From Stenotrophomonas maltophilia (GTDB lineage Bacteria; Pseudomonadota; Gammaproteobacteria; Xanthomonadales; Xanthomonadaceae), in the NCBI RefSeq assembly GCF_039555535.1, contig NZ_CP154630.1, positions 3,671,001 to 3,735,000 of the forward strand: 64,000 nucleotides of DNA, written 5' to 3'. A model generated the notes under the pieces. That model was given only the letters and a program-made list of their open reading frames with translations. It did not search any database and had not been told where the DNA came from. Both the position numbers and the translations under genes were made by a program. Positions 1-64,000 of this stretch are shown one piece after another (positions within the stretch are counted from its first letter, which is position 1; each line of letters starts with the position of its first letter).

Positions 1-30
1 GACGCGGTGCACGCGCACAGCCAGCGCTGA
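1..30 (+). CDS. Possible 3' end of an upstream gene
   Basis: Frame 1 from the window edge stays open for nine codons (reading DAVHAHSQR) and stops at TGA 28-30. It may be the tail of a gene beginning outside the window. MdtD-like pumps often follow mdtABC, so an RND efflux gene is conceivable, but nine residues cannot identify a family. This is inference only. Confidence 0.2.
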   Translation, partial: DAVHAHSQR

Positions 31-122
31 GCATTCGGCATACGGTTGCGGCGCGATGTTGATCGCGCCGTGACCCGCAGTGCGCGATCATGGCAGCCCC
101 CACGCTGCACCGGCCGCACCCC

Positions 123-1532
123 ATGTCCACATCGCCATCGACCTACAACCGCCAGCGCCCCCTGCTGTGGCTGGTGTCCTTGGCGATCTTCATGCAGATG
201 CTGGACTCGACCATCGTCAACACGGCGTTGCCGGCAATGGCCGCCAGCCTGGGCGAAAGCCCCCTGCAGATGCAGTCGGTGGTGTTCAGCTACGCGCTGG
301 CAGTGGCCACCTTCATTCCTGCCTCCGGCTGGATCGCCGACCGCTACGGCACCCGCCGCACCTTCCTGGTGGCGATCATCCTGTTCACCCTCGGCTCGCT
401 GGCCTGCGCACTGGCCCAGCACCTGCACCAGCTGGTCGGTGCGCGCGTGCTGCAGGGCATTGGCGGTGCGATGCTGCTGCCGGTCGGGCGGCTGGCAGTG
501 ATGCGGTCGGTGCCGCGCGAGGATTTCCTGCGCGCGATGAGCTTCATCGCCATCCCGGCCCTGGTCGGCCCGCTGATCGGTCCCACGCTGGGCGGCTGGC
601 TGGTCGAGATCGCCTCGTGGCACTGGGTGTTCCTGATCAACCTGCCGATCGGCGTGATCGGATTCATCGCCGCGATGAAGATCATGCCCGACCACTACGC
701 CAGCCATCGCACCCGTTTCGACCTGCGCGGCTACATCATGCTGGCCTTCGCGATGGTGGTGCTGTCACTGGCACTGGACGGCATCTCCGGGCTGGGCACG
801 CCACATGCGCTGGTGATGCTGATGACCGTTGCAGGCCTGGCGGCACTGGTGGGTTACTGGCTGCATGCGGCCAATTCGACGGCGCCGTTGTTCTCGCTGG
901 CGCTGTTCCGCGTACCCAGCTACCGCATCGGCATTCTCGGCAATCTGTTCTCGCGCATCGGCAGCAGCGCCATGCCGATGCTGATCCCGTTGCTGCTGCA
1001 GGTCGGCCTGGGCCTGGGCCCGATGAACGCAGGGCTGATGATGGTGCCGGTGGCCGCCGCTGGCATGGTCTCCAAGAAACTGGCAGTGAAGCTGGTGGAG
1101 CGCTACGGCTATCGTCGCGTGCTGATGGTCAACACCGTGCTGGTAGGCCTGGCCATGGCCAGCTTCATTCTGATGACACCCGGCCAGCACCTGGCCTGGC
1201 GCCTGCTGCAGCTGGCGTTCTTCGGCGCGGTCAATTCGCTGCAGTTCACCGTGATGAACACCGTGACCCTGCGTGATCTGGACCGCGAATTCGCCAGTTC
1301 CGGCAACAGCCTGCTGTCGATGGTGATGATGCTCGCGGCCGGCTTCGGTGCTGCTGCGGCCGGCAGCCTGCTGGCCGCGTTCGGCAATCACCTGGACAGC
1401 AACAGCGCGACCGCCGCGCTGCATGCCACGTTCCTGTGCGTGGGCGCGATCACCCTGACCTCGACGATGATCTTCTGGCAGCTGCCCGATACCAAGCCGG
1501 AGCCACGGCAGGTCGAGCACGTTGCGGAGTGA
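123..1532 (+). CDS. mdtD: MFS drug:H+ antiporter, MdtD-like (DHA2 family)
   Basis: A 469-residue inner-membrane transporter of the 14-helix DHA2 branch of the major facilitator superfamily, expected to export drugs or toxic metabolites in exchange for protons. Visible landmarks are MLDSTIVNTALPAMA in helix 1, the loop motif GWIADRYGTRRTF, LQGIGGAMLLPVGRL and GPTLGGWLVE (motif C type). The sequence resembles E. coli MdtD from end to end, including LASSGNSLLSM near the C-terminus. The start at 123 is preferred because it places the N-terminus where MdtD begins. An in-frame ATG at 90 would add 11 residues; neither has a convincing Shine-Dalgarno. In E. coli mdtD belongs to mdtABCD-baeSR; the corresponding upstream genes would lie outside this window. 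It converges on the sensor kinase across giant palindrome A. Confidence 0.93.
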   Translation: MSTSPSTYNRQRPLLWLVSLAIFMQMLDSTIVNTALPAMAASLGESPLQMQSVVFSYALAVATFIPASGWIADRYGTRRTFLVAIILFTLGSLACALAQHLHQLVGARVLQGIGGAMLLPVGRLAVMRSVPREDFLRAMSFIAIPALVGPLIGPTLGGWLVEIASWHWVFLINLPIGVIGFIAAMKIMPDHYASHRTRFDLRGYIMLAFAMVVLSLALDGISGLGTPHALVMLMTVAGLAALVGYWLHAANSTAPLFSLALFRVPSYRIGILGNLFSRIGSSAMPMLIPLLLQVGLGLGPMNAGLMMVPVAAAGMVSKKLAVKLVERYGYRRVLMVNTVLVGLAMASFILMTPGQHLAWRLLQLAFFGAVNSLQFTVMNTVTLRDLDREFASSGNSLLSMVMMLAAGFGAAAAGSLLAAFGNHLDSNSATAALHATFLCVGAITLTSTMIFWQLPDTKPEPRQVEHVAE

Positions 1533-1616
1533 GGGTGGTTCGGCAGGGCTGCGCCCTGCACCTGCTGCAAGCCGGAGCAACAGCAACAGCCGAAGCAAAA
1601 GCTGGCTTCCTGTGGG

Positions 1617-1720
1617 AGGCGGGGTGGATCCGGTTGCGGGAGACGCCGTAAACCCATCCATGGGGGCTTGGCCGCGGCATCCATGCCGCGGACACTCCCG
1701 CAACCGGACCCACCCCGCCT
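1617..1720 (+). repeat. Folded repeat unit A1 (variable stem, 52-bp core)
   Basis: Outer arms 1617-1642 and 1695-1720 pair at 25 of 26 positions. The enclosed core, 1643-1694, is 52 bp. It starts ACGCCGTAAA and contains a short hairpin around CCCATCCATGGG, then a strong hairpin CCGCGGCA-tcca-TGCCGCGG. Core length and loops match the other five units in this window; the arm sequence does not. Confidence 0.88.
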
Positions 1721-1751
1721 TCGACAGTTTTCCGCGATCTGTCGGAGCACA

Positions 1752-1789
1752 GGGTCGGATCCCGTTGCTGCGCAACGGGCTCTGACCCC
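1752..1789. repeat. GGGTC-type palindromic repeat, copy 1
   Basis: GGGTCGGATCCCGTTG at the left is mirrored by CAACGGGCTCTGACCCC at the right, giving a long stem with a two-mismatch interior. Related copies lie at 20522-20560 and 36973-37013. This one sits in the middle of giant palindrome A. Confidence 0.8.
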
Positions 1790-1816
1790 AATCTGGAATT
1801 CGATATCTGACAGATG

Positions 1817-1834
1817 TGTCGACCAAGGTCGACA
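1817..1834. repeat. Short perfect palindrome TGTCGACC-aa-GGTCGACA
   Basis: Perfect 8-2-8 inverted repeat followed by CTACCAA. A sister at 23608-23625 has the form TGCCAACC-aa-GGTTGGCA and is also followed by CTACCAA. Both lie in the central part of a giant palindrome. Confidence 0.75.
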
Positions 1835-1863
1835 CCTACCAACAGCTGTCGGAATCTGTCGGG

Positions 1864-1967
1864 GGTGGGGCGGTGTGGGCTTGCAGGACCGTTGGCGCCA
1901 TGGATGGCGCCATCGAGCCCCCATGGACGGGTTTACGGCGTGTCCTGCAAGCCCACCCCGCCCCGCC
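1864..1967 (-). repeat. Folded repeat unit A2 (inverted relative to A1)
   Basis: Outer arms 1864-1889 and 1942-1967 pair at 24 of 26 positions. The 52-bp core (1890-1941) reads on the minus strand, beginning ACGCCGTAAACCCG. Its second hairpin is TGGCGCCA-tcca-TGGCGCCA. The arm sequence is unrelated to that of A1 although the two units share one intergenic gap. Confidence 0.88.
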
Positions 1968-2037
1968 AACCCACGGAATGCTCGCTGTTGCTGTTGCTTC
2001 GGCCTCTGCAGGTGCAGGGCCGCAGGCCCTGCCGAAC

Positions 2038-5000
2038 CTACCTACCCATCACCCTGGCGATCGCTTCCACCAGCAGCTCACCGGTCACCGGCTTGCGCAG
2101 GAAGCCGCCGATGCCGGCCGCCTCCACCTGCTGCTGCAGGTCCGGATCGGTGCGCGCTGTCACCGCCAGCAGCGGGAGCATGTAGCCCTGGTTGCGCAGG
2201 TGCTGGGCCAGCTCAAAGCCGCTCAGGCCCGGCAGGTCCAGATCCAGCAGACCGACATCGAAATCACCGGCACTGATCTCGCGCAGTGCCGCCAGCGCAT
2301 GGCCCGCGTGCACCACTTCATGGCCGCGTGCACTCAACAGCCCGCGCACCACATCAGCCACGGTTGCATCATCCTCGACCAGCAGCACGCGCAACGGCGG
2401 CATGTTGGCCGCATCCTCGCGGTGCGCTTCGCCCTCGGCCTCTGCGCTGGCATCGACCACCAGCGGCAACGGCAGGGTCACGCCAAAACACGTGCCGCGG
2501 CCAAGCTGGCTCTCCACCTGGATACGCCCCTGCATCGCCTGCGCCAGTTCGCGGCAGATGGCCAGGCCCAGGCCACTGCCACCGTACTGCGCAGCGGTGC
2601 GGGCACCGTCGGCCTGCTCGAAACGACGGAACAGGCGCTGCTGCTGTTCCTGGCTGATGCCCGGCCCGGTGTCGCGCACTTCGAAGTGCAGCGCGCGCAG
2701 CTCGCCGTCGCTGCGCGCATGCAGGGTGATGGTTCCGCGGCTGGTGAACTTGACCGCGTTGGAGAGCAGGTTGAGCAGGATCTGCCGTACCCGCATCGCA
2801 TCGCCGGTCGCCTGCAGGCCCGGCGGCAGCTGGTTGTCGAGGGTGAAGCGCAGGCCCTTCTGTGCTGCCAGCGGTCCCATCAGGGCGGCAAGATCCTGCA
2901 ACAGGCAGCTCAGCGCGAACGGCTTGGACTGCAGTTCCAGCCGTCCGGACTCGATCCGTGCCAGGTCCAGGGCATCGTTGACCAGGTGAAGCAGGTGTTC
3001 GCCGGCATGCCGGATCGACTGTGTGTAGCCGCGCTGCTGCGGGTCCAGCGGTGAAGCCAGCAGCAGTTCGCTCATGCCGAGCACGCCGGTCATCGGCGTG
3101 CGGATTTCGTGGCCGAGATTGGCCAGGAAGCGGGTCTTGGCCGCCGAGGCCTGCTCGGCCAGTTCCTGTTTGTGCAGTGCCAGCTGATAGGCGTGGCGCC
3201 GCTGCAGGCGGCGGCGATACAACCAGGCAAACCAACTGGTCAGCAGAAGCGCGATCGAGGCCAGTACCAGCAGTCCGGACAGGCTGCGCCACCACGGTGG
3301 CTGCACGCGGAATTCCAGGCTCTGCACCCGCGACCAGACGTGGTCAGCCGAGCGCGCCTGTACTTCCAGACGGTAGCTGCCCGGCGGCAGGCGCGAGAAC
3401 AGGCGCTCACCGGCCGGTCCCACTTCCACCCAATCGGGGTCGTAGCCGGCCAGGCGGTAGCGGTAGCTGTTGGAAGCAGAATCGGCGAACGACAACAATC
3501 GCGCGACGATGCGCAGGTCACGATCACCATCGGCAATCTGCAACGGCGTGTCGTGGGTCAGGTCGAGTACCTGCTCGTTGCGGCGGACTTCGACCCGCTC
3601 GATCACCAACGGCGCGCGCCGTACCGACGGCCGCACCTGCTCCGGGTTGAACACCACCACGCCAGCCGGTGTACCGGCCACCAGATGGCCATCGCCGGAC
3701 ATCGTCAACGTGTGCTCGCGGAACTCCTGGCTGGGCAGGCCGTCGTGCACGCCGTACAGGCGCACACTCTGCCCATCGGCGCCAACGCGGACCAGGCCGC
3801 GCGCACTGGTGGCCCAGGCCACGCCCTGCGCATCGACCACCAGCCCGGAGGCGGAGATCGCCGGATAGCCCTGCTCCGCGCCGACCACGGCCTGCCGCTC
3901 CAACCGGCCCTGGCTCCAGCGGTAGCGCGACAAGCGACCATCCTCCGACAACCAGACCTGGCCATCGCGGCCCACGTGCAGCGCATGGATCGCCGTCGCC
4001 GGTGCACCCGGCACCGGCTGGAAGCGCTCGCTTTCCGGCAGCCACTGCAGCAGGCCACGGCTGCTGGCCAGCCAGATGTGGTCCTGCGGTCCGCATTCCA
4101 CGTCGAGGTTGAGCTGGCCCTGCTGCAGGCCGCGCTGGCCGTTGTCCAGCTGGCGGCGCAGGCGACCGTCGAGGTCACGCTGCTGCAGGCCTGCAGGCAA
4201 CATCAACCACAGACTGTCGCCGTCGCAGGTCATCATCGACTCGATGACCCCTTCCATGGTTGCGTCGGCCCCGGCATCACGGCCCCAGCGACGCAGGTCA
4301 CGCCGCTTCGGGTCATAGCGCAGCAACGCATCGGTCGAGCCGATCCAGACCTGGCCACGGCGATCCTCGCGTACCGAGGACAGCCAGTACATGCCATTGA
4401 CCCAGGTGCGGTGCTGCTCGATCTTGCCGGTCTTGGGATCGAACCGGTCCAGCGCGCCGTGGCTGCCGACCGTCCAGATGCCGCCATTGCTGGAAGGGCT
4501 GGTGCCCAGCACGAAGGCATTGCGCAGCGAGCCAGCATCATCCTCCAGCCGCGACAGCACGGAGAACTGCCACCAGCGCGGCAGCAGGTGCCACAGGCCG
4601 GCATTGGTACTGGCCAGCCAGATGCCGCCTTCGCGGTCCTCGTAGGCGCCAGTCCAGTTCGGCCGCACCGGCCCACGCGCAACGGCGCTGTACAGCGGAA
4701 CGGTCTGGTACTGCCCATCCACGGCCCGCCCCAGCCCGGTACGGGTATCCAGCCAATGCCCGCCCTGTTCATCGCGCAGCATCATGCCAAGCACCTGCTC
4801 GCCCGGCGGTAGTTTCCATGGCGGCGATTCAAAACGCCCGTCGGGGCGACGCACCGTGGCGCCGGCCATCGTACTGATCCACAGGCTGCCATCGGGTTCG
4901 CTGGTCAATCCATTGATCAGCAGGCTGGGAATGACATCCGTGCCGACCCGCTCGAAATCGGTGCCGGTCCAGCGCGCCACGCCATGCTTGGTGCCGACCC

Positions 5001-5565
5001 ACAGGCTGCCATCGGCCAGCGTCGCCAGGTACGGCACCGAGGCGGCAGGCAGGCTGCGCGGATTGTTGGCCTCGGGCAGGAAACGCTGCAGGCGGTCCTG
5101 GCTGTCCAGCCGGTACAGCCCACCTTCATGGGTGCCGAACCAGATCGCACCGTCGGGTGTGGTCGCCAGGCTCCAGACCGTGTTGGTCCCCATCAACGGC
5201 TGGCTGCTGCGGTCGTAGAAATGCAGCTGGCGGCGGTCGGCCGACATCCGTACCAGGCCCGCATTCTCGGTCCCGATCCAGAGCTGGTTGCGCGCATCGA
5301 CCAGCACCGTCCAGACGCGGTTGTCGCGCAGGCCATCCTCCGAGCGCCAGATCCGGTAGTTGCGCCCGTCGTAACGGGCCAGGCCGTCTTTGGTGGCGAT
5401 CCACAGGTAGCCGTAGCGGTCTTCGGCCATGCGGTTGACGGTATTGGACGGGAGGCCGTCGAACACCGTCACCTGGCGCGGGCTCGGTGGCACCGGCTGC
5501 GCGGCAGCGGGTGACAGGCCGCACAGGAGGATCAGCAGCAGCATCGCCGCCCGCAGATACGCCAC
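2038..5565 (-). CDS. Hybrid sensor histidine kinase with beta-propeller sensor (downstream paralogue)
   Basis: About 1175 residues. A signal peptide (LLLILLCGLSPAAA) exports a large periplasmic region of repeated two-component-propeller blades of the type GYLWIATKDGLARYD and LWIGTENAGL, followed by a Y_Y_Y domain (residues about 695-745). One membrane helix follows near 767-790. The cytoplasmic part has HisKA ([14 protein letters not shown], His near 818), HATPase_c ([30 protein letters not shown]) and a receiver with the phosphoacceptor in [12 protein letters not shown] (Asp near 1107). I chose GTG 5565 because AGGAGG lies six bases upstream; an in-frame ATG at 5664 lacks this and would put 33 residues before the signal peptide. 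It follows a closely related kinase by 95 bp. No DNA-binding output domain is present, so signalling needs a partner. The ligand is unknown. Confidence 0.93.
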   Translation of the reverse strand: MAYLRAAMLLLILLCGLSPAAAQPVPPSPRQVTVFDGLPSNTVNRMAEDRYGYLWIATKDGLARYDGRNYRIWRSEDGLRDNRVWTVLVDARNQLWIGTENAGLVRMSADRRQLHFYDRSSQPLMGTNTVWSLATTPDGAIWFGTHEGGLYRLDSQDRLQRFLPEANNPRSLPAASVPYLATLADGSLWVGTKHGVARWTGTDFERVGTDVIPSLLINGLTSEPDGSLWISTMAGATVRRPDGRFESPPWKLPPGEQVLGMMLRDEQGGHWLDTRTGLGRAVDGQYQTVPLYSAVARGPVRPNWTGAYEDREGGIWLASTNAGLWHLLPRWWQFSVLSRLEDDAGSLRNAFVLGTSPSSNGGIWTVGSHGALDRFDPKTGKIEQHRTWVNGMYWLSSVREDRRGQVWIGSTDALLRYDPKRRDLRRWGRDAGADATMEGVIESMMTCDGDSLWLMLPAGLQQRDLDGRLRRQLDNGQRGLQQGQLNLDVECGPQDHIWLASSRGLLQWLPESERFQPVPGAPATAIHALHVGRDGQVWLSEDGRLSRYRWSQGRLERQAVVGAEQGYPAISASGLVVDAQGVAWATSARGLVRVGADGQSVRLYGVHDGLPSQEFREHTLTMSGDGHLVAGTPAGVVVFNPEQVRPSVRRAPLVIERVEVRRNEQVLDLTHDTPLQIADGDRDLRIVARLLSFADSASNSYRYRLAGYDPDWVEVGPAGERLFSRLPPGSYRLEVQARSADHVWSRVQSLEFRVQPPWWRSLSGLLVLASIALLLTSWFAWLYRRRLQRRHAYQLALHKQELAEQASAAKTRFLANLGHEIRTPMTGVLGMSELLLASPLDPQQRGYTQSIRHAGEHLLHLVNDALDLARIESGRLELQSKPFALSCLLQDLAALMGPLAAQKGLRFTLDNQLPPGLQATGDAMRVRQILLNLLSNAVKFTSRGTITLHARSDGELRALHFEVRDTGPGISQEQQQRLFRRFEQADGARTAAQYGGSGLGLAICRELAQAMQGRIQVESQLGRGTCFGVTLPLPLVVDASAEAEGEAHREDAANMPPLRVLLVEDDATVADVVRGLLSARGHEVVHAGHALAALREISAGDFDVGLLDLDLPGLSGFELAQHLRNQGYMLPLLAVTARTDPDLQQQVEAAGIGGFLRKPVTGELLVEAIARVMGR

Positions 5566-5660
5566 CGATTGCCTCCTCACGCTGCCCTGATGATTCCCGC
5601 GCCGCGGGCGTCGGCATGGTAAACCGAAAGTCGCGCCGTTCACGCCCGGCGCCGACGTTT

Positions 5661-8600
5661 TCAAGTTGTGGTCTGTCGTTGGGCGCGAGCCTGGATGATC
5701 GCTGCCACCAGCATGTCGCCGGTGACCGGCTTGCGCAGGAAACCATCGAAACCGGCAGCGAGCACCTGCGATTCGGCATAGGCATCGGAGCGGGCGGTCA
5801 CCGCCACCAGTGGCAGCTCGTAGCCCAGGGTGCGCAGCTGGCGGGCGATCGCAGTGCCGTCCAGCGCCGGCAGGTCGAGATCGAGCAGGCCAACATCGAA
5901 GCCGTCGGTGGCGATCTCCGACAAAGCCCCCAGGCCGTGCAGCACATGCACTACGTCATGGCCGCGGCTGCGCAGCAGGCCGGCGATGACCTCGGCCACG
6001 GTGGCATCGTCCTCCACCAGCAGGATGCGCAGTGGCGGCAGCACCGGCTGCGCAGGCGCTTCGCCCGCGGCGGCGGCGGCCTGCCGGGTCCAGGGCAGCG
6101 GCAACCGCACCCGGAAGCGCGCGCCCTTGCCTGGCTGGCTGTCCACTTCGATGCGCCCGCCCATGGCCGCGGCCAGCTCCTGGCAGATCGCCAGGCCCAG
6201 CCCGCTGCCGCCATAGCGCGAGGCCGTGCGCGGGCCCTCCGCCTGCTCGAATCGGTGGAACAGCCGCTCCTGCTGCTCGACATTGATACCCGGACCACTG
6301 TCGTGCACTTCGAAACAGAGACCGCCGCCGTACCTTTCCAGGTGCACGGCCAGGCCGACATGCCCGCGCTCGGTGAACTTGATCGCATTGCCCAGCAGGT
6401 TGAGCAGGATCTGCCGCACGCGCATCTCGTCGCCACTGACGCTGATCGGGCCGGGCGGATCGTCGCCACGCTGGAAATCCAGCTTGCGCTGTTTCGCCAT
6501 GGGCTGCATCAGCGCCTGCACCTGGTCGAGCAGGCCGGCCAGGTCGAACGGGCGCAGATCCAGCTCCAGCCGGCCCGCCTCGATGCGCGCGAGGTCCAAC
6601 GCATCGTTGACCAACCGCAGCAGATGGCTACCGGCCTGCTGGATGGAGCCGGCATAGCTGCGCTGCACCGGGTCCAGCGGTGTGGCCAGCAGCAGCTCGC
6701 TCATGCCCAGCACGCCGGTCATCGGCGTGCGCACTTCATGCCCCAGCGTGGCCAGGAACCGGCTCTTGGCCTGCGAGGCCTGTTCGGCCAGCTCCTGCTT
6801 GTGCACGGTCAGCTGCCATTGCTGGCGACGGCGCAGGCGCGCACGGATCGACCAGACCAGGATGAGCAGCAGCAGCGAACCGATCAGGATGTAGCCGAAG
6901 ATCGCCATGCCGCTGCGCCACCACGGTGGCAGCACCTTCACCTGCAGCTGCTGCGAAGGCATCCATGCACCATTGGCGGTGGCCGCCTGCACTTCGATGA
7001 CGTAACTGCCGGTGGGCAGTCGCGACAGCGTGCGCTGGCCGTCGCCGCCCTGCTCCACCCAGTTCTGGTCATACCCGCGTACCCGGAAGCGGTAGCGGTT
7101 GCCCTGTGGATTGGCATACGACAGCAGCCGCGCATCGATCTGCAGATCGCGATCATCCGGTCCCAGCAGCAGGGTGCCGGTGTTCGGCAGCGGCTGCCAG
7201 CCGCGTGCATCGTCGCGGCGCACGCGCACCTCGGCAATCACCAGCGAAGACCCGGGCAGCACCACGTCGTCGGCATTCACGTCGAAAGCGACCAGGCCGG
7301 TCTGGGCCACGGCCAGCACGCGGCCATCGGCATTCACCGCCGGCGGCCGGCTGGTGAATTCGGCATCGGACAGGCCATCGCGTTCATTGAACAACTGCAG
7401 GCGCCGGGCTTTCGGGTCCCAGCGCAGCAGGCCGCGCGGCGTGGTCGCCCACACCCGGCCATTGTCGGCCAATGCCAGGCCACCCATGCTGACCGGCGGC
7501 ACACCGGCGCTTCCATCAATGCGCTGGATCAGGCGCAGGCTCATGCCATCCCACTGGTAGCGCTCCAGCGCGCCCTGGCGGGCCAGCCACAGCTGCTGCG
7601 GATCCACCCACACCAGGTCGTAGATCAGCCCGCGCGAGACCCCCGGCACCGCTTCGAAGCGACCGGCCTGCTCACGCCAGATGCCCATGTCGCCCATCAC
7701 CCATGCCTTGCCATGGGCATCGAAGCGGATCTGCTCGATGGGTGAATCGGCCGCTTTGCGGAAATCCTCGAGTGGATAGCTGTGCAGCACCCGGCCATCC
7801 GCGCTGCGCTGCTGCAGGCCCAGGTTCATCACCGAAAGCCAGACCGTGCCATCGGGCGCCTGCCGCATCAGGTCGATGCGCTGGCGCAGGTCGGCGCCTC
7901 CATCGATATGCCAATCGTGCAGCGCGCGGGTGGCCGGGTCATACACGCTGATGCGGCCGGCACGCCCCAGCCACAGGCGCCCGTCCGGCCGCGGTAGTAC
8001 CGACCACACCGCACCGCTGCCGATCTCGCGGTCGCTGGCCAGCAGGCGCAGCGTGCCGTGCGCATCCAGCTGATACACGCCGTGCGCCGAACCCACGTAG
8101 TAGTTCTGGCCGTCACTCGCCGCGCCCAGCAGGTACTGGCTGTCCAGCGGCTTGCCATCGAGCTGGTTCCAGATCGAGAAGCGGCGCCAGTCCGGCGGCA
8201 GGTAGGCCAGCCCCTGGGTCAGCAGGGCCACCCACAGTCCGCCCTCGTGGTCCTGCAGCAGATCGAGCACACCGCTCTGTGCAGTGAGGAAACCACTGCC
8301 GCGGTCGCCATCGAGCCGCCACAGCGCACTTGCGTCGCCGCGCAGCAGGCCGTCGGACGTGCCCGCCCAGTAGCCGCCCTGGCGATCGGCCAGCACCAGT
8401 GCCGAGCGCAGGCGGGCGCTGTCGCTCCAGCGCGGACGACTGACCCGGTCCTGCGCATCGATGCGGTACAGGCCGTCGTTCTGGCTGCCGAGCCAGATCG
8501 AACCGTCCGGATCACGGCTCATCCTCAGCACGCTCAGCGCGCCCAGTTCGCGCGATGCCACCGGCTCGAAGCCAACGCCGTTCCAGCGCGCGACCCCGGC

Positions 8601-9206
8601 CTCGGTGCCGATCCACAGGCGTCCCCGGGCATCGACCAGGCTGCTGTAGATGGTGTTGCTGGGCAGGCCGTCGGCACGGGCCGGGTCGTGCTTGAAGAAA
8701 CGCAGGCTGCCGTCCTCGCCGAAACGGCAGATCCCCTGGCTGCTGGTGCCGATCCACAACGCATCCCCGGCGTAGGCCAGCGTCCAGAACTGGCTCATGC
8801 AGGGGCCATTGACCGCATCGAAGGTCCTGAAGCGCTCGCGGTCGGCATCCAGGCGGGCCACGCCCTTGCCATTGATGCCCACCCACACCCGGTCCAGCGG
8901 ATCGACCAGCAGGGTCTCGATCTCGTTGCCGGGCAGCGAGCCGGGCTGTTCCGGATCGTGCTCCCAGACCCGCAGCGAGCTGCCGTCGTAGCGCACCAGC
9001 CCGCCATCGGTTGCGGCCCAGACATGGCCCTGGCGGTCTTCGGCCAGTGCCAGCACCATGCGCGACGGCATGCCTTCGGCGGCACCGAAGCGCCGCAGGC
9101 GCGGCGTTTCTGCCATGTCCAGGGCTGCAGCCGCCGTGGCAGACGCCAACAGCAGCAGCCCCATTGCCGCGATGCCCATGCACCACAGGCGCCAGCTGCT
9201 CGTCAT
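5661..9206 (-). CDS. Hybrid sensor histidine kinase with beta-propeller sensor (upstream paralogue)
   Basis: 1181 residues with the same order as its neighbour: signal peptide ([12 protein letters not shown]), propeller repeats ([28 protein letters not shown] and others), Y_Y_Y domain, membrane helix near residues 764-785, HisKA ([14 protein letters not shown], His near 824), HATPase_c ([30 protein letters not shown]) and a C-terminal receiver ([12 protein letters not shown], Asp near 1109). The two proteins match closely in the kinase and receiver parts and less in the propeller, as expected of a tandem duplication whose sensors have diverged. The family links periplasmic or surface cues, often glycans, to gene control; the signal here cannot be read from sequence. 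It is transcribed away from the yceI operon across a 164-bp divergent region. Confidence 0.93.
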
Positions 9207-9250
9207 CCTGAACCCCCTGTCCTGCCCCGATTGTCACACAGGGCCGGGGT

Positions 9251-9306
9251 CATGGCTGCAACAGCCTGTTGCCGGGGCAGGACCACCACGAACTGTTGCA
9301 GCCATG
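9251..9306. promoter_or_regulatory. 14-bp inverted repeat in the kinase/yceI divergent region
   Basis: CATGGCTGCAACAG (9251-9264) and CTGTTGCAGCCATG (9293-9306) are perfect reverse complements 28 bp apart. They lie between two divergent transcription units. A -10-like TATGAT at 9333-9338 for the yceI operon follows, so the repeat would sit just upstream of its -35 region. That position suits an activator or shared operator. No regulator can be named. Confidence 0.55.
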
Positions 9307-9370
9307 CACGCATCCTTGGCAGGGGCCTGTGCGTATGATCACAGCGTCCCCCTTCCGGAGCCCGCCATCG

Positions 9371-10003
9371 ATGCGTCCCTGCCTGGCCCTGCTGCCGATG
9401 CTGCTCGCCACCGCTCCCGCCTGGGCGGATGCAGATACCTATCGCCTCGATCCGGTACATACACGTGTGCTGTTCGGCATCGACCACGCCGGCTATTCGC
9501 AGGCCATGGGTACGGTGTCTGGCAGCGAGGGCCGCCTGCAGTTCGATCCCGACAACTGGCGCGAGGCCACGCTGGACGTCGAGGTCCCCGTGTCGCGATT
9601 GGACCTTGGTGATGCCAAATGGAACCAGGCCACGCTGGCCCGCAGCCTTCTGGATGGCGAGCGTTTCCCGAAGGCACACTTCGTCTCCACCCGGGTCGAA
9701 CCGATCGATGCCAAGCGCGCCCACGTGATCGGCACGCTGACCCTGCGCGGGGTCAGCCAGGAAATCACGCTGGATGTGACCCTCAACGCCATCAAACGCT
9801 ACCCGCTCCCCCCGTTCCGACGCACCGCCGGCTTCTCCGCCAGCACCACCCTGAGCCGGCGTGCGTTCGGCATCACCGCCTGGCCGGGCGTCATCGGTGA
9901 TGCAGTACAGCTGAGGATCGAGGCTGAAGCCACCCTCGACCGCAGCGACGCCCCGGGAACTCCCGCTCCCGTTCCGCACTCCGACCCCAAGACGGCCCCC
10001 TAG
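9371..10003 (+). CDS. YceI family periplasmic protein (first copy)
   Basis: 210 residues. A signal peptide (LALLPMLLATAPAWA) is followed by a YceI domain, a lipocalin-like beta-barrel that binds isoprenoid-type lipids in characterised members. Family features seen are YRLDPVHTRVLFGIDHAGYS at the start of the mature protein, FDPDNWREATLDVEVP, and the conserved LTLRGVSQEITLDV. The tail after about residue 190 is Pro-rich and specific to this copy. The start at 371 of the ninth kilobase is supported by CGGAG ten bases upstream and by the signal peptide. It leads a three-gene operon with cytochrome b561 and a second YceI protein, an arrangement common in proteobacteria. The physiological ligand is not established here. 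Confidence 0.93.
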   Translation: MRPCLALLPMLLATAPAWADADTYRLDPVHTRVLFGIDHAGYSQAMGTVSGSEGRLQFDPDNWREATLDVEVPVSRLDLGDAKWNQATLARSLLDGERFPKAHFVSTRVEPIDAKRAHVIGTLTLRGVSQEITLDVTLNAIKRYPLPPFRRTAGFSASTTLSRRAFGITAWPGVIGDAVQLRIEAEATLDRSDAPGTPAPVPHSDPKTAP

Positions 10004-10013
10004 AGGACCCTTC

Positions 10014-10586
10014 ATGACCGCCAAGAACACCCCCGCCGCCTGGGGGAGTGTCAGCCAGATCCTGCATTGGTTGATTGCACTGCTGATCCTCGCCCTCGGC
10101 GTGGTCGGCCTGACCATGGGTGAACTGCCCAAGACCCCCAAGTATTTCTGGGTCTACACCGCACACAAGTCGATCGGCATCACCGTGCTGGCGCTGGTGC
10201 TGTTCCGCCTCGGCTGGCGCATGTACGCCGGCGCGCCCAAGCCGGTGCCGGGCGTGCCCAGCTGGCAGGAACGCATTGCCGGCGCCACCCACGTGCTGCT
10301 GTATGTGCTGATGTTCGCCATCCCGCTGTCGGGCTGGCTGTACGACTCGGCCAGCGGCCTGCGCCCGTTCCGCTGGTTCGGCCTGGTCGACGTGCCCAAG
10401 CTGAGCGGCCCCGATCCGCAGGTGGTCGCGGTATCGCACGCCATCCACGAATACGGCTTCTGGCTGTTGATCGCGGTGGTGCTGGCCCATGCCGGCGCTG
10501 CCTTCTACCACCACCTGTTCCAGCGCGATGCGACCTTGTCCCGCATGTTGCCGCGCGGCTGGCTTGCCTCCCCTCAGAAGGACTGA
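10014..10586 (+). CDS. Cytochrome b561 (diheme inner-membrane cytochrome)
   Basis: 190 residues with four membrane helices and histidines placed as haem ligands: ILHWLIA in helix 1, TAHKSIGI in helix 2, ATHVLLY in helix 3 and LAHAGAAFYHH in helix 4. Members of this family pass electrons between quinol or superoxide and a periplasmic acceptor. GAGGA lies eight bases upstream of the ATG. It is sandwiched between two yceI genes, with gaps of 10 and 3 bases, so the three are almost certainly cotranscribed. This suggests that the YceI proteins handle a lipid or quinone-like partner of the cytochrome, but that link is inference. Confidence 0.94.
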   Translation: MTAKNTPAAWGSVSQILHWLIALLILALGVVGLTMGELPKTPKYFWVYTAHKSIGITVLALVLFRLGWRMYAGAPKPVPGVPSWQERIAGATHVLLYVLMFAIPLSGWLYDSASGLRPFRWFGLVDVPKLSGPDPQVVAVSHAIHEYGFWLLIAVVLAHAGAAFYHHLFQRDATLSRMLPRGWLASPQKD

Positions 10587-10589
10587 CCG

Positions 10590-11162
10590 ATGAACCTGAA
10601 ACTGACCACTCCGGCCGCCGTGGCCGCCGCCCTGGCCGGCATGCTGGCCACCGCCCCGGTGCTCGCCGCCGACTACGCGCAGGCCCCCGGCGCCGGCTCG
10701 ATCCTGGTGTTCGCCACCAAGTACGACGGCGAAGTGTTCACCGGCAGCTTCCCGGGCTTTGCCACCAAGCTCAGCTTCGACCCGGCCAATCCGGCCGCCG
10801 GTTCGCTGGACGTGGTGATCCCGCTGGCCGGCGCCAAGAGCGGCAACAGCGACCGTGACTCGACCCTGCAGACCGCCGATTTCTTCAATGTCGGCAAGTT
10901 CGCCACCGCTCGCTACACCGCCAAGGGTTTCCGCGCGGTGGGCAATGACCAGTTCGCCGCCGATGGCACCCTGGAACTGCGCGGGGTCAGCAAGCCGGTC
11001 ACCCTCACCTTCACCTGGAAGCCGGGCACCCAGCCGGTGCTGACCGGCAAGGCCACGGTCAAGCGCCTGGACTTCGGTGTCGGCGGCGGCGACTGGGCCG
11101 ACACCAAGACCATTCCGGACGAAACCGCGATCAGCACGATCGTGAAGTTCGACGCGAAATGA
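10590..11162 (+). CDS. YceI family periplasmic protein (second copy)
   Basis: 190 residues: signal peptide (AALAGMLATAPVLAA) then a full YceI domain, with SILVFATKYDGEVFTGSFPG at the N-terminal strand pair, LDVVIPLAGAKSGNSDRD in the middle and GTLELRGVSKPVTLTFTW near the C-terminal part. It begins three bases after the cytochrome b561 stop codon. It lacks the Pro-rich tail of the first copy, and overall identity between the two looks low, so they are unlikely to be a recent duplication. Confidence 0.93.
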   Translation: MNLKLTTPAAVAAALAGMLATAPVLAADYAQAPGAGSILVFATKYDGEVFTGSFPGFATKLSFDPANPAAGSLDVVIPLAGAKSGNSDRDSTLQTADFFNVGKFATARYTAKGFRAVGNDQFAADGTLELRGVSKPVTLTFTWKPGTQPVLTGKATVKRLDFGVGGGDWADTKTIPDETAISTIVKFDAK

Positions 11163-11196
11163 GCAATGGGCCGGGGCATGGCCCCTGCCGCATCCT

Positions 11197-11266
11197 GTAG
11201 AGCCGAGCCATGCTCGGCTGCTGCGTGCGGCGCGACCGCGCCTGCCGCCGGGCCATGCCCGGCGGA
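11197..11266. repeat. SMAG-type repeat and adjoining hairpin
   Basis: GTAGAGCCGAGC-cat-GCTCGGCT at 11197-11219 has the GTAG head and stem typical of S. maltophilia SMAG elements. A second hairpin, CCGCCGGGC-cat-GCCCGGCGG at 11245-11265, ends two bases before the glutaredoxin stop codon and may terminate it. The pair fills the gap between convergent genes. Confidence 0.8.
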
Positions 11267-11267
11267 T

Positions 11268-11495
11268 TCAACCCTCGGCCAGCCAGGCCTGCACACGGGC
11301 CGCGTCGAACGGCCAGTCCAGCTCACGACCGCCAGTCTCGTCGCGCAGCACCGGCACCCGCGCGCCATAGCGCGCTTCCAGCGCCGGCTGATCGTCCAGG
11401 AACACCGATTCGAACTCCGGTGCCCCCGCCTTGGCCAGCTCGGCCAGGGCCATGTCACACAGATGGCAGTCGTCGCGCTGGAACAGGGTCAACAC
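11268..11495 (-). CDS. Glutaredoxin family protein
   Basis: 75 residues with a thioredoxin-like fold: beta strand LTLFQRDDCHLC carrying a CxxC motif (Cys at about residues 9 and 12), the cis-Pro region in RVPVLRDE, and a C-terminal helix DAARVQAWLAEG. This matches the small DUF836-type glutaredoxins. The active dicysteine CHLC differs from the CPYC of classical glutaredoxins, so the redox partner is uncertain. I chose GTG 11495 because GAGGGAG precedes it by eight bases and the fold starts immediately afterwards. No ATG lies in frame before the region overlapping the divergent sdaA gene. Codon use and frame quality are like those of the neighbours. Confidence 0.82.
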   Translation of the reverse strand: MLTLFQRDDCHLCDMALAELAKAGAPEFESVFLDDQPALEARYGARVPVLRDETGGRELDWPFDAARVQAWLAEG

Positions 11496-11595
11496 CGGTT
11501 TTGCTCCCTCTGCCGAAATGCTGCGCCGCAGCCATGGAAGTGCGGCATGAACCGCTAGAATAGCGGTCTCCTCCGGTACCCGCAGTACGGCAACC

Positions 11596-12978
11596 ATGGC
11601 TGTCAGCACGTTCGACGTTTTCAAGATCGGCATTGGCCCGAGCTCCTCGCACACCGTCGGGCCGATGAAGGCCGCCGAGCGATTCATCCATCGCTGGCTG
11701 CTCGACCCGGGTCGCCTGCACGAAGTCGCGCGCATCCGCGCCGATGTCTATGGCTCGCTGGCACTGACCGGCCGCGGCCATGGCACCGACAAGGCAATCC
11801 TGCTGGGCCTGGAAGGCCAGCGGCCAAACCTGATCGACCCGGACATCATTCCAGCCACGCTGGAGCGCATCCGCAGCAGCAAGCGCATCCAGCTGATGGG
11901 CCAGCACGAAATCGCTTTCGACGAGAAACGCGACCTCGGCATGAACAAGCGCCAGAAGCTGCCGTACCACACCAACGGCATGCGCTTCACCGCGTACAAC
12001 GCCGAGGACGAAGTGATCGCCACCCGCGACTATTACTCGGTCGGTGGCGGCTTCGTGGTCAACCAGGACGACGCGGCCGATGACCGCATCGTGCCCGACG
12101 AGACCCCGCTGCCCTACCCGTTCAAGAGCGGCGACGAGCTGCTGGCGCAGACCGCGCGCAGCGGCCTGAGCATCGCCCAGCTGATGTTCGAGAACGAGAA
12201 ATGCTGGCGCAGCGAAGACGAGATCCGCGCCAACCTGCGCGAGATCTGGAGCGCCATGCAGTCGTGCGTGGCACGCGGCATCCGCGAGGAAGGCGTGCTG
12301 CCGGGTGGCCTGAAGGTGGGCCGTCGTGCGCCGGCGCTGTACCGCGAGCTGTCGTCGAAGCCGGAAGCCGCGATGCGCGATCCGCTGACCACGCTGGACT
12401 GGGTCAACCTCTATGCGCTGGCGGTGAACGAAGAGAACGCCGCCGGTGGCCGTGTGGTCACCGCGCCGACCAACGGCGCAGCCGGCGTGCTGCCGGCGGT
12501 GCTGCACTACTTCGATCGCTTCTGCCCGGGTGCGAACGAGCAGCGCGTATTCGACTTCCTGCTGACCTCGGCGGCGATCGGCATCCTCTACAAGGAGAAC
12601 GCCTCGATTTCCGGCGCCGAAGTGGGCTGCCAAGGTGAAGTGGGCGTGGCCTGCTCGATGGCGGCCGGCGGCCTGGTCGCCGCGCTCGGCGGCAACCCCA
12701 GCCAGATCGAGAACGCCGCGGAAATCGGCATGGAGCACAACCTCGGCCTGACCTGCGACCCGATCGGAGGCCTGGTGCAGATTCCGTGCATCGAACGCAA
12801 TGCGATGGGCGCGGTGAAGGCGATCAACGCCTCGCGCATGGCCATGCGTGGCGACGGCAAGCACAAGGTGTCGCTGGACAAGGTGATCAAGACCATGCGC
12901 GATACCGGGCGCGACATGCAGGACAAGTACAAGGAAACCAGCCGCGGTGGCCTGGCGGTGAACGTCATCGAGTGCTGA
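11596..12978 (+). CDS. sdaA: L-serine dehydratase, iron-sulfur dependent, single chain
   Basis: 460 residues. It deaminates L-serine to pyruvate and ammonia using a [4Fe-4S] cluster. It is the one-polypeptide type, with the beta domain ([16 protein letters not shown]) followed by the catalytic alpha domain ([15 protein letters not shown]). Three cysteines fit cluster ligands: GCQGE (about 345), LTCDPIGG (about 387) and IPCIER (about 398). A further Cys is the last residue (VIEC), matching the tail-in-active-site cysteine known in Legionella serine dehydratase. A TAGAAT -10-like box lies at 11557-11562. It is divergent from the glutaredoxin gene and followed by SMAG-type repeats. Confidence 0.96.
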
Positions 12979-12981
12979 ATT

Positions 12982-13105
12982 GTAGAGCCGAGCCCATGCT
13001 CGGCTGATGGGGCAGTGGGTAGAGGCGACCGTTGGTCGACTATCGCGCGCAGCGCGGGATTTTCGCGGTCGGGACGAAGAGCAGTCGACTGACAGTCGAC
13101 TCTAC
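12982..13105. repeat. SMAG element followed by a GTAG...CTAC repeat
   Basis: A single SMAG hairpin (GTAGAGCCGAGC / GCTCGGCT, 12982-13005) is followed by a longer element, 13019-13105. The latter is bounded by GTAG and CTAC and contains GACCGTTGGTCGAC and GTCGACTGACAGTCGAC stems. It fills the 192-bp gap between two genes in the same direction. Confidence 0.75.
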
Positions 13106-13170
13106 CCAGTCGCACGACGCCATCACCGGTTTGCGGTTAGGCTCGGGGCTCCCCCGCCCAGGACCACCCC

Positions 13171-14166
13171 ATGCGCGTGATCGCTGCCGCCCTGCTTGCC
13201 TGCCTTCCGCTGTCCGCCCTCGCCGCCTCCACCTACGGGCCACGCCTGGAAGGCTTCGACTACGGCTATCCGGTGAAGACCTTCGCACTGGAGTCGCAGC
13301 GGCAGTCGCTGGAAATGGCCTACCTGGACATCGCGCCGAAGAAGGCACCGGTCGGCGTCGTGGTGCTTCTGCATGGCAAGAATTTCTGTGCGGCCACCTG
13401 GAAGGAATCGATCAAGCCACTGATCGCCGCCGGCTACCGGGTGATCGCCCCGGACCAGGTGGGCTTCTGCAAGTCCAGCAAGCCCGAGCGCTACCAGTAC
13501 TCGTTCGCGCAGCTGGCCGCCAACACCCATGCGTTGCTGCAGCAACTGCAGCTGGGGGATGTACCGGTACACCTGGTCGGCCACTCGATGGGCGGCATGC
13601 TGGCGGTGCGCTACGCGCTGATGTACCCGCAGGACCTGCGCAGCCTGTCGCTGGTCAACCCGATCGGACTGGAAGACTGGAAGGCGCTCGGCGTGCCCTG
13701 GCGCAGCGTGGATGCGTGGTATGCCGGCGAAATGAACATCAGCTATGAGAGCATCCGCCGCTACCAGCTGGAGGTTTACTACGACGGCAAATGGAAGCCG
13801 GCCTACGAGCCGTGGGCACGCATGCAGTCGGGCATGTACGAAGGCCCGGGAAAGCAGGCCGTTGCCTGGAGCCAGGCACTGGCCTCGGACATGGTGTTCA
13901 ACCAGCCGGTGGTCTACGAATTCAAGAACGTGCAGGTGCCGACCACGCTGTTCATTGGCCAGAAGGACCGCACCGCGATCGGCCGGGATCTGGCGCCGCT
14001 GGCGGTGAAAGCGACGCTGGGCAATTACCCAGTGCTTGGCAAGGCCGCGGCAGCCGCCATTCCAGGCGCAACGCTGGTCGAGTTCGCCGAGCTGGGCCAT
14101 TCGCCGCAGGTGCAGGACCCGAGGCAGTTCAACAGCGCGTTATTGAAGTCCTTGAAGTCACGCTGA
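13171..14166 (+). CDS. Secreted alpha/beta hydrolase
   Basis: 331 residues with a signal peptide (AAALLACLPLSALAAS), so it probably acts in the periplasm or outside. The alpha/beta fold shows VVLLHGKNFCAATW (oxyanion strand), the nucleophile elbow GHSMGGM (Ser near residue 140) and a C-terminal histidine in ELGHSPQ. An acidic residue is plausible in IGQKDRTAIG. The nearest functional description I can give is a lipase/esterase-like hydrolase; no substrate is evident. It stands alone between repeat-filled gaps and converges on the methionine operon. Confidence 0.9.
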   Translation: MRVIAAALLACLPLSALAASTYGPRLEGFDYGYPVKTFALESQRQSLEMAYLDIAPKKAPVGVVVLLHGKNFCAATWKESIKPLIAAGYRVIAPDQVGFCKSSKPERYQYSFAQLAANTHALLQQLQLGDVPVHLVGHSMGGMLAVRYALMYPQDLRSLSLVNPIGLEDWKALGVPWRSVDAWYAGEMNISYESIRRYQLEVYYDGKWKPAYEPWARMQSGMYEGPGKQAVAWSQALASDMVFNQPVVYEFKNVQVPTTLFIGQKDRTAIGRDLAPLAVKATLGNYPVLGKAAAAAIPGATLVEFAELGHSPQVQDPRQFNSALLKSLKSR

Positions 14167-14183
14167 CCGGCAGGCGTGCCCCT

Positions 14184-14262
14184 GTAGGGCCGAGCCCACG
14201 CTCGGCTCATACGGCAGGATGGGGATTCGGTCAGTAGCAGCCGAGCATGGGCTCGGCTCTAC
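14184..14262. repeat. SMAG dimer between convergent genes
   Basis: Two SMAG hairpins in opposite orientation are bounded by GTAG (14184) and CTAC (14262), with stems CCGAGCccacGCTCGG and CCGAGCatgGGCTCGG. This is the only content of the gap between the hydrolase and hom. Confidence 0.85.
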
Positions 14263-14275
14263 AAGAACCGTGCGA

Positions 14276-15343
14276 TCAACCCACGATCCTCAGCACGTCA
14301 TCCAGCAACGCAGCGGCAGTGACTTCCGCGCCCGCACCCGGCCCCTGGATCAACAGCGGCTGGCGTTGGTAGCGATCACTGTGGATGGCCACGCGGTTGT
14401 CGGTGCCTGCCCCCTGCGCCAGCGGGTGATCCGCAGGCAGCTCACGCAGGCCCACCTGCGCGCCCTCGCCATCAACACGGCCAACGAAACGCAGCACGCG
14501 GCCGTTGTCGCGCGCCTGCTGCCAGCGCGCCTGCAACGGCGCGTCCAGTTGTTCCAGCGCGCCTACCGCTTCCTCCAGCGGCAACGCCGCCAGCGCCGCA
14601 GGCACCAGCGAATCCACCTGCACCTGCGCGGCATCCAGCGCCAGGCCACTGCTGCGGGCGAGGATCAACAGCTTGCGCCGCACGTCTTCGCCGGACAGGT
14701 CCAGGCGCGGATCGGGCTCGGTGTAGCCGGCCGCCAACGCCTCGCGCACCGCCGCCGAGAACGGCGACTGGCCGTCGTAACGATGGAACAGCCAGGCCAG
14801 CGAACCGGACAGCACACCCTCGATGGCATGGATGTGATCGCCACCAGCCACCAACGCACGCAGGCTGCTCAGCAGCGGCAGGCCCGCGCCCACCGTCGCG
14901 CTGTCGCCATAGCGCGCGCCACTGTCGGCGCAGCTTTCGGCAATCGCCTGCGCGCGTGCCAGCTGCGCACCACGGCCCAGCTTGTTGGCGGTCACCACGT
15001 GCACGCCGCGCGCCAGCCACTGCACGTGGCGCGCGGCCACGTCTTCGCTGGCGGTGGCGTCGACCACAACATCGCCACGCTCCAGCCCCTCGGCGCTCGC
15101 CCACGGCGGCGAACTCTGTCCATCGCGCGGTGCACGTCGTGCCAGCTCCAGCGGCAACGCCAGGTCACGATCGATTTCCAGCGCAGTGCGTGAATTGGCC
15201 AGCCACTGCACGCTGGGCAGTTCCAGCCCACGCGCCCGCAATGCCTGGTAACGCTGCACGAAGGCCGAGCCGACCGTGCCGGTGCCGAGCAGCGCCAGGC
15301 GTCCCACGCCCAGCGCAGGAATTTCAGCGGCGAGCGCGCTCAT
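14276..15343 (-). CDS. hom: Homoserine dehydrogenase, monofunctional
   Basis: 355 residues. It reduces aspartate semialdehyde to homoserine, the branch point to methionine and threonine. The N-terminal Rossmann motif is LLGTGTVGSAF (residues about 18-28), followed by VVTANKLGRG. The catalytic domain has EGVLSGSLAWLF and the family signature GYTEPDPRLDLSGEDVRRKL. There is no fused aspartokinase and no C-terminal ACT domain, so direct allosteric control by end product is not evident. Its ATG overlaps the end of metB by four bases. It is the last gene of the SAM-riboswitch operon, which ties it to methionine synthesis. Confidence 0.94.
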   Translation of the reverse strand: MSALAAEIPALGVGRLALLGTGTVGSAFVQRYQALRARGLELPSVQWLANSRTALEIDRDLALPLELARRAPRDGQSSPPWASAEGLERGDVVVDATASEDVAARHVQWLARGVHVVTANKLGRGAQLARAQAIAESCADSGARYGDSATVGAGLPLLSSLRALVAGGDHIHAIEGVLSGSLAWLFHRYDGQSPFSAAVREALAAGYTEPDPRLDLSGEDVRRKLLILARSSGLALDAAQVQVDSLVPAALAALPLEEAVGALEQLDAPLQARWQQARDNGRVLRFVGRVDGEGAQVGLRELPADHPLAQGAGTDNRVAIHSDRYQRQPLLIQGPGAGAEVTAAALLDDVLRIVG

Positions 15344-16575
15344 GCATCCACCACCTGTTTGCGGCGTGCAGCCGCATCGATCACTGCTTCGGCGCGCTGC
15401 AGCGCGGCGCCCAGGTCGGCCAGCAGGTCACGCTCGGCCTCGATGCCCACCGACAGGCGCAGCAGGCCTTCGCTGATGCCGGCGGCGGCACGCGCTTCGG
15501 CGGTCATCGCCGCATGGGTCATGGTGGCCGGATGCGCGACCAGGCTTTCAACACCGCCCAGCGATTCGGCCAGGGTGAAACAGCGCAGGCCATCGACAAA
15601 GGCACGCACTGCCGCATGCGGATCATCACCTTCGCAGTCAGCCAGTTCGAACGACAGCATCGCGCCGAAGCCACTCTGCTGGCGGGCGGCGATGGAGTGG
15701 CCCGGGTGATCGGCCAGGCCCGGATAATAGACGCGGCCGACCGCCGGATGCTGGTCCAGCAGCGCCACGATCGAAGTGGCGTTCTCCTGGTGCACGCGCA
15801 GGCGCGCATCCAGCGTGCGCAGGCCGCGCAGGGTCAGGAAGGCATCGAACGGCGAACCAGTCAGGCCCAGCGCGTTGCCCCACCACACCAGCTGCTCGTG
15901 CAGTTCCGGATCGCGCGCAACCACCGCGCCGCCCACCACATCGCTGTGGCCATTGATGTACTTGGTGGTGGAGTGCAGTACCAGGTCCGCACCGAACGAC
16001 AGCGGTTGCTGCAGGGCCGGCGACAGGAAGGTGTTGTCGACCACAACCAGAGCACCTGCCTTGTGCGCGGCATCGATGACGAAGCGCAGGTCGGTGATGC
16101 GCAGCAGCGGATTGGACGGGGTTTCCACCAGCACCAGCTTCGGCTGGGTGGCCAGCGCCTGCGCCAGCGCGCGTGGATCGGTCAGGTCGGCGGTGACCAG
16201 TTCGAAGTGCCCCTTCTTTGCCAGCGCATTGAACAGGCGCCAGCTGCCGCCGTATGCATCGTGCGGCACCACCAGGGTGTCACCTGGCTGCAGCAGTGCG
16301 TTCAGCACCAGGTTGATCGCGCCCATGCCGGTGGCGGTGATCACGCCGCCCGCGCCGCCTTCCAGCTCGGCCAGCGCTTCCCCCAGCAGGTCGCGGGTCG
16401 GGTTGCCACTGCGCGTGTAGTCGTACTGGCGCTTGTTGCCGAAGCCTTCAAAGCTGAAGTTCGACGACAGCACGATCGGCGGCGTGACCGCGCCATGCGC
16501 GGTGTCGCGATCGATGCCGGCACGGACGGCGGCAGTGGTGCGGCTACAGGACGGCTCGTTGGCGTGCAGGCTCAT
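15340..16575 (-). CDS. metB: Cystathionine gamma-synthase / O-acylhomoserine sulfhydrylase family (PLP enzyme)
   Basis: 411 residues of the Cys/Met-metabolism PLP family. The cofactor lysine lies in LHSTTKYINGHSD (near residue 215). Other family marks are YDYTRSGNPTRDLL, TGMGAINL, ETPSNPLLRITD and GGVESLVAHPA. It condenses O-succinyl- or O-acetylhomoserine with cysteine to form cystathionine, or with sulfide directly. The sequence cannot separate these reactions securely; the gene neighbours favour the transsulfuration step. It overlaps metX and hom by four bases each, so the three are translationally coupled. Confidence 0.92.
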   Translation of the reverse strand: MSLHANEPSCSRTTAAVRAGIDRDTAHGAVTPPIVLSSNFSFEGFGNKRQYDYTRSGNPTRDLLGEALAELEGGAGGVITATGMGAINLVLNALLQPGDTLVVPHDAYGGSWRLFNALAKKGHFELVTADLTDPRALAQALATQPKLVLVETPSNPLLRITDLRFVIDAAHKAGALVVVDNTFLSPALQQPLSFGADLVLHSTTKYINGHSDVVGGAVVARDPELHEQLVWWGNALGLTGSPFDAFLTLRGLRTLDARLRVHQENATSIVALLDQHPAVGRVYYPGLADHPGHSIAARQQSGFGAMLSFELADCEGDDPHAAVRAFVDGLRCFTLAESLGGVESLVAHPATMTHAAMTAEARAAAGISEGLLRLSVGIEAERDLLADLGAALQRAEAVIDAAARRKQVVDA

Positions 16576-17603
16576 GCGGACTCTCCAGAGGTGCGGAAGG
16601 CGGTGGCGAGGATCGCGTCGATGCGATCGGTTTCTTTGAGGAAGGCGTCGTGGCCGTAGGGCGAGCGCAGCACGCGCAGGCTGCCGCGCGGCCCCAGCCC
16701 CTCGACCAGGCCGACCAGGTCGGCCAGCGGTACCAGGCGGTCACCTTCCACGGCCACCACCACGGTCGGCGGCAGGATGGCGGCGGGGTCGACGCGGTGC
16801 AGGTCGATCGATTCGGACAGGCGCAGGTAGGCGGTCACCGGTGTGCGCGCGACGTACTGCGCGCCGGCAGCATCCAGGTAGTCTTCGGCGGCGACGCGCA
16901 CGCGGCCGTTGATCACTTCGGGCGCGGCGTCGAAGCGCTCGCCGAATTCTTCCGGGGTGCGGTAGCTGAGCATGGCGAACTGCCGGGCCAGCGCCAGGCC
17001 GTGGTCTTCGCCGCACTGCAGTTGGCCGAGGGCGACGGCACGGCGCTGCAACGCGCGCCAGGCGGCGGCATACGGGTGCGGGCGATGCGCACCGCTGGCC
17101 AGCACCAGCTGGCGCACGCGGGCACGATGGCGGATCGCGAACTGCTGGCCGACCAGCGCGCCATACGAGTAGCCGACGAAGGCCCTCAGCGTGCGGATAC
17201 CCAGATGATCCAGCAGCAGCGCCAACGCATCGGCCTGGTCGGCGGTATCGATCGGCACGTCCAGCGCACCATCAGCCCCGATGAAGTCGAACGCCAGCAC
17301 GCGCAGCTGCTGCGGATCCAGCGTGCGACCACTGCCGACCAGCTCTTCGGCCCAGCCCTTCTCGCTGAACTGCGGGTTGGAGGCCACATGGCGATGCGCG
17401 GAAATGCCGCCGGCCAGCACCACCACCGGCGCGTTGGCCGGGCCGACCCACTCGTAGCGCAGGCGCACCGGGCTGGGGCCGGCATGACGCATCGACAGCA
17501 CCGCAGCGAACTCGCCGCGCTCGGCATGCACGCGGTCTTCGACCGGCACGCTGACGGGGACAAAGGGTTCGGGGCGAACGGCGGTACTGGCAGCGAAGCT
17601 CAT
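16572..17603 (-). CDS. metX: Homoserine O-acyltransferase, MetX family
   Basis: 343 residues with an alpha/beta-hydrolase fold. The nucleophile elbow is GYSYGALVGQQFA, a YSYG form of the usual GxSxG (Ser near residue 150). HRHVASN and the closing SPYGHDAFLKE supply family-specific contacts and the catalytic His. MetX enzymes activate homoserine with acetyl- or succinyl-CoA. Several Xanthomonadaceae members use succinyl-CoA and some act on serine, so I leave the acyl donor open. The start at 17603 is chosen over in-frame ATGs upstream because those lie inside or next to the riboswitch leader. First gene of metX-metB-hom. Confidence 0.9.
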   Translation of the reverse strand: MSFAASTAVRPEPFVPVSVPVEDRVHAERGEFAAVLSMRHAGPSPVRLRYEWVGPANAPVVVLAGGISAHRHVASNPQFSEKGWAEELVGSGRTLDPQQLRVLAFDFIGADGALDVPIDTADQADALALLLDHLGIRTLRAFVGYSYGALVGQQFAIRHRARVRQLVLASGAHRPHPYAAAWRALQRRAVALGQLQCGEDHGLALARQFAMLSYRTPEEFGERFDAAPEVINGRVRVAAEDYLDAAGAQYVARTPVTAYLRLSESIDLHRVDPAAILPPTVVVAVEGDRLVPLADLVGLVEGLGPRGSLRVLRSPYGHDAFLKETDRIDAILATAFRTSGESA

Positions 17604-17682
17604 GGCGGGATCCGGTTGGGGAATCGGCCATCGAGCCTTCGCGGGGCTCGCGTTCGAGATGCACGTGCGGTGCATGGTTCGA

Positions 17683-17797
17683 ACCATCTTTCGGTGGACG
17701 CCACGGTCCCCGCAGGATTTGGCACCTACGCAGACGCTTTCGCATCCGCGGGCTGCCCCGGCTTCAAAGGGCCTGTCCCTCTGCCGGTCTCGATGGT
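17683..17797 (-). promoter_or_regulatory. SAM-I riboswitch (S-box) controlling metX-metB-hom
   Basis: Read on the minus strand, this leader carries the S-box elements in order: P1 arm ACCATC, then GACCGGCAGAGGGACAGGCC, CTTTGAAGCCGGGGCAGCCC, a GAAA-capped P3 hairpin (GCGGATGC-gaaa-GCGTCTGC), the conserved GGTGCCAAATCCTGC, a P4 hairpin, and CCGAAAGATGGT closing P1. It lies 79 bases upstream of metX. Known SAM-I aptamers switch off methionine genes when S-adenosylmethionine is high. A CGAGCC...GGCTCG stem at 17630-17649 follows without a U-run, so control may act on translation; this last point is inference. Confidence 0.93.
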
Positions 17798-17803
17798 GAC
17801 GCC

Positions 17804-17832
17804 ACGATGCCAGCCCTTCCCGGCACTGTCAA
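17804..17832 (-). promoter_or_regulatory. Promoter of the metX-metB-hom operon
   Basis: On the minus strand TTGACA (17827-17832) is followed after 17 bp by CATCGT (17804-17809). Transcription would then start near 17797, exactly at the 5' arm of the riboswitch P1 helix. The perfect -35 and this fit support the call; the -10 is weak. Confidence 0.65.
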
Positions 17833-17947
17833 TCCCTTCATGCGGATAAAGCGATGAATATTTTCATCCTCAGTATGCGAGAGGCGTCGCGGTCGCTCCG
17901 TTCAGGATCGGGTACAGTCCCGGCGGTCCATTTTTCTGAATCCGCTG

Positions 17948-18844
17948 ATGCCACGCCTGCCCTTGACCTGCCTGCTCCTGCCGCTGCTGGCCAGTGCCTC
18001 CGCCGGCGCCAGCGACTGGCGACAGGGCTGGGGGATGCTGCCGAAGGCGCCCACCACCGCCAGCGCCGACGCGAGGACAGGGGCCGCGAAGGAGGCCCTT
18101 CCGATGGCCCAGCTGCGCCTGCAGCCGATCGGCGAGCAATGGCAGGCACGCATCGACAACACCCTGGCCGGCCCGTTGCAGATCGAACTGCGCGCGGCCC
18201 CCGGGCACCCGGTCGACGGCCTGCCGGTGCAGTCACTGATACAGGGCGACAGCAGCCTGGTGGTCGGCCACCTCCCCGCGCCGGTCAACGGCCGGATGCT
18301 GGACCTGCGCCTGCAATCGGTGCCGGGCAACCCCGCTGCACAGGCCGAGGATGTGGCCTACCGCCTGCCCTTCGATGATGCGCGCCCGCGCGTGGGCCAG
18401 GCGCCGCAGGGCCGGTTCAGCCACGATGACGAGGAAAACCGCGATGCGGTCGACTTCGCGCTGCCTGAAGGCACGTTGGTGCTGGCCGCACGCGAGGGCA
18501 CGGTGATGCAGATCCAGGATGGCTTCCGTGGCAACGGCCAGGACCGCGAACGCGATGGCGGCCGCGCCAACTTCATCCGCGTGCTGCACAGCGACGGCAG
18601 CATGGCCCTGTATGGCCACCTGCAGGCGGGCGGCATGCGCGTGCGCCGTGGCCAGGCAGTGGGAGCCGGGCAACCCCTCGGCCTGTCCGGCAACAGTGGC
18701 TACAGCAGCGCCCCGCACCTGCACTTCGTGGTACAGGTCAACCGCGGCATGGGCCTGCGCTCGGTGCCGGCGCGCATCTTCACCGAGCAAGGCCAGCTGC
18801 AGTTCGCCCGCCAGGGCGAGGCCGACGGCGGCACCGGGCGCTGA
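17948..18844 (+). CDS. M23 family metallopeptidase (LytM domain)
   Basis: 298 residues with a signal peptide (LLLPLLASASAGAS). The C-terminal half is an M23 peptidase domain with zinc ligands in FSHDDEENRDAVDF (His and Asp) and APHLHFVV (HxH). The sequence between has the family's GTVMQI, YGHLQ and GLSGNSGYSS. These enzymes cut peptide cross-bridges of peptidoglycan in the periplasm. The N-terminal 150 residues form an uncharacterised domain. All metal-binding residues are present, so an active enzyme, not a LytM regulator, is expected. It is divergent from the methionine operon. Confidence 0.92.
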   Translation: MPRLPLTCLLLPLLASASAGASDWRQGWGMLPKAPTTASADARTGAAKEALPMAQLRLQPIGEQWQARIDNTLAGPLQIELRAAPGHPVDGLPVQSLIQGDSSLVVGHLPAPVNGRMLDLRLQSVPGNPAAQAEDVAYRLPFDDARPRVGQAPQGRFSHDDEENRDAVDFALPEGTLVLAAREGTVMQIQDGFRGNGQDRERDGGRANFIRVLHSDGSMALYGHLQAGGMRVRRGQAVGAGQPLGLSGNSGYSSAPHLHFVVQVNRGMGLRSVPARIFTEQGQLQFARQGEADGGTGR

Positions 18845-18866
18845 CCGGCCCCGGCCGGTATAATCG

Positions 18867-18893
18867 GGCGCTTATCTCTTTGAAAAGCGCCCC
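18867..18893 (+). promoter_or_regulatory. Stem-loop in the prfC leader, after a TATAAT box
   Basis: A perfect TATAAT lies at 18859-18864, 15 bases after the M23 stop codon. Immediately downstream GGGCGCTT and AAGCGCCC form an 8-bp stem with an 11-base loop, ending about 18 bases before the prfC ATG. It would be at the very 5' end of a prfC transcript. Role unknown. Confidence 0.45.
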
Positions 18894-18910
18894 GGGCGGG
18901 CGCCACTGCC

Positions 18911-20515
18911 ATGTCCGAAGTCGCCAACGAAGCGTCGCGTCGCCGCACCTTCGCCATCATCTCCCACCCTGACGCCGGCAAGACCACGCTGACCGAAAAG
19001 CTGCTGCTGTTCGGAGGCGCGATCCAGATGGCCGGTTCGGTCAAGGGCCGCAAGGCCGCCCGCCACGCAACGTCCGACTGGATGGCGCTGGAAAAGGAGC
19101 GCGGCATCTCGGTCACCTCCTCGGTGATGCAGTTCCCGTACGAAGGCAAGATCGTCAACCTGCTCGACACCCCCGGCCACGCCGACTTCGGCGAGGACAC
19201 CTACCGCGTGCTGACCGCGGTGGACTCGGCGCTGATGGTGATCGACGTGGCCAAGGGCGTGGAAGAGCGCACCATCAAGCTGATGGAAGTCTGCCGCCTG
19301 CGCGACACCCCGATCATGACCTTCATCAACAAGCTCGACCGCGAGGGCAAGGACCCGATCGAGCTGCTGGATGAAGTGGAAACCGTGCTGGGCATCCAGT
19401 GCGCCCCGGTCACCTGGCCGATCGGCATGGGCCAGCGCCTGAAGGGCGTGGTTCACCTGCTGACCGGGGAAGTGCACCTGTACGAACCGGGCCGCAACTT
19501 CACCCGCCAGGACTCGACCATCTTCCCGTCCATCGATGCACCCGGCCTGGCCGAGAAGATCGGTGCACAGATGCTGGCCGACCTGCGCGACGAACTGGAA
19601 CTGGTGCAGGGCGCCAGCCACCCGTTCGACCTGGACGCCTACCGCGCCGGCAAGCAGACCCCGGTGTTCTTCGGCTCGGGCGTGAACAACTTCGGCGTGC
19701 AGCCGCTGCTGGACTTCTTCGTCGAGCATGCGCCGTCGCCGCAGGCACGCTCCACCACCGGCCGCGAGATCGCCCCGGAAGAGAACAAGCTCACCGGCTT
19801 CGTGTTCAAGATCCAGGCCAACATGGACCCGCAGCACCGTGACCGCGTGGCGTTCATGCGCGTCTGCTCCGGCCGTTTCAGCGCAGGCATGAAGACCTTC
19901 CACGTGCGTACCGGCAAGGAAATGAAGCTGGCCAACGCCCTGACCTTCATGGCCAGCGATCGTGAAATCGCCGCCGAAGCGTGGCCGGGCGATGTGATCG
20001 GCATCCACAACCACGGCACCATTTCCATCGGCGATACCTTCACCGAAGGCGAAGCGGTCACCTTCACCGGTATTCCGAACTTCGCCCCGGAACTGTTCCG
20101 CCGCGCGCGCCTGCGCGATCCGCTCAAGCTCAAGCAGCTGCAGAAGGGCCTGGCCCAGCTGTCCGAAGAGGGCGCCACCCAGTTCTTCCGCCCGCTGACC
20201 AGCAACGACCTGATCCTCGGTGCCGTCGGCGTGCTGCAGTTCGACGTGGCGGCCTATCGCCTGAAGGACGAGTACGGCGTGGAAGCCACCTTCGAGCCGG
20301 TCAGCGTGACCACCGCGCGTTGGGTCCACTGCAGCAACGAGAAGAAGCTGGAAGAGTTCCGCGAGAAGAATGCGCTGAACCTGGCACTGGATGCGGCCGG
20401 CCACCTGGTCTACCTGGCACCGACACGGGTCAACCTGCAGCTGGCGCAGGAACGCTCGCCGGACGTGCGTTTCTCGGCCACCCGCGAAGCGGCGCATACC
20501 GTTTCGGCAGGCTGA
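18911..20515 (+). CDS. prfC: Peptide chain release factor 3 (RF3)
   Basis: 534 residues, the usual RF3 length. RF3 is the GTPase that removes RF1/RF2 from the ribosome after peptide release. GTP-binding motifs are G1 [11 protein letters not shown]2 region [11 protein letters not shown]3 [12 protein letters not shown] and G4 [11 protein letters not shown]. The sequence is collinear with E. coli PrfC, including the late [18 protein letters not shown] segment (here [14 protein letters not shown]). The ATG at 18911 gives the standard MSEV-type N-terminus. No intron-like or frameshift anomaly is seen. Confidence 0.97.
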
Positions 20516-20521
20516 TGCCCC

Positions 20522-20560
20522 GGGGTCGGATCCCTTTCCGCAGGAAAGGGCTCTGACCCC
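20522..20560. repeat. GGGTC-type palindromic repeat, copy 2
   Basis: GGGGTCGGATCCCTTTCC and GGAAAGGGCTCTGACCCC form a near-perfect stem around a short loop, seven bases after the prfC stop codon. It is the same family as 1752-1789 and 36973-37013. There is no U-run, so it is a repeat first and a terminator only possibly. Confidence 0.8.
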
Positions 20561-20692
20561 AGCACCCGTCGCCGGTTCATCCGTGCAACCCGGGGATTCA
20601 TCGACCATACGGTGACAGGCGTGCAGATGCCGCCCATCGCGGCGATGATAGGGGGGGTGCGGGTCCCCCTCCCCGCGAACGATGCCTACGCC

Positions 20693-21331
20693 ATGTCCAC
20701 GACTTCCGTTGCTTCGATCCGCGAAGAAATCGCCAGCGCCCTGACCCACGGCCTCGGTGCCGTGCTCGCCCTGGGCGCCGGTGCAGTACTGATCACCCTC
20801 GCCGCCATCTACAGCGATGGCTGGCAGCTGGCCGGCGCGATCGTATTCGGCATTGCGCTTCTGCTGCTGTACACCGCCTCCACTCTGTACCACGCCATCC
20901 AGCACCCGGTCGCCAAGGGCCGCCTGAAGGTGTTCGACCACTGCGCGATCTACGTATTGATCGCCGGCACCTATACCCCGTTCACCCTGATCGGCCTGCG
21001 TGGCCCGTGGGGTTGGGGCCTGTTCGCCGCGATCTGGACCCTGGCCCTGGCCGGGGTGGTGTTCAAGCTGTTCTACACTGGCCGCTTCAAGGCGCTTTCC
21101 ACCGGCATCTACATCGCCATGGGCTGGCTGGTGATCGTTGCGATCAAGCCGATGCTGGCCTCGATCGACGGCTGGACCCTGGGCTGGCTGCTGGCCGGCG
21201 GCCTGTCGTACACGCTGGGCACCTACTTCTACCACCGCGAATCGATCCCCTATTCGCACGCGATCTGGCACCTGTTCGTGATCGGCGGCAGCGTCTGCCA
21301 CTTCGTCGCGGTGACCATGCAGGTGCTGTAA
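20693..21331 (+). CDS. Hemolysin III / PAQR family membrane protein
   Basis: 212 residues, seven predicted membrane helices. PAQR-family marks are EEIASALTHGLGA (conserved His), TLYHAIQHP, FDHCAIYVLIAGTYTPF and YSHAIWHLFV; the histidines and Asp form the presumed zinc site of this superfamily. The start at 20693 gives the family's short cytoplasmic N-terminus. The in-frame ATG at 20612 would add 27 residues without similarity. Named for a Bacillus cereus hemolysin, the family's real role in Gram-negatives is in membrane homeostasis or remains unknown. Confidence 0.9.
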   Translation: MSTTSVASIREEIASALTHGLGAVLALGAGAVLITLAAIYSDGWQLAGAIVFGIALLLLYTASTLYHAIQHPVAKGRLKVFDHCAIYVLIAGTYTPFTLIGLRGPWGWGLFAAIWTLALAGVVFKLFYTGRFKALSTGIYIAMGWLVIVAIKPMLASIDGWTLGWLLAGGLSYTLGTYFYHRESIPYSHAIWHLFVIGGSVCHFVAVTMQVL

Positions 21332-21413
21332 CACGAACCAGCGCGCCGCATGTGCACATGATGCACATGGACGCTTCGCGCCCCGTCCACGATGAGGGGG
21401 CAACCATGGCGGC

Positions 21414-23387
21414 GTGAATGATGCCGCTTCCCCTGCCACAACGCGCGCTCCCCGCTGGCGCCTCCGCAGACCTGGCCCGCGCGGCCGGCGCTGGCTGACG
21501 GTCCTGGTCTTCCTGCTGGCGGTGATCCTGGTGCTGATCGCGCTGTGGGACTGGAACTGGTTCAAGGGTCCGGTCGAGCGCGCGGTGCAGGCACGCACCG
21601 GTCGTGCACTGCACATCGGGCATCTGGATGTCGACCTCGGCCGCACCAGCACCATCCGTGCCGATGCCATCACCTTCGCCAATGCCGGCTGGGCGAAGCA
21701 GCCGAACATGGCCACGGCTGACCGCGTCGAGATCGACGTGCGGGTGTGGCCCCTGCTGCGCGGCAGCGTGCAGCTGCCGGAAGTGCGCCTGACCCGACCG
21801 GACGTGCTGCTGGAAACCGCCCCGCGCAAGGGCGAGCCGGGCAACTGGGATTTCCTGGGCGACAGTAGCGGCGGGACAAGCCCGCAGCTCAAGCGCCTGC
21901 GCATCGACGACGGCCGGCTGCAGTTCCTCGACGCAATGGGCCGCACCGACATCCGAGTGGGCGTGCGCAGCGGCCAACCGAAACAGGCCGATGCCTCGCC
22001 GCCGCTGCTGGTGCAGGGCAAGGGCCATTGGCAGGGCAACCCGTTCACCCTGCAGGGCGGAACCGAATCACCGCTGGAGCTGACCGACAGCGACCATCCG
22101 TTCCGCATCCACCTCGACGGTCGCGCCGGCGCTACCCGCGCGGTGGCCAGTGGCACGCTGACCAATCCGTTCCAGCTGCGGGTGTTCGACCTGCAGTTCG
22201 CGCTCAGTGGCCAGGACCTGGCCGATCTCTACCCGCTGCTCGGCATCGCCATCCCGCCCTCACCGCCCTATGCATTGGACGGACGGCTGAAGCGCGACCA
22301 CAACGTCTGGCGCTACGACAGCTTCACCGGCAAGGTCGGCGACAGCGACCTCGGTGGCAACCTGCAGTTCGAGGTGGGACGCGACCGTCCACGGCTGACC
22401 GCAACACTGGAATCCAAGCGCCTGGACTTCGATGACCTGGCCGGCTTCGTCGGCGCGCCACCGAAGACCGGCGGCGGCGAAACCGCGAATGCGGAACAGA
22501 AGGCACAGGCCGCCCGTGTCGCCGCCAGCCGCCGGGTATTGCCCGACACGCCCTACAACCTGGGCAAGCTGCGCGCGATGGATGCCGACGTGCGCTGGAA
22601 GGCGCACCGTATCAACGCACCCTCGTTGCCGCTGGACGACATGGACGCGCATCTGCTGCTCGATGACGGCGTGCTGCGGCTGGACCCGCTGAACTTCGGC
22701 GTGGCCGGCGGTGACATCCGCAGCACGATCCGCATGGATGCCCGCCAACCGCAGATCCGCACCGCGCTGAAAGCCAGCGTGCGCGGCGTGCAGCTGGGCC
22801 AGCTGTTCCCCGATGCGAAGCTGGCCGAGCAGGCCAAGGGCGGCATCGGTGGCGAAGTGGACCTGAGCGGACGCGGCAACTCGATCGCCGCGATGCTGGG
22901 CAGCAGCAGCGGCAAGGTCGGCCTGGCGATGGGCCGCGGCCATGTCGGCAACCTGGTGATGGAACTGGCTGGGCTGGACATCACCGAATCACTGAAATTC
23001 CTGGTGACCGGCGACAAGCAGATTCCCCTGCGCTGCGCCTTCGCCGACTTCGGCGTGCGCGACGGCCTGATGACCAGCCAGGCACTGGCGGTGGATACCA
23101 CCGATACGATCCTCATCGGCGAAGGCACGGTCAGCCTGCGCGACGAGACCATGGACCTGCTGCTGAAGCCACGCCCGAAGGACAAGAGCATCCTGGTGCT
23201 GCGCTCGCCGCTGCACATCACGGGCACGTTCAAGGACCCGTCGTTCCGCCCGGACTTCAAGGCGCTGGGCATTCGAGGCGCCGTGGCACTGGCGCTGGGC
23301 AGCATTGCCCCGCCGGCGGCGCTGCTGGCGACGATCGAACTGGGGCCGGGGAAGGATGCCGACTGCGGTGGGCAGTATGCGAAGTAG
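21414..23387 (+). CDS. AsmA family protein
   Basis: 657 residues. One N-terminal membrane helix (VFLLAVILVLIALWDW) is followed by a long, largely beta-strand periplasmic region with AsmA features: DVDLGRTSTIRADAITFANA, ARVEIDVRVWPLLRG-like strands (here RVEIDVRVWPLLRG) and a C-terminal repeat region ending in LRSPLHITGTFKDPSF. AsmA-like proteins are thought to move or regulate phospholipids between the two membranes. The reading frame begins with GTG at 21414, thirteen bases after GAGGGGG. A tiny ATG GCG GCG TGA overlaps this start in another frame. It converges on the CBS gene across giant palindrome B. Confidence 0.9.
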   Translation: MNDAASPATTRAPRWRLRRPGPRGRRWLTVLVFLLAVILVLIALWDWNWFKGPVERAVQARTGRALHIGHLDVDLGRTSTIRADAITFANAGWAKQPNMATADRVEIDVRVWPLLRGSVQLPEVRLTRPDVLLETAPRKGEPGNWDFLGDSSGGTSPQLKRLRIDDGRLQFLDAMGRTDIRVGVRSGQPKQADASPPLLVQGKGHWQGNPFTLQGGTESPLELTDSDHPFRIHLDGRAGATRAVASGTLTNPFQLRVFDLQFALSGQDLADLYPLLGIAIPPSPPYALDGRLKRDHNVWRYDSFTGKVGDSDLGGNLQFEVGRDRPRLTATLESKRLDFDDLAGFVGAPPKTGGGETANAEQKAQAARVAASRRVLPDTPYNLGKLRAMDADVRWKAHRINAPSLPLDDMDAHLLLDDGVLRLDPLNFGVAGGDIRSTIRMDARQPQIRTALKASVRGVQLGQLFPDAKLAEQAKGGIGGEVDLSGRGNSIAAMLGSSSGKVGLAMGRGHVGNLVMELAGLDITESLKFLVTGDKQIPLRCAFADFGVRDGLMTSQALAVDTTDTILIGEGTVSLRDETMDLLLKPRPKDKSILVLRSPLHITGTFKDPSFRPDFKALGIRGAVALALGSIAPPAALLATIELGPGKDADCGGQYAK

Positions 23388-23427
23388 GGTTACAGCGTTG
23401 TTCGCGGCGCCTCTTTTTCCGCGCATA

Positions 23428-23533
23428 GAGCCGGAGCAAGGCGACAGGCAGGACACGCCGTAAATACGTCCCTGTAGGCTCGGTCGGCGCATCCATGCGC
23501 CTCACGGTCCTGCCTGCCGCCTTGCTCCGGCTC
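23428..23533 (+). repeat. Folded repeat unit B1
   Basis: Arms 23428-23454 and 23507-23533 pair at 26 of 27 positions. The core, 23455-23506, is 52 bp, starts ACGCCGTAAATACG, and has hairpins TAC-gtccct-GTA and GGCGCA-tcca-TGCGCC. The first stem carries TAC/GTA where units A1, A2 and C2 carry CCC/GGG. Confidence 0.88.
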
Positions 23534-23607
23534 CGGACAGTTTCCCGCGCGCGCGGAACGAGAGCGGAAATTCAAAGTCAAAAGAAAAAAGCAAAGTCAA
23601 AAGCTGT

Positions 23608-23625
23608 TGCCAACCAAGGTTGGCA
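23608..23625. repeat. Short perfect palindrome TGCCAACC-aa-GGTTGGCA
   Basis: Sister of 1817-1834, differing by paired substitutions in both arms and keeping the AA centre and the downstream CTACCAA. Confidence 0.72.
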
Positions 23626-23682
23626 GCTACCAAGGGCGAGGCACCGCGCATGTACGCACCGCGCTCGCAGAAATGTGTCCAG

Positions 23683-23786
23683 AGGCGGAGGGCATGGGCG
23701 TGCAGGACCGTTGGCGCCATGGATGGCGCCATCGAGCCTACAGGGACGTACTTGCGGCGTGTCCTGCACGCCCATGCCCTCCGCCT
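23683..23786 (-). repeat. Folded repeat unit B2 (inverted relative to B1)
   Basis: Arms 23683-23708 and 23761-23786 pair perfectly over 26 bp. The 52-bp core (23709-23760) reads on the minus strand from ACGCCGCAAGTACG, with second hairpin TGGCGCCA-tcca-TGGCGCCA. Confidence 0.9.
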
Positions 23787-23815
23787 CCCGACATATCAGG
23801 AAGGCGCTGCTCTCA

Positions 23816-23849
<34 letters not shown>

Positions 23850-23891
23850 CGAAAAGCGGGCCGGCGGGCCGCAGGCCCGCCAGCGAACACC

Positions 23892-24323
23892 TCACCCGGC
23901 AACGATGTACTGCTGCAGCTGATCCAGCTCGCGCCGCTGCGCATCGATCACCGACTTCACCAGGTCACCGATGGAGATCACCCCCAGCACCTGCGCGCCC
24001 TCCACCACCGGCAGGTGGCGGATGCGGTAGTCGGTCACCAGCTGCAGGCAATGCTCCACCTGCTCGCCCGGCGACACCGTCACCACCTGTGCCGTCATGA
24101 TCTCCGCCACAGCCGTATCGCGCGAAGAACGATCACGCAGCACGATCTTGCGCGCGTAATCGCGCTCGGACAGGATGCCGACCAGCCTCGGGCCGTCCAT
24201 CACCAGCACCGCACCGATGCCCTTTTCCGCCATCAACCGGATCGCATCGATCACCGCCGCATCCGGCGCGACCGCATGTACTTCAGGAGACTTGCCGTCC
24301 AACAGTTGCCGTACCGTGGTCAT
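23892..24323 (-). CDS. CBS-domain protein
   Basis: 143 residues consisting of a pair of CBS motifs: KGIGAVLVMDGPRLVGILSE (residues about 35-55) and YRIRHLPVVEGAQVLGVISI (about 99-118). CBS pairs bind adenosine nucleotides and act as energy or ionic-strength sensors. No catalytic or membrane domain is attached, so a partner protein is likely. RDYARKIVLRDRSS is a common segment in stand-alone bacterial CBS proteins. Its first 41 bases overlap the end of the glycosyltransferase gene in another frame, suggesting coupled translation. Confidence 0.92.
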   Translation of the reverse strand: MTTVRQLLDGKSPEVHAVAPDAAVIDAIRLMAEKGIGAVLVMDGPRLVGILSERDYARKIVLRDRSSRDTAVAEIMTAQVVTVSPGEQVEHCLQLVTDYRIRHLPVVEGAQVLGVISIGDLVKSVIDAQRRELDQLQQYIVAG

Positions 24324-25302
24324 CCGCCTGCCCTCCGAGGGTGGGTTGCAGGGCCGAGTCTGCCACGGACGATGCTAGCCACGCGTCAACCAGGTACAAC
24401 GGCCGCTGCTTGGACTCTTCGTACAGCCGCCCCAGGTACTCGCCGATCAGGCCCAGCGCGATCAGCTGCACCCCGCCCAGGAACAGGATGACCGCCATCA
24501 TCGTCGGCCAGCCCGCCACCCGGTCGCCATACAGAGCCGCCTTTACGATTACCCACAGGCCGAACACGAAGGCCACCGCCGCGGTTGCCAGCCCCAGGTA
24601 GGTCGCCGCACGCAGCGGCACGGTCGAGAACCCGGTAATGCCTTCCAGGGCGAAGTTCCACAGCCGCCACAGGCTGAACTTGCTGGTGCCGGCCACGCGT
24701 GCCTGGCGGTGATAGGGCACCGCCACGCGCTTGAAGCCCACCCAGCTGAAAAGCCCCTTCATGAAACGATGGCGCTCACGCATCTCGCGCAGCGCACTCA
24801 GCGCGCGCGGAGACAGCAGGCGGAAATCCCCGGTGTCAGCCGGGATCGGCGTACGCGACAGGCGCCCCATCACGCGGTAGAAGATCGCCGCCGTGGCACG
24901 CTTGATCCAGGCCTCGCCATCGCGCGCCAGCCGCGTGCCATAGACATTGTCATGGCCCTCGCGCCAGCGCGCGACGAACTGCGGCAGCAGTTCGGGCGGA
25001 TCCTGGCCGTCGGCGTCGAGGATCATCGCCGCACCTTCGCGCACCAGGTCCAGGCCAGCGGTCAATGCCGCTTCCTTGCCGAAATTGCGCGACAGCTTCA
25101 GCGCGGAGACCCGCGCGTCGGCCTGGGCCAGGCGGGCGATCACCTCCCAGGTCCCATCATGGCTGCCGTCGTCCACGTACAGGATGTGGCCGTCGATGTC
25201 GGGCAGCACATCGAGCACCGCGCACAACCGCGGATGCAGCAACGGCAGTGCCAGTGCCTCGTTGTAGGCGGCGATGACGAAAGTGAGCCGTTCGCGGGTC
25301 AT
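24283..25302 (-). CDS. Glycosyltransferase family 2, GtrB/DPM1-like
   Basis: 339 residues. The GT2 domain has TFVIAAYNEALALPLL at the start, LYVDDGSHDGTWEV and ILDADGQDPPELL, with Asp residues for the nucleotide-sugar and metal. Two C-terminal helices (YLGLATAAVAFVFGLWVIV and FLGGVQLIALGLIGEYLG) anchor it in the inner membrane. This layout is that of enzymes that load a sugar onto undecaprenyl phosphate for periplasmic glycan modification. The donor sugar cannot be read off. ATG 25302 is chosen because the GT fold begins seven residues later. It shares 47 bases... no overlap with mtgA is needed for this start, which lies 46 bases below the mtgA stop. Confidence 0.9.
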   Translation of the reverse strand: MTRERLTFVIAAYNEALALPLLHPRLCAVLDVLPDIDGHILYVDDGSHDGTWEVIARLAQADARVSALKLSRNFGKEAALTAGLDLVREGAAMILDADGQDPPELLPQFVARWREGHDNVYGTRLARDGEAWIKRATAAIFYRVMGRLSRTPIPADTGDFRLLSPRALSALREMRERHRFMKGLFSWVGFKRVAVPYHRQARVAGTSKFSLWRLWNFALEGITGFSTVPLRAATYLGLATAAVAFVFGLWVIVKAALYGDRVAGWPTMMAVILFLGGVQLIALGLIGEYLGRLYEESKQRPLYLVDAWLASSVADSALQPTLGGQADDHGTATVGRQVS

Positions 25303-25348
25303 GCCCGGATTGTACGTTGCCGCCGCCCACAGATCAGGCGGCGCGCGC

Positions 25349-26098
25349 TCACTCGTCCGACAGGTACGCGGCCCCACCCAGCTGCCGTGCCTGGCGCTGG
25401 ATCCAGGCGGCGCGCCGCTGCACGTACGGCCCTGGCTTTGCGGCGTTGTAGCGCCGTGGCGCCGGCAGCACCGCTGCCAGCCGCGCGCTCTCGGCCGGGC
25501 TCAGCCGCGCCGCATCCTTGCCCCAGAACGTCTGCGCTGCCGCTTGCGCGCCATAGACACCGTCGCCGAACTCGGCAATGTTGGCGTACATCTCCAGGAT
25601 GCGTTCCTTCGGCCACAGCGCTTCGATCAGCACCGTGTACCAGACCTCCAGGCCCTTGCGCACCCAGCTGCGGCCCTGCCACAGGAACAGGTTCTTGGCC
25701 ACCTGCTGGCTGATCGTGCTGGCACCGCGCAGGCGCCCGCCCTTGGCATTGTGGTCACGGGCCTTCTCGATGGCCTGCAGGTCGAAGCCGTTGTGGTCGG
25801 GGAAGCGCTGGTCCTCCGCCGCCACCAGCGAGATCGGCAGGCTCGGCGCCATCTGGTCCAGATCGCGCCACTGGTAATGCAGGCGATAGGACCAGTCCGC
25901 CTCGCACAGCGCCTCGCCGTAGCGCCACAGCATCACCGTGGACACCGGCGGGTCGATGAACCGCAGCACCAGGACCTGCAGGCAGCTGAAGGCGGCCAGC
26001 AGTACCGGCAGCCACAGCAGCCGTTTCCAGCGCCAGCGCCTGCGGCGCGGGCCTTCTGCCACGGCTTCCACCTTGTGCTGCTCTCCCCCTGCCCCCAT
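25349..26098 (-). CDS. mtgA: Monofunctional peptidoglycan glycosyltransferase
   Basis: 249 residues. One N-terminal membrane helix ([19 protein letters not shown]) anchors a GT51 domain that polymerises lipid II into glycan strands. GT51 motifs are present: [14 protein letters not shown] with the catalytic Glu, and [16 protein letters not shown], with [21 protein letters not shown] and [13 protein letters not shown] following. No transpeptidase domain is attached. The start at 26098 gives a Arg/Lys-rich cytoplasmic tail before the helix. It is divergent from hslO. Confidence 0.95.
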
Positions 26099-26175
26099 TA
26101 CTGGTGCATCCTTCTTCTATCTGGTTGTCGGCGCATTATCCGGCAACCGCCCCCGTTTACGCGCGATGTGAGCCG

Positions 26176-27069
26176 ATGACCGCCAACCCCGATTCCCTGA
26201 TCCGCTTCCTGCTCCCCGACGCTGGCGTCCGTGGCGTCCACGTGCGCCTGCAGGCCACCTGGCAGGAAATCCTGTCCCACGCCGAGTACCCGGATACCGC
26301 TGCCGAGCTGCTGGGCGAAGCCTGCGTGGCTTCGGCGCTGTTCACCGGCCACACCAAGATCGATGGGCGCCTGTCGATCCAGCTGCGCAGCAGCACCGCC
26401 CTGCGCACCCTGTCCGCCGAATGCACCGCCGCCGGTACCCTGCGCGGCATCGCCCAGCTCAGCGAAGGCGCCGATGCGCCGCGCGACCTGTCCAGCCTTG
26501 GCGATGACGCCCTGCTCGCGATCACCATCGAGAACCCGGGCCTGGACCCGCGTGAACCACAGCGTTACCAGAGCCTGGTCGGACTGACCGCACCGGAGCT
26601 GGACGAAGCCTTCGAGGACTACTTCCGCCAGTCCGAGCAGCTGCCGACCCGCCTGCTGCTGGCCGCCGACCGCAATGGCGCCGCCGGCCTGCTGCTGCAG
26701 AAGCTGCCGGGCGACGAAGGCGACGAGGACGGCTGGGCGCGCGCCAGCGCCCTGTTCGAGACCCTGGGCAAGGCCGAACTGCTGGCCACCCCGGCCGAGC
26801 AGCTGCTGCACCGCCTGTTCCACGAGGAGAAGCCGGCGCTGATGGGCGAAAAGCCGCTGTCCTTCGCGTGTTCGTGCTCGCGTGAGCGGGTCGCGTCGAT
26901 GCTGCAGTCGCTGGGTGAGGACGAGGCCCGCGCCGCCGCCGAAGACACCGGCGCCGTCGAGGTGCGTTGCGAATTCTGCGGGCGGGAGTATCACTTTCCG
27001 TTGACGGAGTTCGGCATACTGTTCCACGGTGCCGAGGGGACGGTGCCGGCACCTGAACGGCTTCAATAA
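26176..27069 (+). CDS. hslO: Hsp33 redox-regulated chaperone
   Basis: 297 residues. Hsp33 is a cytoplasmic holdase activated by oxidation. The zinc-binding switch is visible near the C-terminus: FACSCSRERV (Cys near 231 and 233) and RCEFCGREYHF (Cys near 265 and 268), the CxC...CxxC pattern of the family. The N-terminal half has LGEACVASALFTGHTK and LSIQLRSSTALRTLS. The start at 26176 matches the usual family N-terminus (DSLIRFLLPDAGVRG). In-frame upstream ATG 26104 would reach into the mtgA side. Confidence 0.96.
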   Translation: MTANPDSLIRFLLPDAGVRGVHVRLQATWQEILSHAEYPDTAAELLGEACVASALFTGHTKIDGRLSIQLRSSTALRTLSAECTAAGTLRGIAQLSEGADAPRDLSSLGDDALLAITIENPGLDPREPQRYQSLVGLTAPELDEAFEDYFRQSEQLPTRLLLAADRNGAAGLLLQKLPGDEGDEDGWARASALFETLGKAELLATPAEQLLHRLFHEEKPALMGEKPLSFACSCSRERVASMLQSLGEDEARAAAEDTGAVEVRCEFCGREYHFPLTEFGILFHGAEGTVPAPERLQ

Positions 27070-27102
27070 AACAGCTTGTCTTGCATCTGGGGGGATCAAG
27101 GC

Positions 27103-27131
27103 TTGTTAAGAATTCATAAACACCCTACGAT
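27103..27131 (+). promoter_or_regulatory. Candidate promoter of the exported hypothetical gene
   Basis: TTGTTA (27103-27108) and TACGAT (27126-27131) are spaced by 17 bp. A perfect 9-bp hairpin AAGTTCCCG / CGGGAACTT follows at 27133-27156; it would fall at the predicted start site and could instead be the end of the hslO transcript. Confidence 0.5.
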
Positions 27132-27186
27132 CAAGTTCCCGTATCTGCGGGAACTTCCGTTGCCCTTTCCTGTCTGAACTGGTTCG

Positions 27187-28032
27187 ATGCGTACCTTCCT
27201 GCGTCTACCGCTGGCCATGATGATCGCCCTTGGCGCGATCACGGGCGTGCATGCGCAGAGCAAGGATACCCGCACCGTGCTGCCGGTATGGAACAAGGGC
27301 AGCGGCAAGGTCGAGGCCCTGCTGTACCTGGAGCCGACCGGTGAACAGGCGGCCGGGGCGCGCTGGCATTTCGGCCGCAACTCGCTGGATGCAGCCTTTG
27401 GCCTGTCTTCTGGCGATTCGTTGGGCCTGCTCTGCAGCAGCAGCGGGACCAGCATGAGCGGTCTGGCCAGTCACTGCATGCTGGCCAGCCTCGGCGACGA
27501 GGACGACCTCAACAGCCGGCGCTTCACCGGCACCGCCGCCTTGAACCGTGGCAGCAGCCGCCTCGGCATCACCGCCGGAACCGGCCGTGAAACCCTGCCG
27601 GCGTGGCTGGCAGGCCCGAACAAGACCCCTTCGCTGCGTGCCGAGCAGAATGACCTGACCGTGTTCGCGCAGAAGAACATCGGCCGCGAAGGCTTCGTTT
27701 CCATCGCCGGCACCTACGCCAAGGCTCGCCTGGTACCGCTGGCCGATGCTTCGCCGGCCATCGCCGACCGCTGGGACAGCAAGAGCCTGAGCATCGGCGC
27801 CGGCTACGGCAATTTCACCGGCAGCATCATTGGCCGCGTCATCGATGTGCCGGGCAAGCCCGGCAAGTGGGAAGGCCTGGGCATCGGCCTGACCTGGCGC
27901 ACACCGTGGTCCGGCCAGCTCACCGTGGGCGCCGAGAACGTGATCAGCCGCGGCAAGAATCCGTTCTCGCCGCGCAACGAAAGCAACGACGACGGCACCG
28001 TGCCGTACGTACGCTACGAGCAGGACCTCTAA
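27187..28032 (+). CDS. Exported protein of unknown function, beta-rich
   Basis: 281 residues with a clear signal peptide (LAMMIALGAITGVHAQ). I do not recognise the family. The mature protein alternates polar and hydrophobic residues in short strands separated by Gly/Asn-rich turns (AARWHFGRNSLDAAFGL-like, LSIGAGYGNFTGSIIGRVI, GLGIGLTWRTPWSGQLTVGA), which suggests a beta-barrel or beta-sandwich in the outer envelope. There are two cysteines in the mature part (LLCSSSGTS and SHCMLA), possibly a disulfide. The C-terminus is EQDL, lacking the terminal Phe of typical outer-membrane porins. It converges on the TonB receptor. Confidence 0.8.
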   Translation: MRTFLRLPLAMMIALGAITGVHAQSKDTRTVLPVWNKGSGKVEALLYLEPTGEQAAGARWHFGRNSLDAAFGLSSGDSLGLLCSSSGTSMSGLASHCMLASLGDEDDLNSRRFTGTAALNRGSSRLGITAGTGRETLPAWLAGPNKTPSLRAEQNDLTVFAQKNIGREGFVSIAGTYAKARLVPLADASPAIADRWDSKSLSIGAGYGNFTGSIIGRVIDVPGKPGKWEGLGIGLTWRTPWSGQLTVGAENVISRGKNPFSPRNESNDDGTVPYVRYEQDL

Positions 28033-28162
28033 AGGCCCTGGTCTCGTCGCAGCGGCAACGCTGCCGAACGCCCTCCCTTTTTCCATGGTGCCACCGCCAC
28101 CAGCGTCGCGCTGCGCGCAGCTTCCGCTCGTGCGCCAGACATGCATCGCCTTCGCGCCCATG

Positions 28163-28192
28163 AAAAAAGCCACGCCCCTTTCGGGGCGTGGC
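28163..28192 (-). terminator. Intrinsic terminator of the TonB receptor gene
   Basis: On the minus strand GCCACGCCCC-gaaa-GGGGCGTGGC (28169-28192) forms a perfect 10-bp stem followed by TTTTTT (28163-28168), about 30 bases after the stop codon. Confidence 0.93.
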
Positions 28193-28220
28193 CATGTCAC
28201 ACGTACGGATTACGCCGCGG

Positions 28221-31178
28221 TCAGAAGCGCTGGGTGTACTTCATGTACAGGAAGCGACCGATGTCGAAGCCACCGTAATAGGAGACGTTCGCGCTCGGCT
28301 GGCTGTACATGGTCGGGCCCACGCGGCCGAACACGTTGTTGGCACCCACGGCCACGGTCGCATTCCACGGTGCGTTCCAGCGCAGCTGGACGTCGTTGAA
28401 CACGGTCGCGCCACGCTGGTTGGTCGCGCTGCCCACCGCCACGCCCTGGTTGTTCGGCGAAGCGTAGTTCGGCAGGTTGCACTCTTCCGGGAACGTCACG
28501 GCGCTCAGGCACGATTCCTTCATGCCGGAGAAGTAACGGACGGTCCAGCTGGCACCGAAGTCACCCATTTCCCAACCCAGGTTCAGGTTCGAACGCACGC
28601 GGAAGGCGCCGCCCGCCCAGCCCACGCCGGTGCGGGGATTCGGGTGGGTGACCGGGTTCTTGGTGGTGACCAGGTCGTCACGCGAGGTGTAGGTGCTGGT
28701 CCACTGCGCGCTGAAGTTGCCGAAACGATCGGTCGGCAGGCGGTAGCTGACATCCAGGTCGAAGCCTTCCACCTCGCGGTAGCCGGCGTTGATGCCGGTG
28801 CGCTTGAGGTTGTTGACGATGCCGGTCACCGGATCACGCGTGAACGCCGAGCAGCGTGCCGCGATATCGTTGATGTAGCAGTCGTTGAGGATCAGGTTGG
28901 CCGTGTCCGAGATGATGGTGTTCTCGACGCGGATTTCCCACCAGTCCAGCGACATGTTGAAGTTCTGGATGAAACCCGGGCTCCAGACGAAGCCCAGGGT
29001 CTTGGACGTCGAGGTTTCCGGGGTCAGCTGGTCGTTGGAACCGGAGACGAAGGCCAGCGGGGTCTGCGACGATGCAGCGGTGGTCGGGGTGAAGCCCTGC
29101 TGCTGCTGGCGGAAGTTGTTGACGTTGACGCCGGCCGGCAGTGCAGCGGCGCAACGGGCACGCACCGCAGCGTTGGTGCGCGCTGCACCGTAGACCGAAT
29201 CGCACGGATCGGTGAAGAAGTCGAACGACTGCGAACCGCCGCTGTACAGGTCGGCGATGGTCGGGGCACGGAAGCCTTCCGCCCAGGTACCGCGGATGAG
29301 CAGCGAGTCGATCGGCTTCCACTTGAAGCCGAACTTGCTGTTCAGCGTCGTGCCGAAGGTGTCGTAGTCCGAATGACGGGTGGCCGCGTTGAGGCTCAGC
29401 TCGCGGGCGCCCGGCAGGTCGGCCAGGATCGGCACGTTGAACTCGGCATAGACTTCGTCAACCTTGTAGCCACCACCGGTCGGGAAGTTGGCCAGGCCGG
29501 AGGTGTTGCCCGACTGCACCAGCGCGTCCGGGCTGAAGCTGCCCGTTTCCTTGCGGTGTTCGATACCCACGGCGAAGCCCAGGTCGCCGGCCGGCAGGGT
29601 GAACAGGCTGCCGGCGAGGTTGGCGGTGACGACCTTGGTGGTGGTCTCGGCGGTGGAGTGCGCAGACGGGAACAGCAGGTTCTGCAGGGCGGTATTGCCG
29701 GTCAATGCGCCATTGGCACCGTTGCTCTGGATGCCGGCATGCAGGAACGGGTTGTACGGCACGCACTGGTTCAACCCGATCGGGTTGGCCACGGTACCGC
29801 ACTGCGCCACGCCGCTGCTGTTGATGAACGACGGACCCACGGCCGCACGCAGCGCGGTCAGGTTGAGGTCGCCGGTGCTGGTCTGGACCAGCTTGTTGTT
29901 GTTGTACAGGTAGCCGACATCCCAGTCGAACAGGCGGTCGGAGAACTCGAAGCTGCCTTCCAGGCCGCCGCTGAAGCGGAAGGTGGTCAGCTCGGCGCGG
30001 GTGTTGCGCGGTACTTCCGAAGTACGACGCCACCAGTTGGCGATGTCAGCACCCAGCGGATTGAACACACTTCTGGCCGAAATCGGCGAACCGAAGGCCA
30101 GTGCGCCGTACGGATAGCCGGCGATCTGGCGGTTCGAATCGCGGAAGCTGTACAGCATGTTGGTGCGCAGGCGCACGTTGTCGGTCAGGTCGTAGATGCC
30201 ATCGACGAACACCGCACGGCGCTCCTGCGGGGTACGCAGGTCGGTCTGCAGGTTGGTGTTGGTCTTGTCCTGGGTGGAGAAGCTGTTGACGTTCTGCGCG
30301 ATGTAGTCGGCCTTGTTGCTCGCGTTGCCACCCTCACGCAGGATCACGCGCACTTCGCGGTTCGGGTTGGATGCACTGGCGGCCGGATAGGTGACGCCCG
30401 GCAGGCCATCGGCCGGACGGCTGACGAAACCGCCGAACTCGCCGACGGTGGTCCAGCCGAAGTCCGGGTGGTTGGCGCTGCGCGGGAACGCACCGTACGG
30501 ACGATCCGCCGCCCGCACCTTGTCTTCCTTGGCGTACTCGGCACCGATGGTCAGCGAACCGCGCTCACCCTTCACGCCCATGGTGAAGTCCATGGTGCGG
30601 GTGGCACCGTCGCCTTCACTGTACTGGCCGTAGTAGACGCTGCCGGTGGCGCCTTCGAAGTTGGTACGGGTGATGATGTTGATGACGCCGGCGATGGCAT
30701 CGGAACCGTAGATCGACGAAGCGCCGTCCTTCAGCACTTCGATGCGCTCGATGGCCGAGACCGGCACGGTCGAGATGTCCTGCAGGCCACCGGTGGTGAT
30801 GCCCAGGCGCTTGCCGTTGAGCAGCACCAGGGTGCGGGTGGCACCCAGGTCGCGCAGGCTGATGTAGGTGCCGCCGACGGCTTCGCCCGAGGACAGCGGC
30901 TGGGCACGGCTGATCGGCGGCGTACCCACGGCGCTGATGTTCTGCAGGATGTCAGCGACCGACGAGAAGCCCTGCTTCTCGATGTCGGCGCGGCTGAGGG
31001 TCAGGACCGGCTGGGCAGTTTCGACGTCGACGGTACGGATGCGCGAACCGGTGACTTCAATGCGGTCCAGGTTGGTGGCGGTCTGGGCAGACGCCACACC
31101 GGTGCCGGCAACGGATGCGGCGCTGGCGGCCAGCGCAACGCACACTGCATCGCGCAGCTTGTTGCTGTTCAACTTCAT
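28221..31178 (-). CDS. TonB-dependent outer-membrane receptor
   Basis: 985 residues. A signal peptide (VALAASAASVAGTGVASAQ) leads to a plug domain (IEVTGSRIR, GFSSVADILQNISAVG, LRDLGATRTLVLLNGKRLG, IERIEVLKDGASSIYGSDAI) and a long beta-barrel ending in an aromatic residue (YMKYTQRF). Such receptors import siderophores, B12 or plant-derived and other glycans using TonB energy. This one belongs to the large Xanthomonadaceae group with a Ser-Arg plug motif, whose ligands are mostly unknown. No adjacent transporter or sigma/anti-sigma pair hints at the substrate. ATG 31178 is preceded by GAGAGAGAG, which decides the start over an ATG at 31247. Confidence 0.94.
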   Translation of the reverse strand: MKLNSNKLRDAVCVALAASAASVAGTGVASAQTATNLDRIEVTGSRIRTVDVETAQPVLTLSRADIEKQGFSSVADILQNISAVGTPPISRAQPLSSGEAVGGTYISLRDLGATRTLVLLNGKRLGITTGGLQDISTVPVSAIERIEVLKDGASSIYGSDAIAGVINIITRTNFEGATGSVYYGQYSEGDGATRTMDFTMGVKGERGSLTIGAEYAKEDKVRAADRPYGAFPRSANHPDFGWTTVGEFGGFVSRPADGLPGVTYPAASASNPNREVRVILREGGNASNKADYIAQNVNSFSTQDKTNTNLQTDLRTPQERRAVFVDGIYDLTDNVRLRTNMLYSFRDSNRQIAGYPYGALAFGSPISARSVFNPLGADIANWWRRTSEVPRNTRAELTTFRFSGGLEGSFEFSDRLFDWDVGYLYNNNKLVQTSTGDLNLTALRAAVGPSFINSSGVAQCGTVANPIGLNQCVPYNPFLHAGIQSNGANGALTGNTALQNLLFPSAHSTAETTTKVVTANLAGSLFTLPAGDLGFAVGIEHRKETGSFSPDALVQSGNTSGLANFPTGGGYKVDEVYAEFNVPILADLPGARELSLNAATRHSDYDTFGTTLNSKFGFKWKPIDSLLIRGTWAEGFRAPTIADLYSGGSQSFDFFTDPCDSVYGAARTNAAVRARCAAALPAGVNVNNFRQQQQGFTPTTAASSQTPLAFVSGSNDQLTPETSTSKTLGFVWSPGFIQNFNMSLDWWEIRVENTIISDTANLILNDCYINDIAARCSAFTRDPVTGIVNNLKRTGINAGYREVEGFDLDVSYRLPTDRFGNFSAQWTSTYTSRDDLVTTKNPVTHPNPRTGVGWAGGAFRVRSNLNLGWEMGDFGASWTVRYFSGMKESCLSAVTFPEECNLPNYASPNNQGVAVGSATNQRGATVFNDVQLRWNAPWNATVAVGANNVFGRVGPTMYSQPSANVSYYGGFDIGRFLYMKYTQRF

Positions 31179-31363
31179 GGGCTCTCTCTCCATGGATCTT
31201 GGGTTGTGTGCTGAGTCCAACCGACGTACCCCAAAAGGGAGGCACAAAAAACGGCTGGTGACCCGATAGTAGCCACACTTGATCTGGAATTAAAGAGTCG
31301 TTAAGAAAACGCCCAAATCGCGTGAAACCAGTCTCACTACGACATACGTTGGCGCATTGAGGT

Positions 31364-31397
31364 CGCCCTGCAAGGCGCATTCGGCACTTGCAGGGCG
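31364..31397. terminator. Stem-loop after the tetR gene
   Basis: CGCCCTGCAAG (31364-31374) and CTTGCAGGGCG (31387-31397) pair perfectly over 11 bp, 12 bases beyond the TetR stop codon. The T-run (GTTTT) lies on the plus-strand side, so as a terminator for the leftward tetR gene it lacks a U-tract. It could also insulate the TonB receptor promoter. Confidence 0.5.
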
Positions 31398-31409
31398 CCG
31401 TTTTCCCAT

Positions 31410-32009
31410 TCAGCTGGGAATGAGCGTCTCGATCAGATGCTCGACATAGGCCTCGAAATCCTCGCGGGCCTGCTTGGGTTGCTGCAGCTGCAGCGAAAGC
31501 TGCAGGAAGCCAACGTAGGCTGCATAGGCCAGGCGTGCGCGATGCCGTGCATCGGTGGAGCTGAGCCCGGCCTGGCGGAACGAAGCAACCAGGTAGTCGA
31601 GCCGGCGCTGCGACACGCGGTCGATCACCGGGCGCACCATCGGGTGGTCCAGCGCCTTCAGCAGTTCGCTGTAGATGATGTGCGGCTGCACTTCGTGCGC
31701 CACCATCTGGAACAACTGGCGCAGGCGCACGCGCGGATCCGGCACATCCTCCAGGCTGCCGAACACCTGTTCCTGTTCGAACAGTTCCCAGCGTTCCAGC
31801 GCCGCCTGCAGCAGCGCATCACGCGACGGGAAGTGCCAGTAGAAACTGCCCTTGGTCACACCCAGGCGCCGCGCCAACGGTTCCACCGCGACGGCACCCA
31901 CACCTTGTTCAGCAATCAGATCGAGAGCTGCCTGGGCCCAGTCTTCGGCACTCAGGCGGCTGTTGCGGCCGGCGCGCGGTTCGCCGGCGGAAGCGTCAGG
32001 TTGATTCAT
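31410..32009 (-). CDS. TetR family transcriptional regulator
   Basis: 199 residues. The N-terminal helix-turn-helix is typical: AALDLIAEQGVGAVAVEPLA then RRLGVTKGSFYWHFPSRDALL (residues about 28-70). The C-terminal ligand domain is helical and unassigned. It is divergent from the hydrolase-fadE-thioesterase operon, whose promoter carries two copies of an 18-bp palindrome of TetR-operator size. It therefore probably represses that operon and responds to an acyl compound; both points are inference from position. ATG 32009 gives the usual short arm before the HTH. Confidence 0.92.
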   Translation of the reverse strand: MNQPDASAGEPRAGRNSRLSAEDWAQAALDLIAEQGVGAVAVEPLARRLGVTKGSFYWHFPSRDALLQAALERWELFEQEQVFGSLEDVPDPRVRLRQLFQMVAHEVQPHIIYSELLKALDHPMVRPVIDRVSQRRLDYLVASFRQAGLSSTDARHRARLAYAAYVGFLQLSLQLQQPKQAREDFEAYVEHLIETLIPS

Positions 32010-32100
32010 GGGCTGATTTAACCATACGCCGGGGTTCGTTGCAGTACGCGGTTGCGGCCGAAACCGTCGCGGCGCCCGCCTGGGCACCTGCCGCAGCGCA

Positions 32101-32118
32101 CCATACCGTGCAGTATTG
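32101..32118. promoter_or_regulatory. Upstream operator-like palindrome (imperfect)
   Basis: CCATACC-gtgc-AGTATTG has the same 7-4-7 layout as 32137-32154 and starts exactly 36 bp before it. It lies just upstream of, and overlaps, the -35 box. Confidence 0.6.
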
Positions 32119-32143
32119 ACTTCCCTCACAAGCGCTCCATACT
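32116..32143 (+). promoter_or_regulatory. Promoter of the hydrolase-fadE operon, apparently leaderless
   Basis: TTGACT (32116-32121) and CATACT (32138-32143) are separated by 16 bp. The start codon at 32151 lies seven bases after the -10 box, where transcription would begin. No Shine-Dalgarno exists, so the mRNA may be leaderless. Confidence 0.65.
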
Positions 32144-32154
32144 AGCAAGTATGG
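32137..32154. promoter_or_regulatory. Operator-like perfect palindrome over the -10 box and start codon
   Basis: CCATACT-agca-AGTATGG is a perfect inverted repeat covering the -10 element and the ATG. A protein bound here would block transcription. The divergent TetR regulator is the natural candidate. Confidence 0.7.
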
Positions 32155-33068
32155 TTACGTCCCCTACTCCCGCTGCGTTCCATGATCTTCGCCTGGAGGC
32201 CGCCCATGGCGCGCGCCTGGCTGCGACTGCCAGCGACCATGGCCGCCGTGGCCGGGTGCTGTTCGCGCATGGCTTCGGCCAGACCCGGCATGCCTGGAAC
32301 GCCACCGCGCGGGCCCTGTCTGCGGCGGGACTGCAGACATTGGCCTACGACGCTCGTGGCCACGGCGATTCGGACTGGAATGCCGCCGAACTGCCCTATC
32401 ACGGCGAACAGTTCGCTGATGACCTCATCGTGCTGGCCGGGGAACAGCCGCGCCCGCCGGTGCTGGTCGCAGCCTCGATGGGTGGCCTGTTCGGCCTGCT
32501 GGCCGAATCGCGCTGGCCGGGCCTGTTCTCGGCGATGGTGCTGGTGGACATCACCCCGCGCTGGGATACCGCCGGTGTTGAACGCATCCTGGCCTTCATG
32601 ACCGCCCATCCCGACGGCTTCGCCTCGCTCACCCAGGCCGCCGATGTGATCTCGGCCTACATGCCGCACCGTCCGCGCAAATCCGAGCAGTCGCTGCGCG
32701 CGCTGCTGCGCGAGGACGGCCAGGGCCGCTGGCGCTGGCACTGGGACCCGCGCCTGGTGGCCGAACTGGCGCGCGACAGCGAGCAGCACCAGGATGCGCT
32801 GGCCGAGGCCGCACGCCAGGTGAAATGCCCGCTGCTGCTGGTCAGCGGCGGCCGCAGCGACCTGGTCACGCCACAGACCGTGGCCGAATTCCTGGCGTTG
32901 GCGCCGCACGCGCGTCACGTACAGCTGCCGCAGGCCACGCACATGGTCGCCGGCGATGACAACGACGCCTTTACCGCTACTGTGTTGGACTATCTGGACG
33001 TGTTGCCCGCAGCGGATGCTGCGGCTTCGTCCGCCACAAACGAGCACGTCACCGGAGCACGCTCATGA
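32151..33068 (+). CDS. Alpha/beta hydrolase (esterase/thioesterase-like)
   Basis: 305 residues, cytoplasmic. Fold landmarks are VLFAHGFGQTRHAWNAT (oxyanion region), YDARGHGDSDW, the nucleophile elbow VAASMGGLFG (Ser in ASMGG, near residue 108), an acid in LVSGGRSDLVTP and the catalytic His in QATHMVAGDD. The elbow is A-S-M-G-G, not G-x-S-M-G, a tolerated variant. It is the first gene of a unit with fadE (four-base overlap) and a hotdog thioesterase-like gene, so its substrate is probably an acyl ester or acyl-CoA derivative. ATG 32151 is the only start after the promoter. Confidence 0.9.
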   Translation: MVTSPTPAAFHDLRLEAAHGARLAATASDHGRRGRVLFAHGFGQTRHAWNATARALSAAGLQTLAYDARGHGDSDWNAAELPYHGEQFADDLIVLAGEQPRPPVLVAASMGGLFGLLAESRWPGLFSAMVLVDITPRWDTAGVERILAFMTAHPDGFASLTQAADVISAYMPHRPRKSEQSLRALLREDGQGRWRWHWDPRLVAELARDSEQHQDALAEAARQVKCPLLLVSGGRSDLVTPQTVAEFLALAPHARHVQLPQATHMVAGDDNDAFTATVLDYLDVLPAADAAASSATNEHVTGARS

Positions 33069-35542
33069 GCATCGTTCTTCCCTTCCTCGCCCTGCTGCTG
33101 GCAGGCGCGTTCGTCGCCTACCACCGCATGCGGCTGGTTACCTGGACGCTGATCAGCGTGGCCCTGCTGGTCGCCTGCTGGTTCATCCCCTACGTCAACC
33201 AGACCGCCACGATCGTGGCTGCCGCCGTGTTGGCCGTCATCGCCGTGCCGCTGCTGCTGCCGTTCATCCGCAAGCCGCTGCTGACCGGCCCGATGATGAA
33301 GGTGTTCCGCAAGGTGCTGCCGCCGCTGTCGCAGACCGAGCGCATCGCGCTGGAAACCGGCTCGGTCGGCTTCGAGGGCGAGCTGTTCACCGGTGATCCG
33401 GACTGGAACATCCTGCTCAACTACCCCAAGCCGCAGCTGACCGCCGAAGAACAGGCCTTCCTCGATGGCCCGGTCGAAGAGCTGTGCACGATGGTCAACG
33501 ACTGGGAAATCACCCACGTCCACGCCGACCTGCCGCCGGAGCTGTGGGCCTTCATCAAGAAGAACAAGTTCTTCGGCATGATCATTCCGAAGGAATACGG
33601 CGGCCTGGGCTTCTCCGCGCTGGCCCACCACAAGGTGATCCAGAAGCTGGCCTCGGTGTCCTCGGTGGTCAGCTCCACCGTGGGCGTGCCGAACTCGCTG
33701 GGCCCGGGTGAACTGCTGGTGCACTACGGCACCCAGGAACAGAAGGACCAGTACCTGCCGCGCCTGGCCGATGGCCGCGAAGTGCCCTGCTTCGGCCTGA
33801 CCGGCCCGTTCGCCGGCTCCGACGCTACCTCGATTCCTGATTACGGCATCGTCTGCAAGGGCGAGTGGAACGGCGAGCAGGTGCTCGGCGTCAAGCTGAC
33901 CTTCGACAAGCGCTACATCACGCTGGCCCCGGTTGCCTCGCTGATCGGCCTGGCGTTCCGCATGTACGACCCGGATGGCCTGATCGGCGATACCCGCGAC
34001 ATCGGCATCACCCTGGGCCTGCTGCCGCGCGACACCGCCGGCGTTGAAATCGGCCGTCGCCACTTCCCGCTGAACTCGACGTTCCAGAACGGCCCGATCC
34101 GCGGCAAGGACGTGTTCATTCCGCTGACCCAGCTGATCGGTGGCGCTGCCATGGCCGGCAAGGGCTGGAACATGCTCAACGAGTGCCTGGCCGTGGGCCG
34201 CTCGATCACCCTGCCCTCCACTGCCAGCGGCGGCGCCAAGGCCGGTGCTGCCGTGACCGGCGCCTATGCACGCATCCGCAAGCAGTTCGGCCTGTCGGTC
34301 GGCCGCTTCGAGGGCGTGGAAGAAGCGCTGGCCCGCATCGGCGGCAAGGCGTACAAGATCAGCGCGCTGTCGCAGGCCACCGCTGCCGCCGTGGACCGCG
34401 GCGACGTGCCGTCGGTGCCGTCGGCGATCGCCAAGTACCACTGCACCAACATGAGCCGTGAAGTGATCTCGGACATGATGGACGTGATCGGCGGCAAGGG
34501 CATCATCCTGGGGCCGCGCAACTTCGCCGGCCGCAGCTGGCAGGCGGCGCCGATCGCGATCACCGTGGAAGGCGCCAACATCATGACCCGCAGCCTGCTG
34601 ATCTTCGGCCAGGGTGCGATCCTCTGCCACCCGTGGGTGCTGAAGGAAATGAAGGCGGCGCAGGATCCGGACACCCGTGCCGGCCTGCAGGAGTTCGACC
34701 GCAGCCTGTTCGGCCACATCCGCTTTGGCCTCTCCAATGCCGTGCGTTCGTTCTGGTTCGGCCTGACCGGCGCCCGCTTCGGTGCCGCCCCGGGCGATGC
34801 CTACACCCGCCGTTATTTCCGCAAGCTGGACCGCTATTCGGCCAATCTGGCGCTGATGGCCGACATCTCGATGATGACGCTTGGCGGCAAGCTGAAGTTC
34901 AAGGAATCGCTGTCCGGCCGCCTGGGCGATGTGCTGAGCCATGTCTACATGACCAGCGCCATGCTCAAGCGCTACCACGATGAAGGCGCACCGCAGGCCG
35001 ACCAGCCGCTGCTGGCCTGGGCCTTCCATGACAGCGTGCACAAGATCGAGGAATCGCTGTCGGCCGCCCTGCGCAACTTCCCGATCCGTCCGATCGGCTG
35101 GCTGATGTGGGCGCTGATCTTCCCGCTGGGCCGCCGTGCCGAGGCCCCGGGCGACCGCCTGAGCCGCCGCGTCGCCGCCCTGCTGATGGCGCCGAACGAA
35201 GCCCGCGACCGCCTGGCCAGTGGCGTGTTCCTGACCCCGTGCGAGAACAACCCGGGTGGCCGCATCAACAGCTACCTGAGCAAGGCGATCATGGCCGAGC
35301 CGGTGGAGCGCAAGTTCCTGAAGGCGCTGAAGAGCAAGGGCATCGAGGCGCTGGACTTCAAGGCACAGCTGGACGAAGCCGTGGCCGAGGGCGTGATCAC
35401 CCAGGACGAGCGCAGCCTGCTGGAAGAGCTGCGCACGCTGACCCTGGACACCATCACCGTGGACGACTTCGACACCCATGAACTACGTGCGGCCAGCTAC
35501 TACGACCGCCAGCACAAGGACCCGCATTCGCAGGCGGCCTGA
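33065..35542 (+). CDS. fadE: Acyl-CoA dehydrogenase FadE
   Basis: 825 residues, the long FadE type. It performs the first, FAD-dependent step of fatty-acid beta-oxidation. The N-terminus has membrane helices (VLPFLALLLAGAFVAYHRM and following), consistent with membrane association. The dehydrogenase core has FFGMIIPKEYGGLGFSALAH, FGLTGPFAGSDATSIPD, GKGIILGPRNFAGRSWQ and GANIMTRSLLIFGQG. A long C-terminal extension matches the DUF1974 region of FadE. Its ATG overlaps the hydrolase stop (ATGA), so translation is coupled. A strong hairpin follows at 35566-35591, before the third gene. Confidence 0.95.
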   Translation: MSIVLPFLALLLAGAFVAYHRMRLVTWTLISVALLVACWFIPYVNQTATIVAAAVLAVIAVPLLLPFIRKPLLTGPMMKVFRKVLPPLSQTERIALETGSVGFEGELFTGDPDWNILLNYPKPQLTAEEQAFLDGPVEELCTMVNDWEITHVHADLPPELWAFIKKNKFFGMIIPKEYGGLGFSALAHHKVIQKLASVSSVVSSTVGVPNSLGPGELLVHYGTQEQKDQYLPRLADGREVPCFGLTGPFAGSDATSIPDYGIVCKGEWNGEQVLGVKLTFDKRYITLAPVASLIGLAFRMYDPDGLIGDTRDIGITLGLLPRDTAGVEIGRRHFPLNSTFQNGPIRGKDVFIPLTQLIGGAAMAGKGWNMLNECLAVGRSITLPSTASGGAKAGAAVTGAYARIRKQFGLSVGRFEGVEEALARIGGKAYKISALSQATAAAVDRGDVPSVPSAIAKYHCTNMSREVISDMMDVIGGKGIILGPRNFAGRSWQAAPIAITVEGANIMTRSLLIFGQGAILCHPWVLKEMKAAQDPDTRAGLQEFDRSLFGHIRFGLSNAVRSFWFGLTGARFGAAPGDAYTRRYFRKLDRYSANLALMADISMMTLGGKLKFKESLSGRLGDVLSHVYMTSAMLKRYHDEGAPQADQPLLAWAFHDSVHKIEESLSAALRNFPIRPIGWLMWALIFPLGRRAEAPGDRLSRRVAALLMAPNEARDRLASGVFLTPCENNPGGRINSYLSKAIMAEPVERKFLKALKSKGIEALDFKAQLDEAVAEGVITQDERSLLEELRTLTLDTITVDDFDTHELRAASYYDRQHKDPHSQAA

Positions 35543-35565
35543 TCGCCCGCGACACGCGTTGCCTT

Positions 35566-35591
35566 CGACGGCGGGCCTTGGCCCGCCGTCG
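35566..35591 (+). terminator. Hairpin between fadE and the thioesterase-like gene
   Basis: CGACGGCGGGC-cttg-GCCCGCCGTCG is a perfect 11-bp stem followed by TTCT. The U-run is poor, so partial termination or mRNA 3'-end protection of fadE is more likely than a full stop. Confidence 0.6.
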
Positions 35592-35618
35592 TTCTATCCG
35601 ACGACCGGAATACAGACC

Positions 35619-36086
35619 ATGTCCACGCCCCTGCTCTCGCTCTACCACCGGCTGCAACGCTGGCCTGCCGGCACCTGGCTGTTCTCACGCGCGGTGTGCT
35701 TCAAGGCGCCCTACTTCGCCAGCATCGCACCGCGCATCACCCGCCTGGAACACGGCCGCTGCGAGGGCACGCTGACCGACCGCCGCAGGGTACGCAACCA
35801 CATCGGCACGGTGCATGCGATCGCGATGTGCAACCTGGCCGAACTGACCGCTGGGTTGATGGTGGATGCATCACTGCCGAAGGGCATGCGCTGGATTCCG
35901 AAGGGCATGCAGGTGCAGTACCTGGCCAAGGCGCGCGGCACGCTGCAGGCGGTGGCGCTACCGGCGCAGCCGATCATGGCGGCGGCACAGGGCTATGCGT
36001 TGCCGGTGACGGTGAGCGTGCGCGACCGCGCGGGAACGGAGGTGTTCAGCGCGGTCATCGACATGTGGATGTCGCCGGCGAAGTAG
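35619..36086 (+). CDS. DUF4442 / hotdog-fold thioesterase-like protein
   Basis: 155 residues. The sequence fits the DUF4442 group of hotdog-fold proteins: a central helix-bearing segment HIGTVHAIAMCNLAELTAGL, then strands MQVQYLAKARGTLQAVAL and ALPVTVSVRDRAGTEVFSAV. Hotdog proteins of this type hydrolyse or bind acyl-CoA thioesters. Its place after an alpha/beta hydrolase and fadE supports a role in fatty-acid turnover. ATG 35619 follows the fadE hairpin. It converges on the DUF1304 gene across giant palindrome C. Confidence 0.85.
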   Translation: MSTPLLSLYHRLQRWPAGTWLFSRAVCFKAPYFASIAPRITRLEHGRCEGTLTDRRRVRNHIGTVHAIAMCNLAELTAGLMVDASLPKGMRWIPKGMQVQYLAKARGTLQAVALPAQPIMAAAQGYALPVTVSVRDRAGTEVFSAVIDMWMSPAK

Positions 36087-36150
36087 TGTGTTCCCGCGAA
36101 CGGCGCAGCCCCTCGTGGATGGGTCGCCAAATGCGGTTTATCGGCTGGGC

Positions 36151-36248
36151 CGGAGGGGTGAGGCCGGGCGGGGACGCCGCAAGTACGTCCGTGTAGGCTT
36201 AGCCGCGCCATCCATGGCGCGGATACCCCGCCCGGCCCCACCCCTCCG
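36151..36248 (+). repeat. Folded repeat unit C1
   Basis: Arms 36151-36173 and 36226-36248 pair at 22 of 23 positions. The 52-bp core (36174-36225) starts ACGCCGCAAGTACG and has hairpins TAC-gtccgt-GTA and CCGCGCCA-tcca-TGGCGCGG. Confidence 0.88.
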
Positions 36249-36317
36249 ACCTCTGACAGATCTCTGTGGCGTCCACCCACGCAAGAGAAAAAAGAAGAGC
36301 AAGAGCAAAAGCAGAAG

Positions 36318-36338
36318 CGGTCCGCCGGCCGCTTTTTT
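36318..36338 (+). terminator. Terminator-like hairpin at the centre of palindrome C
   Basis: AGCGG and CCGCT pair around TCCGCCGG and are followed by six T residues. It would end rightward transcription coming from the fadE operon. Confidence 0.6.
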
Positions 36339-36430
36339 CGTGCGCGCAGAACCCACGAGCGCAGCGACCCGCTGTTGCTCTTGATCTTCTCTTCTTCTCC
36401 GTGGGCTGGCCGCACACGGAACCTGTCAGG

Positions 36431-36534
36431 GGCCGGGCGGATGGGCTGGGCAGGGGTGTCCGCGGCATGGATGCCGCGGCCAAGCCCCCAAGGATGGGTT
36501 TACGGCGTCCCCTGCCCAGCCCATCCGCCCGGCC
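36431..36534 (-). repeat. Folded repeat unit C2 (inverted relative to C1)
   Basis: Arms 36431-36456 and 36509-36534 pair perfectly over 26 bp. The 52-bp core (36457-36508) reads on the minus strand from ACGCCGTAAACCC, with first hairpin CCCA-tcc-TTGGG and second CCGCGGCA-tcca-TGCCGCGG. Confidence 0.9.
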
Positions 36535-36592
36535 AAACCCACGACCCGCATTCCGCGGCCCACCCACGAGGGGCTGCGCCGTTGGCTGGAAA

Positions 36593-36943
36593 CTACGCCA
36601 CCGCGCGAAGAACCAGCGCCAGGATCGCCGGCACCGCCTGGATCATGAAAATGCGCCGGCTCACGCTGTACGCGCCATAACACCCCGCCACCACCACGCA
36701 CGCCAGCGAGAACGTCACCAGCGCCGGCTGGTCGATCACCAGCCCCACCACGATGCCCGCCGCCAGGAAGCCGTTGTACAAGCCCTGATTGGCCGCCAGC
36801 ACGCGCGTGGTCTCTGCCTTCTGCGGCGTGTTGCGGAACGTCTTCAGGCCCAGCGGACGGGTCCACAGGAACATCTCCAGCACCAGGAAGTAGACGTGCA
36901 GCAGGGCGACCAGCAGCGTCAGGGCGAGTGCGATCCAGTACAT
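36593..36943 (-). CDS. DUF1304 small membrane protein
   Basis: 116 residues with four membrane helices: ALALTLLVALLHVYFLVLEM, a region around GLYNGFLAAGIVVGLVI, LVTFSLACVVVAGCYGAYSV and IQAVPAILALVLRAVA. The segment MFLWTRPLGLKTF followed by NQGLYNGFLA is characteristic of the DUF1304 family. Its function is unknown. It is transcribed in the same direction as the transporter upstream, separated from it by 76 bp that hold a GGGTC palindrome. Confidence 0.9.
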   Translation of the reverse strand: MYWIALALTLLVALLHVYFLVLEMFLWTRPLGLKTFRNTPQKAETTRVLAANQGLYNGFLAAGIVVGLVIDQPALVTFSLACVVVAGCYGAYSVSRRIFMIQAVPAILALVLRAVA

Positions 36944-36972
36944 GGGCGGTTCCTTGGACAGGGATGGGGAAT

Positions 36973-37013
36973 GGGGTCAGATCCCTTTCCCTGAGGGAAA
37001 GGGATCTGACCCC
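36973..37013. repeat. GGGTC-type palindromic repeat, copy 3
   Basis: GGGGTCAGATCCCTTTCCC and GGGAAAGGGATCTGACCCC are perfect reverse complements around a three-base centre. It lies six bases beyond the transporter stop codon. Confidence 0.85.
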
Positions 37014-37019
37014 GGAACA

Positions 37020-38348
37020 TCAGCGGTCGCGCGGCAGTTTCTTTTCTTCGCGCAGCACGCCGAACGCGGCGGCGGTCATGCACGCGGCCACCAGCATGCC
37101 GCCGATGAACACCACATGCGAGCCGAACAGGGACAGGCCCTTGTGCACCCAGGCAAAGCTCAGGTCCGCACCGCGGTAGACCACGGTGTCGATGGCTGCG
37201 CCGGCCTTGTAACGCCACTGCCGGTCCACGCGGGTGTAGATGGTTTCGCGGGCCGGCTTGGCCAGTGCGAACTCGCTTGCGCGGGTCATCACCTGCACCA
37301 CCGCCACCAGCAGGGGCATGGGCGAAGCGGCCAGCACCGAGAAGCCGATCAGGATCGCGAAGCCGGGAATCAGCAGCGCCGGTGCGATCCCGTGGCGGGA
37401 CAACAGCCAGCGGGTCAGGCCCAGCTGCATCAACAGCGCCAGCGCATTCACTGCCAGGTCGATGCGCGAGAAGAACGCGGTGCTCGCTGCGGGGTCGGTG
37501 AACGCCGCACGCACGATGGCAGCCTGCTGGTTGTAGAGCAGCGTTCCCACGCCCACGCCGAACACCACCATGATCGCCAGCCAGCGCAGCAGAGGTTCGC
37601 GAACAATCAGCTTGAGACCATCCAGCACACTGCCGCCCATCGGCTTTTCGCCCGATACCAACTGCTGCTCCTGCTCGCGAAGCACCGCCCAGTGCCGCAG
37701 CCTCCAGATGCTCAACAGGCAGATGGCAAGGAAACCGGCCGACACCAGCATCAGGTTGGCGATGCCCACGCGCTGTACCAGCGCACTGGTGATGATCGGG
37801 CCGAGGAAGGCACCGATGGTGCCCGCCGCGCCGATGTAGCCGTAGTAGGCCCGTGCCTGCACATTGGAGAACACGTCGGCCATGAAGCTCCAGAACACCG
37901 CCACCGCGAACAGGTTGAAGACGGTGATCCAGAAGAAGAAGGCCATGCCGCGGCCCGGCACGCCGCTGTCGAACATCACGTAGAACCCGAGCAGGGTGAC
38001 AATGAAGAAGCCGTACACCGCCGGCAGGAACACCCGCCTCGGAAAGCGGCTGACCAGCCAGCCATAGACCGGCTGCAGCACCAGCATGATCACGAACACG
38101 CAGGTGAACAGGAACTGCAACACGAAGTCCTTCAGCGCGATGCCATGGCTTCCGAACCAGGCGATCAGCAGCGGTGGGAACACCGTCTCCAGGTCGGCCG
38201 ACGCGGCCATCGCCTCGCGCACCGGGCGCAGCACGTAGTAGCCGCTGAGCAGGCAGAAGAAGTACAGGAACGACCACCACAGCGCCGGCGACTCGCGCAG
38301 CGCCGCCGCCAGCCCCTGCAGCGGCCCTTTCCCCCGTACCGCACTCAC
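37020..38348 (-). CDS. MFS-like transporter resembling nucleotide (ATP/ADP) translocases
   Basis: 442 residues, about twelve membrane helices. The first helix region, FFCLLSGYYVLRPVREAM, and later GYIGAAGTIGAFLGPIIT and FALAKPARETIYTRVDRQWR, resemble the Npt1/Tlc-type transporters more than drug pumps. PARETIYT is followed by YKAGAAIDTVVYRGAD, also typical of that group. Obligate intracellular bacteria use such proteins to take up ATP or NAD; free-living relatives have homologues of unknown substrate. I therefore name the fold and leave the substrate open. It is divergent from the serine hydrolase. Confidence 0.82.
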   Translation of the reverse strand: MSAVRGKGPLQGLAAALRESPALWWSFLYFFCLLSGYYVLRPVREAMAASADLETVFPPLLIAWFGSHGIALKDFVLQFLFTCVFVIMLVLQPVYGWLVSRFPRRVFLPAVYGFFIVTLLGFYVMFDSGVPGRGMAFFFWITVFNLFAVAVFWSFMADVFSNVQARAYYGYIGAAGTIGAFLGPIITSALVQRVGIANLMLVSAGFLAICLLSIWRLRHWAVLREQEQQLVSGEKPMGGSVLDGLKLIVREPLLRWLAIMVVFGVGVGTLLYNQQAAIVRAAFTDPAASTAFFSRIDLAVNALALLMQLGLTRWLLSRHGIAPALLIPGFAILIGFSVLAASPMPLLVAVVQVMTRASEFALAKPARETIYTRVDRQWRYKAGAAIDTVVYRGADLSFAWVHKGLSLFGSHVVFIGGMLVAACMTAAAFGVLREEKKLPRDR

Positions 38349-38573
38349 GCGGTGTCCCTCGCCTGAAGACGGCGGTTGGACAGCGGCATGGCAGGCTCCG
38401 GGGGCGGTGAAGCGCGTACGTTATCCAATGCACTGCAACATCGCCAGCAGGTGGCCGTTTGAAGGCTGCAACGCACTGTCATGGCCGGGCCCGGATGACA
38501 CGTTCCGATACACGCTTCGGAGGCGTCAAAATTCCAACTTTTTCAACGAGATGCGCATTCATCTTCGCTTTGT

Positions 38574-38603
38574 TTGTGCACAAGGGAAAAGCGGCGCTAG
38601 AAT
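38574..38603 (+). promoter_or_regulatory. Candidate promoter of the serine hydrolase
   Basis: TTGTGC (38574-38579) and TAGAAT (38598-38603) are spaced by 18 bp and lie 31 bases before the ATG at 38635. Confidence 0.55.
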
Positions 38604-38634
38604 CGCCATCAGCAGTCGCGCACGGGTCACAACG

Positions 38635-40035
38635 ATGAAAAAGAACAGCCTGCGTCGTCCGATCCGTTCGGCGGCCACCGGTTTGCTGGGCATGCTGATG
38701 CCTGTTGCCTTGTCCACCACCGCGCAGACACCGCCGGCATTGCCGCCGATGCCGACCAACATCGAATCCGCTGCGGGTCCCACTGTCGCCCACACCCAGC
38801 CGGCGGCCTACCGCACCGGCCTGGTGCCGCGCGTGCAGGCCCCGGCGCCCGGCTTCAACGTCGCCAACATCGAATCGATGGCGCAGCAGCTCACCTATGG
38901 CGAACGCGTGCCGGGCATGGCCGTGGCGATCGTGCAGGGCGGCCGTATCCTCAGCGCGCGCGGCTATGGCGTTACCGACGTCAACAATCCGCTGCCGGTC
39001 GATGCGCACACCGTGTTCCGCCTGGCCTCGCTGTCCAAGGCCTTCGCCGGCACCATGGCCGGCCTGCTGGTCAACGACGGCACGCTGCGCTGGGACAGCA
39101 AGGTCACCGACTACGTGCCGGGCTTCCGCCTGAACTCGCCGGAAGCGACCGATCGCCTGACCGTGGCCGACGTGCTCAGCCATCGCGTGGGCCTGCCGTA
39201 CAACGCCTACGACCGCGACATCGAAGGCAACGCCGAGTACTACGCGCTGACCCAGAAACTGGCCAACACCAGCCTGAAGTGCCTGCCGGGCGACTGCTAT
39301 GCCTACCAGAACGTGGCGTTCAGCCTGATCGGCGACGTTGTCTACGCCGCTTCCGGCAGCTTCTACGAGCAGTCGGTCGAGCGCCGCATCTTCAAGCCGC
39401 TGGGCATGAACGATGCCAGCCTCGGCCTGGCCGGCATCCAGGCCAGCTCGCGCTGGGCGCGTCCGCACGTGCGCAGTCGCAACGGCTGGGTGTCGCTGAC
39501 GCCGAAGCCGACCTACTACCGCGTCGCCCCGGCGGCTGGCGTCAATGCCAGCGCCAGCGACATGGCGCAGTGGCTGCTCGCCCACACCGGGCACCGCCCT
39601 GACGTGCTGCCGGCGCCGCTGCTGGCCACCCTGCACTCCAGCCTGATCAACACCCCCGGTGAGATGCGTTCGGGCTGGCGCCGCGAGCGCCTGCATTCGG
39701 CCGGCTACGCACTGGGCTGGCGCACCTTCGACTATGCCGGCCACGACGTGGTGTTCCATGCCGGCGCCGTGCAGGGCTACCGCGGCCTGGTGGCATTGGT
39801 GCCGGAACGCGATCTCGGCATCGCCATCATGTGGAATGGCGAAAGCGGCCTGCCCAGCGGCCTGCTGCCGACCGTGCTCGATTCCGCGCTCGGCCTGCCG
39901 GCACAGCGCTGGCTGGATGTGGACACCGACTTCGGCAGCGACAACCTGATGGCCGAAGGCGCAAGCCCGGCGCAGCAGGACAAGCGCAAGGGCAAGGGTG
40001 CCTCGAGCAACCGCGCGGTGGCGTCGCCACGCTGA
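38635..40035 (+). CDS. Serine hydrolase, class C beta-lactamase-like (exported)
   Basis: 466 residues. A signal peptide (RSAATGLLGMLMPVALSTTA) exports it. The beta-lactamase/DD-peptidase fold is shown by the SxxK motif in RLASLSKAF (Ser near 132), a YxN motif in AYQNVAF (near 224) and a third-motif HAG in VFHAGAVQG (near 375). HAG instead of KTG is usual for esterase-like or penicillin-binding-protein-like members, so true beta-lactamase activity is doubtful. The ATG at 38635 is chosen for the signal peptide and the promoter just upstream; the frame stays open further 5' without similarity. A Lys-rich tail ends the protein. Confidence 0.9.
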   Translation: MKKNSLRRPIRSAATGLLGMLMPVALSTTAQTPPALPPMPTNIESAAGPTVAHTQPAAYRTGLVPRVQAPAPGFNVANIESMAQQLTYGERVPGMAVAIVQGGRILSARGYGVTDVNNPLPVDAHTVFRLASLSKAFAGTMAGLLVNDGTLRWDSKVTDYVPGFRLNSPEATDRLTVADVLSHRVGLPYNAYDRDIEGNAEYYALTQKLANTSLKCLPGDCYAYQNVAFSLIGDVVYAASGSFYEQSVERRIFKPLGMNDASLGLAGIQASSRWARPHVRSRNGWVSLTPKPTYYRVAPAAGVNASASDMAQWLLAHTGHRPDVLPAPLLATLHSSLINTPGEMRSGWRRERLHSAGYALGWRTFDYAGHDVVFHAGAVQGYRGLVALVPERDLGIAIMWNGESGLPSGLLPTVLDSALGLPAQRWLDVDTDFGSDNLMAEGASPAQQDKRKGKGASSNRAVASPR

Positions 40036-40060
40036 TCTGGCGGGCGCGACCGTGAACGGA

Positions 40061-40088
40061 AGGGGCGGCCTCCGGGTCGCCCTTTTTT
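40061..40088 (+). terminator. Intrinsic terminator of the serine hydrolase gene
   Basis: GGGCGGCC-tcc-GGGTCGCCC (one G-T pair) is followed by six T residues, 26 bases after the stop codon. Confidence 0.88.
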
Positions 40089-40096
40089 GTTGTTTC

Positions 40097-40165
40097 GTAG
40101 AGCCGAGCCGTGCTCGGCTGAGCGGAATTCTGGCGCAAGGCAGCCGAGCATCGGCTCGGCTCTAC
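40097..40165. repeat. SMAG dimer
   Basis: GTAG (40097) and CTAC (40165) bound two SMAG hairpins in inverted orientation, between the convergent serine hydrolase and SDR genes. Confidence 0.87.
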
Positions 40166-40177
40166 AGCTCCGCAGCG

Positions 40178-40936
40178 CTAGTGCGCGAAGTAGTGCATGC
40201 CGCCGTCCACTGGAATCACCGCGCCGGTGATGTAGCCGGCCAGCGGCGAAGCCAGGAAGGCCACCAGCGGCGCCACTTCGTCCGGATCGCCGAAGCGCCC
40301 GATCGGAATGTTGCGTGCAATGAACTCGCGCCGGCTTTCCTCGGTGGGATGCAGGCGATCAAGAATCTGCGGGCTGTTGATCCGCCCCGGTGCGATTGCA
40401 TTCACCGTGATGCCCTGCCCGGCCACTTCGGACGACAGGCCCTTGCTCCACAGATGAAGCGCCGCCTTCGCCGCCGTGGCCGCGTTCACCGTGCGCGGTT
40501 CCATCGAACCGCTGAAGTTGATCACCCGCCCCCAGCCCTGCGCCTGCATTGCCGGCAGCAGTGCCTGGCTCAACCGTCGTGCGGCAGAGAAGTTCAGCGC
40601 CAATGCCTCCTCCCAGATCGCGTCGGCGGCATCGACGGTCGTTGGCCGCGAGCCGCCAGCTGCGTTGACCAGGATGTCCACCCGCTGCAACGCTGCCAGC
40701 GCGGCGTCGGCGATGCGGCGCACGTCCCCGGCGTCGGTGACATCGCCCAGCAGGATGATCGGCGCGAGTGCGCCCGCCGCTTCGATTTCCGCCGCCAGCG
40801 CCTGCAGCGGTGCCTGACGCCGTGACGAGATGGCGACACGCACGCCCTGCGCGGCCAGTTGCCTGGCGACAGCGGCACCGATGCCACTGCCCGCCCCGGT
40901 GACCAGCGCGGTGCGTCCCTCAAGGTTCAAATCCAT
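40178..40936 (-). CDS. SDR family oxidoreductase with an altered active site
   Basis: 252 residues. The Rossmann motif is [16 protein letters not shown] and the NAD(P)-dependent fold continues with [10 protein letters not shown] and the C-terminal [12 protein letters not shown] and GAVIPVDGG. The catalytic Ser region is NFSGSMEP. The usual YxxxK reads A-T-A-A-K here ([13 protein letters not shown]), so the tyrosine that donates the proton is replaced by alanine. Either another residue serves, or the protein is a binding or non-redox member. It is divergent from a LysR regulator that probably controls it. Confidence 0.9.
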
Positions 40937-40987
40937 GGTGTTCTCCTGTCAGCGCGGCCGGTGGATCCGGCCCGTGCGGTGCATGCT

Positions 40988-41012
40988 GTTTGATCCCCCC
41001 TGATTGATAAAC
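40988..41012. promoter_or_regulatory. Candidate LysR operator in the SDR/lysR divergent region
   Basis: GTTTGATC (40988-40995) and GATTGATAAAC (41002-41012) form an interrupted inverted repeat around CCCCCT, with T-N11-A spacing possible. Its position midway between divergent starts is typical of LysR autoregulation. Confidence 0.45.
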
Positions 41013-41050
41013 TCCGCACAGGTTTCAGCATTCAACACCCGGAGTGTCAG

Positions 41051-41944
41051 ATGAACCTGCTGGAAAGCATGCAGGTCTACGTGCTGATCGTGGACAAGGG
41101 CAGCCTCAGCGCTGCGGCGGCAGCACTGGACATCTCCGCGACGATGGCCGGCAAGCACCTGCGTGCGTTGGAGGCACGGCTCGGCATGCAGTTGCTCAGT
41201 CGTACCACCCGGCGCCAGCACATGACGCCGTTCGGCGAGGACTACTACGCCCGCTGCCGGGAGATCCTGCGGCTGGTGGAGGAAACCGATGCGCAGGCCC
41301 AGCACCAGCACCTGGCACCGGCAGGCACGCTGCGCGTCAGCGCGCCGGTGATCTTCGGCACGCATGCACTGCTGCCGGCGTTGGCCGATTACATGGCGCA
41401 CTACCCCGAGGTGCGTGTCGACGCGGTGCTGACCGACCGCGTCGTCAATCTCGCCGAAGAAGGTTTCGAAGCCGCCCTGCGTATCGGTACGCTGGCTGAC
41501 AGCAGCGCGCTGGTCGCCCGTGCGCTGACACCCTATCGATTGATGATGTGCGCCTCGCCCGGATACCTCGCCCGGCATGGTACGCCTTCCGACCTGCAGG
41601 CACTTTCCCGGCACCAATGCCTGTCCTTCGAACCCAGCGCACTGGCGCAGTGGCTGCAGGCCGATGCTGGCGGGCTCGACCATGTGCCCACAGGTCGCCT
41701 GCAGATCAACAACGGCGAAGCGCTGCGTACGGCGGCGCTGCATGGGCTGGGCATCGTGCTGCAATCGGCACTGCTGCTGGCTGCCGACGTCGAAGCCGGG
41801 CGCCTGGTGCAGCTGTTCCCGGAGCATGGCCGGACCGGCCGGCCGATGCACGTGGTCTATGCCCACGACCGCTACCACTCGACCCGCCTGCGCAGCTTCA
41901 TCGATTTCCTGGTGGAGCGCTTTCCACCGGCGCCGCACCGCTAG
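41051..41944 (+). CDS. LysR family transcriptional regulator
   Basis: 297 residues. The N-terminal winged HTH is LLESMQVYVLIVDKGSLSAA then AALDISATMAGKHLRALEARL and LLSRTTRRQHMT (residues 3-60). The C-terminal periplasmic-binding-like domain (LRVSAPVIFGTHALLPALAD onward) binds an unknown co-inducer. The group resembles those that control an adjacent oxidoreductase, and it is divergent from the SDR gene. It has a short 5' leader with GGAG nine bases upstream of the ATG. Confidence 0.94.
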   Translation: MNLLESMQVYVLIVDKGSLSAAAAALDISATMAGKHLRALEARLGMQLLSRTTRRQHMTPFGEDYYARCREILRLVEETDAQAQHQHLAPAGTLRVSAPVIFGTHALLPALADYMAHYPEVRVDAVLTDRVVNLAEEGFEAALRIGTLADSSALVARALTPYRLMMCASPGYLARHGTPSDLQALSRHQCLSFEPSALAQWLQADAGGLDHVPTGRLQINNGEALRTAALHGLGIVLQSALLLAADVEAGRLVQLFPEHGRTGRPMHVVYAHDRYHSTRLRSFIDFLVERFPPAPHR

Positions 41945-41964
41945 CGTCAACTATCGGAAAGGCA

Positions 41965-41981
41965 GTCGAGCATGGCTCGAC
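41965..41981. repeat. Short SMAG-like hairpin
   Basis: GTCGAG-catgg-CTCGAC follows the lysR stop codon by 20 bases. It lacks the GTAG head, so it may be a decayed half-element. Confidence 0.5.
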
Positions 41982-41998
41982 GCGGCAAATGGCCCCAT

Positions 41999-42040
41999 AA
42001 AAAAACCCCCTCCCCGCTGGGCAGCCAGGGAAGGGGGTTT
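41999..42040 (-). terminator. Intrinsic terminator of the histone-like gene
   Basis: On the minus strand AACCCCCTTCCC and GGGGAGGGGGTT (42028-42039 and 42004-42015) pair, followed by a run of T residues (41999-42005). Confidence 0.88.
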
Positions 42041-42064
42041 CAGGATGCGGCTATCGGGAAGTAC

Positions 42065-42571
42065 TTAGATCAGCGGCGCCGGGGTTGCCGGCAGAGCGAC
42101 CGGAGCGGCCTTCTTCTTGCGGGCGGCCGGCTTGCGCTTGGCAACCTTCTTCGCTGCCTTCTTCGGGGCAGCCTTCTTGGTGGCCTTCTTCGCGGTCTTC
42201 TTTACTGCCTTCTTGGCAGTCTTCTTGACGGCCTTCTTGGCAGTCGCCTTCTTGGCGACCTTCTTGGCAGGCTTGCGGGCCGTTGCCTTCTTGGCAGTCT
42301 TCTTGGTGGCCTTCTTGACGGCCTTCTTCGCGGTCTTCTTGACAGCCTTCTTGGCAGTGGACTTCTTGGCTACCTTCTTTGCCGCCTTCTTCACTGCCTT
42401 CTTCGCAGTGGCCTTCTTGGCGACCTTCTTCGCAGCCTTCTTCACTGCCTTCTTGGCGGTCGCCTTCTTCGCGACCTTCTTCACTGCCTTCTTGGCAGCG
42501 GCCTTCTTCGCGACCTTCTTCACCGCTTTCTTGGCGGCGGGCTTCTTCTTCGCAGCTTTCTTGGTTGCCAT
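42065..42571 (-). CDS. Histone H1-like Lys/Ala-rich DNA-binding protein
   Basis: 168 residues made almost entirely of tandem KKAxAKKAVKKxAKK repeats, like the C-terminal tail of eukaryotic H1 and bacterial HC2/AlgP-type proteins. It has no globular domain and is predicted to be strongly basic and disordered, ending VALPATPAPLI. Such proteins coat DNA, condense the nucleoid and influence transcription. AGGAG seven bases before ATG 42571 decides the start. The repeated DNA makes length variation between strains likely. A long upstream region with its own promoter precedes it. Confidence 0.9.
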   Translation of the reverse strand: MATKKAAKKKPAAKKAVKKVAKKAAAKKAVKKVAKKATAKKAVKKAAKKVAKKATAKKAVKKAAKKVAKKSTAKKAVKKTAKKAVKKATKKTAKKATARKPAKKVAKKATAKKAVKKTAKKAVKKTAKKATKKAAPKKAAKKVAKRKPAARKKKAAPVALPATPAPLI

Positions 42572-43293
42572 GGGATGGCTCCTCGTCAGTGATAGGGAGT
42601 TGAAACGCCCAGGTGGATCAAACCCGCGGATGCTGCGTGCGGGGACCGCCGGCGCGTCAGGCGCGCCGTTACGGATACGGCAATGCCCGCCTCGATCGGC
42701 GGAGCGGGCATCGGAACGGGAAGTGCCTTGCATTTCTCCGGGGGAAGCGGGGCCATGTCCACCGTCATCAGGGTCGCGGTGGTCTTGAAGGGGCTGCTTC
42801 GCATCGGACGATTGATTCTGCGCACTCGGTTGGGCAGGCAAGGTCTGCTGAGGCGAAACCTAATCACGGTTTTTTTTACTGTCAACAACCCCCGCGAAAA
42901 ATTTTCACATCCGCGCCATCCACGGTGTTGCCTGCACGGTCGCCACGCTCCGCCTTCGACGACCACCAAAGCGCCACGCACGCACGTTACCTGCAACGAC
43001 AACGACGCAAGCGTTGAACAAAAAGCACTTGAAATAAGCACTCCGCGCAGATGCATGCATGTTGGCGGCCACTGCATGCACGCATCGCCAGCAGCGGTCG
43101 CCGCCCCCACCAACGCCAGCACAACGGCACCGCAACGGGGGGCGAAAAGTTTTCACATCCGGACGCGTCGGCGCGGGGTGGAAACGCGGATTTGCGCAAA
43201 ACTGCGCACGCCCCTCGGTACCGTTCGCGGGTCTGCTGATGCCGCGTCGAGGGCGCGCAGCAAACCCTGCGTCATGAGCCGACGTACTCGCCA
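42572..43293. promoter_or_regulatory. Long regulatory region upstream of the histone-like gene
   Basis: About 720 bp without a convincing gene. On the minus strand TTGACA (42880-42885) and TAGGTT (42857-42862) are 17 bp apart and would give a leader of roughly 280 bases. Directly upstream of the -35 lies GCGAAAAATTTTCACATCCG (42894-42913), and a 19-of-20 copy lies at 43142-43161. ATGCATGCAT and CTGCATGCACGCAT stand around 43050-43085. Short frames here show no family resemblance. Confidence 0.6.
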
Positions 43294-43324
43294 AAACAAA
43301 AACGGCCACCCGAAGGTGGCCGTT
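43294..43324 (-). terminator. Intrinsic terminator of gcvH
   Basis: On the minus strand AACGGCCACC-ttcg-GGTGGCCGTT (43301-43324) is a perfect 10-bp stem with a UUCG-type loop followed by TTTGTTTT, 21 bases after the gcvH stop. Confidence 0.94.
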
Positions 43325-43345
43325 GCAGAACCCGGAAACGACGAC

Positions 43346-43741
43346 TCAGTGGTCGTCGTTCTCCAGGGCTTCGGCGTACGCGTCCGGGTCCAGCAGCTCG
43401 TTGACCTCTTCAGCGTTGGTCAGTTCGACCACGAACATCCAGCCTTCGCCGTAGGCATCTTCGTTGATGGTTTCCGGCTTGTCGGACAGGGCCGAGTTGA
43501 CCTCGACGACCTTGCCGCTGATCGGGCTGTAGACGTCCGAGGCGGCCTTCACCGACTCGACGACGGCGATCTGTTCGCCGGCCTTGGCGTCGGCGCCGAC
43601 TTCCGGCAGTTCGACGTAGACCAGGTCACCCAGCAGGCCCTGGGCGTGGTCGGAAATACCGACGGTGACGCGGCCATTGCCTTCGACACGGGCCCACTCA
43701 TGGGACTTGAGGAACTTGAGGTCGCCGGGGATCTCGCTCAT
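43346..43741 (-). CDS. gcvH: Glycine cleavage system H protein
   Basis: 131 residues. It carries the lipoyl arm that shuttles the aminomethyl group between the P, T and L proteins. The lipoylated lysine is Lys65 in [17 protein letters not shown]. The N-terminus [20 protein letters not shown] and [12 protein letters not shown] match the family. It lies 93 bases downstream of gcvT in the same direction. The P protein gene is not in this window. The terminator at 43294 closes the unit. Confidence 0.96.
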
Positions 43742-43834
43742 GGGACTGCTCCAGAGATATGCAGGGGTGGAAAAAACGGGGCTAGTGTAACCAACCGGCC
43801 GCCACTGCTGTCAGTGACGACCGGCATGTTCGGA

Positions 43835-44947
43835 TCAGGCGTCGGCGAGCACGCCGGGCTGGGCCTGGCCTTCGCGCACGAACGGGAACTTGACCACGCG
43901 CACCGGCACCTGCCGGCCGCGGATGTCGACGGTGACTTCGCCGAGTTCACCGGCCGGTACACGGGCGAAGGCGATGCCCTTGGCCAGGGTCGGCGAGAAG
44001 GTGCCGGACAGGATCTCGCCCTGGCCACCCGCGGTGGTCACCGCCTGGCCGTGGCGCAGCACGCCCTTCTCGTCCATCACCAGGCCGATCATCTGGCGTG
44101 CGGTGCCGGCAGCCTTCTGCGCTTCCAGCACGTCGCGGCCGATGAAGTCGCGGCCTTCGTCCAGCGACACCGTCCAGGCCAGCGCCGCTTCGTACGGGGT
44201 GATCTCTTCGTCCATGTCCTGGCCGTACAGGTTCATGCCGGCTTCCAGGCGCAGCGTGTCGCGCGCGCCGAGGCCGGCCGGCTTCACGCCCGCCGCCAGC
44301 AGGCGGTTCCAGAACGCGACCACGGCATCCTGCGGCAGCAGGATTTCGAAGCCGTCTTCGCCGGTGTAACCAGTGCGGGCGACGAACAGCTCGACGCCGT
44401 CGTCGGACTGCACCTGGAGGGCGGCGAAGCGGCCCAGCTTGGTCAGCGCCTCGCGCTCGGATTCGCGGGCCAGGCCGATCACGATCCCGCGCGCCTGTGG
44501 GCCCTGCACGGCCAGGATGGCCAGGTCCGGCCGCTGCTCGACGCTGACGCCGAACGGCGCGGCCTGCTCGCGCAGCCAGGCCAGGTCCTTTTCGCGGGTG
44601 GAGGCGTTGACCACCATGCGGAAGAAATCTTCGCCCAGGTAGTAGACGATCAGGTCGTCGATGACGCCGCCGCGCGGATTCAGCATGCAGGAGTACAGCG
44701 CCTTGCCCGGCACCTTCAGCTTGTCGACCGAGTTGGCCAGCAGGCGGCGCAGGAACGGCTTGACCTGGTCACCGCGCAGGTCGACCACGGTCATGTGGCT
44801 GACGTCGAACACACCCGACTCGCGACGCACCAGGTGGTGCTCGTCCAGCTGCGAGCCGTAGTGGATGGGCATGTCCCAACCCCCGAAATCGACCATCTTG
44901 GCGCCAAGGGCGCGGTGGGTATCGTTGAGCAGCGTCTTCTGGGTCAT
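43835..44947 (-). CDS. gcvT: Aminomethyltransferase (glycine cleavage T protein)
   Basis: 370 residues. It transfers the methylene carbon from the H-protein arm to tetrahydrofolate and releases ammonia. Family features: [18 protein letters not shown], the folate-site Asp in [28 protein letters not shown] and [16 protein letters not shown]. The start at 44947 gives the usual [19 protein letters not shown] see no glycine riboswitch in its leader. It is followed by gcvH. Confidence 0.96.
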
Positions 44948-45033
44948 GACCGGGTCCGGCAGCAGAGGAAACAAGAATCCCCATTATCCCAGATCGGTCG
45001 CCCGCAGGCGCGCCGCAGCGCAGCGGCGGAGCT

Positions 45034-45095
45034 GTAGAGCCGAGCCTACGCTCGGCTCCCACACGAAGAGCAGCCGAGCATGGGCTCGGCTCTAC
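45034..45095. repeat. SMAG dimer overlapping the end of nfeD
   Basis: Inverted SMAG hairpins are bounded by GTAG (45034) and CTAC (45092-45095 region). The terminal CTA is the nfeD stop codon read on the minus strand (GTG TAG). Confidence 0.85.
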
Positions 45096-45535
45096 ACGGG
45101 GCGGTCTGCCACCTCGACCACCAGCGTGCTGCCCCGTACCGCCACCACCCGCACCAGGCTGCCGGCCTGCAGTTCCGGGCCGCTTACCTGCCAGTACGCA
45201 TCATCGATGCTGACCCGGCCCTGCCCGCCGACGATGCCCTGCTGCAATGGCACCACCCGTCCGACCAGCTGCTCGGCGCGGCGGTTGAGCAACGGTGCAT
45301 CGCTGGGTCGCGCCCTTGCCTTGCCCCAGCGCCGGTAGCACTGGATCGAGACCACGCTCAGCACGACGAAGGCAACGACCTGCCACAGCAATGGAATGCC
45401 GCTGAACACGGCCACCAGCACGAACACGGCGGCCGCGCCGATGCCGATCCACAGCATGAACGCGCCCGGCGCCAGTGCCTCTGCGGCAAACAGCAGCAGT
45501 GCCAGCGCGCCCCAGCCCACGACCTCCCAGCGCAT
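45092..45535 (-). CDS. NfeD family membrane protein
   Basis: 147 residues: membrane helices in WGALALLLFAAEALAPGAFML and IGIGAAAVFVLVAVFSGIPL, then VVAFVVLSVVSIQCY, followed by a soluble OB-fold (LVGRVVPLQQGIVGGQGRVSIDDAYWQV to VVAVRGSTLVVEVA). NfeD proteins partner with SPFH/stomatin proteins, and here the SPFH gene ends one base before it. Together they are thought to organise membrane microdomains or aid protein quality control. The stop codon lies inside a SMAG repeat. Confidence 0.93.
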   Translation of the reverse strand: MRWEVVGWGALALLLFAAEALAPGAFMLWIGIGAAAVFVLVAVFSGIPLLWQVVAFVVLSVVSIQCYRRWGKARARPSDAPLLNRRAEQLVGRVVPLQQGIVGGQGRVSIDDAYWQVSGPELQAGSLVRVVAVRGSTLVVEVADRPV

Positions 45536-45536
45536 G

Positions 45537-46496
45537 TCAGCCTCCGATCGGCGGCGGCCGCTTGCCTGCGGCCTTGTTGTTCTGGTCGCCCAGTGCCTGC
45601 TTGGCCAGTTCGGCCACGCCAGCGATCGAGCCGATCACACCGCTGGCCTCCATCGGCATCAGCACCAGCTTCTGGTTTGGCGAACTGGCCAGCTCCTTGA
45701 ACGCTTCCACGTACTTCTGCGCAACGAAGTAGTTGATCGCCTGCACGTCGCCTTCGGCGATCGCCGCCGACACCATCTGGGTTGCCTTGGCTTCGGCCTC
45801 GGCCAGGCGTTCGCGGGCCTCGGCATCGCGGAACGCCGCCTCGCGGCGGCCTTCGGCTTCCAGCACCGTGGCCTGCTTCTCGCCATCGGCGCGCAGGATC
45901 TCCGACTGTCGCGAACCCTCGGCTTCAAGGATCTGCGCGCGCTTCTCGCGCTCGGCCTTCATCTGCCGCGCCATTGCATCCAGCAGGTCGCGCGGCGGCT
46001 GGATGTCACGGATCTCGATGCGGTTGACCTTCACGCCCCACGGGTTGGTGGCATGGTCGACCACGCTCAGCAGCTGGGCGTTGATCACTTCGCGCTGGCT
46101 GAGCGATTCATCCAGGTCCATCGAACCGATCACGGTACGGATGTTGGTCTGCACCAGGGCGATCATCGCCACTTCCAGATTGGCTACCTCATAGGCCGCC
46201 TTGGCCGCGTCCAGCACCTGGAAGAACACCACGCCGTCCACGCGTACGGCAGCGTTGTCCTTGGTGATCACTTCCTGGCTGGGCACGTCCAGCACCTGCT
46301 CCATCATGTTCACCTTGCGCCCGACCCCGTACACGATCGGGATCAGGAAGTGCAGGCCGGGGGTCATGGTGTGCGTGTAGCGCCCGAAGCGCTCGACGGT
46401 CCATTCGTATCCCTGCGGCACCATCCGCACCGCCTTGAACAGGATCACCACGGCCACAAAGGCCAGTACCACGGTAAAGAACATGGTCGGGAACAT
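45537..46496 (-). CDS. qmcA: SPFH/Band 7 (stomatin-like) membrane protein
   Basis: 319 residues. An N-terminal helix (FFTVVLAFVAVVILF) is followed by the SPFH domain (VRMVPQGYEWTVERFGRYTH, GLHFLIPIVYGVGRKVNMME, VEMAIDIQTNIR-like region VAMIALVQTNIRTVIGSMDL) and an Ala/Glu-rich coiled-coil (residues about 165-245). The similarity is strongest to QmcA/stomatin. Such proteins oligomerise at the membrane and control proteases or other membrane proteins. It precedes nfeD with a one-base gap, the classic pair. Confidence 0.94.
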   Translation of the reverse strand: MFPTMFFTVVLAFVAVVILFKAVRMVPQGYEWTVERFGRYTHTMTPGLHFLIPIVYGVGRKVNMMEQVLDVPSQEVITKDNAAVRVDGVVFFQVLDAAKAAYEVANLEVAMIALVQTNIRTVIGSMDLDESLSQREVINAQLLSVVDHATNPWGVKVNRIEIRDIQPPRDLLDAMARQMKAEREKRAQILEAEGSRQSEILRADGEKQATVLEAEGRREAAFRDAEARERLAEAEAKATQMVSAAIAEGDVQAINYFVAQKYVEAFKELASSPNQKLVLMPMEASGVIGSIAGVAELAKQALGDQNNKAAGKRPPPIGG

Positions 46497-46563
46497 CGCG
46501 CTTTCCTTATCGATGACGTCCAGGCCCCAGCATAGCGCGTGAGGGCGGCCCCCAGGGCGGCCG

Positions 46564-46866
46564 CTACCAGGGTACGCGCCGGCGCAGGATGTCGGCGAAC
46601 ATCACCCAGTCGCCCATGAACGAGTACAGCGGATGCTGGAATGTTGCCGGACGGTTCTTCTCGAAAAAGAAATGACCGACCCAGGCGAAGCCGTAACCGC
46701 AGAACAGGGCGGCAAGCACGAGGATGGCTTGCCCGCGCAGGATCGCCGCCGCAACCAGCAGCAGCACCCCGCAGCTGCCGATGAAGTGCAGGCGGCGCGA
46801 CACCGGGTGGCGGTGCTCGCTGAGGTAGAACGGATAGAACTCGCGGAAGCTGGCGAAGCGGGACAT
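46564..46866 (-). CDS. Mpo1-like / DUF962 membrane protein
   Basis: 100 residues with helices around LHFIGSCGVLLLVAAAIL and AILVLAALFCGYGFAWVGHF. Conserved histidines occur in SEHRHPVSRRLHFIG and WVGHFFFEKNRPATF, followed by HPLYSFMGDWVMF. This pattern is that of DUF962 proteins, named after yeast Mpo1, an iron-dependent dioxygenase of 2-hydroxy fatty acids. Conservation of the histidines supports a metal enzyme; the bacterial substrate is not known. ATG 46866 gives the family N-terminus. Confidence 0.92.
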   Translation of the reverse strand: MSRFASFREFYPFYLSEHRHPVSRRLHFIGSCGVLLLVAAAILRGQAILVLAALFCGYGFAWVGHFFFEKNRPATFQHPLYSFMGDWVMFADILRRRVPW

Positions 46867-46930
46867 GCGCGTGCTCCGGGGACCAGGGGCGCCCCCATCA
46901 TGCACCTTCCGGGAAGGGAGCGCTGCCCTT

Positions 46931-47006
46931 GCAGAGCCGAGCCATGCTCGGCTTGCGCGCGCCCGCGCGGCCGGAAGGAAGAGCAGCCGAGCATGGCTCG
47001 GCTCTA
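46931..47006. repeat. SMAG dimer overlapping the end of ynfA
   Basis: Two SMAG hairpins (CCGAGCcatGCTCGG and CCGAGCatgGCTCGG) in inverted orientation. The left head is GCAG, a variant of GTAG. The right CTAC supplies the ynfA stop codon. Confidence 0.83.
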
Positions 47007-47333
47007 CACTGATGAGGCGCGCGGCCCGAACATGATCACTGCCATGCCGGCCAGGCACAGCGCCGCACCCAGTATGTCCCAGCGACTGGGGCGGATGCCA
47101 TCGACCAGCCACAGCCAGAACAGCGCGGTGCCGATGTAGACGCCACCGTAGGCCGCATAGACCCGGCCGCTGGCGGTCGGGTGCAGGGTCAGCAGCCAGG
47201 CGAACAGCGCCAGGCTGGCGGCCGCCGGCAGCAGCAGCCAGATGCTGCCGCCCTTGCGCAGCCACAGCCACGGCAGGTAGCAGCCGACGATCTCGGCCAG
47301 CGCGGTCAGCAGGAACAGGCCGAGTGTCTTCAC
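47004..47333 (-). CDS. YnfA family membrane protein
   Basis: 109 residues, four membrane helices: [60 protein letters not shown] and [17 protein letters not shown]. The EIVGCYLPW and AAYGGVYI segments identify the YnfA/UPF0060 family, small proteins related to SMR transporters. It begins with GTG at 47333, overlapping the mazG stop (GTGA). Its own TAG stop lies in the SMAG repeat. Substrate unknown. Confidence 0.93.
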
Positions 47334-48169
47334 GCTTTCTCTGCTGCCTTGGCGTGCTGCCACAGCGCTTCCTGCGCATCCAGGTCCATCGCTGCCAACG
47401 CTTCCCCCTGCGCGTCGGCCTGCGCTTCCATCGCACGGAAGCGACGCTCGAACTTGTGGTTGGCCCCGCGCAGCGCCGCGCCCAGGTCGATGTCGGCATG
47501 GCGGGCCAGGTTGGCGCAGACGAACAGCAGGTCACCCAGCTCCTCCTGCAGGCGCGCCTTGTTGCCGGCGATGTCGCCGCGCTCGAACTCCTCGCGCAGC
47601 TCCTGCAGTTCCTCGGCCGCCTTGTCCAGCACCGGGAGCGGGCCCGGCCAGTCAAAGCCGACCTTGGCCGCGCGCGACTGCAGCTTCACTGCCCGCTGCC
47701 ATTCCGGCAGGCCGCGCGAGATGCCGGCCAGTGCGGAGGTGTCCTGCTCGCCCTTGGCGGCGCGCTCGGCGCGCTTGATCGCCTCCCAGTTGCGCATCAC
47801 CCCGTCGGCATCATCGACGCTGACCTCGGCGAACACGTGCGGGTGGCGGCGCTGCATCTTGTCGCTGATCGCGCGGGCCACGTCTGCGAAGGCGAAGCTG
47901 CCCTGCTCTTCGGCCATGCGCGCATGGAACACCACCTGCAGCAACAGGTCGCCCAGTTCGTCACACAGGTCGTCGAGGTCGCCGCGGTCGATCGCATCGG
48001 CCACCTCGTAGGCTTCCTCGATGGTGTATGGCGCGATGGTTGCGAAGTTCTGCTCCAGATCCCACGGGCAGCCGCCCTGCGGGTCGCGCAGGCGCGCCAT
48101 GATCGCAAGCAGGCGCTCCAGCTCCTCGGAGGCGGCGCTGCCGGTGGTGGGGGTGTCGTGCGCGCTCAT
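47330..48169 (-). CDS. mazG: Nucleoside triphosphate pyrophosphohydrolase MazG
   Basis: 279 residues with two MazG domains. The first has the metal-binding EExxD-type helix in [15 protein letters not shown] and [14 protein letters not shown]; the second has [16 protein letters not shown] and [16 protein letters not shown]. The enzyme hydrolyses NTPs to NMP and pyrophosphate, cleaning the pool and, in E. coli, lowering ppGpp. [11 protein letters not shown] is the family N-terminal signature. It lies between cysQ and ynfA in one leftward unit. Confidence 0.95.
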
Positions 48170-48182
48170 GCGGCCTCCAGGG

Positions 48183-48986
48183 TCAGTCGGACAACCAGTC
48201 GCGCCACGGCAGGCTGGTATCACCAAGGGCAATGAAATCGCCGTTCAACAGGGTTTCGCGGCGGTTGTAACGGAAAGGCTTGCCGGTCGCGGCCGACAGC
48301 ACCGCGCCGCCCGCGGCATGCAACACGCACTGGCCGGCAGCGGTATCCCATTCGGAGGTCGGGCCCAGCCGCGGGTAGACATCCAGGCCGCCTTCGGCGA
48401 TCCGGCAGAATTTCAGCGACGAGCCCTGGGCGACTGTCTCGATGCGGCCCATGCGCGCCAGCAGCGCTTCGGTTTCCGGTGAGCGGTGCGAGCGGCTGGC
48501 GGCGACGCGCAGCGGTGCGGTGGCCGGCGTGCGGGTGCGCAGCACGGTGTCGTGCAGGCCCTGCCGGCGATAGGCCAGCTCGCCACGCATGGCATGCCAG
48601 ACGATGCCGGTGACCGGGGCCAGCACCACGCCGAAGGCAGGTGCGCCCTGGTAGATCAGGGCGATGTTGACGCTGAACTCGCCATTGCGCTTGACGAACT
48701 CGCGGGTGCCGTCGAGCGGATCGACCAGCCAGTACGCGCCCCAGTGGCGCCGCTGCTCCCACCCCACCTGCGCCGATTCCTCGGACAGGATCGGCAGGTC
48801 CGGAGTCAGCTGCTGCAGGCCCTGCTCGATCACGAGGTTGGCGGCCAGGTCGGCGGCGGTAACCGGGCTGTTGTCATCCTTGATCTGCACCTCGAAGCCA
48901 TCGGCATACACCTGCATGATGGCTTGTCCGGCTTCCTGGGCGATGGCGATGGCGGTCTCGCGCAGGTCCGTGGTCAGTTTGATCAT
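48183..48986 (-). CDS. cysQ: 3'(2'),5'-bisphosphate nucleotidase CysQ
   Basis: 267 residues of the inositol-monophosphatase fold. Metal and phosphate motifs are DNSPVTAADL, ILSEESA, and DPLDGTREFVKRNGEF, with WDTAAGQCVLHAAGG near the C-terminus. It removes the 3'-phosphate from PAP made during sulfate assimilation. It overlaps nudE by four bases and is 13 bases from mazG, making a cluster of phosphohydrolases. Confidence 0.95.
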   Translation of the reverse strand: MIKLTTDLRETAIAIAQEAGQAIMQVYADGFEVQIKDDNSPVTAADLAANLVIEQGLQQLTPDLPILSEESAQVGWEQRRHWGAYWLVDPLDGTREFVKRNGEFSVNIALIYQGAPAFGVVLAPVTGIVWHAMRGELAYRRQGLHDTVLRTRTPATAPLRVAASRSHRSPETEALLARMGRIETVAQGSSLKFCRIAEGGLDVYPRLGPTSEWDTAAGQCVLHAAGGAVLSAATGKPFRYNRRETLLNGDFIALGDTSLPWRDWLSD

Positions 48987-49546
48987 CGCGTTCCCTGCAG
49001 CCACTGGCGCGCGATGAACAGCGCCGCCAGCGAGCGTCCCTCGGAGAAGTCCTCGCGCAGCATCAGCTGGTCCAGTTCGGCCAGCTTCCACGGCACCACT
49101 TCCAGTTCTTCCGGCTCGTCACCGGCCAGCTTTTCCGGATACAGGTCACGTGCCACCACCAGCCACGACTGATGGCTCATATAGGTCGGGGCCAGGGTCA
49201 TTGCGCGCAGCACGTCGACCCGGCGCGCACCGTAACCAGCTTCTTCCTTCAGCTCGCGATCGGCGGCCTGCTCGGGGGTTTCGCCGGCGTCGATCCGGCC
49301 CTTGACCAGGCCCAGTTCGTAGCGGTGCATGCCGGCGGCGTATTCACGCACCAGCAGCACGGTCTCGTCATCCAGCATCGGCACCACCACCACCGCGCCG
49401 TGGCCACGGCTGACCAGGCGCTCGAAGCGGCGACGTTCGCCGTTGGAGAACTCCAGGTCCAGGTGCTGGCGCTGGAAGGGGCCGTTCTCCTCATCGGTGA
49501 TCCGATGGATGATCGGCAAGCGACGGCCGGCACGGTCATCGTTCAT
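48983..49546 (-). CDS. nudE: ADP compounds hydrolase NudE (Nudix)
   Basis: 187 residues. The Nudix box GRIDAGETPEQAADRELKEE is complete, with AGYGARRVD after it. The N-terminal RHLDLEFSNG-like segment (here QHLDLEFSNGERR) and APTYMSHQSWLVVARDL are typical of NudE, which hydrolyses ADP-ribose, Ap3A and NADH. First gene of the nudE-cysQ-mazG-ynfA unit, divergent from bioA. Confidence 0.93.
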   Translation of the reverse strand: MNDDRAGRRLPIIHRITDEENGPFQRQHLDLEFSNGERRRFERLVSRGHGAVVVVPMLDDETVLLVREYAAGMHRYELGLVKGRIDAGETPEQAADRELKEEAGYGARRVDVLRAMTLAPTYMSHQSWLVVARDLYPEKLAGDEPEELEVVPWKLAELDQLMLREDFSEGRSLAALFIARQWLQGTR

Positions 49547-49623
49547 GCGGAATCTCCGCGGCGGCCGGCGCCAGCGCCGGGGCCGATAGAATGTGCAGGC
49601 AGCAACATGTTCATGAGCCCGAA

Positions 49624-51015
49624 ATGCTAGCAGACCCAACCCCCTCCCCGCTGGCCCAGCACTGGCGGCAACGCGACCTGCAGGTGCTGTGGCACCCGTG
49701 CACGCAGATGCGTGAGCACCCGCACACCCTGCCGCTGGTGCCGATCGCCCGTGGTGAAGGCGCATGGCTGATCGACCACGACGGCAACCGCTACCTGGAC
49801 GCCGTCAGCAGCTGGTGGACCAATCTGTTCGGCCATGCCGAGCCGCGCATCGGCGGCGCCATCGCGGCGCAGGCCGGGCAGCTGGAACAGGTGATGCTGG
49901 CGGGCTTCGGCCACGAGCCGGCGATCACCCTGGCCGAGCGCCTGCTGGCGCTGGCGCCACGCCAGCCCGGCCGCGAACCGCTGGCCAAGGTGTTCTACGC
50001 CGACAACGGTTCGGCCGGCGTGGAAGTCGCGCTGAAGATGGCGTTCCAGTATTTCCAGAACCGTGGCGAGCCCCGGCGCACGCGTTTCATCGCGCTGGAG
50101 AACGGCTACCACGGCGAGACCCTTGGCGCGCTGGCGATGGCGGACATCCCGTTGTACCGCCGCGTCTACGCACCGCTGCTGGCCGAAGGCCTGTTCGCGC
50201 CCTCGCCCGATGCCTACCTGGCCGAGCCGGGCCAGAGTGCCGCTGATCGTGCACGCCAGGCTGCCGATGGCCTGGCCACCCTGTTCGACCAGCATCCCGG
50301 CGAGATCTGCGCGGTGGTCCTGGAGCCACGCCTGCAGTGCGCCGGCGGCATGCGCATGCATGACCCGGTCTACCTGCAGCGTGTGCGCGAACTGTGTGAT
50401 GCGCACGGCGCATTCATGATCGCCGACGAGATCGCCACCGGCTTCGGCCGCACCGGCACGCTGTTCGCCTGCGAGCAGGCCGGCGTGATGCCGGACCTGA
50501 TGTGCCTGTCCAAGGGCCTGACCGGCGGCTTCCTGCCGCTGGCCGCGGTACTGGCCACGCAGGCACTGTACGACGCCTTCCTTGATGACTCGCGCGAGCG
50601 CGCCTTCCTGCATTCGCACAGCTACACCGGCAACCCGCTGGCCTGTGCGGCCGCGCTGGCGACGCTGGACATCTTCCGCGACGACGATGTCATCGCCCGC
50701 AACCGTGGTATCGCCTCGGTGATGGGCACGCTGGCTGCGCCATTCAGCGACCATCCGCACGTGGCCGACGTCCGCCAGGCCGGCATGGTGGTGGCCTTCG
50801 AGCTGTCGCGTGATGGCAACAAGCGCACCCCGTTCGACCCGGCGCTGCGACTGGGCCTGCACGCCTACAAGGCCGCGCTGAAGCGTGGCGTGGTGCTGCG
50901 TCCGTTGGGCGACGTGCTGTACTGGATGCCACCCTACTGCGTGGATGACGAACAACTGGAGCTGCTGGCACATACCACGCTGGCGGCGATTGACGAGGCG
51001 ATTGCATGCGCGTGA
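49624..51015 (+). CDS. bioA: Adenosylmethionine-8-amino-7-oxononanoate aminotransferase
   Basis: 463 residues, class III PLP aminotransferase. It makes 7,8-diaminopelargonate in biotin synthesis using SAM as amino donor. Motifs: HPCTQMREH at the N-terminus, [32 protein letters not shown], the cofactor Asp region [12 protein letters not shown] and the Schiff-base lysine in [14 protein letters not shown]. The start at 49624 is preferred over ATG 49591 because it removes an unmatched 11-residue extension. Its end overlaps rsmE by ten bases. Other bio genes are not in this window. Confidence 0.94.
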
Positions 51016-51743
51016 CCCGCTGCCCCATCGACCTGGCGCTGCACAGCGGCCAGACCCTGACCCTGCCGGAAGAGACGGCCAACCACCTGGTGCGGGTGAT
51101 GCGCCTGCGCGAGGGTGATACCTGCGTGCTGTTCAACGGCGATGGCCACGACTACAGCGCCACGCTGACCGCGGCCGGCAAGCGCGAGGTGCAGGTGCGC
51201 ATCGATGCGGTGCAGCCGGTGGACAACGAATCGCCGCTGGCGATCACTCTGCTGCAGGGCATTGCCCGAGGCGAGAAGATGGACCTGATCCTGCAGAAGG
51301 CCACCGAGTTGGGCGTGAGCGCCATCGTTCCGGTGAATGCCGAGCGCACCGAGGTGAAGCTGGATGCCGCGCGCGCGGAGAAGCGCGTGGCGCACTGGAA
51401 CAACGTGGTGACCTCGGCCTGCGGCCAGTCCGGGCGCGCACGTATTCCGCAGGTGGGTTCGCCGTTGTCACTGGCGCAGGCTGCGGCGGCACTACCCGCC
51501 GATACGTTGCGGCTGACACTGGATCCGCTGGGCGCGCATCGCCTGTTGACGCTGGAGGCTGCGCCGGCCGGTGGCATCGTGATCGCGATCGGCCCGGAAG
51601 GCGGCTGGTCGCCGCGCGACCGTGATCAGCTGGCAGCAGCAGGCTTCCAGGGCCTGCAACTCGGCCCGCGCATCCTGCGCACGGAGACGGCCGGCCTGGC
51701 CGCGATCGCGGCGTTGCAGGCGCGGTTGGGCGATCTGGGGTAA
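51006..51743 (+). CDS. rsmE: 16S rRNA m3U1498 methyltransferase
   Basis: 245 residues. A PUA-like N-terminal domain is followed by a SPOUT methyltransferase domain with the knot motifs: LLQGIARGEKMDLILQKATE (about 80-100), LGVSAIVPVNAER and IGPEGGWSPRD, and ending LGPRILRTETAGLAAIAALQ. It methylates U1498 of 16S rRNA with SAM. Its translation is coupled to bioA. Confidence 0.96.
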   Translation: MRVTRCPIDLALHSGQTLTLPEETANHLVRVMRLREGDTCVLFNGDGHDYSATLTAAGKREVQVRIDAVQPVDNESPLAITLLQGIARGEKMDLILQKATELGVSAIVPVNAERTEVKLDAARAEKRVAHWNNVVTSACGQSGRARIPQVGSPLSLAQAAAALPADTLRLTLDPLGAHRLLTLEAAPAGGIVIAIGPEGGWSPRDRDQLAAAGFQGLQLGPRILRTETAGLAAIAALQARLGDLG

Positions 51744-51755
51744 GGCTGATTCGTG

Positions 51756-51944
51756 GTAGTGCCGGCCGCTGGCCGGCATCCACGGGATCATGCGGTTGCC
51801 GGCCAGCGGCCGGCACTACCGCGACCAGCGCGTCCAAGGCAGCAGCCGAGCGTGGGCTCGGCTCTACAGGGCCGGCGCCAGATTGCAGTTTCCTTGTGGA
51901 GCCGAGCCATGCTTGGCTCGGTGCCGGCCAGCGGCCGGCACTAC
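51756..51944. repeat. Cluster of REP/SMAG palindromes
   Basis: Three kinds stand together. 51756-51819 is bounded by GTAG/CTAC with GCCGGCCGCTGGCCGGC stems. 51841-51867 is a SMAG half-dimer ending GGCTCGGCTCTAC. 51896-51944 joins a GTGGAGCCGAGC hairpin to another GCCGGCCAGCGGCCGGC stem. They fill the 213-bp gap between convergent rsmE and chpC. Confidence 0.82.
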
Positions 51945-51956
51945 CGGTCTGGTGGA

Positions 51957-52421
51957 TCAGGCCGCCAGCGAATCCAGCGCGGCTTCCAGCGCGTCCAGGT
52001 TCGGCAGCAGCGCGCTCTGCTCCCCCAGCAGCACGCGCATGTGCACGATCTGCGGCAGGGTTTCCTCGGAAGCATCGGCCAGCAGGCCATCGCGCGGCAC
52101 CGAGATCAACTGCGGGAAATTCTGCGTCAGCAGCGCGTAGTACGGGCGCTGAGCGTTGCCGCTCAGTGCCTTCAGCACCACCACCTTGTTGTGGCCGCCC
52201 ACCGCTTCCTCGCCCAGCCCGGAAAGCCGCGCGAACGACACCAGCGGCACCTGCCAGCCGTGCCAGCCGATCTCGCCGACCAGCCAGCGCGGTGCATCGG
52301 AGACCGGCTGTACCGGCACCCGCGACATCATTTCGGCCACAGTGGCATTGGGCAGCAGCACGCGCTCGTTGCCGGCCTGGATCAGGACGCCGCGGATTTC
52401 GTCATTGCTGGCATAGCTCAT
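51957..52421 (-). CDS. chpC: CheW-like adaptor ChpC (type IV pilus chemosensory system)
   Basis: 154 residues with a CheW domain: RVLLPNATVAEMMSRVPVQP, PRWLVGEIGWHGWQVPLVSF and ALLTQNFPQLISVPRDGLL. Such adaptors link receptors to the histidine kinase. Its place at the end of the pil-chp cluster and its length fit ChpC of Pseudomonas and Xanthomonas. Its start overlaps chpB by four bases. Confidence 0.9.
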   Translation of the reverse strand: MSYASNDEIRGVLIQAGNERVLLPNATVAEMMSRVPVQPVSDAPRWLVGEIGWHGWQVPLVSFARLSGLGEEAVGGHNKVVVLKALSGNAQRPYYALLTQNFPQLISVPRDGLLADASEETLPQIVHMRVLLGEQSALLPNLDALEAALDSLAA

Positions 52422-53752
52422 GGTGCGTCTCCGTTGTCGTCCTGCTCGCCCCAGCGCGCGGCAATCGCCTGCGCCAGGTCCTGCGGTTCGCCGGCCACCA
52501 TGCCGGCAGCCACCACGGCCGTCGCCGCGGCGGGGTCGTAGCAGCCCTCGCCCACCTGGCCGGCCACCCAGGCACCGGCTGCGGCAAGGTCCAGTGCCGG
52601 CCCGACATGGGCCAGGTCGGCGCCGCTGAGCAGCACCAGCGCAGTATGTTCCGCCGGCAGCGCGGCCAGCGAGATACCCTGCGCATCGCTTAGGAAATGC
52701 AGGCCGTCGGCGGTCACGCTTACGCCGATGTCATCGGCCAGCACGTGCACCTCACCGGGGACGGCCCGCTGGCCGGCTTCGGCCAGCTGCACCGGCAACG
52801 GCGACACGCGTGCCATCTGCTTGACCAGGTTGCCGTAGCGGCCGCCATCCAGGCGCATGTGCACCAGCACCGGTACGCTCAGCGACGACGGCAGCGCGCC
52901 GAGCAGGCGGCGCAGCGCGTCCGGGCCACCAATGCCGGCCAGCACCAGCAGCGAGCCGGCACGTGCGCCCGCAGGCGCCGCAGCGTCCAGGTCCACCAGG
53001 CTGAGGTGATCGGTATCGAAGGATGGCAGCGGCGCTTCCACCGCGGCGCTGTGGCCGGTGGCCGCGGGTACGTCTGCCACGTCATCGACCAGCGACCACG
53101 CGGTGTGGTCGAAGGATACCGGCGGCGTAACCGGTGCGGCCGGCGTGGCGACCGGCTGCATCGGCGCTGCCTCCAGCGGCTCCGGCACGACCGGCTGCAG
53201 CGCGGCCAGTGCCTGCTCCAGCGCGATCGGTTCGTGCAGGTGCGCCGGTGGCGCATACAGGCTGTCCGCCGGCACTTCGTCCGCCCAGCTCAACGCCTGG
53301 TCCAGATGCGGCTGAAGCGCTTCTTCCCGTGGTGCCGGCGGCGGTGCCGGGTGACCCGGTTCCAGCTGCAGGGCGGGTTCGTCTTCCGCACCCGGCGGCA
53401 GCACCTGCTGGTGACCGTGCAGCTTGGCGGCCAGGTGGCGGCCCCAGCGCTGTGCCTCCCAACCATCACGGCGCGCCGCGAGTTCGGCCTCGTCGAAGAC
53501 CAGGGTCAGGCCCGGTGCGGACAGCACCGCTTCAAGCCGTTCCAGAGCATCCTCGATGGCCGCCTCCAGCGCGATCACCACGAACTGTGGACGCGCGTCC
53601 TGCAGGAGCTGAGGCTCCAGGACGTTCGGGTCGTCTTCCAGCACCAGCTGCACATCGGCGTGCGACAACGCTTCGCGCAGGCGCTCGCGCGCCGCGCCAG
53701 GGCGGGCCAGCAGGGCGACGGCCGGAGCCGCCTGGGCTTCACTCACGGACAC
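52418..53752 (-). CDS. chpB: CheB-like protein ChpB, degenerate methylesterase
   Basis: 444 residues. The C-terminal third (from about residue 270) aligns with the CheB methylesterase fold: LVLAGIGGPDALRRLLGALP, VPVLVHMRLDGG and VLLSGADLAHVGPALDLAAA. The catalytic Ser of GAST is replaced (L-A-G-I-G-G), and the Asp of GMGNDG is replaced (G-A-D-L-A-H-V-G). Only the His of HM is kept. The N-terminal part resembles a vestigial receiver (VALLARPGAARERLREALS) and is followed by a Pro-rich linker. It is therefore probably not an active esterase. It overlaps chpA by 14 bases. Confidence 0.85.
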   Translation of the reverse strand: MSVSEAQAAPAVALLARPGAARERLREALSHADVQLVLEDDPNVLEPQLLQDARPQFVVIALEAAIEDALERLEAVLSAPGLTLVFDEAELAARRDGWEAQRWGRHLAAKLHGHQQVLPPGAEDEPALQLEPGHPAPPPAPREEALQPHLDQALSWADEVPADSLYAPPAHLHEPIALEQALAALQPVVPEPLEAAPMQPVATPAAPVTPPVSFDHTAWSLVDDVADVPAATGHSAAVEAPLPSFDTDHLSLVDLDAAAPAGARAGSLLVLAGIGGPDALRRLLGALPSSLSVPVLVHMRLDGGRYGNLVKQMARVSPLPVQLAEAGQRAVPGEVHVLADDIGVSVTADGLHFLSDAQGISLAALPAEHTALVLLSGADLAHVGPALDLAAAGAWVAGQVGEGCYDPAAATAVVAAGMVAGEPQDLAQAIAARWGEQDDNGDAP

Positions 53753-56700
53753 GGGCGATCCCCAGCAGGTCGTACACGTTACGCATCAGGTCCAGCTCCT
53801 GGTACGGCTTGCCCAGGTAGCGCTGCACGCCGATCTCGAAGGCACGCTGGCGGTGCTTGTCGCCGCTGCGCGAGGTGATCATCACGATCGGCACGTCCTT
53901 GTAGCGCGGGTCGGCACGCATCGCGGTGGCAAGCTCGTAGCCATCCATGCGCGGCATCTCGATGTCCAGCAGCATCAGGTCGGGCACACGCTCTTCCAGG
54001 CGCTCCAGTGCTTCCACGCCGTCGCGGGCGACACTGACCTCGAAGTTGTGGCGTTCGAGGATGCGCCCGGTGACCTTGCGCATGGTCAGCGAGTCGTCCA
54101 CCACCATCACCAGCGGCACCTGGCGCTCCTGGCGCGGGGCGTTGGCCAGCACCGGCAGCGTCGGGTTGGCGAGGAAGCGGCGCACCAGCGGTGCCACGTC
54201 CAGGATCACCACCACGCGGCCATCGCCGGTGATGGTGGCGCCATAGATGCCCGGCACCGAAGCGATCTGCAGGCCGACCGGCTTGACCACGATTTCGCGG
54301 TTGCCCAGCACCTGGTCGATCGCCACGGCGGCACGCAGGTCACCCGCACGGACCAGCAGCAGCGGCACCTGGTCCTGGCCATCGGCACGCGCCGGAGCCT
54401 GCCCGACCAGGCTGCCGAGGTCGTACAGCGGATAGTCCTCGCCGCTGTAGCGATAGCTGCTGTCGGCCGCTTCGAAACGCTCGCGCGACAGGCGGCCGAT
54501 GCCACTGACCGAGGCGACCGGCACCGCAAAGGTGGTTTCGCCGATCTGCACGAACACCGCCTGGGTGACGGCCAGCGTCTGCGGCAGGCGCAGGGTGAAG
54601 CGCACGCCCTGGCCACGCACCGACTGGATGTCGACCGAACCACCCAGCTGGCGCACTTCGTTGCGCACCACGTCCATGCCCACGCCTCGGCCTGCCAGCT
54701 GGCTGACCTGGTCGGCGGTGGTGAAACCGGAGGCGAAGATCAGGTTGTCCAGTTCCTGCTCGTTCGGCTGCGCATCGGCGGCCAGCAGGCCACGGTCGAT
54801 GGCGCGGCGGCGGATCGCTTCGCGGTCCAGGCCGGCACCGTCGTCAGCCACTTCCAGCACGATCTCCGAGCCTTCGCGGTGCAGGCGGATGGCGATCTCG
54901 CCCTCCTCCGGCTTGCCAGCGGCGCGGCGCTGTTCCGGCGCTTCCAGGCCATGGGCCACGGAGTTGCGCAGCATGTGCTCCAGCGGCGCGACCATGCGAT
55001 CGAGGACGTTGCGGTCCAGTTCGCCGTGAGTGCCTTCCAAGGTCAGGTGGACCTGCTTGCCGGTATCCATGCCGGATTGGCGGACCACGCGGCGCAGGCG
55101 CGGCACCAGGCCATCGAACGGCACCATGCGCGCACGCATCAGGCCGTCCTGCAGTTCCGAGCTGACGCGCGACTGCTGCTGCAACAGCGAATCGTACTGG
55201 CGCGACAGATCGTCCAGCACGCCCTGCAGGCCGCCAAGGTCGGCAGCGGACTCGTTCAGCGCACGGCTGAGCTGCTGCAGGGTGGAGAAACGGTCCAGTT
55301 CCAGCGGATCGAACTTCTGGTCAGCCTGGTCCTGCTCGCGCTGGTAGCGGGCGACGATCTGCGCCTCGGTTTCCAGGTCGAGGCGGCGCAGCTGGTCGCG
55401 AAGACGCGCATTGGTGCGCTCCAGTTCGCCCATGGCGCCACGGAAGGCGCCGAGCTGCTGTTCCAGGCGCGAACGGTAGATCGCCACTTCACCGGCGTGG
55501 TTGACCAGGCGGTCGAGCAGGTCGGCGCGCACGCGCACCTGTTCCTGCTGCGGACGGGCCGACGGGTCTTCGTCGGCCACGCCTTCGGCCGGCAGCGGTG
55601 CCGACAGCGGGGCATCGGCCGGCGACGCCAGCGGGCCCTCAGCCTGTGCCGGCACAGCCTCGGCCTCGCTGGCCGCACGCGCGGCCACAGCGGCCGCCGC
55701 GATATCGGTGGTGGTGCGGACCTCGAAGGCCTCCACCAGATCCTGTGCGGGCTCCACCACGCGGTGGGCACCGGTGCGCGTGAGCAGCTGGTGCAGACGG
55801 TCGAAGCCGCGCTCCAGCAGCTGCACGTCGCGGCGTTCGATCTCGGTGCGACCGGCCGCCACGGCTTCCAGCAGGGATTCGATGCTGTGGCCCAGATCGC
55901 CGATGGCATTGATGCCGGCCATGCGTGCGCCACCCTTCAGGGTGTGCAGGTCACGCTGCAGGCCGGCCAGTACCTCTCGATCCTGCGGCGCATCGCGCAG
56001 TTCGCTGATCAGGCCGTCGCAGTGGTCAAGCAGATCCTTGCCTTCCTCGACGAAGATGTCGACCAGCTCGCGGTCATAAACACTGAAATCGAGCGCATCG
56101 GCGCCGTCCGCGTTGTCTTCCAGAGCGGAGGCTTCTTCGTGGAGCGGGGAACGCGCCACGGCGCCGGCCTCGACATCGGCCTGGACCTCGCCCTGCCCCG
56201 GTGCATCTTCCAGTTCGAAGAACCGCACCGGCTCGGCGGAGGCCTGCAGTGCTTCGGTCGCGCTCACCTCATTCACCGTCGCCGGGGACGGCTGATCGGC
56301 GCTCTCTCCTTCGCCGACCGCCGCCTCCCCGCCGACGTCCGCATCCTCGGCAAAGGCTTCCGCCTCGCCCGGCGCGAGTTCGCTGGCCTGGAGGCCGAGC
56401 ACGGGCCATTGCCCGTCGTCGTCCAGGGTCTGCTCTTCGTCGATCACGTGCAGGCCGGCCTCGAGCGCGGCTGCCAGCGTGACCGGTTCTGCAAAACCCG
56501 GCGCAGCCATTTCATCCTGCAGGCTCGACAGCTCGCTGTCGAGTGGCAGTGCAGCAGCGTCGTCATCGAGGCTGGCGTCGGCATCGCCCAGGTCAGCGGA
56601 CATCGACGTATTCAGGTCGATTGCGTCAACCTCCACGGACACCGGCATCTCATCGGCGTCGCGGTCATCCACCGGCAGCGCGCGGGCGTCGAGGTAGGGC

Positions 56701-59700
56701 GACAGGTCGTCCGCGGCGGTCAGATCGGCCTCCGCGACCGGCGTCGCTGCGGCGTCCACGTCGGTCGTCGCAACAACCGGCTCGCCCTCGACGGGCTGGA
56801 TCGATTCAATCGATCCGATGTCCTCGGCGATGGCTTCGCCTTCACCCGGTACCAATGGCCATCCGGCATCGAAGTATCGCGACAGATCATCGCTGCCGGT
56901 CAATTCGCCGACATCGAGGCCTGTGCCGATCGCGCCCGCGGTCCCGGCGGCCTGCACATCGGCGGCAAGCGGTTCCAGCTCGGGCCCGGCAGGTTCGATC
57001 CCGGGCGCAGCAGCTTCGAACGCAGGACCAGTCTCCCCGGCCTCCAGCGCCAGATCCTCGTCGTCGGCCTCCAGCCCGACCATCGGCCAGCGCGCTTCCG
57101 GCAGTTCACCGGCCAGCGCCTGCAGGCGCTGCACCAGCGCTTCCTGCGGGGTGATGCGCGGCTGTTCGGCCTGCAGCGCTTCCATGGTCGCGGTGATCGC
57201 CTGCGCGGTCGCATCCAGCGCAGCCACGCCCTCGTCGCCCGGCACCACGTCTGCAGCCAGCGCACGCTTGATGTAGGACTCGGCACCGCCGGTAACGGCA
57301 GTGATTTCCGGCACTTCGGTCATCGCGAAGGCGCCGTTCATGGTGTGCACCGCGCGCAGCAGCGCGTCGCTGACCGGCTGCGGCGCCTGCTGCGCCGAGC
57401 GCAGCCAGTCCTGCAGGGTCGCCTGGTGGACTTCCACTTCGGCTTCCAGGATCTCGCGCAGTACGCTGTCGATGTTGGCCGGCGTGCCCAGTGCTTCGGG
57501 CGCCGGGTCCGCATCGGCTTCAGCCTCCACCGACGCCATTGCTTCGGCTTCGAGGATGCGGCTGATCTCGTCCTCGCCATCGACTTCGACCACCGGTGCG
57601 GCGGGAGCAGCCGCAACCGGCAGCGGTACGTAATAGGTTTCCTCACCCGCGCCGACGCGATCGGCAATGGCCTGCATCGCCTGCAGGTCCAAGCTGATCC
57701 GCTGGCCATGGCGCAGAGCGGCGTTCAGCTGCGGCAGCGCGGCATGCGCGTTGTCGACCATGGCCAGCACGGCTGGCGTCGCCGGGCGGCTGCCGTCGAG
57801 CACGCGGTTGAGCATGCCCTCGATCTTCCACGCGAATTCACCCAGGGTGCGTGCACCGACCAGTCGGCCACTGCCCTTGAGCGTGTGGAAGATGCGGCGG
57901 ATAGGACGCAGACGGTCCATGTTGTCCGGCTGCATGCGCCATGCCGGCAGCAACGTACCGAGGTTGGCCAGTTCGTCGTCGAACTCTTCCAGGAACACCT
58001 CGCGGATGTCCTCGTCGATGTTCTCGGCATCGTCGTCGAAGCCCGCCTCGAAGCCGGCTTCTGTACCTTCCGCGTCGCCCACGGCGACCGGCGCTTGCGC
58101 ATCGGCCGGCGTTGGGGTCGCCTGCGGATTGAAGTCCGCGGCCGCAGCGCTCAGCTCGGCAAAGAACTGCGCGTCGGCTTCGCTGAAATCAATCGGCGCG
58201 ATGGTGTCGATGTCGATCACCGACACCGCCGCTGCCGGCGCATCGGCAAGCGACGCGGGCGCTTCCACCGGCACATCCACAGGGGTGATGTCCGGTTCTG
58301 CGGCAACAGGGTTCTCTTCCACCACCACAGGGGCGGTGGCATCGACGCTCTCCAGCAACGGATGCAGCCCGGCAGCGTCGTCCAGCGACAACGTTTCCAT
58401 CGCGTGCAGCGAGAGCACATCGTCGGCGTTATCCAGCGAGTCGGCGTCGAAACGGAACACCACGTCGTCGCTTGCAGAAACCGCATCATGCTCGGCGGCC
58501 ACCGGGTCGAACACCGGTGCGGCATGCGTGCCGGTCTCGATGGACAGCGTCGCGTCGGCGGCGTCTTCGACGTCCAGGCCAGCCGTTGCACTGGACTGCA
58601 CCGGCAGCGTCCACTGCGTGGCGGCCCCCTGCCCTGCATCGACCTGTTCGAAACTGACCGGATCGAAGCTGGCAAACGTCGGGCTGCGCTCATCGTCCGC
58701 TGGTGCGAGCGGATCGGCCTCCGGATGGAACGGTGCCAGATCCCATTGCGGGACCTCGGGCGCCGGTGCACTGGAAGCAGCAAAGACCAGCGGTGCATCC
58801 GCCTCGTCATGCAGCGACAGCGGCGCGGAGGCGTCGGACCCCAGCCCACCGAACATCAGGCTGTTGTCGACCGCCGCCGTCGAAGGCGTGGCCGGTGGCG
58901 GATCGAAGGTGAAGTCCGGCAGCGGTACCGGCACCTCACCGGGTGCCGGTGCCGCCGACTGTACCGGGATCTCGATGTGCTCCGGCTGCAGTGCCGTGGC
59001 CAGCAGCGAAACCGGCTCACGCTCGATGGCCTGCGGCGCAAACAGTGCCGGCTCGCCCGCATCGCGGTCCGGCAGCGGCCAGTAGCGCAGCGCCTCGAGG
59101 CTGCTGCGGGTGATGTCGAGGATGTCCTCGCGGCCCGGACGACGGTCGCGCAGGGCTTCCAGGTAGTACTCCAGGCTGGCCATGGCGTCGGCCAGGGTGT
59201 CCAGCTGGCGGCCGCTCGGCACGCGCTGGCGGCCAATCAGCTCGGCCTCGATGTACTGCTGCACACCGCGCAGGTAGTCGGCAGCGGTACCCAGGTCGAG
59301 CATGCGCAGCGCGCCGGAGACGTCGCCCAGCAGGCGCGGCACGTCCTGCAGCTCAGCGTGGTGCCAGCCGGTTTCGATGAACGCGACGAAATGCTCGCGG
59401 GCGGCGGCGAAGTTGGCGATGGCCTCATGGGCCAGTACCTCTACCGTGCGCCGGTTCTCCACTGCGCTCGGATCGTCCTCGCCACTGCCGCCGGCGCCCA
59501 GATGGGCGACCTGGTCATCCAGCGAGGCATCCACGTAGAGCAGCGCACCGGCGATATCCAGCAGCAGGTTCTCATCGATCTGCTGGCGGCCTTCGACCAC
59601 GCCACGCAGTGCATCACGCTGCTGCACGACCACGCCGCGGGCCACGCCCAGGCCCATCATGCCCAGCGTATCGGCCACCGCGCCCAGTTCATTGGCCTGG

Positions 59701-60311
59701 GTCTGCAGCTGTTCCGGCGCACCGCCGGTACGCAGGTGCAGGTCCAGTGCGTCCTTGATGCGCAGCAGTTCTTCCTTCACCGCGCTGCCAACGGTGTCGA
59801 GCAGTTCGCGGTTGCGCCCGCTCAGACTGCCACGCGCATGGTCCAGTTCGGCCTCGGTGGCGGTGACGCTGTCCGGCGCGAACGCCAGCAGCACGCTGTC
59901 ATGCACGCCTTCCTCGCCACGCGCGGCGCGGATCTCGTTGAGCAACGGCATCAACACGATCGGAATGTCGCGATGACCGTTCTGCAGGCGCTCCAGGTAG
60001 TCGGGCAGCAGCACGCTGCCGCGCATCAGGGTCGCGCAGGCTTCATCCCGGTCCGCCACGCCACCGGCGCCGATGGCATGGGCCAGCTGTTCAAGCTCCT
60101 CGGCCACCATCGCCGGCGCGTACAGCTCGACCATGCGCAGGGTGCCCTGCACCTGGTGCAGGTAGCCGGCGCAGATGCGCATGCGGCTGGCATCGCTCGG
60201 GTCTTCCGCGTAGTACTCGACCTCGTTGCGCACCTGGCGCAGGGTCTCGTCCAGCTCGGGCTTGACCCAGCCCAGCGCTGCATGGCTCATCGCATCGCGC
60301 AGACTGCTCAT
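53739..60311 (-). CDS. chpA: ChpA/PilL: multi-Hpt CheA-type kinase of type IV pilus signalling
   Basis: 2190 residues. It is the central histidine kinase of the pilus chemosensory system. Visible Hpt motifs: YLHQVQGTLRMVE (near 52, lacking the usual K), IFHTLKGSGRLVG (808), VHTMNGAFAM (990, N for K) and LHTLKGGARMAG (1457). Long acidic linkers rich in Ala/Asp separate them. The kinase has the dimer region, LEHMLRNSVAHGLE (1781), VADDGAGLDRE and GRGVGMDVV, then a CheW domain and a C-terminal receiver (LLLDIEMPRMDGY, Asp near 2117; end YLGKPYQELDLM). At least two Hpt sites look competent. ATG 60311 has GGAG seven bases upstream; the open frame extends 64 residues further without similarity. Confidence 0.95.
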   Translation of the reverse strand: MSSLRDAMSHAALGWVKPELDETLRQVRNEVEYYAEDPSDASRMRICAGYLHQVQGTLRMVELYAPAMVAEELEQLAHAIGAGGVADRDEACATLMRGSVLLPDYLERLQNGHRDIPIVLMPLLNEIRAARGEEGVHDSVLLAFAPDSVTATEAELDHARGSLSGRNRELLDTVGSAVKEELLRIKDALDLHLRTGGAPEQLQTQANELGAVADTLGMMGLGVARGVVVQQRDALRGVVEGRQQIDENLLLDIAGALLYVDASLDDQVAHLGAGGSGEDDPSAVENRRTVEVLAHEAIANFAAAREHFVAFIETGWHHAELQDVPRLLGDVSGALRMLDLGTAADYLRGVQQYIEAELIGRQRVPSGRQLDTLADAMASLEYYLEALRDRRPGREDILDITRSSLEALRYWPLPDRDAGEPALFAPQAIEREPVSLLATALQPEHIEIPVQSAAPAPGEVPVPLPDFTFDPPPATPSTAAVDNSLMFGGLGSDASAPLSLHDEADAPLVFAASSAPAPEVPQWDLAPFHPEADPLAPADDERSPTFASFDPVSFEQVDAGQGAATQWTLPVQSSATAGLDVEDAADATLSIETGTHAAPVFDPVAAEHDAVSASDDVVFRFDADSLDNADDVLSLHAMETLSLDDAAGLHPLLESVDATAPVVVEENPVAAEPDITPVDVPVEAPASLADAPAAAVSVIDIDTIAPIDFSEADAQFFAELSAAAADFNPQATPTPADAQAPVAVGDAEGTEAGFEAGFDDDAENIDEDIREVFLEEFDDELANLGTLLPAWRMQPDNMDRLRPIRRIFHTLKGSGRLVGARTLGEFAWKIEGMLNRVLDGSRPATPAVLAMVDNAHAALPQLNAALRHGQRISLDLQAMQAIADRVGAGEETYYVPLPVAAAPAAPVVEVDGEDEISRILEAEAMASVEAEADADPAPEALGTPANIDSVLREILEAEVEVHQATLQDWLRSAQQAPQPVSDALLRAVHTMNGAFAMTEVPEITAVTGGAESYIKRALAADVVPGDEGVAALDATAQAITATMEALQAEQPRITPQEALVQRLQALAGELPEARWPMVGLEADDEDLALEAGETGPAFEAAAPGIEPAGPELEPLAADVQAAGTAGAIGTGLDVGELTGSDDLSRYFDAGWPLVPGEGEAIAEDIGSIESIQPVEGEPVVATTDVDAAATPVAEADLTAADDLSPYLDARALPVDDRDADEMPVSVEVDAIDLNTSMSADLGDADASLDDDAAALPLDSELSSLQDEMAAPGFAEPVTLAAALEAGLHVIDEEQTLDDDGQWPVLGLQASELAPGEAEAFAEDADVGGEAAVGEGESADQPSPATVNEVSATEALQASAEPVRFFELEDAPGQGEVQADVEAGAVARSPLHEEASALEDNADGADALDFSVYDRELVDIFVEEGKDLLDHCDGLISELRDAPQDREVLAGLQRDLHTLKGGARMAGINAIGDLGHSIESLLEAVAAGRTEIERRDVQLLERGFDRLHQLLTRTGAHRVVEPAQDLVEAFEVRTTTDIAAAAVAARAASEAEAVPAQAEGPLASPADAPLSAPLPAEGVADEDPSARPQQEQVRVRADLLDRLVNHAGEVAIYRSRLEQQLGAFRGAMGELERTNARLRDQLRRLDLETEAQIVARYQREQDQADQKFDPLELDRFSTLQQLSRALNESAADLGGLQGVLDDLSRQYDSLLQQQSRVSSELQDGLMRARMVPFDGLVPRLRRVVRQSGMDTGKQVHLTLEGTHGELDRNVLDRMVAPLEHMLRNSVAHGLEAPEQRRAAGKPEEGEIAIRLHREGSEIVLEVADDGAGLDREAIRRRAIDRGLLAADAQPNEQELDNLIFASGFTTADQVSQLAGRGVGMDVVRNEVRQLGGSVDIQSVRGQGVRFTLRLPQTLAVTQAVFVQIGETTFAVPVASVSGIGRLSRERFEAADSSYRYSGEDYPLYDLGSLVGQAPARADGQDQVPLLLVRAGDLRAAVAIDQVLGNREIVVKPVGLQIASVPGIYGATITGDGRVVVILDVAPLVRRFLANPTLPVLANAPRQERQVPLVMVVDDSLTMRKVTGRILERHNFEVSVARDGVEALERLEERVPDLMLLDIEMPRMDGYELATAMRADPRYKDVPIVMITSRSGDKHRQRAFEIGVQRYLGKPYQELDLMRNVYDLLGIARVRE

Positions 60312-60411
60312 GGACGCGCTCCGTTCGCCGCCGCGCGGAAGCCGCGCGAGTTCTGGCGTGGGGAATGGAAATGCTTCATCGACTGGTTCCTTGCTCGCCG
60401 CCCTGCCCGCG

Positions 60412-62448
60412 TCACGCCGGCAGCTTGAAGTCGGCGACCGAACGACGCAGGTCGGCCGCCAGTTGCGCGAGGTGGCCGATCGATTCGGCGGTCTGCCCGG
60501 CACCCTGCGAGGTCTGGCCGGTGATCTGCCGGATCACGCCCATGGTGCGGGTGATGTCCGAGGCCGCGGCCGACTGCTGCTGGGCGGCGATGGAGATGTT
60601 CTTGATGAGGGTGTTCAGTGCATTGGACACGCGCTCGATTTCGGTCAGCGCGGTGCCGGCGTCCTCGGCCAGGCGTGCACCGGACACCACTTCGGCGGTG
60701 GTCTGTTCCATCGAGGTGACCGCTTCGTTGGTATCGGCCTGAATGGCCTGCACCAGGTTCTCGATGCGTCGGGTCGCACCCGAGGTGCGTTCTGCCAGGC
60801 GCTGCACTTCGTCGGCCACGACCGCGAAACCGCGACCCGCTTCACCGGCCGAAGCCGCCTGCACCGCCGCGTTCAACGCCAGGATGTTGGTCTGCTCGGA
60901 AATGTCGTTGATCAGTTCCACGATCGAGCCGATTTCCTGCGACGACTCGCCCAGGCGCTTGATGCGCTTGGAGGTTTCCTGGATCTGGTCGCGGATCTGG
61001 TCCATGCCCTGGATGGTCTCGCGCACCACGCCGGCACCCTCGGCGGCGATCACCACCGAGCGCTGTGCCACGTCGGCCGATTCGGCCGAGTTGCGCGACA
61101 CCTGCTCGATGCTCGCCGCGATTTCGCCGATGCGGTCCGACGCCGAGGTGATCTGGTTGGCCTGGTGGCCCGCCGCCTCTGCCAGCTGCATGGCGGTGGC
61201 CTGGGTTTCCTGGGTGGACAGCGCGACCTTGGCCGAGGTGTCGTTGATGGTGGTCACCAGGTGGCGCAGCTCGTCGACCGCGTAATTGATTGCGTCCGCG
61301 ATCGCGCCCGTCATGTCCTCGGTCACCGAGGCCTTCACCGTCAGGTCACCCTCACCGAGCGAGGAAATTTCGTCCAGCAGCCGCATGATCGCCTGCTGGT
61401 TGCGGCTGTTGAATTCCACCTGGGTCTGGTAACGCAGTTCCTGCTCGCGCGAGCGGCTGCGCACGTTGGTGGAGACAAAGCCGATGATCGCGATCAGCGA
61501 CAGCGCACCGGACACCACGCCGATCCAGAAATTCGGGAACAGGCGGGTATCGGACACCGAACCGAACGAGGAGAACGCCTCGAACAGCTTGCGGCTATCG
61601 TCCAGCATGTGCGCCGAACCCTGGCCCAGCGCGGTGGCCGCCGACTGCGCGGCGAACAGCTGGCGCGAGCTGGCCAGGATCGCGTCGGCGTCCTGCTTCA
61701 TCGCCTGCCACTTCTGCTGCGACTGCTCCAGCGCGGCGACGGCAGCGGCACCGCGCACGGCGGTGATGCCCAGTTCCTCGTTGCCGTTGCGCAGGCCGTC
61801 GAGCACCTGCGAGAACACGGTGATGTCACGCGCCAGCGCGTCACCGGCGGTGGCCGCGGCGCTGCCACCGGCACGCATTTCGGTCACGCGGCGGGCCATC
61901 GAACCGGCCACCACCACCTGCTGCAGTGCGCTGTACACCTGCGCCGACGGAGCACCCGAGGCTGACATCGCGCGCACCAGCTCGTTCAGCTGGGCCTGCA
62001 GGCCCGGCACCGCGCCGGTGAAGTTGTTGGCGTTGCCGGCCAGGGCCAGCACCGCCGGCTCGCTGGCCACCAGCTGCCCGGCCTGCTTGCCCAGCGGCGC
62101 CCAGGTTTCACCCAGCGTGGTGATCGCGCCGGATACGCCCGGCTCCTTGCCGTAGCGTCCCTGCAGGGTCGACACGTTCTGTTCGATCGCATTGCGGGTC
62201 GCCTTGAAGGCGGTGAACGCCTGCGCGTTGCCGCCGACGGCATCACGGCCCTGGTTGGCCAGCTGCTGCGACAGCACCTGCAGGTCGGCAGCCTTGGAGC
62301 CGGCGTCGGCCAGGCGGCTGCCCTGCCAGGTGGCGACGCCGGTGTTGACCCCGAACAGGATCATCGATGCCAGCAGCAGGAACAGCCAGAGGTTGCTGCC
62401 GCCCAGCCGCAGCTTGCCGGATTTGGTGGCGTCCGAAGCAGTACTCAT
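60412..62448 (-). CDS. pilJ: Methyl-accepting chemotaxis protein PilJ
   Basis: 678 residues. Two membrane helices ([20 protein letters not shown], near residue 20-40; [19 protein letters not shown], near 315-335) frame a periplasmic sensor. A HAMP-like linker and the coiled-coil signalling domain follow, with the conserved tip [20 protein letters not shown] and [19 protein letters not shown]. PilJ receives the signal for the ChpA kinase in twitching motility. The usual reader of methylation, PilK, is missing from this cluster. Ends 100 bases before chpA. Confidence 0.95.
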
Positions 62449-62489
62449 CGTTCAACCTCGATCTTCAATGCAGGGGGCGGTGCCCGGCC

Positions 62490-63020
62490 TCAGGCCGCGG
62501 CTTGCCGGAATTCAGGGGTGCGCGACAGCAGCGAGAGCGAGAACACGCCCCAGTCATGGCCGTCGGCGTGGAAGGCGCGATCGACGAAATGGCCGTAGCG
62601 CCCTTCGGCCAGCATGCCGGCTTCGATCTGCTGGTCCAGTTCAAAGCTGCGCTGGCCGAACAGTTCATCGATGGTCAGCGCGACGTCGCCACCGGCCTGG
62701 CGCATGATCAGCACGCGCTGGCCTTCCTGCTGCACGGTACGCGTGCCTTCCAGGAAGTACTTCAGGTCGACCACCGGGAACAGGTTGCCGCGCAGGTTGC
62801 CCACGCCCAGCAGCCACGGCTGGGCGCACGGCACCGGGGTGACCGGCGGCATCGGCACGATCTCCACCACTTCGCGGAAATCGGACACCAGCCGGCGCTG
62901 GCCGACGCGGTACCCCACGCCACGCCAGAGATCCTGCGCGAACTGCCGTTCGGGCAGCTGCACCGCGTGGGCCAGGCTGCGCCGTTCGTAGGCTTCGAGG
63001 ATGTCGAAGGGCGAGCGCAT
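62490..63020 (-). CDS. pilI: CheW-like adaptor PilI
   Basis: 176 residues, a CheW domain with GVGYRVGQRRLVSDFREVVE, WLLGVGNLRGNLFPVVDLKY and VALTIDELFGQRSF. PilI couples the PilJ receptor to the ChpA kinase. Its ATG overlaps the pilH stop by one base (TGATG), and pilJ follows after 41 bases. Confidence 0.94.
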   Translation of the reverse strand: MRSPFDILEAYERRSLAHAVQLPERQFAQDLWRGVGYRVGQRRLVSDFREVVEIVPMPPVTPVPCAQPWLLGVGNLRGNLFPVVDLKYFLEGTRTVQQEGQRVLIMRQAGGDVALTIDELFGQRSFELDQQIEAGMLAEGRYGHFVDRAFHADGHDWGVFSLSLLSRTPEFRQAAA

Positions 63021-63382
63021 CAGGCCACCAGCTCGTTGATCCGCGCGATCAGTTCATCCTCGCGCGGCGGCTTGACGATGTAGTCGGCCGCGCCCTGGCG
63101 CAGGCCCCAGGCCTTGTCGGTTTCCATCGCTTTGGTGCTGACGATGATCACCGGGATGTGCTTGATCGCTGCGTCACGGGCCATCGCCCGGGTCGCCTGG
63201 AAGCCGCTCATGCCGGGCAGGACCACGTCCATCAGCACCAGCTGTGGCGCCTGGTCACGCACCAGCTGCAGTCCATCCTCGGCGTTGTCCGCTTCCAGCA
63301 CCTCGTGGCCGGCACGGCGCAGCCACTGGGTGAACACCGCGCGGTCGGTCGGTGAATCCTCGATCAGAACGATACGAGCCAT
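63020..63382 (-). CDS. pilH: Response regulator PilH
   Basis: 120 residues, a single receiver domain. The acidic pair is VLIEDSPTDRAV, the phosphoacceptor lies in LVLMDVVLPGMSG (Asp near 52), the Thr/Ser in IIVSTKAM and the Lys in YIVKPPRED. In Pseudomonas PilH promotes pilus retraction and competes with PilG for phosphate from ChpA. It lies 18 bases after pilG. Confidence 0.95.
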   Translation of the reverse strand: MARIVLIEDSPTDRAVFTQWLRRAGHEVLEADNAEDGLQLVRDQAPQLVLMDVVLPGMSGFQATRAMARDAAIKHIPVIIVSTKAMETDKAWGLRQGAADYIVKPPREDELIARINELVA

Positions 63383-63400
63383 TGTGCCTTTCCCCCCTGG

Positions 63401-63802
63401 TCAGGCGTTGACGTATGTGCGGATGGCACCCAGCAGTTCTTCACGCGTGAAAGGCTTCGTCAGGTATTGCTCCGAGCCGACGATGCGTCCCCGCGCCTTG
63501 TCGAACAGCCCATCCTTGGACGAGAGCATGATGACCGGGGTCGCCTTGAACAGCTGGTTGCCCTTGATCAGCGCGCAGGTCTGGTACCCGTCCAGGCGCG
63601 GCATCATGATGTCGACGAAGATGATCTGCGGTTGCTGGTCTGCGATCTTCGCAAGCGCTTCGAAGCCGTCGGTGGCGGTGACCACCTCGCAGCCTTCGCG
63701 CTTGAGCAGCGTTTCCGCAGTCCTGCGGATGGTCTTCGAATCATCGATGACCATCACCCGGAGTCCTGCGAGTTCCCCGCCCGCAGTCGTGTTTTCAGTC
63801 AT
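63401..63802 (-). CDS. pilG: Response regulator PilG
   Basis: 133 residues, a single receiver domain: VMVIDDSKTIRRTAETLL, IIFVDIMMPRLDGYQ (Asp near 60), VIMLSSKDGLFDKAR and YLTKPFTREELLGAI. PilG is the output that promotes pilus extension and cAMP signalling in Pseudomonas. First gene of the cluster, with a likely promoter at 63858-63887. Confidence 0.95.
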   Translation of the reverse strand: MTENTTAGGELAGLRVMVIDDSKTIRRTAETLLKREGCEVVTATDGFEALAKIADQQPQIIFVDIMMPRLDGYQTCALIKGNQLFKATPVIMLSSKDGLFDKARGRIVGSEQYLTKPFTREELLGAIRTYVNA

Positions 63803-63857
63803 TGCCTATCCCCAAGCGCACGGCCCGATCTCTGGCGGGGGCCGCTACGAAAGCGTA

Positions 63858-63887
63858 TCTATATCGCACTTTCCGCGCCCGCTTCAA
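63858..63887 (-). promoter_or_regulatory. Candidate promoter of the pil-chp cluster
   Basis: On the minus strand TTGAAG (63882-63887) and TATAGA (63858-63863) are 18 bp apart, about 56 bases before the pilG ATG. The remaining stretch to the window edge (63888-64000) shows no convincing gene; an ATG frame from 63940 stays open to the end but is too short to judge. Confidence 0.55.
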
Positions 63888-64000
63888 GGCCGCCCCACGG
63901 CGTGGGGCATGGAGGCCCCTGAACGTGACGGGTTTCGCAATGACTGCGCGAGCGCCCGGCGGACGCAGCGTTGCAGTACGGCGGGGAGGCGCGCGACCGG

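Follow-up and report, generated by a model that had tools for sequence, protein, structure and literature searches.

A three-way-junction repeat dispersed in many copies between the genes of Gammaproteobacteria, with a predicted CsrA/RsmA site

Introduction

The window analysed here, a 64,000-nucleotide stretch of Stenotrophomonas maltophilia DNA (G000:C1:3671001-3735000, from a one-contig genome of 4.83 Mb), contains six units in which long outer arms of copy-specific sequence pair almost perfectly around a core of constant length. This arrangement raises the questions of what the units are, which of the two strands carries the constrained fold, and how long stems stay paired while their sequence turns over.

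Results

Six units of one architecture

An initial annotation of the window had located six such units, counted their paired arm positions and given their core as 52 nt. Our analysis returned the same coordinates and arm counts, and the core is exactly 52 nt in 6/6 units. The features are as follows; the strand of a unit is the one on which its hairpin loops read GGA.

36431–36534, plus strand (GGA-loop, or TwoAYGGAY, strand): focal unit, arms paired at 26/26, core 36457–36508
36466–36473, plus strand: GGA loop of hairpin 2 of the focal unit, CANGGAYG
36489–36496, plus strand: GGA loop of hairpin 1 of the focal unit, CANGGAYG
36151–36248, minus strand (GGA-loop strand): inverted partner of the focal unit, arms 22/23, core 36174–36225
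36085–36600, no strand: composite of the inverted unit pair and outer inverted repeats of the AACGGCGCAGCCCCTCGTGG type, between convergent gene calls
35619–36086 (plus) and 36593–36943 (minus): the convergent gene calls around this composite, from a home-made gene caller
1617–1720, minus strand (GGA-loop strand): unit, arms 25/26, core 1643–1694
1864–1967, plus strand (GGA-loop strand): inverted partner of the 1617 unit, arms 24/26, core 1890–1941
23428–23533, minus strand (GGA-loop strand): unit, arms 26/27, core 23455–23506
23683–23786, plus strand (GGA-loop strand): inverted partner of the 23428 unit, arms 26/26, core 23709–23760

Within the core, we recovered the variable stem of hairpin 2 around a retained TCCA loop and the exchange of CCC/GGG for TAC/GTA in hairpin 1, both of which had been annotated. 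The GGA loops of the two hairpins lie 23 nt apart in the window units. The statement that the arm sequences differ completely was correct as to a difference from copy to copy, the inner 22 arm bases agreeing at 9–17 of 22 among the six, and overstated as to its extent. Across the own genome, 103/122 arms fall into three single-linkage clusters (18 or more of 22 bases shared, so chained), 19 are singletons, and one inner-22 arm sequence is found 13 times exactly. The annotation had read the units on the strand with TCC loops; the Rfam TwoAYGGAY family and a mismatch bias, both described below, indicate the opposite, GGA-loop strand.

The three-way-junction fold covaries within one genome and across seven

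For alignment, the units were oriented on the TCC strand (ACGCCGTAAA...), and 30 of them, the six window units and 24 of 30 fetched loci, were aligned without gaps; loci L083, L086, L089, L103, L104 and L108 stayed outside because they were odd, interrupted or false, carried an insertion, or had just not been included. The consensus fold of these 30 units is composed of a basal stem, a helix at 15–17/35–37, a 5-nt bulge and a helix at 23–25/32–34 with the loop RTCCNT, followed on the side of hairpin 2 by a helix at 39–49/54–64 with a purine-purine mismatch and the loop ATCCAT. In three loci, L086 and L089 (both around 1500) and L007 (about 7145–7225), hairpin 2 is interrupted by a second hairpin element of the CTTGCTCGTGTGCGC... 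type.

In this own-genome alignment (29 distinct sequences), 97.5% of 812 cells pair, both sides change in 19/28 pairs, the covariation score was reached by 0/500 shuffles, and structures slid along the alignment pair at 37–47%. A set of 42 units from seven genomes behaves similarly: 97.3% of 1176 cells pair, both sides change in 24/28 pairs, a stem position shows as many as four pair types, and 0/500 shuffles reached the covariation score. Two other measures on this set were matched more often, the number of pairs changed on both sides by 6/500 shuffles and that of further pair types by 353/500. A tree-aware null, home-made and crude (FastTree, columns simulated independently, 200 runs), gave a covariation score of at most 0.074 against the observed 0.811, so that covariation exceeds this phylogenetic expectation. 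Arm pairing also holds in the other copies, with 3031/3174 arm pairs being Watson-Crick in 123 own-genome units, counted after 18/141 with a match length other than 76 had been left out. The conserved three-way junction with nearly invariant loops that the initial annotation had proposed is thus borne out. The basal stem is mostly 22–34 bp long and differs in sequence between many copies and between genomes; the two-hairpin core spans 51–55 nt across genomes, with the single exception of an interrupted core of 100. Each unit is one member of an intergenic repeat that occurs in high copy number in Gammaproteobacteria and has this fold.

Copies and their setting in the own genome

A model built from the 30-unit alignment, R1, matches the own genome at least 141 times (E <= 0.01; 150 of 6239 first-look candidates scored). 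These matches form 93 sites: 45 pairs, 25 '+' singles, 22 '-' singles and one '+-+-' site. The order is '+ then -' in 45/45 two-copy sites, with a spacing of 155–291 bp in 44 and of 893 bp in one. Placement is intergenic, 1/141 units overlapping a call of our home-made gene caller. Among the 47 singles, 15 lie between convergent genes, four between divergent and 28 between codirectional genes, the latter split into 14 sense and 14 antisense. No clear replication-strand bias was detected in these singles (20 vs 27, the origin being assumed at 0). A unit-free gap of 484 kb (G000:C1:2160283-2644811, 2.16–2.64 Mb; simulated p 0.006 for a gap so large) lies near the point opposite coordinate 0 and perhaps marks the replication terminus region.

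Inspected by eye, the own-genome units are parts of larger composites that are often symmetrical, and two classes can be told apart. In one, the unit is preceded by a CAGGGCTGCGCCCTG hairpin, GCAACG-type repeats and GGCATTCCGTGGGAT and followed by CGACAGNTTCC and a SMAG-like REP; in the other, it is preceded by CGGCGCAGCCCCTCGTGG and followed by CCACGGAAAAGAAAAAG. SMAG-like REP hairpins of the AGCCGAGCATGGGCTCGGCT type, single and in inverted pairs, also occur at window positions 14236–14266, 40096–40169, 45026–45099 and 51841–51927. Another small repeated hairpin, GGGTCGGATCCC...GGGCTCTGACCCC, is present at 1752–1790 and 20523–20561 and after several single units.

Spread, empty sites and turnover of the arms

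At E <= 1e-4, R1 has matches in 28/143 genomes of the class Gammaproteobacteria and in 15/200 genomes sampled from the phylum, each of the 15 belonging to the own class (own genome counted in both); copy numbers per genome are lower bounds, 33 (class) and 24 (phylum) candidates having been scored in each. From 100 fetched loci we obtained 121 units and analysed 120, leaving out L358 of G206. The core is common to many Gammaproteobacteria and stands on unrelated arms. The plasmid and phage collections gave no match to a 76-nt core query. In L393 (2001–3213), six units in one orientation form a tandem array with a spacing of about 227 bp.

Within the genus, units were present in 16/29 scanned loci, and 11 empty orthologous sites were fetched, nine at the 23428 site and two at the 1617 site. 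These have 32–92 bp and no unit between the query flanks, against 530–540 bp with a pair in the window. Some unit-free orthologous places carry a short hairpin and others none. At site L343, a GC-rich hairpin folds at the place of the unit in 6/8 fetched relatives without a unit, and the hairpins of L406 and L400 resemble outer arms. The unit-free sites fit either course of events, a unit entering a hairpin or a unit decaying.

Arm length is nearly uniform in genome G083 (22/24 arms of exactly 31 bp), and in G309 the units L342 and L343 have an identical core on unrelated perfect arms of 29 and 32 bp. Among orthologues of site L341, both arms have changed together (GGAACC/GGTTCC vs GGCACC/GGTGCC), which indicates that pairing was restored in place. 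Other strains also have the pair at the focal locus, with one or both of its units standing on very different arms, which indicates that whole units were exchanged. Conservation also varies by site. At an orthologous site in five genomes of a distant genus, the core differs by 1.3%, the arms by 3.6–7.1%, the coding flanks by 12–14% and the upstream intergenic stretch by 39%; the 25 bases downstream are conserved as well (4.8%). With a difference of 6.9% in the core and of 7.8 and 1.7% in the arms, unit 1 of the focal S. maltophilia locus scarcely exceeds its outer flank (8.2%) in conservation, and unit 2 is more divergent still (20%). None of the 36 usable pairs had mates sharing at least 90% of their inner 22 arm bases, against 3.2 expected (p 0.027); this shortage of like-armed mates is suggestive of avoidance of long palindromes.

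The units resemble two Rfam families on opposite strands

The TwoAYGGAY model (RF01731) matches the own genome at least 12 times (E <= 0.01; 92 of 302 first-look candidates scored), once over its cut-off of 43 (44.0 bits), and 12/12 scored matches fall on R1 units, on the strand opposite to that of the initial annotation. Of 17 element-bearing genomes, eight have matches at E <= 0.01 and four over the cut-off, which was exceeded in 0/14 control genomes. The focal unit scores 31.6 bits (G000:3707424-3707541:+), below the cut-off, and 22.0 bits in a 136-nt cut; a 151-nt cut around the 44.0-bit unit gave nothing at the gathering threshold, so that passing depends on the stretch scanned. In the 44.0-bit alignment, both AUGGAU loops and the long stem are in register. 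The units have the TwoAYGGAY arrangement of a long stem with two same-strand GGA-loop hairpins, and they agree with the family in junction and strand. Strict AYGGAY is found in the hairpin 1 loop of 57/123 own-genome units and in the hairpin 2 loop of 117/123. Helix 4 contains a tandem T-C/C-T mismatch in 34–36 of 123 units, which is a tandem G-A on the GGA strand; PMC4333381 states tandem G-A as a TwoAYGGAY feature and describes the family as one of unknown function. The units differ from TwoAYGGAY in that nearly all scored copies lie below the cut-off, the N of the hairpin 1 loop is free, and the copies are a dispersed repeat, arranged in part as inverted pairs, whose stems vary from copy to copy.

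On the TCC strand, the consensus of Rfam Ysr224 (RF02770) contains the unit core, the Rfam model having other outer stems. Its best score was 41.0 against a cut-off of 70; 9/94 class genomes, the own included, match at E <= 1e-4, and none does so over the cut-off. Ysr224 goes by the name of a Yersinia sRNA and is counted among the most prevalent sRNAs in PMC9029176, and multi-copy Ysr224 transcripts are reported for Y. ruckeri. Most Rfam matches at the units are to microRNA hairpin models, which score far below their cut-offs and were rejected.

Judged by sequence and predicted structure, the units probably belong with TwoAYGGAY on one strand and with Ysr224 on the other, and the two Rfam families seem to represent opposite strands of a single dispersed repeat. 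In the portions available of the literature listed under the two names (PMC2864571, PMC4333381, PMC9029176 and PMC12112432 among it), we found no paper under both, and no paper, judged mostly from listings, was recognised as describing this repeat. New here are its dispersed nature with exchangeable stems, the fixed pair order and the strand signature. For matches to either family, copy counts would be repeat counts, and the strand would matter.

Twin GGA loops and a strand-specific mismatch bias

On the GGA strand, both loops of 116/123 units contain CANGGAYG, a CsrA/RsmA-like motif that corresponds to the CsrA/RsmA consensus. These 116 units have GGA-loop hairpins in pairs, a feature of CsrA-binding regulatory RNA. 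The 64-kb window contains this motif 37 times, 12 of them within the six units and all 12 on the GGA strand. In the hairpin 1 loop of own-genome units, GGA is fixed and N variable; in other genomes N varies in both loops (a count that presupposes TCC, which fits 118/120 units). Clan CL00106, which is shown for TwoAYGGAY, is the clan of CsrA-binding RNAs. PMC4333381 describes GGA loops in pairs, and TwoAYGGAY is among the families in which Gardner and colleagues detected the CsrA motif (PMC4333381).

Among mismatches, G-U and purine-purine are the kinds that hairpins of RNA or single-stranded DNA tolerate better. On the GGA strand, the arms of 243 units from ten genomes contain 188 G-U against 84 A-C mismatches, nine genomes leaning this way and one being tied. 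In the inner 20 arm pairs, the ratios are 111:25 for G-U against A-C and 61:18 for purine-purine against pyrimidine-pyrimidine. Both R1 and the scoring of the arms prefer G-T on the TCC strand, and detection would therefore tend to weaken the observed bias. The copies are not independent and the counts have no control hairpin family; the pooled p of 2.6e-10 is given no weight. When full arms were counted on units from an earlier finder, almost no bias was seen in G089 (19:17), and G083 gave 23:12.

The bias was also broken down by gene orientation. At units whose GGA strand runs antisense to the genes on both sides, G-U exceeds A-C by 76:20 outside the own genome and 17:3 within it, and the lean is significant in this orientation only. 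Where the GGA strand is sense, it is 22:13 (p 0.18) outside and 15:11 (p 0.56) within the own genome, not significant in either. Selection on the mRNA of the neighbouring genes would therefore not be expected to produce this bias, which reaches significance in one of the two orientations. A mutational strand bias may also account for the G-U lean.

A csrA gene was found in 38/41 element-positive genomes, the three without it being 67–88% complete, and in 31/36 element-free genomes, four of the five without it being over 90% complete. This distribution is weakly compatible with a role for CsrA.

Discussion

Our preferred reading, held tentatively and at somewhat less than an even chance, is that the units are a dispersed TwoAYGGAY-type structure with a predicted CsrA/RsmA site, whose GGA-strand fold is selected. 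The constrained molecule would be RNA (or single-stranded DNA) of the GGA strand, with the twin loops of a unit as a candidate site for one CsrA/RsmA dimer. Copies would come and go as intergenic insertions, and an inverted pair would place one GGA-strand unit on any read-through transcript, in either direction. The stems might stay paired through selection on GGA-strand pairing together with exchange of units between loci, and perhaps template switching. As in CsrB/RsmY-type RNAs, GGA stands in hairpin loops and in pairs; unlike them, the units have two sites each, more than 100 dispersed copies and no terminator. Several observations count against this reading: the GGA strand shows no preference for the sense orientation, the mismatch bias is significant in a single gene orientation, Rfam models Ysr224 on the TCC strand and multi-copy Ysr224 transcripts are reported in Y. 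ruckeri, only one scored own-genome unit exceeds the TwoAYGGAY cut-off, the focal S. maltophilia locus does not show the strong unit conservation seen at the distant-genus site, and csrA is also present in 31/36 element-free genomes.

The units could instead be a mobile or selfish element without coding capacity, similar to MITEs or REPs, whose insertions fall close to the 3' ends of genes, whose arms are kept perfect by template-switch correction in extruded hairpins and which has no RNA function. Their patchy presence across genomes, the 11 empty orthologous sites, the intergenic placement and the identical cores on unrelated arms of L342 and L343 all agree with such an element, and template switching is described in PMC8794818 as a source of hairpins and a means of their maintenance. 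Neutral repair, however, gives no reason for the excess of G-U over A-C on one strand, nor does it account for an invariant GGA beside a free N in the loops, and a search that covered Y1 transposases found no transposase; we consider this explanation somewhat unlikely. A separate proposal is that the repeat is a REP/BIME element moved by a RAYT Y1 transposase, a protein which the initial annotation had suggested looking for. The inverted pairs, high copy number and intergenic placement agree with it, and SMAG-like REPs adjoin many units (by eye). Like SMAG/REP elements and REPINs, the units are intergenic palindromes often found in inverted pairs, but they measure about 104 bp against 20–40 bp, have a two-hairpin core and, by eye, lack the GTAG foot of the published SMAG consensus. 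Among the Y1 matches in element-bearing genomes (E <= 1e-5; 30 of 33 listed matches examined, 3 kb per locus), 0/30 loci contain a unit, so that a RAYT gene flanked by copies was not found, and 5/17 element genomes have no Y1 match at this threshold. The RAYT link is already contradicted, and we regard it as very improbable.

A third explanation places the function on the other strand, as a Ysr224-like TCC-strand mRNA hairpin at 3' ends or between cistrons that acts as an exonuclease block, an RNase III cut site or a stand-in for a terminator. Many units lie close behind stop codons, Ysr224 itself is modelled on the TCC strand, and the hairpins of the L343 relatives fit this proposal. Sense:antisense counts of the TCC strand at codirectional sites are 19:1 in G083 (18:2 with another caller), 5:1 in G155, 9:0 in G328 (6/9 from one array), 9:6 in G309, 6:3 in G257 and 2:0 in G101. 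Genomes disagree, however, with no such preference in the own-genome singles (14:14), G089 (5:8), G079 (1:4) or G134 (2:2), and a sense-strand 3'UTR element as a general rule was rejected. An RNA helix of the TCC strand would be expected to show the reverse of the observed mismatch bias. There is no T-run: TTTT within 12 nt occurs in 8/123 units on the TCC strand and in 0/123 on the GGA strand, and an intrinsic terminator was rejected on these counts. As the mismatch bias reaches significance in just one of the gene orientations, we lowered our confidence in the CsrA reading and raised that in the TCC-strand hairpin, which we nonetheless judge to be unlikely.

Returning to the preferred GGA-strand reading, paired arm changes in place are what template switching would give, and the strand-specific mismatch bias points to selection on a fold of one strand; selection on the GGA-strand helix, template switching and whole-unit exchange may all take part in keeping the arms paired. 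The repeat would thereby offer a natural test bed for the persistence of long perfect stems during sequence turnover. A bolder extension, which we find quite unlikely, is a dispersed CsrA/RsmA docking system with more than 100 chromosomal copies per genome at gene ends, whose core moves between, or is copied into, existing hairpins and whose stems are rebuilt from local sequence. If so, twin-site hairpins would recruit CsrA to transcripts or sequester it by titration across many Gammaproteobacteria.

Other features of the window

A FadE-type acyl-CoA dehydrogenase is encoded near the focal unit (33065–35542), with 98–100% identity to records of the S. maltophilia complex (L001–L016 and L041). 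A Stenotrophomonas-type FadE (94%) also occurs in L024, a record titled Bacillus subtilis SK7B5 that is possibly mislabelled or contaminated. We further identified a SAM riboswitch at 17681–17799 on the minus strand (RF00162, 74.5 bits) and, within a predicted coding sequence at 42137–42549, a repeat array with a 12-nt period and 22 copies in register.
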